NCBI GenBank assembly: GCA_905235625.1
Contig: CAJOLX010000030.1
Location: 1-37,710 of the forward strand
DNA length: 37,710 bases
DNA from: an uncultured Clostridia bacterium
Lineage (GTDB): Bacteria; Bacillota; Clostridia; Oscillospirales; Acutalibacteraceae
Direction of reading: 5' to 3'
The number at the start of each line of letters is the position of its first letter. Within the stretch, counting starts at the first letter, position 1. Under the pieces are notes generated by a model. It was not told the origin of the DNA. It saw only the letters and a list, made by a program, of their open reading frames with translations, and made no database searches. Of this stretch, positions 1 to 37,710 are shown piece after piece. Made by a program: the position numbers and the translations under genes.

Positions 1-1
1 T

Positions 2-406
2 AAGATTTCCGATGCCGAACAATTCGCAGATGATGTTGCCGAGGTCGCTTATGAAAAAGCGGTAGAGGTTGTAACCGAAAAAGTCCGTGAAGAAACAAGA
101 AGTGAGGATATCAAAGCAATTGAAGACTACAACGCTTTTGTGAAAAAGAGCACCAAAGTCACGGAGCAAAACAAAAAGATTGCCGATAATCTTCTGGGTG
201 TTGTTGTGAACAAACTGAAAGGACTTTCCGTAAAGATTGCCGAAAGAATCGGCAAGGTGTTATCCGATCCAGAGCAAAAATCCGAACTCAAAAAGCCGAT
301 TAAGACTTCTGTTCTTGCACGGCTTGAAGAAAACAAAAAGAAAGCTGCCGAGCTGAATGCTCAGCGGCAACAGCAAAAATATATACGCCATAATTATGAA
401 CGATAA
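2..406 (+). CDS. C-terminal fragment of a probable mobilization (MobA/MobL-type relaxase) protein
   Basis: The frame is open from the left edge of the window and ends in TAA at 404-406, so only the last 134 residues are visible. They are highly charged, lysine and glutamate rich and probably coiled coil, ending in a tail with QRQQQKYIRHNYER. No catalytic motif lies in this part. The call rests on resemblance to charged C-terminal tails of relaxases of Clostridial mobilizable elements and on the following tiny ORFs, which are typical companions there. Base composition is more AT rich than the chromosomal genes from 1.3 kb onward, consistent with transfer. It could instead be another element-encoded coiled-coil protein. 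Confidence 0.45.
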   Translation, partial: KISDAEQFADDVAEVAYEKAVEVVTEKVREETRSEDIKAIEDYNAFVKKSTKVTEQNKKIADNLLGVVVNKLKGLSVKIAERIGKVLSDPEQKSELKKPIKTSVLARLEENKKKAAELNAQRQQQKYIRHNYER

Positions 407-426
407 AACTCAAAGGAGGATTAAAA

Positions 427-594
427 ATGACAGATGTTTATGAAAGAGCATTAAAGAAACTGCAGAGAATAATTGAACGCGAAGGCGATGCAGACGGGGT
501 CAGATTGACGGCTGCATATTTTCTGCAACTGGTAAAAGAAGAAATCCGTATGGAAGAATGTCAGAGGTTCTTTTCCGGCAAAGAAAGAGGGTGA
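427..594 (+). CDS. Small element-encoded protein, 55 aa, unknown function
   Basis: ATG at 427 follows a strong AAAGGAGGA ribosome site at 412-420 with six bases between. The product begins MTDVYERALKKLQRII and is a charged, probably alpha-helical protein with no signal peptide or membrane segment. It starts 20 bases after the preceding mobilization-like gene and is likely cotranscribed. I recall similar short proteins after relaxase genes in Clostridial mobilizable elements, but no function can be assigned. The strong ribosome site makes translation likely. Confidence 0.6.
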   Translation: MTDVYERALKKLQRIIEREGDADGVRLTAAYFLQLVKEEIRMEECQRFFSGKERG

Positions 595-717
595 TAATAA
601 CTTAAATGATTTTACAACTGAATATCTGAGCTTACCGCGCCTGACAAAAATAACGAAGAAAGGAGGTAAATGCTTATGACAATGATTGCGGTTTAAAATC
701 ATTCAAAGCAAATCTAA

Positions 718-882
718 ATGGAAGGAAATAATAATTATGAAGTAAATGAATTAACTTACTCGGCGCTTGATGATCCGTTTGATAAAATTGAACTGCCTGA
801 CAGCGTCATTCAATCATTTGTGGTGTATATTACACCAATCATCAAAGAATACTATTTGAATAAAAACGATGAAAGAATATGA
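718..882 (+). CDS. Small element-encoded protein, 54 aa, unknown function
   Basis: The ORF runs from ATG 718 to TGA 880-882 with an in-frame stop just before the ATG (715-717). The product contains DDPFDKIELPDSVIQSF and ends in an acidic, lysine-rich tail. This pattern (short acidic leader, LPDSVI-type helix, aromatic end) resembles small proteins found beside recombinase or relaxase genes of Clostridial elements, where they are often longer; this copy may be truncated. No convincing Shine-Dalgarno sequence precedes the ATG, so expression is uncertain. Between 595 and 717 there are only very short frames, one with a good AGGAGGT site (661-667) but just eight codons (670-696), which look like gene remnants. 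Confidence 0.4.
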   Translation: MEGNNNYEVNELTYSALDDPFDKIELPDSVIQSFVVYITPIIKEYYLNKNDERI

Positions 883-897
883 GTAAAACAGCACAAA

Positions 898-933
898 GAA
901 AAACACCCAAGACCGAAGCCTTGGGTGTTTTTC
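898..933. terminator. Bidirectional Rho-independent terminator
   Basis: A near-perfect stem AAAACACCCAAG / CTTGGGTGTTTT closes an 7-8 base loop and is flanked by A-tract and T-tract on both sides. It can end the plus-strand mobile-element transcript and the minus-strand tRNA transcript arriving from 1005. Confidence 0.85.
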
Positions 934-937
934 TAAC

Positions 938-1000
938 TGCATTGGAGCCTTATTTCTACGGCAAATCCGCCTTTAAAGAAATAGGTGTTCGTCCAATGTG
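938..1000. other. Folded inverted-repeat element between the mobile-element end and tRNA-Glu
   Basis: Three nested stems can form: TGCATTGGA (938-946) with TCCAATGTG (992-1000, two G-T pairs), TATTTCT (951-957) with AGAAATA (977-983), and GGC (960-962) with GCC (969-971). It is not a tRNA and carries no T-run. It may be the structured end of an integrated element or a 3' trailer of the tRNA transcript. Confidence 0.4.
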
Positions 1001-1004
1001 CATT

Positions 1005-1079
1005 TGGTGACCCGGACGAGAATCGAACTCGTGTTACCGCCGTGAAAGGGCGGTGTCTTAGCCGCTTGACCACCGGGCC
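1005..1079 (-). tRNA. tRNA-Glu (UUC)
   Basis: A full cloverleaf is visible on the minus strand: a 7-bp acceptor stem GGCCCGG/CCGGGTC, anticodon loop CTTTCAC giving anticodon UUC, T arm with ACGAG/CTCGT, and an encoded 3' CCA at 1005-1007. It is the second gene after tRNA-Met, which lies five bases upstream, and both use the promoter at 1188-1216. Its 3' end faces the mobile-element fragment, a typical integration side. Confidence 0.95.
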
Positions 1080-1084
1080 TTATA

Positions 1085-1160
1085 TGGTGGCGGCAGTTGG
1101 ATTTGAACCCACGACCTACCGGGTATGAACCGGTTGCTCTAGCCACTGAGCTATGCCGCC
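1085..1160 (-). tRNA. tRNA-Met (CAU), probably elongator
   Basis: The minus strand gives acceptor stem GGCGGCA/TGCCGCC with a G1-C72 pair, anticodon loop TTCATAC (anticodon CAU) and encoded CCA. The paired first acceptor base argues against initiator tRNA, and the GGCGGC start is typical of Firmicute elongator tRNA-Met. The third T-stem pair is a G-A mismatch (positions 1110 and 1098), which is unusual. CAU tRNA-Ile2 cannot be fully excluded. Confidence 0.9.
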
Positions 1161-1187
1161 ATGCCGCTTACTTTATAGGGCTTGTAT

Positions 1188-1216
1188 ATTATAATATGAA
1201 CTCACGCGTTTGTCAA
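1188..1216 (-). promoter_or_regulatory. Consensus sigma-A promoter of the tRNA-Met/tRNA-Glu operon
   Basis: On the minus strand a perfect TTGACA (1216-1211) and a perfect TATAAT (1193-1188) are separated by exactly 17 bases. The -10 ends 28 bases before the tRNA-Met 5' end. Confidence 0.9.
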
Positions 1217-1254
1217 CATATTTTTTTCGCTTTGCCCGACCTCTTTTTTGAATG

Positions 1255-1296
1255 AAAAAAGAGCAATTTAAAACGCTTAAAATTCCGATTTTGCTC
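1255..1296 (-). terminator. Terminator of the dnaN-remB operon
   Basis: On the minus strand GAGCAA (1296-1291) pairs with TTGCTC (1266-1261), followed at once by TTTTTT (1260-1255). The loop is AT rich and could pair further. The remB stop codon overlaps the stem, so termination comes right after translation. Confidence 0.55.
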
Positions 1297-1552
1297 AGAA
1301 TTTGCTTTCCTGCGCTCGTTTTGTGAGCGTGGCGCAGGAAAGCTGAGTGATATATATTTTGCTTTTGCCGTCTCTTTCGCACACGACGAAAGATGTGGGC
1401 AGGTCGTTGCAAACGTTTTCAACCATGCCAGCCTTTTCGGCGGCGGCAAGAGAGAGCCTTGTGTTTTTTTCAACAGTTGTGGCGTCAAGGTCAAAAATAC
1501 CCACTATTTCGTCGTGCGTAACTATTTTATCGAGCCCCAAATGCAGATACAC
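1295..1552 (-). CDS. remB: RemB (YaaB) extracellular matrix regulator, DUF370 relative
   Basis: The product is 85 residues, beginning YLHLGLDKIVTHDEIVGIFD after the initiator, and carries the family pattern LPTSFVVCERDGKSKIYITQ near the C terminus. In Bacillus subtilis RemB belongs to the recF-gyrB neighbourhood and acts with RemA in matrix gene control. I place the start at GTG 1552 rather than the ATG at 1597, because family members begin at YLHLGLD and a GAGGTG ribosome site lies six bases upstream of the GTG. The longer frame would overlap the preceding gene. The start is 10 bases past the GDPD stop, so it is the last gene of the dnaN operon. gyrB, the usual next gene, is missing and tRNAs follow instead. 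Confidence 0.88.
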   Translation of the reverse strand: MYLHLGLDKIVTHDEIVGIFDLDATTVEKNTRLSLAAAEKAGMVENVCNDLPTSFVVCERDGKSKIYITQLSCATLTKRAQESKF

Positions 1553-1562
1553 AAGCTTCACC

Positions 1563-2333
1563 TCACGCAAAAATTCCCCAAAGTCTGTCGGATTCAACGT
1601 AGTCCACTCCGAGAGATTTCAGATAGTTGAGCGCCAAAAATTCGTTTGCGGTATACGCCGCGACCTCGAGGCCTCTTGAATGGAACGCCTCCACCATTTC
1701 TTCGTCTATCACCCTGTAATCGGCGTCGATCGAAAAACCGTAATCAAAGCATTTGACGTAGCTCTTGTCGGTTTCGCCGTAAGTGAGCATTATGCGAAGG
1801 TCGGGGAACAGCTCGTGAGCTCTGACGAGGTTGTCAAAATCGAAGGACTGAAGAATGCACTTGTCAAGCTCGTAAACCTCGCCCGCCATTGTGAATATTT
1901 CGGTTATCTGCTCCTCGTTGAATTCGCCCTTGAGCTCAATGAAGCAGATAAGGTCGTTATCTCTCATTATTTCGAGATATTCTTTAAAGGTGCAGAGATA
2001 AACCTCGTCGAGAGTCTTTTTAAATTTGAGAGGCTGAGAGGTGAGCGTTTCATAGGTGTTGTCGGCAATGGAAAGCTCCGTGCCGTCTTTAAGCTCAATT
2101 TTTGCGTTGTGGCTGGTGACGTAAACGCCGTCGCTCGTTACTCTCACGTCCGTTTCCGCTCCGCAAAAGCCGTATTGCGCCGCTTTTTCAAAGGCAAGAG
2201 CGGTGTTTTCATGATAATATCCGCTGAAGCCTCTGTGGCCTATCATGTTAACTTGGTTCACGCCGCCGGTGAATACGGTAAAAACGGAAAGAATCGTCGC
2301 CGTGAGCATTTTGAAAAAGAGTGAAACTGTCAT
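1563..2333 (-). CDS. Glycerophosphodiester phosphodiesterase (GDPD family)
   Basis: The 256-residue protein hydrolyses glycerophosphodiesters to glycerol-3-phosphate and an alcohol. Expected active-site elements are present: HRG at 33-35, ENTALAFE at 42-49, the ETDVRVTSDG block with E60 and D62, and H75. A hydrophobic N-terminal segment (about 4-24) could be a signal peptide or anchor, suggesting action outside or at the membrane. A GGGAGA ribosome site precedes the ATG at 2333. The gene sits between recF and remB, two genes that are normally adjacent, so it looks like an insertion into the origin operon. Substrate specificity cannot be told from sequence. Confidence 0.9.
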   Translation of the reverse strand: MTVSLFFKMLTATILSVFTVFTGGVNQVNMIGHRGFSGYYHENTALAFEKAAQYGFCGAETDVRVTSDGVYVTSHNAKIELKDGTELSIADNTYETLTSQPLKFKKTLDEVYLCTFKEYLEIMRDNDLICFIELKGEFNEEQITEIFTMAGEVYELDKCILQSFDFDNLVRAHELFPDLRIMLTYGETDKSYVKCFDYGFSIDADYRVIDEEMVEAFHSRGLEVAAYTANEFLALNYLKSLGVDYVESDRLWGIFA

Positions 2334-2381
2334 TTTAAATCTCTCCCTGGTATATCTCTTTATTATTTTCAGCCGTGTTTT

Positions 2382-3476
2382 TTATATTTCTTTAACGCTG
2401 CCGTTTGTCACCTCAAAAACCTTGCCCCTGCCTTTTCTCAGAAGGGTTGAAGGCTCGCAGCAGGTTATGAACACCTGCCTGTCGCCGAGAAAATTCAGAA
2501 TGAACGACTGCCTGCCTTCGTCGAGCTCGCTCATAACGTCGTCAAGCAGCACGGCGGGGCATTCGCCCGTTATCTTTTCGATTATCGCCGCCTCGCTCAG
2601 CTTCATTGAGAGAGCGCAGGAGCGCTGCTGACCCTGTGAGCCGTAAACTCTTGCGTCTCTGCCGTCGAGCGTGAGCATAAGGTCGTGAGAATGCGGCCCC
2701 GCGGAGGTGTAAGCTCGTTTTACGTCGCTCTCAAAGCTTCTCTCAAGCTCTTTTCTGAATTTTTCTTCTATTGACTTGCCGTCAAGCTCGTCTTTTGAAA
2801 AGCTGTAATAAAAATCAAAGCTTTCTCTGCCCGAGCTTATTCCAGAATAAATTTCTTTTGAATATTCGGACAGCATTTTAACGTAATCTATTCTGTATTT
2901 TATGATTTTTGAGCCGAGAGAGATTATTTCTTCGTCCCAAGGCTCAAAATATTCTCTCATATCGATGCTTTTTTCGCCGAATTTTTTTAAAAGAGAATTT
3001 CTCTGGTCAATAACTCTCAGATATTTGCTCATGAGAAGAGCGTAATTCGGTTTGATAAGGCTCAAGCCTATGTCGAGCAGCTTTCTTCTTTCGGAAGGGC
3101 CTTCTCTCACAAGGCTGAGAGTTGACGGCGAAAACACCACCGCGTAAAAAGAGCCCATAATCGCTCTCGGGCTTTCTTCTTTAACGCCGTTCAGAGTGAG
3201 CTCTTTTTTTAAGCCGATATCCAAAACTGCGTTTTGCTCTCTGCCGCCCGAAAAAAACGAGGTTGATATTTTTGCTTTTTCGCTGCCCTGCCTTATGAGC
3301 TGAATATTTTTTCTGGCTCTGAAAGAATAAAAGCCGGTCATGAGCCAAATGCTCTCTATGAGATTGGTTTTGCCCTGCCCGTTTTCGCCGTAAATGATGT
3401 TCATTTCGGGGTCCGGCTCTATGGAACAAAACTCAATGTTTCTGAAATCGGAAGAGGAATGATTCAATATTTTCAT
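2382..3476 (-). CDS. recF: DNA replication and repair protein RecF
   Basis: RecF is an SMC-like ATPase that helps load RecA at gaps together with RecO and RecR. The 364-residue protein has a Walker A GENGQGKT at 30-37, the ABC signature YGSQGQQRS near 280 and a Walker B/D-loop block AVLLDDVMSELDEGR near 310, matching the usual family length of about 360-370. It follows the S4-domain gene by 30 bases; a GGTGA ribosome site precedes the ATG at 3476. The order dnaN-yaaA-recF is the classic origin-proximal arrangement. RecR is encoded just upstream of dnaN, so two partners of the RecFOR pathway lie in one neighbourhood. Confidence 0.97.
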   Translation of the reverse strand: MKILNHSSSDFRNIEFCSIEPDPEMNIIYGENGQGKTNLIESIWLMTGFYSFRARKNIQLIRQGSEKAKISTSFFSGGREQNAVLDIGLKKELTLNGVKEESPRAIMGSFYAVVFSPSTLSLVREGPSERRKLLDIGLSLIKPNYALLMSKYLRVIDQRNSLLKKFGEKSIDMREYFEPWDEEIISLGSKIIKYRIDYVKMLSEYSKEIYSGISSGRESFDFYYSFSKDELDGKSIEEKFRKELERSFESDVKRAYTSAGPHSHDLMLTLDGRDARVYGSQGQQRSCALSMKLSEAAIIEKITGECPAVLLDDVMSELDEGRQSFILNFLGDRQVFITCCEPSTLLRKGRGKVFEVTNGSVKEI

Positions 3477-3506
3477 TTATTTCACCATTCCTCTCTTTTA
3501 TTTAAA

Positions 3507-3746
3507 TTATTCGGCGATATATACGGTTCTTTCAAACTCCACCCAATCGCCTTTTCTTATTTTTTTGCCCCTTTGCAGGCAAACTTCGCCGTTTACTTTG
3601 ACTTCTCCGCCCTGTATCACAATTTTTGCGTGGCCTCCGGTCTGAACGGCGTCGTTCATTTTGAGAAAAGAATCCAATTTGATAAAATCGGTGTCAATTT
3701 TCTTTCTTATTTCTTTCTTTTCGGCAACTTTTGCTTTAATTTTCAT
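3507..3746 (-). CDS. yaaA: S4-domain RNA-binding protein, YaaA/RlbA type
   Basis: This 79-residue protein is essentially one S4 RNA-binding domain: FIKLDSFLKMNDAVQTGGHAK leads into a GGEVKVNGE turn and an RKGDWVEF strand. The family lies between dnaN and recF in many Firmicutes, and members have been linked to ribosome assembly; the exact RNA target is unknown. Its start overlaps the end of dnaN by 11 bases and the ribosome site GAGG lies inside the dnaN end, which implies translational coupling. A run of lysines near the N terminus fits RNA binding. Confidence 0.9.
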   Translation of the reverse strand: MKIKAKVAEKKEIRKKIDTDFIKLDSFLKMNDAVQTGGHAKIVIQGGEVKVNGEVCLQRGKKIRKGDWVEFERTVYIAE

Positions 3747-4845
3747 TTTTGAGCCTCACGGGAAGAATAAGGAAGATGAAATCTTCACCCTCTGTCGGAA
3801 CGACGAGTATGGGAGCGACGGGGCTGTTGAGCATTATTTTAACCTCGTCCGTGTCGCAAACTCTCAGAGCGTCTATCATATATTTATTGTTAAAACCTAT
3901 AGTGATGTCGTCGCCCGTTATTTCCGCGGGAATTTTATCGTTTGAAGCGCCTATTGAAGCCGTGCTTGACATAACGATGCTGTCGTTTGAAAAAACGCAC
4001 TTAATGGGGCTCTTGATTCTGTCGGTGATGATAAGCGACGTTCTGTCGATACTGTCAAGAAAACTGCCGGTATTTACTTTTACAACGGTTTTTGCAGCTG
4101 TGGGAATGGCGGCTTTATAGTTTAAAAATTCGCCGTCAAGCAGCCTTGATATAATGTAATATTTGCCTATTGAAAAAGTTATGTGCCTGTTGCCCACGGA
4201 AAGGCTGACCTTTTCGTCTTCGTCGCCCAAAAGCTTTATCACTTCGTTGAGCGTTTTTGCGGGCACGACGAAGGTAAGCTCCTCGCCGCTGTAATCAATG
4301 TTTTCGTTTCTGATAGCAAGCCTGACTCCGTCAACGGCAACGAGGCGGATGTGGCCCTCTTCAATTTCAAACTTAACGCCCGTGTGAACTATCTTGCTGT
4401 CTTTGACCGCTGCCGAAAAGATGGTTTTTCTAACCATATCTTTAAGCACTCTCTGGTCAAGCTCAACGTCGTATCCGCCCGAAATTGAAGGAAGTTCGGG
4501 ATAATCGTCCGCATTCATTCCGATTATAGAGGTTTTGAAATTGTCGCTCTCTATGGTGGCTATCTGCCTTACGTCCGATTCGATGGTCACTATGTCGCCG
4601 GGAAGCTTTCTTATGGTTTCGCTGAACATATGGGCGTTGAGCACGAGCCTTCCTTCCGCAAGACAAACGCAGGGAATGGTGGTGATGATGCCCATTTCAA
4701 GGTCATAACCCGTTAAAGTGAGCTTGCCGTTTTCGGCGCTGAGCAAAATGCCTTCAACGGCGGGAAGCGCCGTTTTGGTGGAAGCGGCTCTCTGAACTAT
4801 CTGACAAGCATCCGAAAGCTCTGAAGTATTGCAGCTGAATTTCAT
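3736..4845 (-). CDS. dnaN: DNA polymerase III beta subunit (sliding clamp)
   Basis: The 369-residue protein has the typical clamp length and the family ending EDFIFLILPVRLKNEN, close to the conserved LPVR C terminus. N-terminal features (MKFSCNTSELSDACQIVQRA...TALPAVEGILL) match the first clamp domain. The protein forms a dimeric ring that tethers polymerase III to DNA. The start ATG 4845 has a strong GGAGG site seven bases upstream. It is the first gene of the dnaN-yaaA-recF-GDPD-remB operon. dnaA, which normally precedes it, is absent; the upstream gap holds an origin-like sequence and then recR. Confidence 0.98.
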   Translation of the reverse strand: MKFSCNTSELSDACQIVQRAASTKTALPAVEGILLSAENGKLTLTGYDLEMGIITTIPCVCLAEGRLVLNAHMFSETIRKLPGDIVTIESDVRQIATIESDNFKTSIIGMNADDYPELPSISGGYDVELDQRVLKDMVRKTIFSAAVKDSKIVHTGVKFEIEEGHIRLVAVDGVRLAIRNENIDYSGEELTFVVPAKTLNEVIKLLGDEDEKVSLSVGNRHITFSIGKYYIISRLLDGEFLNYKAAIPTAAKTVVKVNTGSFLDSIDRTSLIITDRIKSPIKCVFSNDSIVMSSTASIGASNDKIPAEITGDDITIGFNNKYMIDALRVCDTDEVKIMLNSPVAPILVVPTEGEDFIFLILPVRLKNEN

Positions 4846-4859
4846 ATTTTTACCTCCGT

Positions 4860-5127
4860 AATAACTTTATGGGCGATTGGCTTAAAAAACCGGAATTACT
4901 GCCGAAAAGCAGTATTATATATGTGTAGTAATATATATATTTTAGTAATAGTAGTAGAGTGCGTGAAAATGTGGTGCAACTCCCGAAAGCCTTGTGAGGC
5001 AAGGGATTGAGAGGCTGAGTTTTTAACATTTCGCGCGTGAATAAAATGTGAAGAAAGTGAATAACTCAAACCTGTGTGAAAACCGTGAATTGGGGTGAAG
5101 AAAAAGTGAAAAAAACAGTGAAAAAAA
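4860..5127 (-). other. oriC: Candidate replication origin (oriC) between recR and dnaN
   Basis: No gene fits in this 282-base gap. Read on the minus strand toward dnaN it has three parts in the order known from the B. subtilis basal unwinding system. First come at least eight TTCAC motifs (GTGAA on plus at 5037, 5048, 5057, 5076, 5085, 5095, 5106, 5118) and another at 4963, several matching a DnaA box in eight of nine positions (TTATTCACT, TTATTCACG, GTTTTCACA, TTTTTCACT). Next, after a short CGCACT spacer, come trinucleotides CTA CTA CTA TTA CTA (4957-4943), like the DnaA-trio. Then follows an A/T-only run (about 4942-4929). No exact TTATCCACA is present, so the boxes would be degenerate or lineage specific. 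Confidence 0.6.
4914..4919 (-). promoter_or_regulatory. Probable -10 element of the dnaN promoter
   Basis: TATAAT on the minus strand, 69 bases before the dnaN start, sits at the end of the AT-rich part of the candidate origin. No good -35 lies 16-18 bases upstream, so it may depend on the DnaA-like repeats or be weak. A small hairpin ACTGC/GCAGT (about 4898-4913) follows it. Confidence 0.4.
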
Positions 5128-5727
5128 TCAGAGCGTTTTTCTGCCCTCAATTGCCCTCACAAGAGTGTATTCGTCGGCGTATTCAAGGTCGGCTCCCACG
5201 GGTATGCCGTAAGCAAGCCTGCTCACCTTCACGCCGAGAGGTTTAATGAGCTTTGATATATACATCGCGGTGGCTTCGCCCTCAACCGTGGGGTTCGTCG
5301 CCATTATGACCTCTTTTATTTCGGGGTCCGAAAGCCTCGCTATGAGTTCTTTAATGCAAATATCCTCGGGGCTCACGTCGTTCATCGGTGAAATCGCGCC
5401 GTGCAAAACGTGATATGTGCCGGAATATTCGTTGGTTCTCTCAAACGCCTGAACGTCTCTCGGGCTTTCAACCACGCAGATAACGCTTTTGTCTCTCTCT
5501 TTTGAAGAGCAGATCTGGCAAACGTCGTCGTCGGAAAAATTGCAGCAAACGCTGCACCTTTTCACTTTTTTGCGCGCGTTGAGAATGGCGTTTATAAAAT
5601 CATCCGTTTCGGAATCGCTCAGCGACATCAAATGAAATGCGAGCCTTTGAGCGGTTTTTCTGCCTATTGAAGGCAGAGAGGCAAGCTTATCTATGAGAGC
5701 CTCGAGAGAAGGGGTAAATCCGTTCAT
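5128..5727 (-). CDS. recR: Recombination mediator protein RecR
   Basis: RecR works with RecO and RecF to load RecA on gapped DNA. The roughly 199-residue protein has the N-terminal helix-hairpin-helix (LPSIGRKTAQRLAFHL), a four-cysteine zinc site (CSVC...CQIC), the Toprim block ICVVESPRDVQAFE and the C-terminal GIPVGADLEYADEYTL motif. I use ATG 5727, which overlaps the ybaB stop as TGATG; a TTG one codon upstream is also in frame. dnaX-ybaB-recR is a widely conserved operon. Here it ends directly at the candidate origin, where dnaA would normally be. Confidence 0.97.
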   Translation of the reverse strand: MNGFTPSLEALIDKLASLPSIGRKTAQRLAFHLMSLSDSETDDFINAILNARKKVKRCSVCCNFSDDDVCQICSSKERDKSVICVVESPRDVQAFERTNEYSGTYHVLHGAISPMNDVSPEDICIKELIARLSDPEIKEVIMATNPTVEGEATAMYISKLIKPLGVKVSRLAYGIPVGADLEYADEYTLVRAIEGRKTL

Positions 5728-6068
5728 CAAAGGAGCCCCGGTATGGAAAGGCCGCCTTTAGCCTCTTCCATTCCCTTTTCCATAGCTTCGTTTGCCTTGC
5801 GGATGCTCTCGTTGAATGCGGAGATAATCAAATCCTCAAGCATTTCAATATCTTCCGGGTCAACTACTTCGGGCTTTAACTCTATTTTTGTGACCTGATG
5901 AGCGCCGGTAACGGTAACCTCTACCGCTCCGCCGCCTGCGGATGAAGTGAATTCGGTTTCTTCAACCTCGTGCTGAATTCTCTCCATATTTTCCTGCATT
6001 TCCTGTATTTTTTTCATCATGGCCTGCTGTCCGCCGCCCTGAGCGGCGCCCGGGATTCTTGCTTTCAT
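5727..6068 (-). CDS. YbaB/EbfC family nucleoid-associated protein
   Basis: The 113-residue protein begins with a glycine/glutamine-rich stretch and an amphipathic helix (MMKKIQEMQENMERIQHEVEE), followed by the family beta region GGGAVEVTVTGAHQVTKIELKPEVVDPED and a C-terminal helix. Members are dimeric DNA-binding proteins of uncertain precise role. It lies 26 bases after dnaX and overlaps recR by one base, as in most bacteria. A clear AGGAG site precedes the ATG at 6068. Confidence 0.95.
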   Translation of the reverse strand: MKARIPGAAQGGGQQAMMKKIQEMQENMERIQHEVEETEFTSSAGGGAVEVTVTGAHQVTKIELKPEVVDPEDIEMLEDLIISAFNESIRKANEAMEKGMEEAKGGLSIPGLL

Positions 6069-6094
6069 AATTTATCTCCTCACTGTTTTGAAGT

Positions 6095-7702
6095 TTAACC
6101 GTTAAACTCGTTTATTTTTGATATGAGTGCTCCCAAAGGGCTCGTTTCATCCTCTTTTTCGGGCTCTTTTTTAGGTATTTCCGCGTTGGTTACGGAAATT
6201 GCCGCTTTCATCTCTTTGCCCGTAACGTCGATAATGGCGTTTTTGAGAGAAGAAGCGTAGTTGTTGCTCACGATATATTCTTTAAGGCTCGCGTTGGTGG
6301 TTAAAATCACTATCTTGCCGTTTTTGTAAATTGCGGAGGTTTCGGAAAGCACGGCAAACAGAGCCATATCGTAGCTTTTGAGTCTCTCTTTGATTTCGGG
6401 CCACAAAGAGAACGGGCCCTCCGGATAATCCGCCGTTTCGACGGGAGGAACTTTTATCTCACGATTATCGGTTTCGGCGGGAGCTTCGGATTTCTCTTCT
6501 TTTTCGTCTTCTTCCGGCTTTTCGGCTGAAACGGGCCCCGGCTCTTCTTTTTTCGGCTCCTCCGTTTTGACCGGAGCGGGCGTTTCTGCTGCGGGCTTAA
6601 CCTGAGGCGAAGGCAGAGAGTCCTTCACTCCGCACATTTTGATAAGAGCGCTTTCGAGAAGAATTCTTTTATTTGAAGCCGTTTTTACGGTGCTGTTGAA
6701 CGAGGACAAAATTTCAATGCATTCGAGAATTTTTGACATTGAAAATTCCGCCGCTCTCTGTTTATATCTTTCAAGGTCTTCCCGTGAGCAAATTATAAGG
6801 TCGCTGCAGTCGTTTACCGATTTTGTGACCATTAGATTTCTGAAATGGTCAAGCAGGCTCGTGCCCAAAAGATAAACGTCGCAGTAGCCGGCGTAAAGCT
6901 CCGATACGAGCAAAAGAGCGGATTTGAAATCGCCGGAGGCTATGTAGCCTGACATTTTGAAAAGATTGTCGGAGCTTGCGACACCCGCCGCTTTTTGAAC
7001 TTCCTCAGAATCTATCTTATCGGAAATGACGGCGCAGCGGTCAAGAATGGAAAGAGCGTCGCGCATGCCGCCGTCCGAAATATTCGCTATGAGCCCCGCG
7101 GCTCTGTCGGTGAGAGTTATGTTTTCATTCTGAGCCACATACTGCAGCCTTGCTTTTATATCCGCGGAAGAGATGCGCCTGAAATCAAACCTCTGGCAGC
7201 GGGAAAGAATAGTGGGCAGCACTTTGTGGATATCGGTGGTGGCGAGAATGAAAATAACGTGCTCGGGCGGCTCCTCAAGCATTTTGAGAAAGGCGTTGAA
7301 AGCGGAGGTCGAGAGCATATGCACCTCGTCGATGATATATACTCTGTATTTCGCGATAGAGGGCAAAAAGTTTATCTTGTCGCGCAGCTCTCTCATTTCG
7401 TCAACGCCGTTGTTGCTCGCGGCGTCCATTTCAACAACGTCCGTCAAGGTGCCGTTATCTATGCCGCGGCAGATTTCGCACTCGTTGCATGGGTTGCCGT
7501 TAACGGCATGAGGGCAGTTTGCCGCTTTCGCGAGCACTCTCGCGCAGGAGGTTTTGCCCGTGCCTCTCGAGCCGGTAAAAATATAGGCGTGAGAAAGCTT
7601 ATTTGACATAACCTCTCTTTTGAGAGTTTCGGTGATATGAGGCTGGCCGTATATGTCGTCAAACGTGGCGGGCCTCCACTTTCTGTAAAGAGCCAAATAC
7701 AT
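6095..7702 (-). CDS. dnaX: DNA polymerase III subunit gamma/tau
   Basis: This is the clamp-loader ATPase of the replisome. The 535-residue protein has Walker A GSRGTGKT at 44-51, a zinc-binding cysteine cluster (NCPHAVNGNPCNECEIC), the Walker B box DEVHM, and the sensor/arginine-finger motif LSRCQRFDFRR. Residues about 365-430 are a proline- and acid-rich linker, followed by a tau-like C-terminal domain. The ATG at 7702 has an AGGGGTG ribosome site. The gene begins 35 bases after the SRP RNA 3' end and may be read from the same promoter, as in Bacillus. I did not find a convincing programmed frameshift site, but did not search exhaustively. Confidence 0.97.
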   Translation of the reverse strand: MYLALYRKWRPATFDDIYGQPHITETLKREVMSNKLSHAYIFTGSRGTGKTSCARVLAKAANCPHAVNGNPCNECEICRGIDNGTLTDVVEMDAASNNGVDEMRELRDKINFLPSIAKYRVYIIDEVHMLSTSAFNAFLKMLEEPPEHVIFILATTDIHKVLPTILSRCQRFDFRRISSADIKARLQYVAQNENITLTDRAAGLIANISDGGMRDALSILDRCAVISDKIDSEEVQKAAGVASSDNLFKMSGYIASGDFKSALLLVSELYAGYCDVYLLGTSLLDHFRNLMVTKSVNDCSDLIICSREDLERYKQRAAEFSMSKILECIEILSSFNSTVKTASNKRILLESALIKMCGVKDSLPSPQVKPAAETPAPVKTEEPKKEEPGPVSAEKPEEDEKEEKSEAPAETDNREIKVPPVETADYPEGPFSLWPEIKERLKSYDMALFAVLSETSAIYKNGKIVILTTNASLKEYIVSNNYASSLKNAIIDVTGKEMKAAISVTNAEIPKKEPEKEDETSPLGALISKINEFNG

Positions 7703-7737
7703 CTTCTCACCCCTTTTGGTAAATTCGTGATTATTTT

Positions 7738-7888
7738 AAAAGAACTTTTCCTCGGTCATATGGCGAGCAGGCAGACTGTGGCGCACATGACTATCCGCTT
7801 AATGCTGCTCGGTCTCCCGCCTGACATGGTTCACAGCGTCCTGTCGCACAGGACCCACACGCCACATGACCAAAGAAAAGTTCTTCGT
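7738..7888 (-). ncRNA. ffs: Signal recognition particle RNA, small bacterial type
   Basis: The minus strand carries the conserved helix 8 core: GTGAACCATGTCAGG, a GNRA-capped stem CGG-GAGA-CCG, and AGCAGCATTAAG. The two ends pair over more than 25 bases, beginning with GAAGAACTTTTC (5') against GAAAAGTTCTTT (3'). The RNA binds Ffh for co-translational targeting to the membrane. At about 150 nt it lacks the 5' Alu-domain sequence of the roughly 270-nt Bacillus form, although its place just upstream of dnaX is the same as in Bacillus. The 3' end has a short T-run right after the closing stem. Confidence 0.92.
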
Positions 7889-7894
7889 CTCTTT

Positions 7895-7923
7895 ATTATA
7901 TAATAATAATCGCGCAATATCAA
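7895..7923 (-). promoter_or_regulatory. Sigma-A promoter of the SRP RNA (and probably dnaX operon)
   Basis: TTGATA (7923-7918) and TATAAT (7900-7895) on the minus strand are separated by 17 bases. Predicted transcription start is near 7888, at the base of the SRP RNA closing stem. Confidence 0.85.
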
Positions 7924-7932
7924 GAAAAAATT

Positions 7933-9090
7933 TTATTTATTGCCGCCGTTCGCGAAGTTTTTGAGCAAAAATTCTTCTATTTCGGCTCTGCGCGCCTTCA
8001 CGGAGCCCATAGCCATCTCGGGCTTTCCGCCTCCCCTGCCCTCAAGAAACGAATTAAGCTCTTTGCTCACGGGCCTTACGTCGCGGGTAAGAGATGAAAC
8101 GACGTATTTGTAGCCGTCGCCGTCATTGCCCGAAAAAGCGAAAGCTGTTTCAACTTTTTTCGCGCCTATATTTGCCGCCATTCTTGCCGTTTCGGGGTCC
8201 GACGACGAGTCAAAAACGAAGGGTCTTGCCTCCGAATAATCCCTCGCGGTAAGCTCCGCTATTTTTTCATTGGCTTTATAAAGCTCAATGCGCAGGTCGT
8301 TTTGCTTTTCCTGCAGCTTTTTTACCGCCTGCGACACCTCGCCGTATTTTGCGCATAAAGCGGATGATATTTCTAAAACAGAATTATTCTTTTCAATATA
8401 GTCCTCGAGCGCTTTTTCGCCGATTTTAAGAGTAATTCTCACTCCGCCCTTGTAGTTTTCGCTCGTTATCACCTTGACCATGCCCACCTCGCCGGCAAAG
8501 CGCACGTGAGTGCCGCAGCAGGCGCAAAGGTCGGCTCCTTCAATTTCAACGAGCCTGAGAGCGCCCTCAACCTCTTTTTTGCTGCGGTAGTCGTAGTTTT
8601 TTATTTCGTCCTGAGCAGGGTAAAAGCAGGTAACGGGAGCGTTTTTGTAAATAAATTCGTTGGTTTTTCTTTCGGCAAGAGCGAGAGTTTCGCTGTTTAC
8701 GGCGCCGTTAAAATCGACCGTAACCTCCTCTTTGCCCATGTGAAAGCCCACGTTGTCAAAGCCTGTCAAGGAATGAAGCACACCCGAAAAAATATGCTCG
8801 CCCGTATGCTGCTGCATATTTGAAAATCTGAATTTCCAATCAATCGAGCAATCGACCTCTCCGCTCACTTTGCCGCGGCAAAGATGAATTATCTCTCCGT
8901 TTTCGAGCTTTGTGTCGATAACCTCGCACGCGCCTATAACTCCCCTGTCGCCGGGCTGACCGCCGCCCTCCGGGAAAAACGCCGTGCGGTCGAGAATAAC
9001 CTCGAAAACGCCGTTTTTCTCTTCGCAGGAAAGTATTTTCGCTCTGAAAGAAGAGAGATAAGAGTCGTTATAATAAAGCTGTTCGGTCAT
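7933..9090 (-). CDS. Alanyl-tRNA editing protein, AlaX-L type with DHHA1 domain
   Basis: The 385-residue protein resembles the editing half of alanyl-tRNA synthetase and should hydrolyse Ser-tRNA(Ala) or related mischarged tRNA. It has the AlaRS-type FPEGGGQPGD strand at 39-48, zinc ligands H95 and H99 in QHTGEH, and C191/H195 in CCGTH, then a coiled-coil stretch (about 240-285) and a C-terminal DHHA1 domain with GRGGGKPEMAMGS. There is no aminoacylation domain, so it acts as a free-standing editor. The start overlaps the capA stop (ATGA), showing tight coupling with that unrelated gene. Confidence 0.93.
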   Translation of the reverse strand: MTEQLYYNDSYLSSFRAKILSCEEKNGVFEVILDRTAFFPEGGGQPGDRGVIGACEVIDTKLENGEIIHLCRGKVSGEVDCSIDWKFRFSNMQQHTGEHIFSGVLHSLTGFDNVGFHMGKEEVTVDFNGAVNSETLALAERKTNEFIYKNAPVTCFYPAQDEIKNYDYRSKKEVEGALRLVEIEGADLCACCGTHVRFAGEVGMVKVITSENYKGGVRITLKIGEKALEDYIEKNNSVLEISSALCAKYGEVSQAVKKLQEKQNDLRIELYKANEKIAELTARDYSEARPFVFDSSSDPETARMAANIGAKKVETAFAFSGNDGDGYKYVVSSLTRDVRPVSKELNSFLEGRGGGKPEMAMGSVKARRAEIEEFLLKNFANGGNK

Positions 9091-10448
9091 GATGTTTTCT
9101 CCGTTATAAATCCGTCGTCCGATATTTCGGCGTTGTTGCCGGGCGACCAGGAAATTATGCTGTCATAAAGCGCTCTGCGGTCGGCGGGGTCGTCCATATA
9201 TCTCGTTTCGCTGTTTGCCTGCCTGCCCGGTACGATCTGAGTTTTGATGCCGTCGCTGCCGATTATCAGCTTGTAAAGCACGGTAGGCACGTTTTTTGTA
9301 TTGAACCAGAAGTTGCCGAGCCCGTAAGCGATGGGAGCGCCTTTGTAGTAGTCAACGCCCTGCAGAATATGGGCGTGACAGCCTATAACGGCGTCCGCGC
9401 CCGCGTCTATCCACTTGCGAGAGCAGGAAATCTGAGCGGAGGTGAGCTCCGTTGTGTTTTCATAGCCCCAGTGGGGAAAAACTATAACGTAATCGCTCGT
9501 TTTTTTAGCCTCTTCAACCGCTTCTCTCATCGCCTCGCCGCCGTCGTAAGAGCCCATTATTCCGCATGAAGTCTGAGTGGCGACGGGAGTTTTTATAGGC
9601 CATTCAACGCCGGAGCAGGCAAGGTAAGAAACCTTGTAACCGTTGATTATAAAGCTGACGGGAGCGCTTGCCTCCGATATCGTCATGCCTGCGCCCACAT
9701 AGGGAATGCCCGCTTTTTTGAGCGTTGAGAGAGTGTCGACAAAGCTCTCGTAGCCGTAATCGTAGGTGTGGTTGTTGCCGAGAGAAACTATGTCAACGCC
9801 CATGTCGTTAAGATAATGAACGTTTGCGGGGTCTGCGCGGAAGGTATATTTTTTATCGGGAGTGGGCGAGCCTCTGTCGGAATAAGGGAATTCGTTGTTA
9901 ACGAGCATTATGTCGGCGCTCTCCATTTCGGAGCGGAAGGTTTCGTCAATGCAGTCAATCACGCCGCCGGGCATATTGCGCGCGTGAGTCATAACGTAGC
10001 CCGTTTCGGTAAAATTGACGTCGCCGGTAAAGCCCAGGGTGAAGGTGTCTTTTCCGTTAAAGCTCATGTCGCGGCTTTGCATGGAGCCGAATTTATCGAG
10101 AAAAGCGTTTACGGTATAGCCCGTAAGGAGCTTGAAATCATCGGCTGATAATTCCGTTTCGGAAATATGCTCATAAAGCCGAAGATTTATTTCATCCCCG
10201 GCTCTTGACATTTCAAGGCTTGTAAACTCCCTGCCGAAATTATCCGAAAGGAACGCGGCGAGGGAGTCAAGGTCAATATCGGGCGCCTTCTTTTCGGTCT
10301 CGGTTTCTTCATAATATTCATCAGCGGACGGAAACTCCCCGACCGTCGGCACGGCGGAGCGCAGAAAAGAGGTCAGAGCGAGCGCCGAAACGGCGAGAGC
10401 TGCGGTGATAAGAAACACGAGAAGCAGGGTACCCTTTTTTCTTTTCAC
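9087..10448 (-). CDS. CapA family protein (poly-gamma-glutamate capsule type metallophosphoesterase fold)
   Basis: The 453-residue protein has an N-terminal membrane anchor (about 6-26) followed by an acidic linker, so the main domain lies outside. The CapA/PgsA pattern is clear: LGFTGDVNF, VNNEFPYSD, SLGNNHTYDYG, VFPHWGYE, GCHAHILQG and YGLGNFWF. Related proteins take part in poly-gamma-glutamate synthesis or export, but capB/capC partners are absent, so the substrate is unknown. The start is GTG 10448 after a GAGGGG ribosome site. It follows parB by 13 bases and overlaps alaX by four, placing it in the parAB transcript. Confidence 0.88.
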   Translation of the reverse strand: MKRKKGTLLLVFLITAALAVSALALTSFLRSAVPTVGEFPSADEYYEETETEKKAPDIDLDSLAAFLSDNFGREFTSLEMSRAGDEINLRLYEHISETELSADDFKLLTGYTVNAFLDKFGSMQSRDMSFNGKDTFTLGFTGDVNFTETGYVMTHARNMPGGVIDCIDETFRSEMESADIMLVNNEFPYSDRGSPTPDKKYTFRADPANVHYLNDMGVDIVSLGNNHTYDYGYESFVDTLSTLKKAGIPYVGAGMTISEASAPVSFIINGYKVSYLACSGVEWPIKTPVATQTSCGIMGSYDGGEAMREAVEEAKKTSDYVIVFPHWGYENTTELTSAQISCSRKWIDAGADAVIGCHAHILQGVDYYKGAPIAYGLGNFWFNTKNVPTVLYKLIIGSDGIKTQIVPGRQANSETRYMDDPADRRALYDSIISWSPGNNAEISDDGFITEKTS

Positions 10449-10461
10449 ACTATCCCCTCTT

Positions 10462-11331
10462 TTATTCGAGCGACGAAAGCGCCCTCACTATGCGGGCAAG
10501 GTCGTCTTTGTCGTAAAAATCAATTTCGAGAGTGCCGTTTTCTTTTTTGCCCGTTGTCACGACCTTTGCTTTTCTGCCGAGGGAATTATTGAGCGAAAGC
10601 TCGACCTCGTCAAAAAAGCTGTCGCGCCTTGCCTGTTTGGATTTTTGAGGCGTCTTTGTTTTTGAAAGAGCTTTTGCGAGCTTTTCCGTTTCTCTTACGG
10701 AAAGGCCCTTTTCGGCTGCGGTTTTCGCAAGCTGAATGAGCGCGCGCCTGTCTTCAATGCCGGCGAGAGCTTTTGCGTGGCCTGCCGAGAGCTCTCCCGA
10801 TGAAATGAGAGAAAGAACCTCGTCGGGCAGCTTGAGTATTCTGAGAGAATTCGCGACTGCCGGGCGGGATTTGCCCACGCGCTCCGCCGCCTGCTCCTGA
10901 GTGAGGCCGTATTCGGTGATAAGGCTGTGATAGCCCTTCGCTTCTTCAACGGGGTCAAGGTCTTCTCTCTGCAGGTTTTCAATAAGAGAAATGACCGCAG
11001 CTTCTTCGTCTGAAAGAGGCTTGATTATAACGGGCACCTGCGTGAGTCCCGCGAGCCTCGACGCTCTCCAGCGCCTTTCGCCCGCTATGAGCTGATATCC
11101 TCCGCCCGCAAGAGGCCTCACGAGCAAAGGCTGAAGCACGCCGTGCTTTGAAATGGAATCCGCAAGCTCGGAAAGAGCTTCGTCGTCAAAATTCTTTCTC
11201 GCCTGGTTTTTGTTGGGCTCAATGTCGCTTATTTTAAGCATTACGGAAGACGAGCCGTCGCTGTCCTCCGGAGAATTATCCTGCAAAAGGAAGTCTATTC
11301 CCCTGCCGAGTCCTCTTTTTTTCTCAGCCAT
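10462..11331 (-). CDS. parB: Chromosome partitioning protein ParB (Spo0J)
   Basis: ParB is the CTPase clamp that loads at parS and spreads to organise the origin region. The 289-residue protein has the N-terminal KRGLGRGID motif, the CTP-binding boxes GYQLIAGERRWRAS and ENLQREDLDPVEEA, a helix-turn-helix region (GLTQEQAAERVGKSRPAVANSLRIL) and a C-terminal dimerisation domain. It starts five bases after parA. Two matching parS sites lie at 12188 and 13427, so the whole system is in the window. Confidence 0.97.
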   Translation of the reverse strand: MAEKKRGLGRGIDFLLQDNSPEDSDGSSSVMLKISDIEPNKNQARKNFDDEALSELADSISKHGVLQPLLVRPLAGGGYQLIAGERRWRASRLAGLTQVPVIIKPLSDEEAAVISLIENLQREDLDPVEEAKGYHSLITEYGLTQEQAAERVGKSRPAVANSLRILKLPDEVLSLISSGELSAGHAKALAGIEDRRALIQLAKTAAEKGLSVRETEKLAKALSKTKTPQKSKQARRDSFFDEVELSLNNSLGRKAKVVTTGKKENGTLEIDFYDKDDLARIVRALSSLE

Positions 11332-11336
11332 ATCCG

Positions 11337-12110
11337 TCAGCCTCTCTTTCCGTTTGATTTAAGGAATTCGCGCGCGAGCTTCTCATAAGCCTTCGCGCCT
11401 TTTGAAGATTTATCGTAATACATTATCGGCATGCCGAAGCCGGGAGCCTCCGAAAGACGAACGTTTCTCGGAATCGCGGTGGAATAAACCTTTTTGGGGA
11501 AGCATTTTTTAACTTCATCCACAACTTGTTGTGTCAGATTTAATCTGCCGTCAAACATAGTGAGCAGCACGCCCTCTATTTCGAGATAAGGATTGTAAAG
11601 CCGCTTCACCGTTCTGACGGTGCCGATAAGCTGGGAAAGGCCCTCGAGAGCGTAAAATTCGCACTGAATTGGCACGAGCAGAGTGTCTGCCGCGCACAAG
11701 GCGTTCAAGGTGACGAGACCGAGCGACGGCGGGCAGTCGATGAATATGAAATCATAGTCTTCGTTTACGAGAGCGAGAGCGGTTTTAAGCCTGCTTTCGC
11801 GCTTCTCAAACTCGGTGAGAGCAATTTCTGCGCCCGCAAGGTCCATGCCGGACGGAATTATGCTCACGTTTTTAAACTCGGTTTTAATAATGCAGTCCTT
11901 CGCGGCGCATTCGCCCATGAGCATGTGATAGGAATTGAACTCTATCCCCTTTTTGTTGATGCCGAAACCGCTTGTGGAATTGCCCTGCGGGTCCATATCC
12001 GCAAGCAGAATTTTATATCCTTTGCTGCCGAGCGCGGCGGAAAGATTGACAGCCGAGGTCGTTTTGCCTACGCCGCCCTTCTGGTTGGCAATGGCAACTG
12101 TTTTAGCCAT
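11337..12110 (-). CDS. parA: Chromosome partitioning ATPase ParA (Soj)
   Basis: The 257-residue protein is a deviant-Walker ATPase: KGGVGKTT at 11-18 with both the signature and P-loop lysines, then FIDCPPSLG (Walker B region) and the VLLTMFDGRLNLTQQV block. Soj-type length without an N-terminal DNA-binding domain indicates the chromosomal form. It partners ParB, and in Bacillus Soj also regulates DnaA. The gene has its own promoter (12143-12171) and a parS site just upstream, a common autoregulatory layout. Confidence 0.97.
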   Translation of the reverse strand: MAKTVAIANQKGGVGKTTSAVNLSAALGSKGYKILLADMDPQGNSTSGFGINKKGIEFNSYHMLMGECAAKDCIIKTEFKNVSIIPSGMDLAGAEIALTEFEKRESRLKTALALVNEDYDFIFIDCPPSLGLVTLNALCAADTLLVPIQCEFYALEGLSQLIGTVRTVKRLYNPYLEIEGVLLTMFDGRLNLTQQVVDEVKKCFPKKVYSTAIPRNVRLSEAPGFGMPIMYYDKSSKGAKAYEKLAREFLKSNGKRG

Positions 12111-12142
12111 ATTTTCAGCTCCAATGCAGTTAATATGCTGAA

Positions 12143-12171
12143 ATTATATCATAAGATTTTTTAATATGCAA
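12143..12171 (-). promoter_or_regulatory. Promoter of parA-parB-capA-alaX
   Basis: TTGCAT (12171-12166) and TATAAT (12148-12143) on the minus strand with a 17-base spacer. The parS site at 12188-12203 lies 16 bases upstream of the -35, so ParB binding could affect initiation. Confidence 0.8.
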
Positions 12172-12187
12172 CTTAAAAACGGCTCAA

Positions 12188-12203
12188 TGTTTCACGTGGA
12201 ACA
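12188..12203. promoter_or_regulatory. parS: parS centromere site 1
   Basis: TGTTTCACGTGGAACA matches the TGTTNCACGTGNAACA parS consensus fully. It lies between the rsmG terminator and the parA promoter. Confidence 0.95.
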
Positions 12204-12241
12204 TTTTAAACGCAGGAATATACGGCGAAATTTGAAATATC

Positions 12242-12288
12242 GGAGCGAAAAAAGCAAAAAGAACGGAGCGCGGATAATAAATCCACGC
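12242..12288 (-). terminator. Terminator of the typA-rsmG operon
   Basis: On the minus strand GCGTGGAT (12288-12281) pairs with ATCCGCGC (12275-12268) over eight bases with one T-G pair and a 5-base loop, followed by a T-rich tract (12263-12246). Confidence 0.65.
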
Positions 12289-12345
12289 CCCTCGGATAAG
12301 TTACGCAATACGTTTTATTCCGCCGACAGGAGCTTTCGCAAGAAA

Positions 12346-13056
12346 TCAAAGCGGAGATTTTTTGATTTTGCCGCCCGCTCTCGGATAGATTTCGGAAACC
12401 GGCGAAACCTTCTCAAAGACGAGCAGGGTTCTTTTGCCGTCCGTTAAGGGAACGTCAACCGTTTTTGCAAGCGACGCTCCGAGCTTTTTGACGGCGCTTT
12501 GTGCCTCCGAAAGCTCCGCTTCGGCGTTTGCGCCCTTCATGGCGATAAACGAGCCGCCGACCTTTACGAGCGGCAGAGCGTATTCGCAAAGGACGTTCAG
12601 CGGAGCGACGGCTCTCGAAACGGCGAGGTCAAAGCTCTCTCTGTATTCTTTATCTCTGCCCGCGTCCTCCGCTCTCATGTTTATGAAAGAAGCGGATAAA
12701 TCCAAATCCTCGAGAGCGGAAGAAATGAAGCCGAGCTTTTTCGCCGTAGAATCCATAAAGGCAACATCCAAATCGGGGTTTGCCGCAAGCAGCGGAACGC
12801 CCGGAAAGCCCGCTCCCGTGCCCAAATCGAGAATTTTACCCGCGCTCTGCAAATCGCAGACGGTCATAACGGAAAGGCTGTCGGCAAAATGCTTCACCGC
12901 AATGCCGTCGGGGTCTGTGATCGCGGTGAGGTTAAAGAGCTTGTTTTTTTCGGCGAGCATTCCCGCAAAGCGGTCAAGCCTTGAAACTGCTTCGTCCGAA
13001 ATCGAGAGGCTCATATTATCAAGGTTTTCTTTAAGGAGGGAGAGATTAAAGTTCAT
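12346..13056 (-). CDS. rsmG: 16S rRNA (guanine-N7) methyltransferase RsmG (GidB)
   Basis: RsmG methylates N7 of G527 in 16S rRNA. The product of about 236 residues has the SAM-binding motif KILDLGTGAGFPGVPL, the FMDSTAKKLGFI block, and SRAVAPLNVLCEYALPLVKVGG, all typical of the family. I choose ATG 13056 because an AAAGGAAG site lies seven bases upstream; an in-frame TTG at 13074 would place the start inside that ribosome site region. The gene overlaps the mnmG end by 11 bases, the usual mnmG-rsmG pair. A lysine-rich tail follows the fold. Confidence 0.96.
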   Translation of the reverse strand: MNFNLSLLKENLDNMSLSISDEAVSRLDRFAGMLAEKNKLFNLTAITDPDGIAVKHFADSLSVMTVCDLQSAGKILDLGTGAGFPGVPLLAANPDLDVAFMDSTAKKLGFISSALEDLDLSASFINMRAEDAGRDKEYRESFDLAVSRAVAPLNVLCEYALPLVKVGGSFIAMKGANAEAELSEAQSAVKKLGASLAKTVDVPLTDGKRTLLVFEKVSPVSEIYPRAGGKIKKSPL

Positions 13057-14935
13057 TCTTTCTCTTCCTTTCAAGATAAACGATTAACACCGACGTGTCG
13101 GCAGGGGAGACACCCGAAATTCTTGACGCCTGACCGACAGTTTCGGGGCGTATCTTGCCGAGCTTTTCAATAGCTTCAAGCCTTAATCCCGTTATCTCGG
13201 AGTAATCTATATCTTCGGGAATGGCTTGCTTTTCAAGCCGTTTCATTTCGTCTATCTGACGCTGCTGCCTGTCGATATATCCCTCATACTTTATGTCTAT
13301 CTCGACCTGCTCAAATATTTCGTCGGGATAATCGGGCCTGTCGGGGTCAAACGGAGCGAGAAGCTCGTAGTCAACGCAGGGGCGTTTGAGCAGCTCCGCC
13401 ATTTTGAGGCCCTTTTCGAGCGGAGATGTTCCACGTGAAACAAGGGCGCTGTCAAGCTCGTCGCATTTCTTTATTGATACGGCTTTGGCCCTTTCTTTTT
13501 CGCTCTCGATCATCGCAAGCTTTTGCTTAAAGCGCGCGTAGCGCTCCTCGGATATGAGCCCCGCTTGATAGCCGTATTCGGTGAGCCTTCTGTCGGCGTT
13601 ATCCTGCCTCAAAATAAGGCGGTATTCCGAGCGGCTCGTCATCATTCTGTAAGGGTCGGAGCAGCCTTTAGTTGTGAGGTCGTCAATAAGAGTGCCTATA
13701 TAAGAAGTGGTGCGGTCGAGCACGAGGGGATGCTTTTTCAAAATCTTGAGGGCGGCGTTTACGCCTGCTACAAGACCTTGAGCGGCTGCTTCTTCATATC
13801 CGCTTGAGCCGTTGAACTGCCCTGCGCCGTAAAGCCCGGGGAAGTCTTTAAATTCAAGGGTTTGCCGCAAAGCGAGAGGGTCAACGCAGTCGTATTCTAT
13901 GGCGTAGGCGGTGCGCAGAAACTCCGCGTTTTCAAGCCCGTGTATGGAGTGAACTATGCCGAGCTGAACGTCTTCGGGCAGAGAGGACGAAAGCCCTTGA
14001 AGATACATTTCGTCCGTTTTCTCTCCGCAGGGCTCAACAAAAATCTGATGCCTTTCCTTTTCGGAGAAGCGGACTATTTTATCCTCTATGCTCGGGCAGT
14101 ATCTCGGCCCCACGCCGTCTATTTTGCCGCTGTAAAGAGGGGAGCGGTGAAGATTGTCGAGTATTATCTTTTTGGTTTCTTCGCCCGTGTAAGCTATGTA
14201 GCAGGGGAGCTTGTTTTCGGGCTTTTTTTCGCTCTCAAAAGAGAAAGCGACCGTTTTTTCGTCGCCGAACTGCGGCTCGAGCGCCTTTGTGTCAACGCTT
14301 CTCAGGTTTATTCTCGGCGGAGTGCCTGTTTTAAAACGCCTTGTGGGAACGCCCAGCTTTTTAAGGGAGAGAGCAAGGCTCGTCGCGGGGAACATGCCGT
14401 CCGGACCGCTTTCGTAGGAAACGTCGCCTATATAAACTCTGCCGGCAAGGAAAGTGCCGGTAGCGAGAATTACGGCTTTTGCCCTGTGCTTTGCCTCAAG
14501 CCTTGTAGTGAGAAGCCAGAAATCGCCGTCTTTTTCTATATCGGTTATTTCCGCCTGCCTTAAAAACAGGTTTTGCTGCCTTTCGAGCGTCGCTTTCATA
14601 TATTCGGAATAAGCTCTGCGGTCTATCTGAGCCCTGAGCGAATGCACCGCGGGCCCTTTGCCTTTGTTGAGCATACGGGACTGCAGGGTGTTTGCGTCCG
14701 CCGCTTTTCCCATTTCGCCGCCGAGAGCGTCTATCTCTCTTACGAGATGCCCCTTCGAGGTGCCGCCTATTGAGGGATTGCAGGGCATGTTGCCCACCCA
14801 GTCAAGGTTAACGGTGAACACGGCGGTTTTAACTCCGAGGCGCGCGCAGGCAAGGCCCGCCTCAATGCCGGCGTGCCCCGCTCCGATTACTATTACGTCA
14901 TAGTTTTCAGCGTCATAAGTCATAGGTGTGCTCAC
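13046..14935 (-). CDS. mnmG: tRNA uridine-5-carboxymethylaminomethyl modification enzyme MnmG (GidA)
   Basis: The 629-residue FAD enzyme modifies wobble U34 together with MnmE (not in this window). It has the N-terminal dinucleotide motif YDVIVIGAGHAGIEAG, the MPCNPSIGGTSKGHLVREIDALGG block, GLYGAGQFNGSSGYEEAAAQG, and the C-terminal helical domain ending SRISGVSPADTSVLIVYLERK. The start is uncertain: GTG 14935 has a close ACAGGA site; ATG 14923 is also in frame but far from it. The gene overlaps udg by 23 bases with the GTG start. A perfect parS site lies inside the coding region. Confidence 0.97.
   Translation of the reverse strand: MSTPMTYDAENYDVIVIGAGHAGIEAGLACARLGVKTAVFTVNLDWVGNMPCNPSIGGTSKGHLVREIDALGGEMGKAADANTLQSRMLNKGKGPAVHSLRAQIDRRAYSEYMKATLERQQNLFLRQAEITDIEKDGDFWLLTTRLEAKHRAKAVILATGTFLAGRVYIGDVSYESGPDGMFPATSLALSLKKLGVPTRRFKTGTPPRINLRSVDTKALEPQFGDEKTVAFSFESEKKPENKLPCYIAYTGEETKKIILDNLHRSPLYSGKIDGVGPRYCPSIEDKIVRFSEKERHQIFVEPCGEKTDEMYLQGLSSSLPEDVQLGIVHSIHGLENAEFLRTAYAIEYDCVDPLALRQTLEFKDFPGLYGAGQFNGSSGYEEAAAQGLVAGVNAALKILKKHPLVLDRTTSYIGTLIDDLTTKGCSDPYRMMTSRSEYRLILRQDNADRRLTEYGYQAGLISEERYARFKQKLAMIESEKERAKAVSIKKCDELDSALVSRGTSPLEKGLKMAELLKRPCVDYELLAPFDPDRPDYPDEIFEQVEIDIKYEGYIDRQQRQIDEMKRLEKQAIPEDIDYSEITGLRLEAIEKLGKIRPETVGQASRISGVSPADTSVLIVYLERKRKNEL
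13427..13442. promoter_or_regulatory. parS: parS centromere site 2, inside mnmG
   Basis: TGTTCCACGTGAAACA, a full match to the parS consensus, is embedded in the mnmG coding sequence about 1.2 kb from site 1. Confidence 0.95.
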
Positions 14936-15491
14936 AAACTTCCTGTATTTTTTCTCTCAGAGCGATGAAATCGTCAAGCGCGGCGGGCTTGTTGTTCGGG
15001 TTTCTGAGAAGAGCCGCCGGATGAAACGTGCCCATAAAGAGAATGCCGCCTTTTTCGATGAATTTGCCGTGGTCTTTAGTCACCAAAAAGCTGTCGCCGA
15101 TAAGGCGTTTTGCCGATATTCTGCCGAGGCAGACGATTATTTTGGGGCGAATGAGCCTTGTCTGCTCGCGAAGCCAGGTTATGCACATATCCTGCTCTTT
15201 TGCCGACGGATCGCGGTTTTCGGGCGGACGGCACTTGACCATATTCGCTATATAAATGTTCTTTTTTCTGTCAAGCCCCACGTATTCGAGATATTTGTCG
15301 AGAAGCTGACCGCCCCTGCCCACGAAGGGCTCGCCCTGCATATCTTCATTGTAGCCCGGGCCCTCGCCCACAAACATAACCTCGGCGTTTTCGTTGCCAA
15401 CGCCGAAAACGAGATTGTGACGCGTTTTGCAAAGGTCGCATTTTTCGCATTTAAGGCAGTCGAGCCTCAGAGATTCCCAGCTGTCATACAT
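14913..15491 (-). CDS. Uracil-DNA glycosylase, Fe-S type (family 4 like)
   Basis: The roughly 192-residue enzyme removes uracil from DNA for base excision repair. It has the four-cysteine iron-sulfur pattern (LKCEKCDLC near the N terminus, VKCRPPENRDP in the middle, IIVCLG further on), motif GEGPGYNEDMQGEPFVGRGG, and the C-terminal motif FHPAALLRNP. ATG 15491 is chosen because GGGGTGA lies six bases upstream; GTG 15500 would overlap that site. The gene is between ribF and mnmG and overlaps mnmG. Some relatives are annotated as phage SPO1 polymerase-related proteins. Confidence 0.93.
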   Translation of the reverse strand: MYDSWESLRLDCLKCEKCDLCKTRHNLVFGVGNENAEVMFVGEGPGYNEDMQGEPFVGRGGQLLDKYLEYVGLDRKKNIYIANMVKCRPPENRDPSAKEQDMCITWLREQTRLIRPKIIVCLGRISAKRLIGDSFLVTKDHGKFIEKGGILFMGTFHPAALLRNPNNKPAALDDFIALREKIQEVCEHTYDL

Positions 15492-15533
15492 ATCGTTCAC
15501 CCCGAATTTTAAAAAAGTCGTCCGTCGGTAAAA

Positions 15534-16421
15534 TCAAAGCTGATTTTCAAAAATCTTTTCCGCCTTCTCGGCGTCGCTCTTTATCTGCGCTTTGAGAAGG
15601 TCGATATCCGAAAATTTTCTCTCTTCTCTCAGATATTCGAGCAGCTCAACCTTGACTTTTTTGCCGTAAAGGTCGCCGTCAAAGCCGAGAATGCAGGTTT
15701 CGCTTCTGAAATCCTCGTTTTCAAAGGAAGGTCTGAGCCCTATATTGGCAACCGCGGCGTGATAAACGCCGTAAAGCTCCGTTTTGCAGGCGTAAACTCC
15801 GCTTTTGGGCACGAGAAAGCCCTTGTCAAAATATTGATTTATGGTGGGGGAGCCGAGAAGCCTGCCCCGCCTTGCGCCCGATTTTACGACCGCTTCATAG
15901 CCGAAGCAATAGCCGAGCATTTCGTTCGCGAGGGGAATGTTGCCGTTTTTGACCGCTTCCCTTATGCGCGAGGAGCTGACGGGCTCTCCGCCCACGGTTA
16001 CGAGAGGAGCGATTTTAAGCTCGACTCCGTATTTTTCACATAAAGAAAAAAGAGTGGAAACGTCGCCCGCGCCGCCTTTTCCGAAATGAAAATTCTCGCC
16101 GCAACAAACCGCTCCGGCATTGAGCTTTTCGAGCAAAATGTTTTCAAAAAACGCTTCGGGGGACATATCCTTTATTTCATCAAAATCTGCGAGTCTCTCT
16201 TCAACTCCCATGCCTGAAAGCATTTTGTCGCGCAGGCTGCTCTGCAAAATTTCTTCGGGCGCTTTGCCCGCGATGGAGAGCAGGGGATGGGAGGCAAAGA
16301 GAAGCGCGCAGGGCACAAGCCCGCGCTCCTCAAAAGAGAGGGCGCAGGCAAGCACTTCTTTATGACCCTTGTGCAGGCCGTCAAAGCTGCCGAGAGCGAC
16401 GGCCGATTTTTTAATTTCCAT
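15534..16421 (-). CDS. ribF: Bifunctional riboflavin kinase / FAD synthetase
   Basis: RibF makes FMN from riboflavin and then FAD. The 295-residue protein has the nucleotidyltransferase motif GSFDGLHKGH at 12-21, the SSSRIREAVKNG block, then the flavokinase domain with GRLLGSPTINQ and VANIGLRPSFE. Length is usual. It begins seven bases after the typA stop. FAD made here serves MnmG, which is encoded two genes downstream in the same transcript, though this may be coincidence. A truB/rbfA neighbourhood, common for ribF, is absent. Confidence 0.96.
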   Translation of the reverse strand: MEIKKSAVALGSFDGLHKGHKEVLACALSFEERGLVPCALLFASHPLLSIAGKAPEEILQSSLRDKMLSGMGVEERLADFDEIKDMSPEAFFENILLEKLNAGAVCCGENFHFGKGGAGDVSTLFSLCEKYGVELKIAPLVTVGGEPVSSSRIREAVKNGNIPLANEMLGYCFGYEAVVKSGARRGRLLGSPTINQYFDKGFLVPKSGVYACKTELYGVYHAAVANIGLRPSFENEDFRSETCILGFDGDLYGKKVKVELLEYLREERKFSDIDLLKAQIKSDAEKAEKIFENQL

Positions 16422-16428
16422 AAAAGAA

Positions 16429-18258
16429 TTATTTGTTTCTGAACTGCTGTTTCATTCTCTGCTCTTTGGAGAGGATGCGTTTGCGCAGCCTCAGCGAGGT
16501 GGGCGTCACCTCAAGCAGCTCATCGTCCTTTATAAATTCCATGCACTGCTCAAGGCTCATGTTGCTCGGAGGCACGAGCCTCAGAGCGTCGTCGGAGCCG
16601 CTCGCGCGCGTGTTTGTCAGGTGCTTGAGCTTGCACACGTTGCAGGTAACGTCTTCGTTCTTTGCGCATTCGCCCACTATCATGCCCTCGTAAACGTCAA
16701 CGCCGGGGCCGATGAACAGCCTGCCTCTGTCTTGCGTGTTAAACAGGCCGTAGGCTGACGAAACGCCCGTTTCGTGCACGATTATTGAGCCTCTTTCTCT
16801 CGAATGAATATCGCCCTTGTAAGGCTTGTAGCCGTCAAAAAGCTGATTCATAATGCCGTTGCCGTTAGTGTCGGTAAGGAATTCGGAGCGGTAGCCGATA
16901 AGACCTCTTGAGGGAATTTTAAACTCAAGGTGGGTCGAGCCGCCTTCTCTCGTGCCCATATTTTCGAGCTCCGCTTTGCGCGAGCCGAGCTTTTCGATAA
17001 CGGTGCCCACGTAGTTTTCGGGCACTTCGATTATAAGCAGCTCCATGGGCTCGTAAAGCTCGCCGTCAATTTCTTTGAGAATGACCTTCGGGCGGGACAC
17101 CTGGAATTCATAACCCTGGCGGCGCATGGTTTCGATAAGAATGGAAAGAGAGAGCTCGCCTCTGCCGCTTACCTTGAAGGTGTCGGTCGAGTCGGTTTCT
17201 TCAACTCTCATGGAAACGTTCGTTTCCACCTCTTTAAAGAGCCTGTCGCGCAGATTTCTGGAGGTTACGAATTTGCCTTCCTTGCCGGCGAACGGGCTGT
17301 CGTTAACGATGAAATTCATCGAAATGGTGGGCTCGTCGATTTTTATAAACGGCAGTGGGTCAATGTGCTCGGAGTCGCAGAGCGTTTCGCCGATATTTAT
17401 GCCGTCGATGCCGCTCACGCAAATAATATCGCCCGCCTTTGCGGTTTCGCATTCAACTCTGTTAAGGCCTTCAAACTGATAGAGCCTTGAAACCTTAACG
17501 TTTTGAACCGCGCCGTCCGTTTTGCACAAAGAGGCGGTCTGATTGCGCTTAATCGTGCCTCTTTCTATTCTGCCAACGCCTATTCTGCCCACGTAATCGT
17601 CATAATCGAGTGAGGAGAAAAGGCACTGCAGGGGGCCGTCCGAATCACCGGGCGGGGGAGCTATGTTTTCGAGTATCGCGTCAAACAGCGGCTGCATATC
17701 GCCCGAGCGAGCCTCGGGGTCAAGGCTCGAATAGCCGTCTCTCGCGCTCGCGTAAATAACGGGGAATTCAAGCTGGTCCTCGTCCGCTCCGAGGTCAATG
17801 AACAAATCAAGCACCTCGTCGACAACCTCGTAAGGCCTTGCGTTGGGGCGGTCGATTTTGTTTATGACAACGACGACCGTCTTTTTGAGGCCGAGAGCCT
17901 TTTTGAGCACGAAGCGGGTCTGGGGCATACAGCCCTCGAAGGCGTCAACGAGCAGAAGCACGCCGTCCACCATCATCAGAATACGCTCCACCTCGCCGCC
18001 GAAATCGGCGTGGCCCGGGGTGTCAACTATGTTTATTTTGGTGCCTTTATAATGTATGGCAGTGTTTTTTGAGAGAATCGTAATGCCGCGTTCGCGCTCA
18101 AGGTCGTTGGAGTCCATAACTCTTTCGGCAACCTGTTCGTTTTCTCTGAAGGTGCCGGACTGCTTGAGCATTTCGTCCACGAGAGTGGTTTTGCCGTGGT
18201 CAACGTGGGCGATAATGGCAACGTTTCTCAGCAAATTGTTTTGGGACAAGAGTTTCAC
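16429..18258 (-). CDS. typA: Ribosome-associated translational GTPase TypA/BipA
   Basis: The 609-residue protein has the G1 motif AHVDHGKT at 17-24, switch [26 protein letters not shown], and the BipA C-terminal domain with [17 protein letters not shown]. BipA assists 50S assembly and translation under stress. The start is GTG 18258 with a poor ribosome site (AGAAAG further upstream); no better in-frame start is seen. It heads the typA-ribF-udg-mnmG-rsmG run. No clear sigma-A promoter lies in the short gap before it. Confidence 0.97.
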
Positions 18259-18281
18259 CGGATTTCTTTCTTTTGGGATTT

Positions 18282-18303
18282 AAAGCGCCTTATCAGGCGT
18301 TTT
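18282..18303 (-). terminator. Weak hairpin at the end of the broken transporter gene
   Basis: AAAGCGCC (18282-18289) pairs with GGCGTTTT (18296-18303) around a 6-base loop and overlaps the transporter stop codon. The following T-run on the minus strand is short, so termination is uncertain. Confidence 0.35.
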
Positions 18304-19802
18304 CATTTATGACGATACCTTCGGCCTCGCGCTTTGCCTTGAGGTCTTTTATCATCTGCTCTTTCTTTTCGCCCGAAATGTCATAGAAGAACATCGGTAT
18401 CGAGCAAAGCAGCAGGCTGACGCCCGGGATGACCGAAACGAGCGAGAAGACCGCGAAATTCTGCGCGTGAGTAAGCTCGAGGGCGGATTTTACCACCGTT
18501 GAGGAATACATTTCGGTGGGGTCTATGTTAATGAGCATATACATAACGATAATGCCGCAGGTGGAGAGGGCGGAGCCGATTTTGTTTACGAAGCCCTGAA
18601 TTGCGGAGCCGAGACCGTTGTCGCGGTAGCCCGTTTTAAGCTCCAGATAATCGAGGCCGTCTCCGATAAGAGCGCCCGTAAGCACGTTGATAACGCCGAG
18701 AGGTATGCTCGAAATTATAATGAAGGGGATGCAGCAGTAAAGGGCGTAACGGGGGTTTGCGAACCAGCCGATGAGTGTTGTGAAAACGCTTGCGCCCGCG
18801 CCCGCGAGGCAGGTGTAGATGAGCAGCTTCTTGTAATCCACCTTTTTCATGAGGGTGGGCATAAGAAGCGTTGCGCCGAACATGCCGACGATCGCGCAAA
18901 CCTGGAAAATGGTTTTAACAAGGCCGACGCTTGCGTCGATAGCGGCAACCTGCTCCTCATAGGGGAGAGCGGCAAGGTCAACGCCCACGTATTTGCCCGT
19001 GGGAATGTAGAAGGCGTAGCGGGCAACGTGAATAGCCGCCGCCTGCACCATGTATCTGCCGCTCGAAAGCACGCCCATGATAAGCACGAGCATGAGGGGC
19101 TTGCAGGTAAACACGCGCTTTAACGCGGAGGGCTCGCCGGGAGCCTTCTTGTGAATGGGAGGCACAACTCTTTCCTTGATGTGGAAATAGGAGTTGACGT
19201 AAAGGATAATGCCTATCGTAACGACGGCGATCGCTATGATGAGATATTTTTTCTTGTTGTATTCAACAACGTTGGTCGTGTCGATAATCAGAGGAAGGGT
19301 AAAGCCCGCTATGAGGAAGAATACCTCGGGAAGAGCGGAGCCGACGCTGTTTATGATTTTGGTGAAGGAAATCCTTCGTGTCGGGCGTGATAACGTTGGG
19401 CAGGCCCCAGAAGGGAACGTCCGCCATTGTGTAGCACATACCCCAGGCGATGTAAACCACCGCGCAGTAAACCATGAGCTTCGAGCCCTCGAGGTTGGGG
19501 CTCAGATACATGAGAATGGTGAGCGCGGCTATGGGAATGCTCGCAAAAAGGATGTAGGGCTTCATTTTGCCCCACTTGGTGGTGTGAGAGTCAACTATCA
19601 TACCCATGAGCGGGTCGTTGATGGCGTCCCACACTCTCGCGAGCAGCATAAGGCCGAGAACAAACCAGAGGTTAAGCTGGAGCACGTTAACGTAATAGTC
19701 GCTGATGTAGCTGGACATCATCGCGTAGATCATGCCCTGACCGCCGGCGCCGAGCGCGAACATCCACAGCTCTTTTTTGCCGACATACTTTTTTTCTTCC
19801 AC
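18293..19802 (-). pseudogene. GPH-family sugar:cation symporter, disrupted by a small deletion/frameshift
   Basis: Two frames together make one transporter. The N-terminal part (from about 19802) runs KELWMFALGAGGQGM ... NDPLMGMIVDSHTTKWGKMKPYI ... ADVPFWGLPNVITPDTKD, including the GPH loop-2 motif. After 19375 this frame turns into nonsense, while the adjacent frame continues SFTKIINSVGSALPEVFFL and goes on to the C terminus at 18293. Compared with the intact paralog at 28461, about four residues are missing at the junction as well as the frame, which fits a deletion of roughly 14 bases better than a one-base error. The junction is the palindrome-like GAAGGATTTCCTTC. The start may be GTG 19802 (AAGGA eight bases upstream) or ATG 19811. 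Confidence 0.8.
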
Positions 19803-19888
19803 AGTATCCATCCTTTCAGATATGCGCATTATCGAAACGCGGAGCAGTAGAATCACTGCTCCGCAGTTTTAAAAGGCATAGTGACCTA

Positions 19889-20908
19889 TTATTCGCCCTT
19901 CATTTCAACGAGGTTGACGGTGCCTTTTACGGAAGCCTCGCTGACCTTGATGGAATCGAAAATAGCCGCTTTGATATCGTCTTCGGTAGCGCCGAGCATT
20001 TCGGCATACTTCTTGTCGATAAAGAGGTTGATGCCCATGATGTCCGCAAGGTTGTAGGGATCCATGCCGGACTCAATGCCTCTCTTCTTGTAATCCTTAA
20101 CGACTTTTATCATGCCCATCTTCATCAATGACGAAGGAACGTTGATGATTTTACGGCCTGCCATTCCTCTTGCGTCATAAACGATTGAGAGGAATTCGTT
20201 CCAGGTCTGGTTGTACACGCCGATGGGGAACGCTTCGAAACCGGGCTCTTCTCTGAGAGCGGCGCCGCAGATAACTTCGCCGACCTGGCGGCAGGTAAGC
20301 ATGGCGGTGCCTCCCTTGGGATACATAGTGGCGGGCCACTTATCCATGAAGGCTATCTGGTCGATAAGCACGGTCCAAACGGGCTTTCTGCCGGGCTGAG
20401 TGCCGAAAATGTAGGGGAGCTCAAGCACTTTGCATGAGAAGTTTTCGTCGCAGGCGTCTTCGCAGACCTTTTCCTGGTCGAGCCTTGAACGGAAGTAGAG
20501 GTTCTTATCTTCAAAATGCTCCTGAGGCATCTGCTTTGAAAGATAGGAGAAATAGGAGCCGAGAACGACGGCTCTCTTAACGCCCGCCTTTTTGCACAGA
20601 GGGAATATTCTCTCAAGGGGAGCGATGTTGTATTTGTGATAATATTCAAGAACGGGGGCGGGGAATTCAACTCTCTCGTCAACGCCCGCGGCAAAGATGA
20701 ATACGTCCTGGCCTTCGAGCAGGTCAAGGATCTCTTCGTCGGTCTTCTTGTTGATGTCGCCGATAATAAGATTCATTTCCTCGGGAATGGGAGCTCCTTC
20801 GGGAATGGGGGGCAGAGCAACCGAAGACACCTTGTGGCCGCGCTTGATGAGCTGAATGGCAGCTTCACAGCCGAGCAGACCCGTACCGCCGATCATAAAA
20901 ACATTCAT
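19889..20908 (-). CDS. NAD-dependent epimerase/dehydratase (extended SDR) family protein
   Basis: The 339-residue protein has the Rossmann motif GGTGLLG at 7-13 and the DVFIFAAGVDERVEF segment expected of extended or atypical short-chain dehydrogenases. A canonical YxxxK catalytic pair is not clear: the candidate region reads GSYFSYLSKQ, with lysine at the wrong spacing, so it may be an atypical SDR that binds rather than reduces, or uses other residues. Substrate is unknown. A strong AAGGAGG site precedes ATG 20908 and a good promoter lies at 20961-20989. It shares a transcript with the broken GPH transporter, suggesting a sugar-related role. Confidence 0.8.
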   Translation of the reverse strand: MNVFMIGGTGLLGCEAAIQLIKRGHKVSSVALPPIPEGAPIPEEMNLIIGDINKKTDEEILDLLEGQDVFIFAAGVDERVEFPAPVLEYYHKYNIAPLERIFPLCKKAGVKRAVVLGSYFSYLSKQMPQEHFEDKNLYFRSRLDQEKVCEDACDENFSCKVLELPYIFGTQPGRKPVWTVLIDQIAFMDKWPATMYPKGGTAMLTCRQVGEVICGAALREEPGFEAFPIGVYNQTWNEFLSIVYDARGMAGRKIINVPSSLMKMGMIKVVKDYKKRGIESGMDPYNLADIMGINLFIDKKYAEMLGATEDDIKAAIFDSIKVSEASVKGTVNLVEMKGE

Positions 20909-20960
20909 TTAAGTTTCCTCCTTCAATTTTCGCCTTCACAGAGCCGAAATAGTTTATTCT

Positions 20961-20989
20961 AATATATTACAAAATCCCCGTTTAGTCAA
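20961..20989 (-). promoter_or_regulatory. Promoter of the SDR gene and broken transporter
   Basis: TTGACT (20989-20984) and TATATT (20966-20961) on the minus strand, spacer 17 bases. Confidence 0.8.
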
Positions 20990-21106
20990 GAACAATATAG
21001 TGCGAAAAGCACAAAAAATAAAGAAGCTCCCGCTCAAAATCGTTCAAAAAGGCCCGGAAAGCGCCGTTTGTGAAAATTGTATAAAACAAATCTGTAAAAT
21101 TGCACA

Positions 21107-21136
21107 TTGCCTTTACTGCGCGCGCAGTGATATAAT
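21107..21136 (+). promoter_or_regulatory. rmuC operon promoter with a palindrome in the spacer
   Basis: TTGCCT (21107-21112) and TATAAT (21131-21136) are 18 bases apart. The spacer holds the perfect 14-base palindrome ACTGCGCGCGCAGT (21114-21127), placed where a bound repressor would block RNA polymerase. It is divergent from the promoter at 20961-20989. Confidence 0.65.
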
Positions 21137-21172
21137 ATGATATCTATAAAATATAATGGGAGTGTGTGCGCT

Positions 21173-22483
21173 TTGCAATATGTAATTCCCGTTATCACGG
21201 CAGCGCTTACCCTCGTTTGCATCATTTTGCTCGCCGTGCTTGCCGAAAAAAACAGGGAGCTCGGCAGGCGGCTCGACGAGCTTAACAGAAAGCTCGGCGA
21301 GGAATTTGAGCGCTCGCGCCGCGAAACAGGAGAGTCGCAGGCCCGCATGAGAGAAGAAACCGTGAGAGCGGTTGACAGCGCGGGCAAAAAGCTCGACGAA
21401 ATGCGGCAGGACAATTCCGACCGCCAGGCGCGCTTCGAAAAAGCGGCGGGGAACGCCCTCGTGCGCCTGATGAAAGAAAATTCGGAGCAAAACGAAAAGC
21501 AGGCGAAGCAGACAGCCGAGGCTCTCAGGCAAATGAGCGAGAGCAACGAGAAAAAGCTCGAAGAAATGAGAGCCACGGTGGACGAAAAGCTGAGCGCCAC
21601 TTTGTCGGAAAGGCTCGATTCCTCGTTCAAAACGGTTTCCGAAAGGCTCGAGAGCGTTTACAAAAGCCTCGGCGAGGTTAAGGAGCTGTCGGGCGGAGTG
21701 ACGGGCAGCGTGAACAGCCTCAACAGAGTGCTCTCAAACGTGAAGGCGAGAGGCACGTGGGCTGAGGTTCAGCTCGGCTCCATTCTCGACCAGACCCTGC
21801 CCGGGATGTACGAAACCAACTTCGCGCCGAGAGACAATTCGGGCGACAGAGTGGAATTCGCCGTGCGCATTCCTTCAAACGAGGGAGTAACGACCTATCT
21901 GCCGATAGACTCCAAGTTCCCCATGGAGGATTACATAAGGCTCACCGAAGCGGCGCAGTCCGGCGACAGTCAGGCGCTCGCCGCGTCGAAGAAGGCGCTT
22001 GAAAACAGGATAATCGCGGAAGCGAAATCCGTTTCAAAATATATAAATCCGCCCGTAACCACTCCGTTCGCGATTCTTTACCTCGCAACGGAAGGGCTTT
22101 ACGCCGAGGCTTATTCCTCGGCAAGCTCGGTGCCCGAAAGGGTGATGAGCGAATATAACGTGATGCTCGCGGGCCCGTCCACGATAACGGCGCTTCTCAA
22201 CTCCCTCTCGTTCGGCTTCAAAACGGTCGCGATAAACGAAAAGGCAGCCGAAATATCAACCGTGCTCGCCGCCGCGAAGCAGCAGTATGAAAAATTCGGC
22301 GACCTGCTCGCGAAGGCGCGCAAAAAGATTGACGAAGCGGGCAGCGCGCTCGACGAGGCGGACAAAAGAAACGGCATAATCCGCAAAAAGCTCGGCAACG
22401 TTGAAGAGCTTGAAGAAACGGGCGCCGAAAAAATTCTCGGTATCAACACAACGGAAATATATAAGGAGGAAGACAGCCAATGA
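21173..22483 (+). CDS. rmuC: DNA recombination protein RmuC homologue
   Basis: RmuC is a membrane-anchored protein with a nuclease-like fold thought to limit DNA inversions. The product has an N-terminal membrane helix (VIPVITAALTLVCIILLAVL), a long coiled coil (about residues 28-175), then the RmuC domain with GTWAEVQLGSILDQTLPGMYETN, PIDSKFPMEDY and INPPVTTPFAILYLATEGLYAEA. The frame is open from ATG 21137, but that codon directly follows the -10 element, so it cannot be in the transcript; TTG 21173, with GGGAG 10 bases upstream, is the more likely start. The stop overlaps the GH3 start as ATGA. Confidence 0.92.
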   Translation: MQYVIPVITAALTLVCIILLAVLAEKNRELGRRLDELNRKLGEEFERSRRETGESQARMREETVRAVDSAGKKLDEMRQDNSDRQARFEKAAGNALVRLMKENSEQNEKQAKQTAEALRQMSESNEKKLEEMRATVDEKLSATLSERLDSSFKTVSERLESVYKSLGEVKELSGGVTGSVNSLNRVLSNVKARGTWAEVQLGSILDQTLPGMYETNFAPRDNSGDRVEFAVRIPSNEGVTTYLPIDSKFPMEDYIRLTEAAQSGDSQALAASKKALENRIIAEAKSVSKYINPPVTTPFAILYLATEGLYAEAYSSASSVPERVMSEYNVMLAGPSTITALLNSLSFGFKTVAINEKAAEISTVLAAAKQQYEKFGDLLAKARKKIDEAGSALDEADKRNGIIRKKLGNVEELEETGAEKILGINTTEIYKEEDSQ

Positions 22484-24900
22484 AACAACCCGAAGAGATC
22501 CTTGCTCAGATGACTCTCGAAGAGAAAGCGTCGCTCTGCGACGGCAGGGACTACTGGCACCTTAAGGGGATGGATAAATACGGCATTCCCGAAATCATGG
22601 TCTGCGACGGCCCTCACGGCCTGAGAAAAAAGGACTATGACAAAACGGGCAGCAGCCTTACCGCAAGCGTGGGCTCAATTTGTTTCCCCACCGCAGCCGC
22701 GACCGCCGCTTCATGGGACCCCGATATGCTTTATGAAATGGGCACGGCTCTCGGCAAAAAGTGCCAGAAAGAAAAAGTGGGAGTTCTGCTCGGCCCCGGC
22801 ATCAACATGAAGAGAAGCCCTCTCTGCGGCAGAAACTTTGAGTATTTTTCGGAGGATCCCCTCCTTGCCGGCGAGCTCGCCGCGGGATTTATAAACGGCG
22901 TGCAGAGCATGGGCGTAGGCACGTCCCTCAAGCACTTTTGCGTAAACAGCCAGGAAACGAGAAGAATGACCGTTAACGAGGTCGTGGACGAAAGAGCGCT
23001 CAGAGAAATCTATCTCACCGCATTTGAAACGGCGGTCAAAAAGGCAAAGCCCTGGACCGTTATGTGCTCCTACAATAAAATCAACGGCGAGCACGGCTCC
23101 GAAAACAAACACACTCAAATTGACATTCTCAGAAAAGAATGGGGCTTTGACGGCGTGGTCGTGAGCGACTGGGGCGCCGTTAACGACAGAGTGAAGGGCC
23201 TCAAAGCGGGCAACGACCTTGAAATGCCCTCTTCCTCCGGCTCCGGCACAGCCAAAATCGTGGCGGCGGTCAAAAACGGAGAGATCGACGAGAGCGTGGT
23301 TGACGAGAGAGCGCTCAACGTGCTTCGCCTCATCAAAAAAGCCGCCGACGGCGCCAAGGAAAACTACGAATACAACGACCTCGACGACCAGCCTCTTGCC
23401 AGAGAAATCGCAGGCAAGTGCATGGTGCTTCTCAAAAATGAAGACGGCATTCTTCCTCTTGACAAGAGCAAGAAAATCGCGATAATCGGCGACATGGCGA
23501 AAAATCCGAGATACCAGGGCGCAGGCTCTTCTCAGATAAATCCCACCAAGATAGACAACGCCTTTGACGAGCTTGCCGCATTGGGCTATAAGCTCGAATA
23601 CGCGCCCGGCTACGAGCGCTCGTTAAAGAAAGAAAAGAAAAATCCTCCTCTTATCGCCGCCGCGGCGGAGCTTGCCGCGAAATGCGACATAGCCGTGGTG
23701 TTCGCGGGCCTCACGGATGATTTTGAGAGCGAAGGCTACGACAGGCAGCACATGGAGATGCCCGCATCGCACAACGAGCTTATAAAGCAGGTCGTCAGGG
23801 CAAATCCCAACACGGTTGTCGTGCTTGCAGGCGGCTCGCCCGTTGAGATGCCGTGGAATGACAGCGTGAAAGCCGTGCTCAATTCCTATCTCGGCGGTCA
23901 GGCAGGCGGCGGAGCGGTTGCCGACATTCTTTCCGGCAAGGTAAATCCCTCCGGAAAGCTGCCCGAAACCTACCCCATGAGCTACGGCGACACTCCGGCG
24001 AAGAATTTCTTCCCCGGCAACATCGCGAGCGTTGAGCACAGAGAGAGCATATATATCGGCTACAGATATTATGAAAAGGCGGGCAAAACCGTTCGCTATC
24101 CGTTCGGCTACGGCCTTTCCTACACGACTTTTGAATATTCCGACCTCGCTCTGAGCAAAACCGAAATGGACGAGAGCGAAGAGCTCACCGTCACGTTTAA
24201 GGTCAAGAATACCGGCTCGGTTGCGGGCGCCGAAACGGCGCAGGTTTACGTTGCCGACAAAGAGAGCTCGATTTTCCGCCCGGAGAAGGAGCTCAAGGGC
24301 TTCAAAAAGGTTTATCTTGAGCCCGGCGAAGAGAAAGAAATTTCCGTAACGCTGTCAAAGAGAGCTTTCGCTTTCTACAACACCGCAGTTAACGACTGGA
24401 CGGTTGAGAGCGGAGATTTTGACGTGCTTGTCGGCGCCTCGAGCGCAGACGTAAAGCTGAGCGCCTGCGTTAAAGTGAACGCTCCCGAAACCGAGATACC
24501 CGATTACAGTCAGAGCGCGCCGCTTTATTACACCGCGGACGTGCAGAACGTGCCCGACGAGCAGTTTGTCGCTCTTATCGGCAGAGAGCTTCCGCCGAAA
24601 GGATACGACCCCGATTCGCCCGTTACGATAACCGACTGCTTCGAGAGCGCCGCGCGCACCAAAAACGGCAAAAAAATGGTGAAGCTTCTCACCTCCGTCG
24701 TGCCGGCGGGCTTTTCGCAGTCAATAGCTCTTCAAACCCCGTTCCGCGATTTCATCAGCATGAGCGGCGGAGTTTTCAGCGAGAGCATAGCGGAGGGCCT
24801 TTGCAAAATCCTTAACGGAGAAAAAGGCGGAGCAAGGCAGATAATGAAAGGCGTGCCCAAGGCGATAGCCGGAGTGGGGCCGCTTCTTAAGCAAATATAA
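22480..24900 (+). CDS. Glycoside hydrolase family 3 (beta-glucosidase type)
   Basis: The 806-residue enzyme should release terminal beta-linked glucose or a related sugar. The N-terminal barrel has CDGPHGLR, GPGINMKRSPLCGRNFEYFSEDP and the nucleophile motif VVSDWGA with D230. The second domain has AGSSQI and FESEGYDR, where E418 is the likely acid/base. A fibronectin III-like domain follows (about 570-670), then an extra C-terminal segment of about 110 residues with FVALIGRELPPKGY, seen in several Firmicute GH3 proteins. There is no signal peptide, so it works in the cytoplasm on imported oligosaccharide, in line with the GPH transporter downstream. Start overlaps rmuC by four bases. Confidence 0.93.
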   Translation: MKQPEEILAQMTLEEKASLCDGRDYWHLKGMDKYGIPEIMVCDGPHGLRKKDYDKTGSSLTASVGSICFPTAAATAASWDPDMLYEMGTALGKKCQKEKVGVLLGPGINMKRSPLCGRNFEYFSEDPLLAGELAAGFINGVQSMGVGTSLKHFCVNSQETRRMTVNEVVDERALREIYLTAFETAVKKAKPWTVMCSYNKINGEHGSENKHTQIDILRKEWGFDGVVVSDWGAVNDRVKGLKAGNDLEMPSSSGSGTAKIVAAVKNGEIDESVVDERALNVLRLIKKAADGAKENYEYNDLDDQPLAREIAGKCMVLLKNEDGILPLDKSKKIAIIGDMAKNPRYQGAGSSQINPTKIDNAFDELAALGYKLEYAPGYERSLKKEKKNPPLIAAAAELAAKCDIAVVFAGLTDDFESEGYDRQHMEMPASHNELIKQVVRANPNTVVVLAGGSPVEMPWNDSVKAVLNSYLGGQAGGGAVADILSGKVNPSGKLPETYPMSYGDTPAKNFFPGNIASVEHRESIYIGYRYYEKAGKTVRYPFGYGLSYTTFEYSDLALSKTEMDESEELTVTFKVKNTGSVAGAETAQVYVADKESSIFRPEKELKGFKKVYLEPGEEKEISVTLSKRAFAFYNTAVNDWTVESGDFDVLVGASSADVKLSACVKVNAPETEIPDYSQSAPLYYTADVQNVPDEQFVALIGRELPPKGYDPDSPVTITDCFESAARTKNGKKMVKLLTSVVPAGFSQSIALQTPFRDFISMSGGVFSESIAEGLCKILNGEKGGARQIMKGVPKAIAGVGPLLKQI

Positions 24901-24922
24901 ACAAAAGGAAGGACAGAAAGAA

Positions 24923-27900
24923 ATGAAAAAATCGCTCAAAGTGAAAATCGTCGCCGTGTTTATGGCGATAGTCATGCTTTTCGGAGTTATGCCGATAGGC
25001 GTATTCGCGGAGGAAGACACCATTCACCTCGGCGTCTTTTCCGACGTGCACATTTATCCCGACAGCCTTAAGGGCGGCAACAATCAGGCATACAAAGACT
25101 TTACGATAGCAAAGAGCAAAGAATACGCCGAAAACTATTCTCTGCTCGACAACGCGCTTGACGGAGTTTTGAGAAACGCCGAGCTTAACGGCGACGACTA
25201 TCTGCTCATTCCCGGCGACCTTACCAAAGACGGCGAATATGAGGGTCACGTAGCTCTTGCCGCAAAGCTTGAGGAATGGCAGGAGAGAACGGGAATACCC
25301 GTGTTTGTCACAAACGGCAACCACGACATCAACAACTCCAACGCCTGCACGTTTGAAAACGGCGTAGAGGAGCCTGCGAGAATAACTACTCCCGAAGAAT
25401 TCAGAGAGATTTATCAAAATCTCGGCTTTGACAAGGCGGACGCGACCTTCACTCCCGAAGGATACAGCGAAGACGCGGACGGCATCAAGGGCGGCATGCT
25501 CTCATACACGGCGGATCTCGGCGACGCCTACAAGCTCATCGTGGTTGACACCTGCATGTATTCCGTTGATAACGGCGCGAAGACGACCGAGCACATGACC
25601 GACGGCAGAGTCGGCGACGAGCTGCTCGAGTGGGTCGTCGCTCAGGCGAACAAAGCGACCTCCGAGGGAAAAGTGCCTCTTGTCATGCAGCACCACAATC
25701 TTATCCCGCACATGGATATTGAGGAAGCTACCTTCTGGGCGTTCGTTTGCCAGGACTGGGAAAGAATAGCCGACACCTACGCCGACGCCGGCATTCACTA
25801 CGTTTTCACCGGTCACCTTCACGCGAGCGACTGCAGCTCCTACGTAAACGATAACGGCGAAGAGATAACCGACGTTCTCACCCCGACCCTTACGGGCTAT
25901 CCCAACTATTTCAGAACGGTTGACGTCACCACCGACGGCAGCAACATAACCGTTGACATGACCAATCACGAAATAGACGAATACAACCCCGTTGTAAGCG
26001 AAAACGGCGACGTTTACGAAGCGCCTTATAAGTTCACGAAGTCCTTTGACCAGACCTTCGGCAACAATATCTCCGAATTCCTCGAAAGAACCATAGGCAA
26101 AGTTATAGACGAGTATTTCGGGCAGATACAGGAAGCGGGCAGCTTGATCAAGTTCCTCACCTTTATGGGCATTGACGTGCAGCAGCTGCTCACCGACCTC
26201 ATCGGCACCGACGGCATAGCCATAGGCGATTTCAGCATTCTTACCGTCAGCAAAAACGCCATGGGCCTTATCAATGACCTTGATAGGCAGATCATGGGTG
26301 CGTATATCTTGAAGCCGGAAGAAACCAAGGCAAAAGTGAAGACCCTCGTCGACAAGCTCCTTGACATGCAGGTGAGCGACTATCCCTGCACCTACAATCA
26401 CGAAGTGCTCGGCACTCCTCTCACCGGCGAGCCCTGCACTCTCGGCGAATACGCCACCACCGCCCTTCTGCTCTATTACGGCGGCGACGAAGACCTTTAC
26501 GGCAAGGAAGGCTACGAATACGTTAAAGACACGCTCGACAAATTCGACAGCGGCGAAACGACCGAGCAGTTTTTCAACCTTCTGATTGAAGTGCTTCTCA
26601 ACGACCTCATTGAGGACGAGCTGCTTTCAACCATAAACTTCAACATCAGCTCCTTCTTCCCCGAAGGCTCGGCGTTCAGAATTTTCGGCCTTCTGCTTGA
26701 CAGAATAGTTTCAATGCTTCTCGGCTACGACAACAGCATTCTCAACCTCGTTGAGTCCGTGCTCGGCATTTCCTTCGTGCCGGAGGGCTATCATTCAATC
26801 GACGAAATTCTCGACACGCTCGTTATCAGCAGGTATCTCACTCCCAGCCAGTATGAGGCGTGGGGCGCAACGATCACCTGGATGATAAAAACCCTCGTGT
26901 TTGACGAAAACCCCGACGTTTGCAAGGACAATACCGTAACGTTCACCTACACCGGGCCTCAGGACGTGGAGGCGACGAGCGAAAACTTCCGCCTTCCCGC
27001 AAACCTCGTTATGAACCTCACCGAGGATGAAACCACGAGCGCAACGATTACCTGGATAACCAAATACAGCATCACCGACACCGACATAGAGCTTTTGCCC
27101 TACAGCGAGAGCCCCGATTTCACGGGCGAAGCGACCGAGGACGAAAGAATAAACGCAAAATACGAAGAGTCCGGCAGAAGCTACCCCGGCGCGGACCTCG
27201 GCATTGCCGGCCTTCTTCCGCTTGAAAAGACCTATATCAAGCACACGATAACTCTCACGGGCCTTACTCCCGGCGAAAAATACAGCTACCGCGTAGGCAG
27301 CGCCGAAAGAGGCTGGTGGAGCGACGCGGGCACGATAACCCTTTCCGCGGGCGAAGACGAAGCGTTCACCTTCATTAACATAACCGATCCTCAGGCTCAG
27401 AGAAAAGAGCATTACGAAACCTACAAGGCGGTAATGGACGCGGCTTACGGCGAGTATCCCGACGCGAGATTTACCGTTTCAAACGGCGACCAGGTTGACC
27501 TGGGCACTCACTCCAAGCAGTGGAATTACTTCTTCGCGAGCTCGGATTCCTTCCTTTCCAAGCCCTTTATGCCCACGACCGGCAACCATGAGAAGAGCGG
27601 TTCCGTGCTCAGAACCAACTTCACCCTTCCCGGCGTGCCCGAGCAGGACGAAGACACCGGCACGTATTATTCATTCGATTACAACTCCGCTCACTTCACC
27701 GTGCTCAACACGAACGACCTTGTTGACGACAAGCTCAGCGACGAGCAGCTCAACTGGATGAAGGCGGATATAAAGAACAGCGACGCGAAGTGGAAGATAG
27801 TGGTGCTCCACAAAGCGCTTTACGCAAACGGAGTTTACTATAAGGACGACGAGACCGCCGCTCTCAGGCAGCAGCTCGGCTCCCTTCTTCCCTATCTCGG

Positions 27901-28432
27901 CGTTGACCTCGTGCTCCAGGGTCACAACCACGTTTACACCAGAACGGGCGTTATGAACGCAAATATGCAGATGCCTACCCTCACCGAAGACGTTGAATAC
28001 AACGGCAGCAACTACACGATGAAGCTTGACCCGAACGGCACGATTTACTCCATAATCTGCTCGGCAGGCGTTAAGGAATATCAGGAAGTGGGCACCGACA
28101 AGACAAACGATTACTTCCCGCAGGCGGAGAGCATAGTTTCAAACGATTATCCCATGTTCTCGGCAATCACCATTGACGGCGACAGCCTCTATTACAGCGC
28201 TTATCAGGTAAAGGACGGCAGCGCGGAGCTTGCCGACTCCTTCGGCATAAGAAAATCGGAAGGCTCAAAATCACCCTCCGACAGCGTTGCGTCAAGCATT
28301 CTTGACAATATGTTCCAGACCCTTCTCTCCAAGCTGAATATCAAATACACCTGGAAGATAGGCAACGTTCTGCTCAAGGCGCTTTCTCCCATTATTCTTC
28401 TCTTTCAGAAGATAGGAGCGGCTGTAAGATAA
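24923..28432 (+). CDS. Secreted protein with two calcineurin-like metallophosphoesterase domains
   Basis: The 1169-residue protein starts with a signal peptide (cleavage likely after VFA at 29). Domain 1 has all metal-binding motifs: SDVH (D41, H43), PGDL (D99), GNHD (132-135), QHHN and GHLH. A helical middle region (about 370-640) has no recognised fold. A purple-acid-phosphatase-like Fn3 domain follows (about 685-805, with TSATITWITKYS), then domain 2 with NGDQVD (about 854), GNHE (about 887) and GHNHVYTRT (about 999). The end is a hydrophobic helix without a sortase motif. It probably removes phosphate from extracellular substrates, but which is unknown. It lies 22 bases after the GH3 gene. 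Two phosphoesterase units in one secreted chain are unusual. Confidence 0.88.
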   Translation: MKKSLKVKIVAVFMAIVMLFGVMPIGVFAEEDTIHLGVFSDVHIYPDSLKGGNNQAYKDFTIAKSKEYAENYSLLDNALDGVLRNAELNGDDYLLIPGDLTKDGEYEGHVALAAKLEEWQERTGIPVFVTNGNHDINNSNACTFENGVEEPARITTPEEFREIYQNLGFDKADATFTPEGYSEDADGIKGGMLSYTADLGDAYKLIVVDTCMYSVDNGAKTTEHMTDGRVGDELLEWVVAQANKATSEGKVPLVMQHHNLIPHMDIEEATFWAFVCQDWERIADTYADAGIHYVFTGHLHASDCSSYVNDNGEEITDVLTPTLTGYPNYFRTVDVTTDGSNITVDMTNHEIDEYNPVVSENGDVYEAPYKFTKSFDQTFGNNISEFLERTIGKVIDEYFGQIQEAGSLIKFLTFMGIDVQQLLTDLIGTDGIAIGDFSILTVSKNAMGLINDLDRQIMGAYILKPEETKAKVKTLVDKLLDMQVSDYPCTYNHEVLGTPLTGEPCTLGEYATTALLLYYGGDEDLYGKEGYEYVKDTLDKFDSGETTEQFFNLLIEVLLNDLIEDELLSTINFNISSFFPEGSAFRIFGLLLDRIVSMLLGYDNSILNLVESVLGISFVPEGYHSIDEILDTLVISRYLTPSQYEAWGATITWMIKTLVFDENPDVCKDNTVTFTYTGPQDVEATSENFRLPANLVMNLTEDETTSATITWITKYSITDTDIELLPYSESPDFTGEATEDERINAKYEESGRSYPGADLGIAGLLPLEKTYIKHTITLTGLTPGEKYSYRVGSAERGWWSDAGTITLSAGEDEAFTFINITDPQAQRKEHYETYKAVMDAAYGEYPDARFTVSNGDQVDLGTHSKQWNYFFASSDSFLSKPFMPTTGNHEKSGSVLRTNFTLPGVPEQDEDTGTYYSFDYNSAHFTVLNTNDLVDDKLSDEQLNWMKADIKNSDAKWKIVVLHKALYANGVYYKDDETAALRQQLGSLLPYLGVDLVLQGHNHVYTRTGVMNANMQMPTLTEDVEYNGSNYTMKLDPNGTIYSIICSAGVKEYQEVGTDKTNDYFPQAESIVSNDYPMFSAITIDGDSLYYSAYQVKDGSAELADSFGIRKSEGSKSPSDSVASSILDNMFQTLLSKLNIKYTWKIGNVLLKALSPIILLFQKIGAAVR

Positions 28433-28460
28433 CTCAATCCGAATAAAGGGAAGTATAATT

Positions 28461-29888
28461 ATGGAAAAAGTTCCGCTTAAGGAAAAAATCGGCTACGGCG
28501 TGGGAGCGGTAGGTCTTGACCTTTCATACGGCCTGTTTTACTCCTACCTGTCGCTGTATCTGACCAACGCGCTTAAAGTGAGCCCCCTTTTCCTGCTCAT
28601 TCTCGCTCCCATCGCAAGAATTTGGGACGGCGTCAATGACCCGATGATGGGCTCGATAGTGGACCGCACAAGAACCAAAATGGGCAAGTACCGCCCGTGG
28701 ATCATCACGGGCGCTCTGCTCAACGGCATTGTGCTCTCCATGCTTTTCAACAACCCCGGGTTTTCATACGGCTCAAAATGGCTTTACGTTTACGTTGCGA
28801 TATTCTACGTGCTGTGGGGCATGACGAATACCCTCGCCGATATTCCCTTCTGGAGCATGATACCCTCGTTTGCGACCGAGGAGAAAGACAGAAACCTCGT
28901 TTCAACCATAGCGAGAACCTTCTCGGGCCTCGGCCAGGGGATAGTTTCAATACTTACCCCCCTGCTCGTCGCGCTGCTTGCGGGCGTTCCCGGCAGCGAC
29001 CTTGACAAAATGGAGTCCGGCGCGCTGGGCAAAGGCTTCGGCAAATGGAGCGTTATATGCGCCGCGTCGCTCGTCGTTTTCGCGAGCATAAGCGTGCTTT
29101 CCACAAGGGAAAGAAACGTTGTGGAGCCGAAGGAAAAATTCTCGTTCGGCAACGCGCTTAAAATGATAGTTCACAATGACCAGCTCATCACGTTCATGCT
29201 CTTCGCAATGATTTCAAACTGCGGATATTACATGACGAGCGGCATCAGCAGCTATTACTTCCTTCAGGTCAAGGGCGACCTTACCATGCAGTCAAAGTTT
29301 AATCTTCTGGGCTCGGTCGGCTCGGTGCTTTCGCTGCTTGTCATCCCCGTTTGCGGCAAGTTTATGAGCAACCGCTCCACTTACCGCTTCTCGCTCACGA
29401 CAGCTACCGTCGGCTACGCCGGCATGGCGGCTGTGGGCTACTTAACGGGCGGCAATCCCTACGCTCTGGGCGCCTGCTACATGGTGGCGTCGCTCGGCAT
29501 AGGCAGTATGTTTGTCAATCAGACCGTTATGCTTGCCGATATAGTGGATTACGGCGAATACAAGCTCGGCACGAGAAATCAGAGCCTCACCTTCTCAATG
29601 AAGGGCTTCCTGCAGAAGATGGCTTACACGCTGCAGTCCATTATAATGTATTCGGCGTTCGTTGCGACGGGCTACGATTTCAGCTCCGGCACGACCTCGG
29701 TCGTGGCGGAAAACGCCGCCGCGAACAGCGCGATAACGTTTATGATGTTTATCGTGCCGCCGCTCATGCTCATAATTTCCCACATCATTTTTGCAAGCAA
29801 ATACACTATCTACGGCGACTTCAAGAGAGAAGTGCTTGACGCCGTTTCAAAGAAACGCGCCGAAATGGCAGAGATTGAAGAAGCCTGA
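28461..29888 (+). CDS. GPH-family (glycoside-pentoside-hexuronide) cation symporter
   Basis: This 475-residue MFS transporter has about 12 hydrophobic segments and the GPH loop-2 motif WDGVNDPMMGSIVDRTRTKMGKYRPWI (about 55-80). ADIPFWSMIPSFA and QTVMLADIVDYGEYKLGTRNQS are further family blocks. It should import a sugar or glycoside with a cation. It is intact, unlike the relative at 18293-19802. It follows the phosphoesterase by 28 bases, has a GGGAAG ribosome site, and is 14 bases before the TetR gene, so the regulator may control it. Confidence 0.92.
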   Translation: MEKVPLKEKIGYGVGAVGLDLSYGLFYSYLSLYLTNALKVSPLFLLILAPIARIWDGVNDPMMGSIVDRTRTKMGKYRPWIITGALLNGIVLSMLFNNPGFSYGSKWLYVYVAIFYVLWGMTNTLADIPFWSMIPSFATEEKDRNLVSTIARTFSGLGQGIVSILTPLLVALLAGVPGSDLDKMESGALGKGFGKWSVICAASLVVFASISVLSTRERNVVEPKEKFSFGNALKMIVHNDQLITFMLFAMISNCGYYMTSGISSYYFLQVKGDLTMQSKFNLLGSVGSVLSLLVIPVCGKFMSNRSTYRFSLTTATVGYAGMAAVGYLTGGNPYALGACYMVASLGIGSMFVNQTVMLADIVDYGEYKLGTRNQSLTFSMKGFLQKMAYTLQSIIMYSAFVATGYDFSSGTTSVVAENAAANSAITFMMFIVPPLMLIISHIIFASKYTIYGDFKREVLDAVSKKRAEMAEIEEA

Positions 29889-29902
29889 GAGGGAGGCCGT
29901 TT

Positions 29903-30460
29903 ATGAACGCCACAACGAAGGATAAAATATTTCAAACGTTTCTCGATATTCTCAAAGAAAAACCCTTTGACAAAATCACCGTAAGAGACGTTGTGGAAAG
30001 GTGCGGAATAAACCGCAACACCTTCTATTATTACTACAGCGACCTTTACGAGCTGCTTGAAGAGCTTTTTAAAACGGAAATATCCGAGATGGTTTCAAAA
30101 TACAATAACGGCCTTCGCTGGCTCGTCGGCTTTTCGCACATGATAGAGACCTGCTACGGCAACAAAAAAATCATCAACAATATCTGCGCGAGCAGGAGCT
30201 ACGAATACCTTGAAACCTATATGTTCAAATCCTGCAGAGAGATAATGGCGGAGTATATTTACGACCTCTCCCAAGACAGAAATATCAGCAGTGAAAACAT
30301 AGAGTTCATCATTTCCTACCACCAGTACGGCCTTATAGGCACGGTTTCCGAGTGGTTCAGAACGGGAATGGCGGAGCCGCCCAAACAGCTTATGAAGCAG
30401 TTTATAACCGTTTTTGAAGGCATCGAAACGGCTCTCGATATGGCAGAGGAGCGCAAATGA
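29903..30460 (+). CDS. TetR/AcrR family transcriptional regulator
   Basis: The 185-residue protein has the TetR DNA-binding region at 1-55: TKDKIFQTFLDILKEKPFDKITVRDVVERCGINRNTFYYYYSDLYELLEE. The C-terminal ligand domain contains an aromatic and cysteine-rich helix set (IINNICASRSYEYLETYMFKSC) with no assigned ligand. A GGGAGG site precedes ATG 29903. It is coupled to the pseudouridine synthase gene (ATGA overlap). Its operator is not known; the palindrome in the rmuC promoter is one candidate. Confidence 0.9.
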   Translation: MNATTKDKIFQTFLDILKEKPFDKITVRDVVERCGINRNTFYYYYSDLYELLEELFKTEISEMVSKYNNGLRWLVGFSHMIETCYGNKKIINNICASRSYEYLETYMFKSCREIMAEYIYDLSQDRNISSENIEFIISYHQYGLIGTVSEWFRTGMAEPPKQLMKQFITVFEGIETALDMAEERK

Positions 30461-31104
30461 CCCCCGAAATTCTTTACAGAGAAGGCGGAGTCATAGTGTG
30501 CCTGAAGCCCGGAGGAGTTTTGTGCGAAGGCGGGCAGGGCGAGAATATGCTCTCTCTGCTCGGCGCTCTTACCGGCTCCGAAATATACCCCGTTCACAGG
30601 CTCGACAGGGAAACGGCGGGAGTTATGGCGTTTGCCGAAAGCTCTGCCGCCGCGGCGTTTCTGTCAAAGCAGATAAGCTCGGGCGAGCTTAAAAAGAGCT
30701 ACTTTGCCGTAACGGCGCAGAGCATCGACCCCGAAGAGGGCGAGATGAACGACCTGCTTTTCAGAGACAGCGCCAAAAACAAGAGCTACGTTGTCAAAAG
30801 AGAGCGCAGGGGAGTGAGAAAGGCGAGCCTTGAATATTCGCTGACGGCGCAAAACGAAGGGCTTTACCTCTGGAGGGTGAGCCTTCGCACGGGCAGAACG
30901 CATCAGATAAGAGCGCAGTTTGCCTCAAGGGGCGCTCCGCTTTACGGCGACACAAGATACGGCGCAAAGCAGAAGGACGGCTTCGGCCTGTTTGCTTATT
31001 CGTTGACGCTCAAGCTTCCGTCATCGGCGGAGCAGAGGGAGTTTGCCGTTATGCCGAAACTGACGGAGCAGCCATTTTGTAATTTCGGAGAGTGGTTAAA
31101 ATGA
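30457..31104 (+). CDS. RluA-family RNA pseudouridine synthase
   Basis: The 215-residue protein has the catalytic motif PVHRLDRETAGVMAFAES (catalytic aspartate in HRLD), the RTGRTHQIRAQFASRGAPLYGD block and a C-terminal FGLFAYSLTLKLP strand. It lacks an N-terminal S4 domain, giving a short single-domain form. The target may be rRNA or tRNA; sequence alone does not tell. The start overlaps the TetR stop and its stop overlaps the next gene, so it is embedded in the operon without a promoter of its own. Confidence 0.92.
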   Translation: MTPEILYREGGVIVCLKPGGVLCEGGQGENMLSLLGALTGSEIYPVHRLDRETAGVMAFAESSAAAAFLSKQISSGELKKSYFAVTAQSIDPEEGEMNDLLFRDSAKNKSYVVKRERRGVRKASLEYSLTAQNEGLYLWRVSLRTGRTHQIRAQFASRGAPLYGDTRYGAKQKDGFGLFAYSLTLKLPSSAEQREFAVMPKLTEQPFCNFGEWLK

Positions 31105-31847
31105 TTTACTATTTTTCGGGCACGGGCAATTCCCATTATGCCGCCGAAAAAATTGCGAGAGCAACGGGCGACAGATGCGTAAACATCGCCGACATATATA
31201 AAGGCAAAGTGAAAAGCGTCGTGGGCAAAAGCGACGTGACGGGTTTCGTTTTCCCCGTTTATTACGGAGGGCTGCCCGAAATGGTGTTAAGGTTCGTTTC
31301 GAACCCCGAAATAAAAAACCGTATGGGCAGCTACGTTTTTGCCGTAATCACCTGCGGAGCGAACACTTACGGAGCGGGCGACAGGCTCGCGAAAGCTCTG
31401 GACAGACCGCTTGACCTTTGCGTGAGCGTTAAAATGCCCGACAATTACGTCGTCGCTTACGACCCGTCTACGCCCGAAGAGGCGGTTGAAACTCTCAGAA
31501 AAGCGGACGCAAAGCTCGGCGGAATTGCCGACAGAATAATGAGAAGAGAAAGCTACGCGCGCAAAGCGGGCGCAAAAGACAAATTCACCTCGGGCGCCAT
31601 GTACCTTCTCTACAATCCGTTCAGAGTCACCGCGTTCTTTAAAGCGGACGATAACTGCACGGGGTGCGGCTTGTGCGAAAAGCTTTGCCCCGAGGGCATA
31701 ATAAAGCTTAAAGACGGCAAGCCAGAATGGACTAAAAGGCGCTGCCAGCACTGCACGGCGTGCATAAACAGATGCCCCGCGCGGGCTATACAGTTCGGTC
31801 GGATGACTGCCAAAAGAGGCAGATACAATATAATGAATCTTAAGTGA
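31101..31847 (+). CDS. EFR1-family ferredoxin (flavodoxin-like domain plus two 4Fe-4S clusters)
   Basis: The roughly 248-residue protein begins MIYYFSGTGNSHYAA, an FMN phosphate-binding loop of flavodoxin type, and ends with two 4Fe-4S motifs: CTGCGLCEKLCP and CQHCTACINRCP. It likely shuttles electrons in the cytoplasm; partner enzymes are unknown. I choose ATG 31101 because GGAGAG lies eight bases upstream and the ATG overlaps the preceding stop as ATGA; GTG 31092 is in frame but lacks spacing. It is 10 bases before galM. Confidence 0.92.
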   Translation: MIYYFSGTGNSHYAAEKIARATGDRCVNIADIYKGKVKSVVGKSDVTGFVFPVYYGGLPEMVLRFVSNPEIKNRMGSYVFAVITCGANTYGAGDRLAKALDRPLDLCVSVKMPDNYVVAYDPSTPEEAVETLRKADAKLGGIADRIMRRESYARKAGAKDKFTSGAMYLLYNPFRVTAFFKADDNCTGCGLCEKLCPEGIIKLKDGKPEWTKRRCQHCTACINRCPARAIQFGRMTAKRGRYNIMNLK

Positions 31848-31857
31848 GGCAAGGCGA

Positions 31858-32895
31858 ATGATAACAAAAAAAGATTTCGGAAAAACCGAAAAGGGTGAGA
31901 GCGTTGCTCTCTACACCATAGAAAACTCAAGCGGCACCGCGGTTGACGTTATAACCTACGGAGCTACTCTGAACGCCGTGAGAACGGCTGACAGAAACGG
32001 CGAATTTGCCGATATAATCATGGGCTTTGACACCATCGAGGGCCACGAGAAATATTCAAACTATCAGGGCATGACCGTCGGCAGATACGCAAACCGCATA
32101 GCGAACGGCGAATTTGCCGTTGACGGCGAAAAATACGAGCTCGTTAAGAATGAAAAGGGCATTACCTGCCTTCACGGCGGCGGAGAGCTTTCTCACGCCG
32201 TTTGGAGCGCCATAATCACCGACGACTCGAGCATAGAGATGAGCTATGAGAGCCCCGACGGAGCAATGGGCTTCCCCGGCAAGGTCGATTTCAAGGTGAG
32301 CTTCACTCTTTATGAAGATAATTCCTTAAAAATAGATTACTTTGCCGTGAGCGACAAAAAGACGGTCATCAATATGACCAACCACTCTTATTTTAACCTT
32401 GCGGGCAAAGGGGATATTCTCGGCCACAAGCTCAAAATAAACGCCGACGCCTTCACTCCCACCGATGAAAACAGCATCCCCACGGGCGAGTTAAGACCCG
32501 TTGAGGGCACGCCCTTTGATTTCAGGCAGTTTAAGACCATAGGCGACGAAATTTACGCCGACGACGTTCAGCTCACTCAGTGCAGAGGCTACGACCACAA
32601 CTTCTGCCTTAACGAGGGCGACGGCCCCGTCGCATCGGCTTACGACCCCGAAAGCGGCAGGCTGCTCGAGGTTTACACCGACCTGCCGGGAGTTCAGCTT
32701 TATTGCGGAAACTTCCTTGACGGCACCCGCCCGGGCAAAGGAGGGGAGCCTCTTATAAGGCACTGCGGCTTCTGCCTCGAAACGCAGTTTTATCCCAACA
32801 CGCCCAACGTGCCTTCCTTCCCGCAGTGCACTTACGGCGCAGGCGAAAAATACGAAAGCACGACCGTGTTTAAATTCGGCGTATATAACGAATAA
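31858..32895 (+). CDS. galM: Aldose 1-epimerase (galactose mutarotase)
   Basis: The enzyme interconverts alpha and beta anomers of galactose or glucose. The 345-residue protein has GRYANRIANGEF, LHGGGELSHAVW, NMTNHSYFNLAGKG with the catalytic histidine, and HCGFCLETQFYPNTPN with the catalytic glutamate region. Length is typical. No signal peptide, so cytoplasmic. It closes the long plus-strand run; an enzyme that handles beta-anomers released by GH3 cleavage makes sense here. No strong terminator follows before 32990. Confidence 0.95.
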   Translation: MITKKDFGKTEKGESVALYTIENSSGTAVDVITYGATLNAVRTADRNGEFADIIMGFDTIEGHEKYSNYQGMTVGRYANRIANGEFAVDGEKYELVKNEKGITCLHGGGELSHAVWSAIITDDSSIEMSYESPDGAMGFPGKVDFKVSFTLYEDNSLKIDYFAVSDKKTVINMTNHSYFNLAGKGDILGHKLKINADAFTPTDENSIPTGELRPVEGTPFDFRQFKTIGDEIYADDVQLTQCRGYDHNFCLNEGDGPVASAYDPESGRLLEVYTDLPGVQLYCGNFLDGTRPGKGGEPLIRHCGFCLETQFYPNTPNVPSFPQCTYGAGEKYESTTVFKFGVYNE

Positions 32896-32989
32896 GGAAT
32901 TTACACATTGTTTTTCGGCAATTCATAAAATATTTACTATTGACATTTAATATTTTCATATAAGGTAAAAAAACAGAGGAGGGATTTGG

Positions 32990-33679
32990 ATGTCAACCGA
33001 AAAAATACTCGTAGTTGATGACGAAAGCAATATTTGCGAGCTGCTCAAGCTTTACCTTGAAAAAGAAGGATATGAGGTCTATACGGCAAACAACGGAGCC
33101 GACGCCATAAGTATTTATAAGGAAACGGAGCCCGACCTTACTCTGCTCGATATAATGCTTCCCGTGCTCGACGGCTGGCAGGTTTGCAGAGAAATAAGAA
33201 AATTCTCCGACAAACCGATTATCATGCTCACCGCCAAGGCGGAAACCTTTGACAAGGTGCTCGGCTTTGAGCTCGGCGCGGATGATTACGTTGTGAAGCC
33301 CTTTGACGCCAAAGAGGTTATGGCGAGAGTCAAGGCCGTTCTTCGCAGAAGCGGAGCCGGCGGCAAGACCGACGTTAAAGAGGTGAGATACGATAAGCTC
33401 ATTATCAACCTCACTAACTACGAGCTCACCGTGGACGGCAAAAAGATAGACACGCCGCCCAAAGAGCTCGAGCTTCTCTATCATCTCGCGAGCAACCCCA
33501 ACAGAGTTTACACGAGAGACCAGCTTCTTGACGAGGTGTGGGGCTTCGACTATTACGGCGACAGCCGCACCGTGGACGTTCACGTTAAGAGGCTTCGCGC
33601 GAAGCTCGAGGGTGTTTCCGACAAGTGGGAGCTTAAAACCGTTTGGTCCGTAGGCTACAAGTTTGCCACCAACGAATAA
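32990..33679 (+). CDS. OmpR/PhoB-type response regulator
   Basis: The 229-residue protein has a receiver domain with acidic pocket D10/D11, phosphoacceptor D54 in TLLDIMLP, and the switch lysine in VVKPFDAKE, then a winged-helix DNA-binding domain (about 130-228) with NRVYTRDQLLDEVWGFDYYGDSRTVDVHVKRLR. GGAGGG precedes ATG 32990. A TTGACA lies at 32940-32945 without a good -10, so the promoter is unclear. The partner kinase follows after a hairpin. The gene set RR-HK-HtrA resembles envelope-stress modules such as CssRS or WalRK-linked systems, but orthology is not established. Confidence 0.95.
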   Translation: MSTEKILVVDDESNICELLKLYLEKEGYEVYTANNGADAISIYKETEPDLTLLDIMLPVLDGWQVCREIRKFSDKPIIMLTAKAETFDKVLGFELGADDYVVKPFDAKEVMARVKAVLRRSGAGGKTDVKEVRYDKLIINLTNYELTVDGKKIDTPPKELELLYHLASNPNRVYTRDQLLDEVWGFDYYGDSRTVDVHVKRLRAKLEGVSDKWELKTVWSVGYKFATNE

Positions 33680-33689
33680 TTAAACGAAT

Positions 33690-33715
33690 AAGCCGCCCGA
33701 GGGCGGCTTGTTTTT
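33690..33715 (+). terminator. Intercistronic terminator/attenuator between regulator and kinase
   Basis: AAGCCGCCC pairs with GGGCGGCTT around a very short loop, followed by GTTTTTG. It lies only 11 bases after the regulator stop and 13 before the kinase start, so it probably lowers kinase expression relative to the regulator. Confidence 0.75.
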
Positions 33716-33727
33716 GAAGGTGATTAA

Positions 33728-35206
33728 ATGCGCGAGAAAAAACGCTCGGGGCTTTTCAGAAGGTATCTTTTCTCAACGATGAGCATAATCCTCGTCAGCT
33801 TTGCCTTTGTCGGCACGGCGCTCACTCTCATGGTTTCCGCCGTGTGGATGAACGAAAAGCTCGACCTTCTTGAAGAAAACACAGGCAGCATAACCGAAAA
33901 CACCGAGCTTCTGCTTCGCTCCGACTATATGGGCACGAGCAGAGGCACGGTGCTCGTTATCTGCAACTCCCTTTATCAGGCGAGCGAAACGCTCGACGCC
34001 GACTTTTTCGTGGTAAACGGCGAGGGAGAGCCCGTTTACTGCAAGCATATAATTCAAAATGCCTCAAACTATGACGGCAGGTGCATCGTTCACGATAACT
34101 ACACCATTCCGCAAGACGTAATGGACGCCTTAAAAAGCGGCTCAAACTACAGGGACACCGGCAAGCTCGGCGGCTCCTTTGCGACGAGCACCTTCATAGT
34201 CGGCTGCCCGATAGTCATAAACGGCGAATTCAGAGGCGCCGTTTTCGGCACAATGCCCACAACGCAGGGTCTCGCAAAATATATAGCGGTAATAATAAGA
34301 ATGTTCGCATACGCCTCGATTTTTGCCCTGCTCGTTGACCTCATAATCGTTTACAGAAGCGTTTATTACACTACGAAACCCCTTCGCCAGATGTCAGAGG
34401 CGGCAAAGCAATACGCAAACGGCGACTTTTCGCAGAGAATTTACGTTGAAAACAAAAAAGGATATTCAAGCGAAATTGACGAGCTCGCGCAGGCGTTCAA
34501 CAGCATGGCGCAGGACCTTTCCGCTCTTGAAATGAGCAGACGAAGCTTTGTGTCAAACGTTTCTCACGAGCTTAAGACCCCGATGACGACCATAGGCGGC
34601 TTCATAGACGGCATTCTTGACGGCACGATAGATAAAAACGACGAGGAGAAATATCTCAAAATAGTGCGCGACGAGGTGCAGAGGCTTTCGAGGCTCGTCA
34701 CCACCATGCTCAATATGAGCAGGCTTGAGGCGGGCAAAATGGAGCTCAAGCCCATTGAGTTTGACATAAGCGAAATGCTGTTTTCAACCCTTCTCAATTT
34801 TGAGCGAATGATAGAGCAGAAAAACATAGAGGTGCTCGGGCTCGAGAATATGACCGAGCAAAAGGTGACGGCGGATAAAGACCTAATTAACCAGGTCGTT
34901 TACAATCTCGTTGACAACGCCGTTAAGTTCACCCCCGAGGGCGGCTACATAAAGGTTGAAACCAAGAGCGACGCCGAAAAGGTAATTCTCAAAATCAGAA
35001 ACAGCGGCGGAGGCATACCCGAATCGGAGCAGGAAAACATATTTGAGCGGTTCTACAAAACAGATAAATCGAGAAGCTACGACACAAAGAGCGCCGGAGT
35101 GGGGCTTTACCTCGTGAAGACCATAGCCGAAATTCACGGCGGCACCGTTTTGTGCAGGAGCGAGGAAGGTAAGTATACCGAGTTCATCGTCACCTTGCCG
35201 CTCTGA
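33728..35206 (+). CDS. HAMP-domain sensor histidine kinase
   Basis: The 492-residue kinase has a first membrane helix (about 15-37), an extracellular sensor region (about 40-180) that looks PAS-like (FFVVNGEGEPVYCKH), a second membrane helix (about 185-212), a HAMP linker, and the HisKA motif FVSNVSHELKTPMTT with H280. The ATPase domain has N-box VVYNLVDNAVKFT, G1 IRNSGGGIPE, F-box IFERFYKTDKS and G2 GVGLYLVKTI. GAAGGTGA precedes ATG 33728. It should phosphorylate the regulator encoded just upstream in response to an envelope signal. Confidence 0.95.
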   Translation: MREKKRSGLFRRYLFSTMSIILVSFAFVGTALTLMVSAVWMNEKLDLLEENTGSITENTELLLRSDYMGTSRGTVLVICNSLYQASETLDADFFVVNGEGEPVYCKHIIQNASNYDGRCIVHDNYTIPQDVMDALKSGSNYRDTGKLGGSFATSTFIVGCPIVINGEFRGAVFGTMPTTQGLAKYIAVIIRMFAYASIFALLVDLIIVYRSVYYTTKPLRQMSEAAKQYANGDFSQRIYVENKKGYSSEIDELAQAFNSMAQDLSALEMSRRSFVSNVSHELKTPMTTIGGFIDGILDGTIDKNDEEKYLKIVRDEVQRLSRLVTTMLNMSRLEAGKMELKPIEFDISEMLFSTLLNFERMIEQKNIEVLGLENMTEQKVTADKDLINQVVYNLVDNAVKFTPEGGYIKVETKSDAEKVILKIRNSGGGIPESEQENIFERFYKTDKSRSYDTKSAGVGLYLVKTIAEIHGGTVLCRSEEGKYTEFIVTLPL

Positions 35207-35239
35207 TAACCGACAGATAATGAAAAAATACACCGTATA

Positions 35240-35277
35240 TTTAATGATAATTAAACTCTTGTTAAAATAAAATTAAA
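35240..35277 (+). promoter_or_regulatory. TTAAA direct repeats upstream of htrA, candidate response-regulator site
   Basis: TTAAA occurs at 35251, 35262 and 35273, exactly 11 bases apart, with TTAAT at 35241. The last repeat ends 10 bases before a TATACT -10 (35288-35293) that has no recognisable -35. Direct repeats at 11-bp spacing overlapping the -35 are typical of OmpR/PhoB-family activators. Confidence 0.5.
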
Positions 35278-35324
35278 AATCTGAAGATATACTTTAGTCA
35301 TAAAACAGAGCGGAGGCGTTCTAT

Positions 35325-37082
35325 ATGTATGATGAAAACAATAATTTGAACGGCGAAAACGTCGAAAATCCGACCCCCGAAGAAAAGATAAACGAAGAGG
35401 CGGAAAAAATAGAAAAAGCTTACGAAGACGTGTTTTCCGGTGAGCCTGCGGCGGAAGAAACAGCCGCCGAGCAGTCGGGCGCCGGCGAAGAGCCCGTTTA
35501 TACGAGCTTCACGAGCGAACGGGAAAGCGCGGAGCCCGCAGAGCCTGCGCAGCCCGAGACGCAGGGATATTACGGCCAAAGCGCCAACCCTGCCGACGAG
35601 CAGGAGTCTGTCGACGCGCAGCGCATACCCAATAACGGCTATTCCTACGGCTACCGTCAGCAGGCGGGCGGCTACGGAGCGGGCGCGCCTCAGAGCGGCT
35701 ACGGCGCCGGCTACAACCCCAACGGCGCTCCGCAGGGCGGCTACCCTTACGGCAGCGGCGGTTATCAGAGAACGGGCTATTATCAGGCTCCCCCTCAGGC
35801 TCCGGCTCCGAAGAAAAAGACGGGCAAAAAGGTATTTTTCGCAATAGTTGCCGTTTTGCTGGTGTTCGCCATAATAGCTTCGACCGCAGCCGTAACCAAG
35901 AGCGTTGTGACCAAAAAGAGCGGCGAGAGCGGCGAAAGCTTCACCTATTCTCAGAGCGGAGAGGTCGAGAAGAAGGACGACACCTCTTTAAAGATTGACG
36001 AAACTCCGTCATCTGGCTCTTCAAAGAGCGGCAAAAACCTCTCAACCGATGAAATAGCCGAAAAGGGCAGAGCGAGCAACGTAGGCGTGCTCATTTATTC
36101 TTCGCAAACCTCCTCTTCCGTCAGCGGTCAGGGCAGCGGCATAGTCATGGGTCTTGACGGCACGGGCAAATACACCTACATCATCACCTGCGCCCACGTT
36201 GTGAGCGACAGCGGCATTTCCATAAAAGTGCAGAAGGAAGACGGCGAAAGCTACGAGGCGGAGCTTGTGGGCTACGACCAAAAGACCGACGTCGGCGTAA
36301 TCAAGGTGCAGAGCACGGATTTCACAGCCGCGGAGTTCGGCGATTCCGACGCTCTCAGAGTCGGCGACCCCGTTTACGCAGTGGGCAACCCGGGCGGCGT
36401 TGAGTTTTTCGGCTCCTTCACCGCGGGCATGATTTCCGCGATAAACCGCCCCGTAAACAGTGAAATAGGCTACACGATGACCTGCATTCAGCACGACGCG
36501 GCAATAAATCCCGGCAATTCGGGCGGCATGCTTCTCAATAAATACGGCCAGGTAGTCGGCATAAACTCGCAAAAGATAGTTAAGACCGATTACGAGGGCA
36601 TGAGCTTCGCGATACCCATTTCGAGCGCGAAGGTCATCATTGACGACCTCATTCAGTACGGCTACGTAAAAGACAGAGCGAAGATAAGCATTAACTACGC
36701 GCCCGTGAGCGCGAGCACCCAGTATTATATGATAGCTCAGGTGAACAACCTGCCTCAGGGCACGCTCATCATCACTCAGATAAATTCCGATTCATCGCTC
36801 AATCAGACCGACGCGAGAGTTTACGACCTCATTATTGCCGTTGACGGCACTCCTCTCGACACCGCGAACACGCTTCTCGAAAAGGTAGAGAAGGGCAAGG
36901 CGGGGCAGAAGATGACCCTCACGCTTTGCAGAGTCAACAGCAACTACACCGTTGACCAATTTGACGTTGAGATAACTCTCATTGAAGACAGAGGCAATTC
37001 CCGGTCTTCCGATTCCGCCGAAAGCACCACCAGAGCGCCTTCGATTTACGACAATCCGTTTGACTATTTCTTCGGCTATTGA
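35325..37082 (+). CDS. htrA: HtrA/DegP-like S1C serine protease with PDZ domain, membrane anchored
   Basis: The 585-residue protein has an acidic N-terminal part, a disordered glycine/tyrosine/glutamine-rich stretch (about 105-155, repeats like GYGAGAPQSG), a basic patch and one membrane helix (about 169-190). The protease domain outside carries the triad H290 (TCAHVV), D322 (KTDVGVIKV) and S399 (NPGNSGGM). A PDZ domain follows (about 455-560). It degrades or refolds damaged envelope proteins. The gene has its own gap with direct repeats after the kinase gene and an AGCGGAGG ribosome site. The long cytoplasmic low-complexity tail is shared with many Clostridial HtrA proteins. Confidence 0.95.
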   Translation: MYDENNNLNGENVENPTPEEKINEEAEKIEKAYEDVFSGEPAAEETAAEQSGAGEEPVYTSFTSERESAEPAEPAQPETQGYYGQSANPADEQESVDAQRIPNNGYSYGYRQQAGGYGAGAPQSGYGAGYNPNGAPQGGYPYGSGGYQRTGYYQAPPQAPAPKKKTGKKVFFAIVAVLLVFAIIASTAAVTKSVVTKKSGESGESFTYSQSGEVEKKDDTSLKIDETPSSGSSKSGKNLSTDEIAEKGRASNVGVLIYSSQTSSSVSGQGSGIVMGLDGTGKYTYIITCAHVVSDSGISIKVQKEDGESYEAELVGYDQKTDVGVIKVQSTDFTAAEFGDSDALRVGDPVYAVGNPGGVEFFGSFTAGMISAINRPVNSEIGYTMTCIQHDAAINPGNSGGMLLNKYGQVVGINSQKIVKTDYEGMSFAIPISSAKVIIDDLIQYGYVKDRAKISINYAPVSASTQYYMIAQVNNLPQGTLIITQINSDSSLNQTDARVYDLIIAVDGTPLDTANTLLEKVEKGKAGQKMTLTLCRVNSNYTVDQFDVEITLIEDRGNSRSSDSAESTTRAPSIYDNPFDYFFGY

Positions 37083-37115
37083 TAACGCCGCAAGCGGAAA
37101 ATATTAAATAAAAGC

Positions 37116-37153
37116 AAGGGACTTTCTCCGGCGAAAACCGAAGGAAGTCCCTT
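37116..37153 (-). terminator. Hairpin terminator oriented for the minus strand
   Basis: AAGGGACTT (37116-37124) pairs with AAGTCCCTT (37145-37153), and the stem can extend inward with one mismatch. The T-rich tract (GCTTTTATTT on the minus strand) lies on the left side only, so it suits a minus-strand transcript; it may also slow polymerase leaving htrA. Confidence 0.6.
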
Positions 37154-37188
37154 AAAATATAGCGTTTAAAATCAGCCCTAAATCTGCC

Positions 37189-37254
37189 TTATGACCTTGC
37201 AGGGGGCGAGCCTGCGGCAAGGCTGCCCAAGCGCAGAATATCGGCAATATCCAT
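37189..37254 (-). CDS. Possible 21-aa peptide gene
   Basis: On the minus strand ATG 37254 follows AAGGAG with eight bases between and encodes MDIADILRLGS, ending SPPARS before TAA 37191-37189. A minus-oriented terminator lies 36 bases downstream. I do not recognise the peptide. Upstream -35-like sequences (TTGACT or TTGCGT) with TAAGAT are weak. The 311-base gap 37083-37393 holds nothing else convincing. Confidence 0.35.
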   Translation of the reverse strand: MDIADILRLGSLAAGSPPARS

Positions 37255-37393
37255 CGCGATTTCTCCTTGATTTCCCCTTATAAAGAGAGCCATCTTAAAA
37301 AATTGAAAAAGTCAACGCAAAAAAAGCGGATTATTATTGCAACAAAGTCCGTTATTTGGTAAAATTATAATACACGGATTTACGCACGAAAGG

Positions 37394-37710
37394 ATGATCC
37401 CAATAAACAAGTTATCATTATCAAACAAAAGCAGTTACACGGCTGAGCTTGAAAAAATTATCGCCGGCATGAATTCGCGCCTGAGCGCTACCCAGCAGGG
37501 TATATGCCCGGTTGACGCCGCGGCGTCTTACATAAGGCTCTGCCTGTCACAAAGCTGCGGCAAATGCACGCCCTGCAGAGTGGGGCTTAAAAAGCTTTGC
37601 GAAATTTACGACAGAGTGCTCGGCGGCGAAGGCAGACCCGAGGACATTAACCTCATCAAAACCACGGCGCGCGTTATTGCCGACAGCGCGGACTGCGCCA
37701 TAGGCTATAT
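37394..37710 (+). CDS. Start of a NuoF-type Fe-S / NAD(P)-binding oxidoreductase (partial)
   Basis: Only the first 105 residues are in the window. They show the NuoF-like 4Fe-4S binding pattern SCGKCTPCRVGLKKL with a further cysteine in DSADCAIGY, preceded by MIPINKLSLSN. I recall this N-terminal module on Clostridial proteins that continue with a glutamate-synthase-small-subunit-like FAD/NAD(P) domain, often near hydrogenase or electron bifurcation genes; the rest lies past the edge. The AAAGG before ATG 37394 is directly adjacent, which is poor spacing, so the true start may be a little downstream. A TATAAT at 37366-37371 lacks a good -35. Confidence 0.85.
   Translation, partial: MIPINKLSLSNKSSYTAELEKIIAGMNSRLSATQQGICPVDAAASYIRLCLSQSCGKCTPCRVGLKKLCEIYDRVLGGEGRPEDINLIKTTARVIADSADCAIGY

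Follow-up and report, generated by a model that had tools for sequence, protein, structure and literature searches.

A probable replication origin between recR and dnaN, parted from dnaA, and a clade-specific change of DnaA-box type in a Clostridial genus

Where does a chromosome start its replication when the gene upstream of dnaN is recR and not dnaA? We addressed this question in a 37,710-nucleotide stretch of DNA from an uncultured Clostridia bacterium of the gut (the window), which is all of contig C30 in a 2.06-Mb genome of 93 contigs. On its minus strand, the window carries dnaX (6095..7702), ybaB/ebfC (5727..6068; TIGR00103), recR (5128..5730), dnaN for the beta clamp (3736..4845; TIGR00663) and recF (2382..3476; TIGR00611), all with model matches above their cut-offs. 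As an earlier note made from the sequence alone had claimed, recR stands in for dnaA upstream of dnaN; most other families of the order carry dnaA there. That note read the gap between the two genes as oriC of a genome whose dnaA has moved elsewhere and whose DnaA boxes are of an altered type. Very probably, this recR-dnaN gap (4846-5130, 285 bp, minus strand) is indeed the chromosomal replication origin, opened by DnaA from a distant gene, and one branch of the genus switched its boxes from TTWTCCAC (the C5 box; compare TTATCCACA) to TTWTTCAC (the T5 box; compare TTATTCACA).

The gap holds nine TTCAC motifs, which start on the minus strand at 5122, 5110, 5099, 5089, 5080, 5061, 5052, 5041 and 4967. 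The first eight span 86 bases, just as had been reported, and form an array of putative T5-type DnaA boxes (5037..5122, minus strand), a reading that builds on the TTWTCCAC sites in the same gap of a sister clade; the spacings reported with them had the right values but the wrong direction, the correct 5'-to-3' series being 12, 11, 10, 9, 19, 9 and 11. Upon shuffling the 285-bp gap with its doublets preserved, TTCAC occurred 1.24 times on average and at most 6 times, with nine or more in 0/20,000 shuffles, and a run of five YTA triplets arose in 1/20,000. In the rest of the window, no 90-nt stretch carried more than three TTCAC on one strand. Scanning the whole genome for three TTCAC with 3-20-base gaps yielded 13 matches, against one for the reversed control, and six of the 13 were the recR-dnaN array itself. 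Three overlapping matches lay on contig C22 and one on C69, both places being mainly intergenic, and the remaining ones were inside an ORF of the window (25794), on C7 (17327) and on C12 (16273). The match on C69 (L157:979-1004) is an intergenic cluster of three TTCAC with nagA adjoining.

Toward dnaN, and still on the minus strand, there follow a trio-proximal pair of boxes, TGCACCACA and ATTTTCACG, with one base in common (4962..4978), a 4-base spacer CACT (4958..4961; CCCC in many relatives), a DnaA-trio run CTA CTA CTA TTA CTA (4943..4957; of the 3'-GAT-5' type on the other strand) and an AT-rich stretch of 30 bases with 90% A+T (4913..4942). The short spacer described earlier between the ninth TTCAC and the triplets is thus present (GCACT, then CTACTACTATTACTA at 4957-4943), as is the A/T-only run after them, which counts 14 bases (4942-4929) and passes into further AT-rich DNA. 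Right behind the AT-rich stretch, this genome has a short hairpin, TACTGC-loop-GCAGTA (4897-4914). We dropped the idea that the gap acts as a hairpin or RNA: its single-strand DNA fold had a z of -1.06, and a comparison of 4500-5500 with Rfam gave nothing that reached the gathering threshold.

The order of boxes, short spacer, DnaA-trios, AT-rich DNA and dnaN is that of the basal unwinding system (BUS) described for incC in B. subtilis and oriC2 in C. difficile, and the C. difficile trio, given as 5'-CACCTACTACTATTACTACTATGA-3' in the available text of PMC7561715, is nearly identical to the one found here. Those two elements lie between dnaA and dnaN, whereas here recR is upstream, dnaA is distant and the boxes are of the T5 type. 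A BUS has a box with at most 2 mismatches to the motif of its species, placed 0-16 bp from three or more trios whose middle base is A, and in the gap ATTTTCACG lies 4 bases from five such trios. As ATTTTCACG has 1 mismatch to TTWTTCACN but 4 to the E. coli box TTATCCACA (hand count), this agreement holds only with a species motif, which the BUS rule allows (PMC8287927, in the part available). The second, weaker box of a BUS (at most 4 mismatches) may correspond to TGCACCACA, which has 3 mismatches to TTATCCACA by hand count, overlaps the first box by one base and is conserved in the genus; the box cluster is beyond chance by the shuffles above, and the genome encodes a DnaA. In B. subtilis, the boxes farther upstream in incC are believed to increase the local DnaA concentration, and boxes 6/7 open the DNA together with the trios (PMC6669920 and PMC8287927, available parts), while C. 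difficile unwinds at oriC2 (PMC7561715, likewise). By analogy with these two species, we hypothesize that DnaA from the distant gene would fill the eight-box array and thereby raise its local concentration, and would polymerise from the spacer-adjacent box onto the CTA/TTA trios, opening the AT-rich DNA before dnaN.

The gap was compared across 36 relatives of the same genus; the named ones are largely MAGs from the gut of ruminants and horses, which carry the labels Clostridia, Oscillospiraceae or Ruminococcaceae. A recR match was obtained in 34 of the 36, and the two others (G001 and G032) yielded neither recR nor dnaN in the search. Both genes were found in 35 genomes, including our own, with the order recR-gap-dnaN in 34/35; the exception, G015, has another gene upstream of dnaN, yet the same kind of gap with boxes and trio. 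In 35/35 gaps upstream of dnaN, the 46 bases before the trio aligned gap-free, and the genus consensus of gTTaTaCCAcATTTTCACgc, four spacer bases and trios kept a fixed box-spacer-trio spacing. An alignment of relatives had been proposed as a check in the earlier note, and both the triplets and the box array came through it (35/35 gaps). A stringent trio pattern matched in 22/45 genus genomes, at a single place in each, and in 19 of these, all but G060, G062 and G065, the match was located to the known gap. With overlapping matches included, the pattern gave 31 matches in total and its reversed form 38, and because the reversed pattern is the commoner one, the weight of the trio pattern lies in its position and not in its number.

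That dnaA lies elsewhere was borne out. The Bac_DnaA model matched strongly on contig C7 of our genome (213.6 bits) and weakly on C78 (42.8 bits); the C7 protein is above the TIGR00362 DnaA cut-off, and its gene is flanked by rpmH/rnpA and ftsY (rnpA-rpmH-dnaA-ftsY). Across the genus, ftsY is next after dnaA in 30/30 loci (L034-L063) and in 3/4 further ones (L118-L121), and rpmH precedes dnaA in 24/30 and 4/4 of these loci, respectively, some flanks being short. The contigs with dnaA and dnaN measure 581 and 109 kb, respectively, in G020, and 444 and 242 kb in G016, which sets the two genes at least ~287 kb (G020) and 295 kb (G016) apart, provided that the assemblies are correct. Other families of the order have dnaA followed by dnaN in 18/21 loci (L122-L142), and among loci L303-L330, dnaA-dnaN was found in 24/28 and recR-dnaN in three (L303, L305 and L326, the last from a close relative of the window), with one locus cut. 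A different rearrangement of the neighbourhood occurs in another family at L132 (G047), where ybaB, recR and dnaA are adjacent and dnaN is on another contig.

By a simple pattern, a trio-like run was present in 37/49 dnaA-dnaN gaps and in 25/28 recR-dnaN gaps (incomplete loci L308 and L331 excluded), indicating that the recR-dnaN element corresponds to the unwinding region of the dnaA-dnaN arrangement and that the break lies between this element and dnaA. Since most other families retain dnaA-origin-dnaN, the gene orders suggest that the unwinding half of the origin was parted from dnaA, leaving an origin-dnaN half and an rpmH-dnaA half; the recR-dnaN gap would then match what other families have between dnaA and dnaN. 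The ancestor would have had dnaA-origin-dnaN and probably another cluster of boxes upstream of dnaA, and the cut would have fallen between dnaA and the unwinding half. The split perhaps happened more than once. On a quick DnaN tree with many long branches, G035, which belongs to the genus and has recR-dnaN, has the dnaA-dnaN loci L306, L307 and L309 as neighbours, which leaves room for more than one split; a further branch from this unresolved fork comprises the dnaA-dnaN loci L310-L320. The near relatives at L304, L306, L307 and L309 have dnaA and dnaN linked, and no rpmH was found before dnaA within the flank covered; either the split was not single or dnaA returned.

Could the active origin lie elsewhere, for example near dnaA, so that the recR-dnaN array would be a relic or a DnaA-controlled promoter element of dnaN? 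The earlier note had called for a search for the array beside dnaA. The trio was absent from 28/28 rpmH-dnaA gaps of the genus, where boxes averaged 0.82 against 0.65 expected, and 23 loci of other families had 1.83 against 0.84; these counts cover the 51/57 loci in which both rpmH and dnaA were found, with simple base shuffles as controls. Our own genome has 3 boxes before dnaA against 0.8 expected, which speaks for an origin there. With ftsY after dnaA and no trio in these 28 gaps, the dnaA locus differs from the bipartite Bacillus/Clostridium origin, oriC1-dnaA-oriC2, in which dnaA is adjacent and has boxes on both sides.

The parS sites point to the recR-dnaN gap. Using the parS motif TGTTTCACGTGAAACA, we found sites with at most 2 mismatches at two places only in our genome (12188..12203 and 13427..13442, 1 mismatch each), both in the window and 7-9 kb from the array, and zero matches to the reversed control. 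Nearby are a parA-like ATPase gene (11337..12110, minus strand), for which every ParA/MinD-type model stays below its curated cut-off, and parB of the ParB/Spo0J family (10462..11331, minus strand; TIGR00180 above its cut-off, the Noc model under its own). On recR-dnaN contigs of relatives, two parS sites lie 6-13 kb from the gap in 5/5, whereas the dnaA contig stretches of G016 (400 kb) and G014 (200 kb) contained zero and the dnaA contig of G020 (580 kb) had one poor match, 127 kb from dnaA.

The GC skew, whose check the earlier note had also proposed, gave a divided answer on five recR-dnaN contigs of relatives, where it was computed in 5-kb windows with gene-strand bias as a regressor. The best change, from negative to positive, fell within one 5-kb window of the gap in three contigs (200 kb with the gap at 198.6 in G022, 95 with 95.2 in G026 and 95 with 96.1 in G024), and it missed the gap in two, namely G019 (125 versus 198.5 kb, 74 kb off) and G020:C25 (40 versus 89.3 kb, 49 kb off and weak). 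In the window itself, the skew followed no clean pattern. The dnaA contigs of G016 and G014 showed no skew change of origin polarity at dnaA. On G020:C27 (L081, 340001-360000), a change of origin polarity occurs at 355 kb, ~42 kb from dnaA at 312.6 kb (F 28 at the change, F 21 at dnaA), which counts against an origin between recR and dnaN, as do the two misses. Set against the trio, spacing and boxes kept in 35/35 gaps, the parS pairs near recR-dnaN and the lack of a trio in all 28 rpmH-dnaA gaps, these points leave an active origin elsewhere very unlikely. The earlier reading as oriC is therefore supported by the conserved gap, the parS sites nearby, the skew in 3/5 contigs and the trio-free gaps beside dnaA.

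Another thought is that a protein other than DnaA, such as ParB, binds the TTCAC repeats: the half-site of parS TGTTTCACGTGAAACA and the repeats have TTTCAC in common, and parB lies ~5 kb from the array. This is very improbable, given that the same gap of the sister clade carries TTWTCCAC, a DnaA box, and that the array is placed before a DnaA-trio.

Taking the repeats as DnaA boxes, we found that their type divides the genus. In the T5 clade (13 genomes, including our own), the gaps contain 87 TTCAC and 2 TCCAC, compared with 37 and 75 in the C5 sister clade (18 genomes) and 7 and 15 in four basal genomes. Among exact TTNTNCAC sites, position 5 is T or C in 25 and 1 in the T5 clade versus 14 and 68 in the C5 clade; the 13 T5 genomes have T 25, C 1 and A 1, and thus share T at position 5 with the Epsilonproteobacterial type of DnaA-box pair. 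The altered box type claimed earlier can accordingly be refined to TTATCCACA with C5 changed to T, which is still within the relaxed E. coli consensus TTWTNCACA. Base composition as the cause was ruled out, the gap GC being 0.330 in T5 versus 0.317 in C5 genomes; the flanking TTCAC:TCCAC ratios are similar as well, 110:25 (12 loci, T5) and 132:40 (18 loci, C5). Many C5 genomes also have TTCAC in their trio-proximal box, so that it is the array that switched. In a tree built from DnaN together with DnaA minus its domain IV, G015 grouped with the 12 other T5 genomes at a support of 0.98, indicating one switch; on the DnaN-only quick tree, the position of G015 was unresolved.

The same base changed at a second locus. 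On C22 (L149:1494-1605, about 2734-2870), a DnaA-type box array with a fixed 12/9-bp spacing (GTGAA-7-GTGAA-4-GTGAA) has nth on one side, with a match over the cut-off, and on the other an ogg-like gene, whose best model, ogg, stays below its cut-off. This exact geometry directly follows nth in 12/12 T5 genomes and in 0/18 others (G008, with a partial nth match, excluded). The other genomes have a matching array upstream of ogg, mostly GTGGA, the boxes of the sister species being of the TTWTCCAC type, with two boxes 12 bp apart in 15/16 and the full triple in 6/16. Within nth/ogg regions of 200-260 bp, we counted the base complementary to box position 5: the 12 T5 genomes gave A 53, G 0, C 2 and T 1, compared with G 52, A 6, T 6 and C 1 for 16 others (G014 and G001, where the search yielded no ogg, excluded). 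The origin and the nth/ogg array are on different contigs in our genome and ~13 kb (G014), 29 kb (G023) and 67 kb (G026) apart elsewhere. That the same base changed in two separate arrays points to a change in their common reader. The nth/ogg array is possibly a DnaA titration or regulatory site.

We therefore looked at the DnaA positions that contact bases, which are 399, 423, 432-435 and 438-439 (PMC5043019, available part), with the E. coli numbering placed via the B. subtilis row of the alignment. The survey covered 95 loci, each with 100 aa or more of the C-terminal part of DnaA and with a gap 100-700 bp long, and the clade counts exclude T5 genomes G009 and G028 and C5 genome G005, which yielded no full DnaA. 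R399 is present in 95/95 rows and R434 in all 28 T5 and C5 genomes. Position 423 is Q/N in 11/11 T5 genomes and K/E in 17/17 C5 genomes, and position 438 is H in 10/11 T5 genomes (L in G015) and L/F in 17/17 C5 genomes; B. subtilis DnaA has P423, H434 and I438. As G015 has T5 boxes with L438, H438 is not required, and as the tree has one switch event, the link to residues has an n of 1. From this covariation, we infer that the box specificity of DnaA changed and that these residues may be the cause, although for Epsilonproteobacteria the available text of PMC5043019 considers the variation of helix 4 at 423 an unlikely cause.

Alternatively, DnaA might treat T5 and C5 boxes as equivalent, the clades differing by drift under the relaxed TTWTNCACA consensus. 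The E. coli consensus has N at position 5 (PMC5043019, same part), the tree has one switch only, and C5 genomes hold T5 sites too (14/89 exact TTNTNCAC); yet replacement is near-complete at two loci (87:2 versus 37:75 and 53:0 versus 6:52) with composition unchanged, the changes at contact positions coincide with the switch, and for H. pylori DnaA that text describes binding to a C5 box that was much weaker than to a T5 box. Drift is hence unlikely. We consider it reasonably probable that the initiator-origin code was rewritten within the genus, in that the DnaA of one branch came to prefer TTWTTCAC over TTWTCCAC as its helices 4 and 5 changed (contact positions 423 and 438), while the boxes of the origin, already parted from dnaA, and those of nth/ogg were converted together. 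Across the order, this reading adds further variants (position 433 from D to N/Q/T with C6-to-A6 boxes), so that DnaA-box specificity would evolve repeatedly here.

To our knowledge, DnaA and its box are usually taken as nearly universal. Our literature search, which covered titles and the openings of abstracts and outside which most subscription journals lay, returned no T5/C5 switch within a genus and no such Clostridial split of dnaA and origin. Epsilonproteobacteria (H. pylori, A. butzleri, W. succinogenes and S. denitrificans) likewise have T5 boxes with a TTCAC core and altered DnaA helix-5 residues, mostly K432 and S435 and often S438, as far as the available text of PMC5043019 describes them, whereas our genome belongs to another phylum and has Q423, R434, H438 and Y439. 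With R432, T435 and H438, it also departs from the Epsilonproteobacterial helix-5 set of Lys432, Ser435 and Ser438; its DnaA-box pair is akin to that type in outcome but is not a member of it. Unlike in the Epsilonproteobacteria described there, the genus still includes sister species with C5 sites, and the T5 boxes look like a Clostridial case independent of the Epsilonproteobacterial one. Compared with the conservation described in the available part of PMC7561715, our clade and its sister depart at DnaA positions 423, 434 and mostly 439, and differ in their boxes. The oriC of Cyanothece 51142 also lies between another ORF and dnaN and not between dnaA and dnaN, with boxes TTTTCCACA and no mention of a trio in the available text of PMC4674748; here, the departure from the dnaA-dnaN arrangement can be followed by comparison inside a single taxonomic order. 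The T5 and C5 clades offer a natural pair for testing in what way the target sites of an essential initiator can change while replication is kept, and the gap a case of the unwinding half of an origin working, or having to work, far from dnaA. Both call for caution with origin finders keyed to dnaA or to TTATCCACA.

Across the order, 16/95 rows have a residue other than D or H at position 433 of DnaA, and 13/13 of the resolved ones have mostly A at box position 6; with D or H at 433, such A6 boxes occur in 19/66 (the box-6 majority was called in 79/95 rows, with ties and rows of fewer than two boxes excluded). The link between position 433 and box position 6 is suggestive only, with 3 independent pairs on a quick tree and a sign test p of at least 0.25. 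In other families of the order, L310-L320 and others carry TTTTNAACA-type boxes before dnaN.
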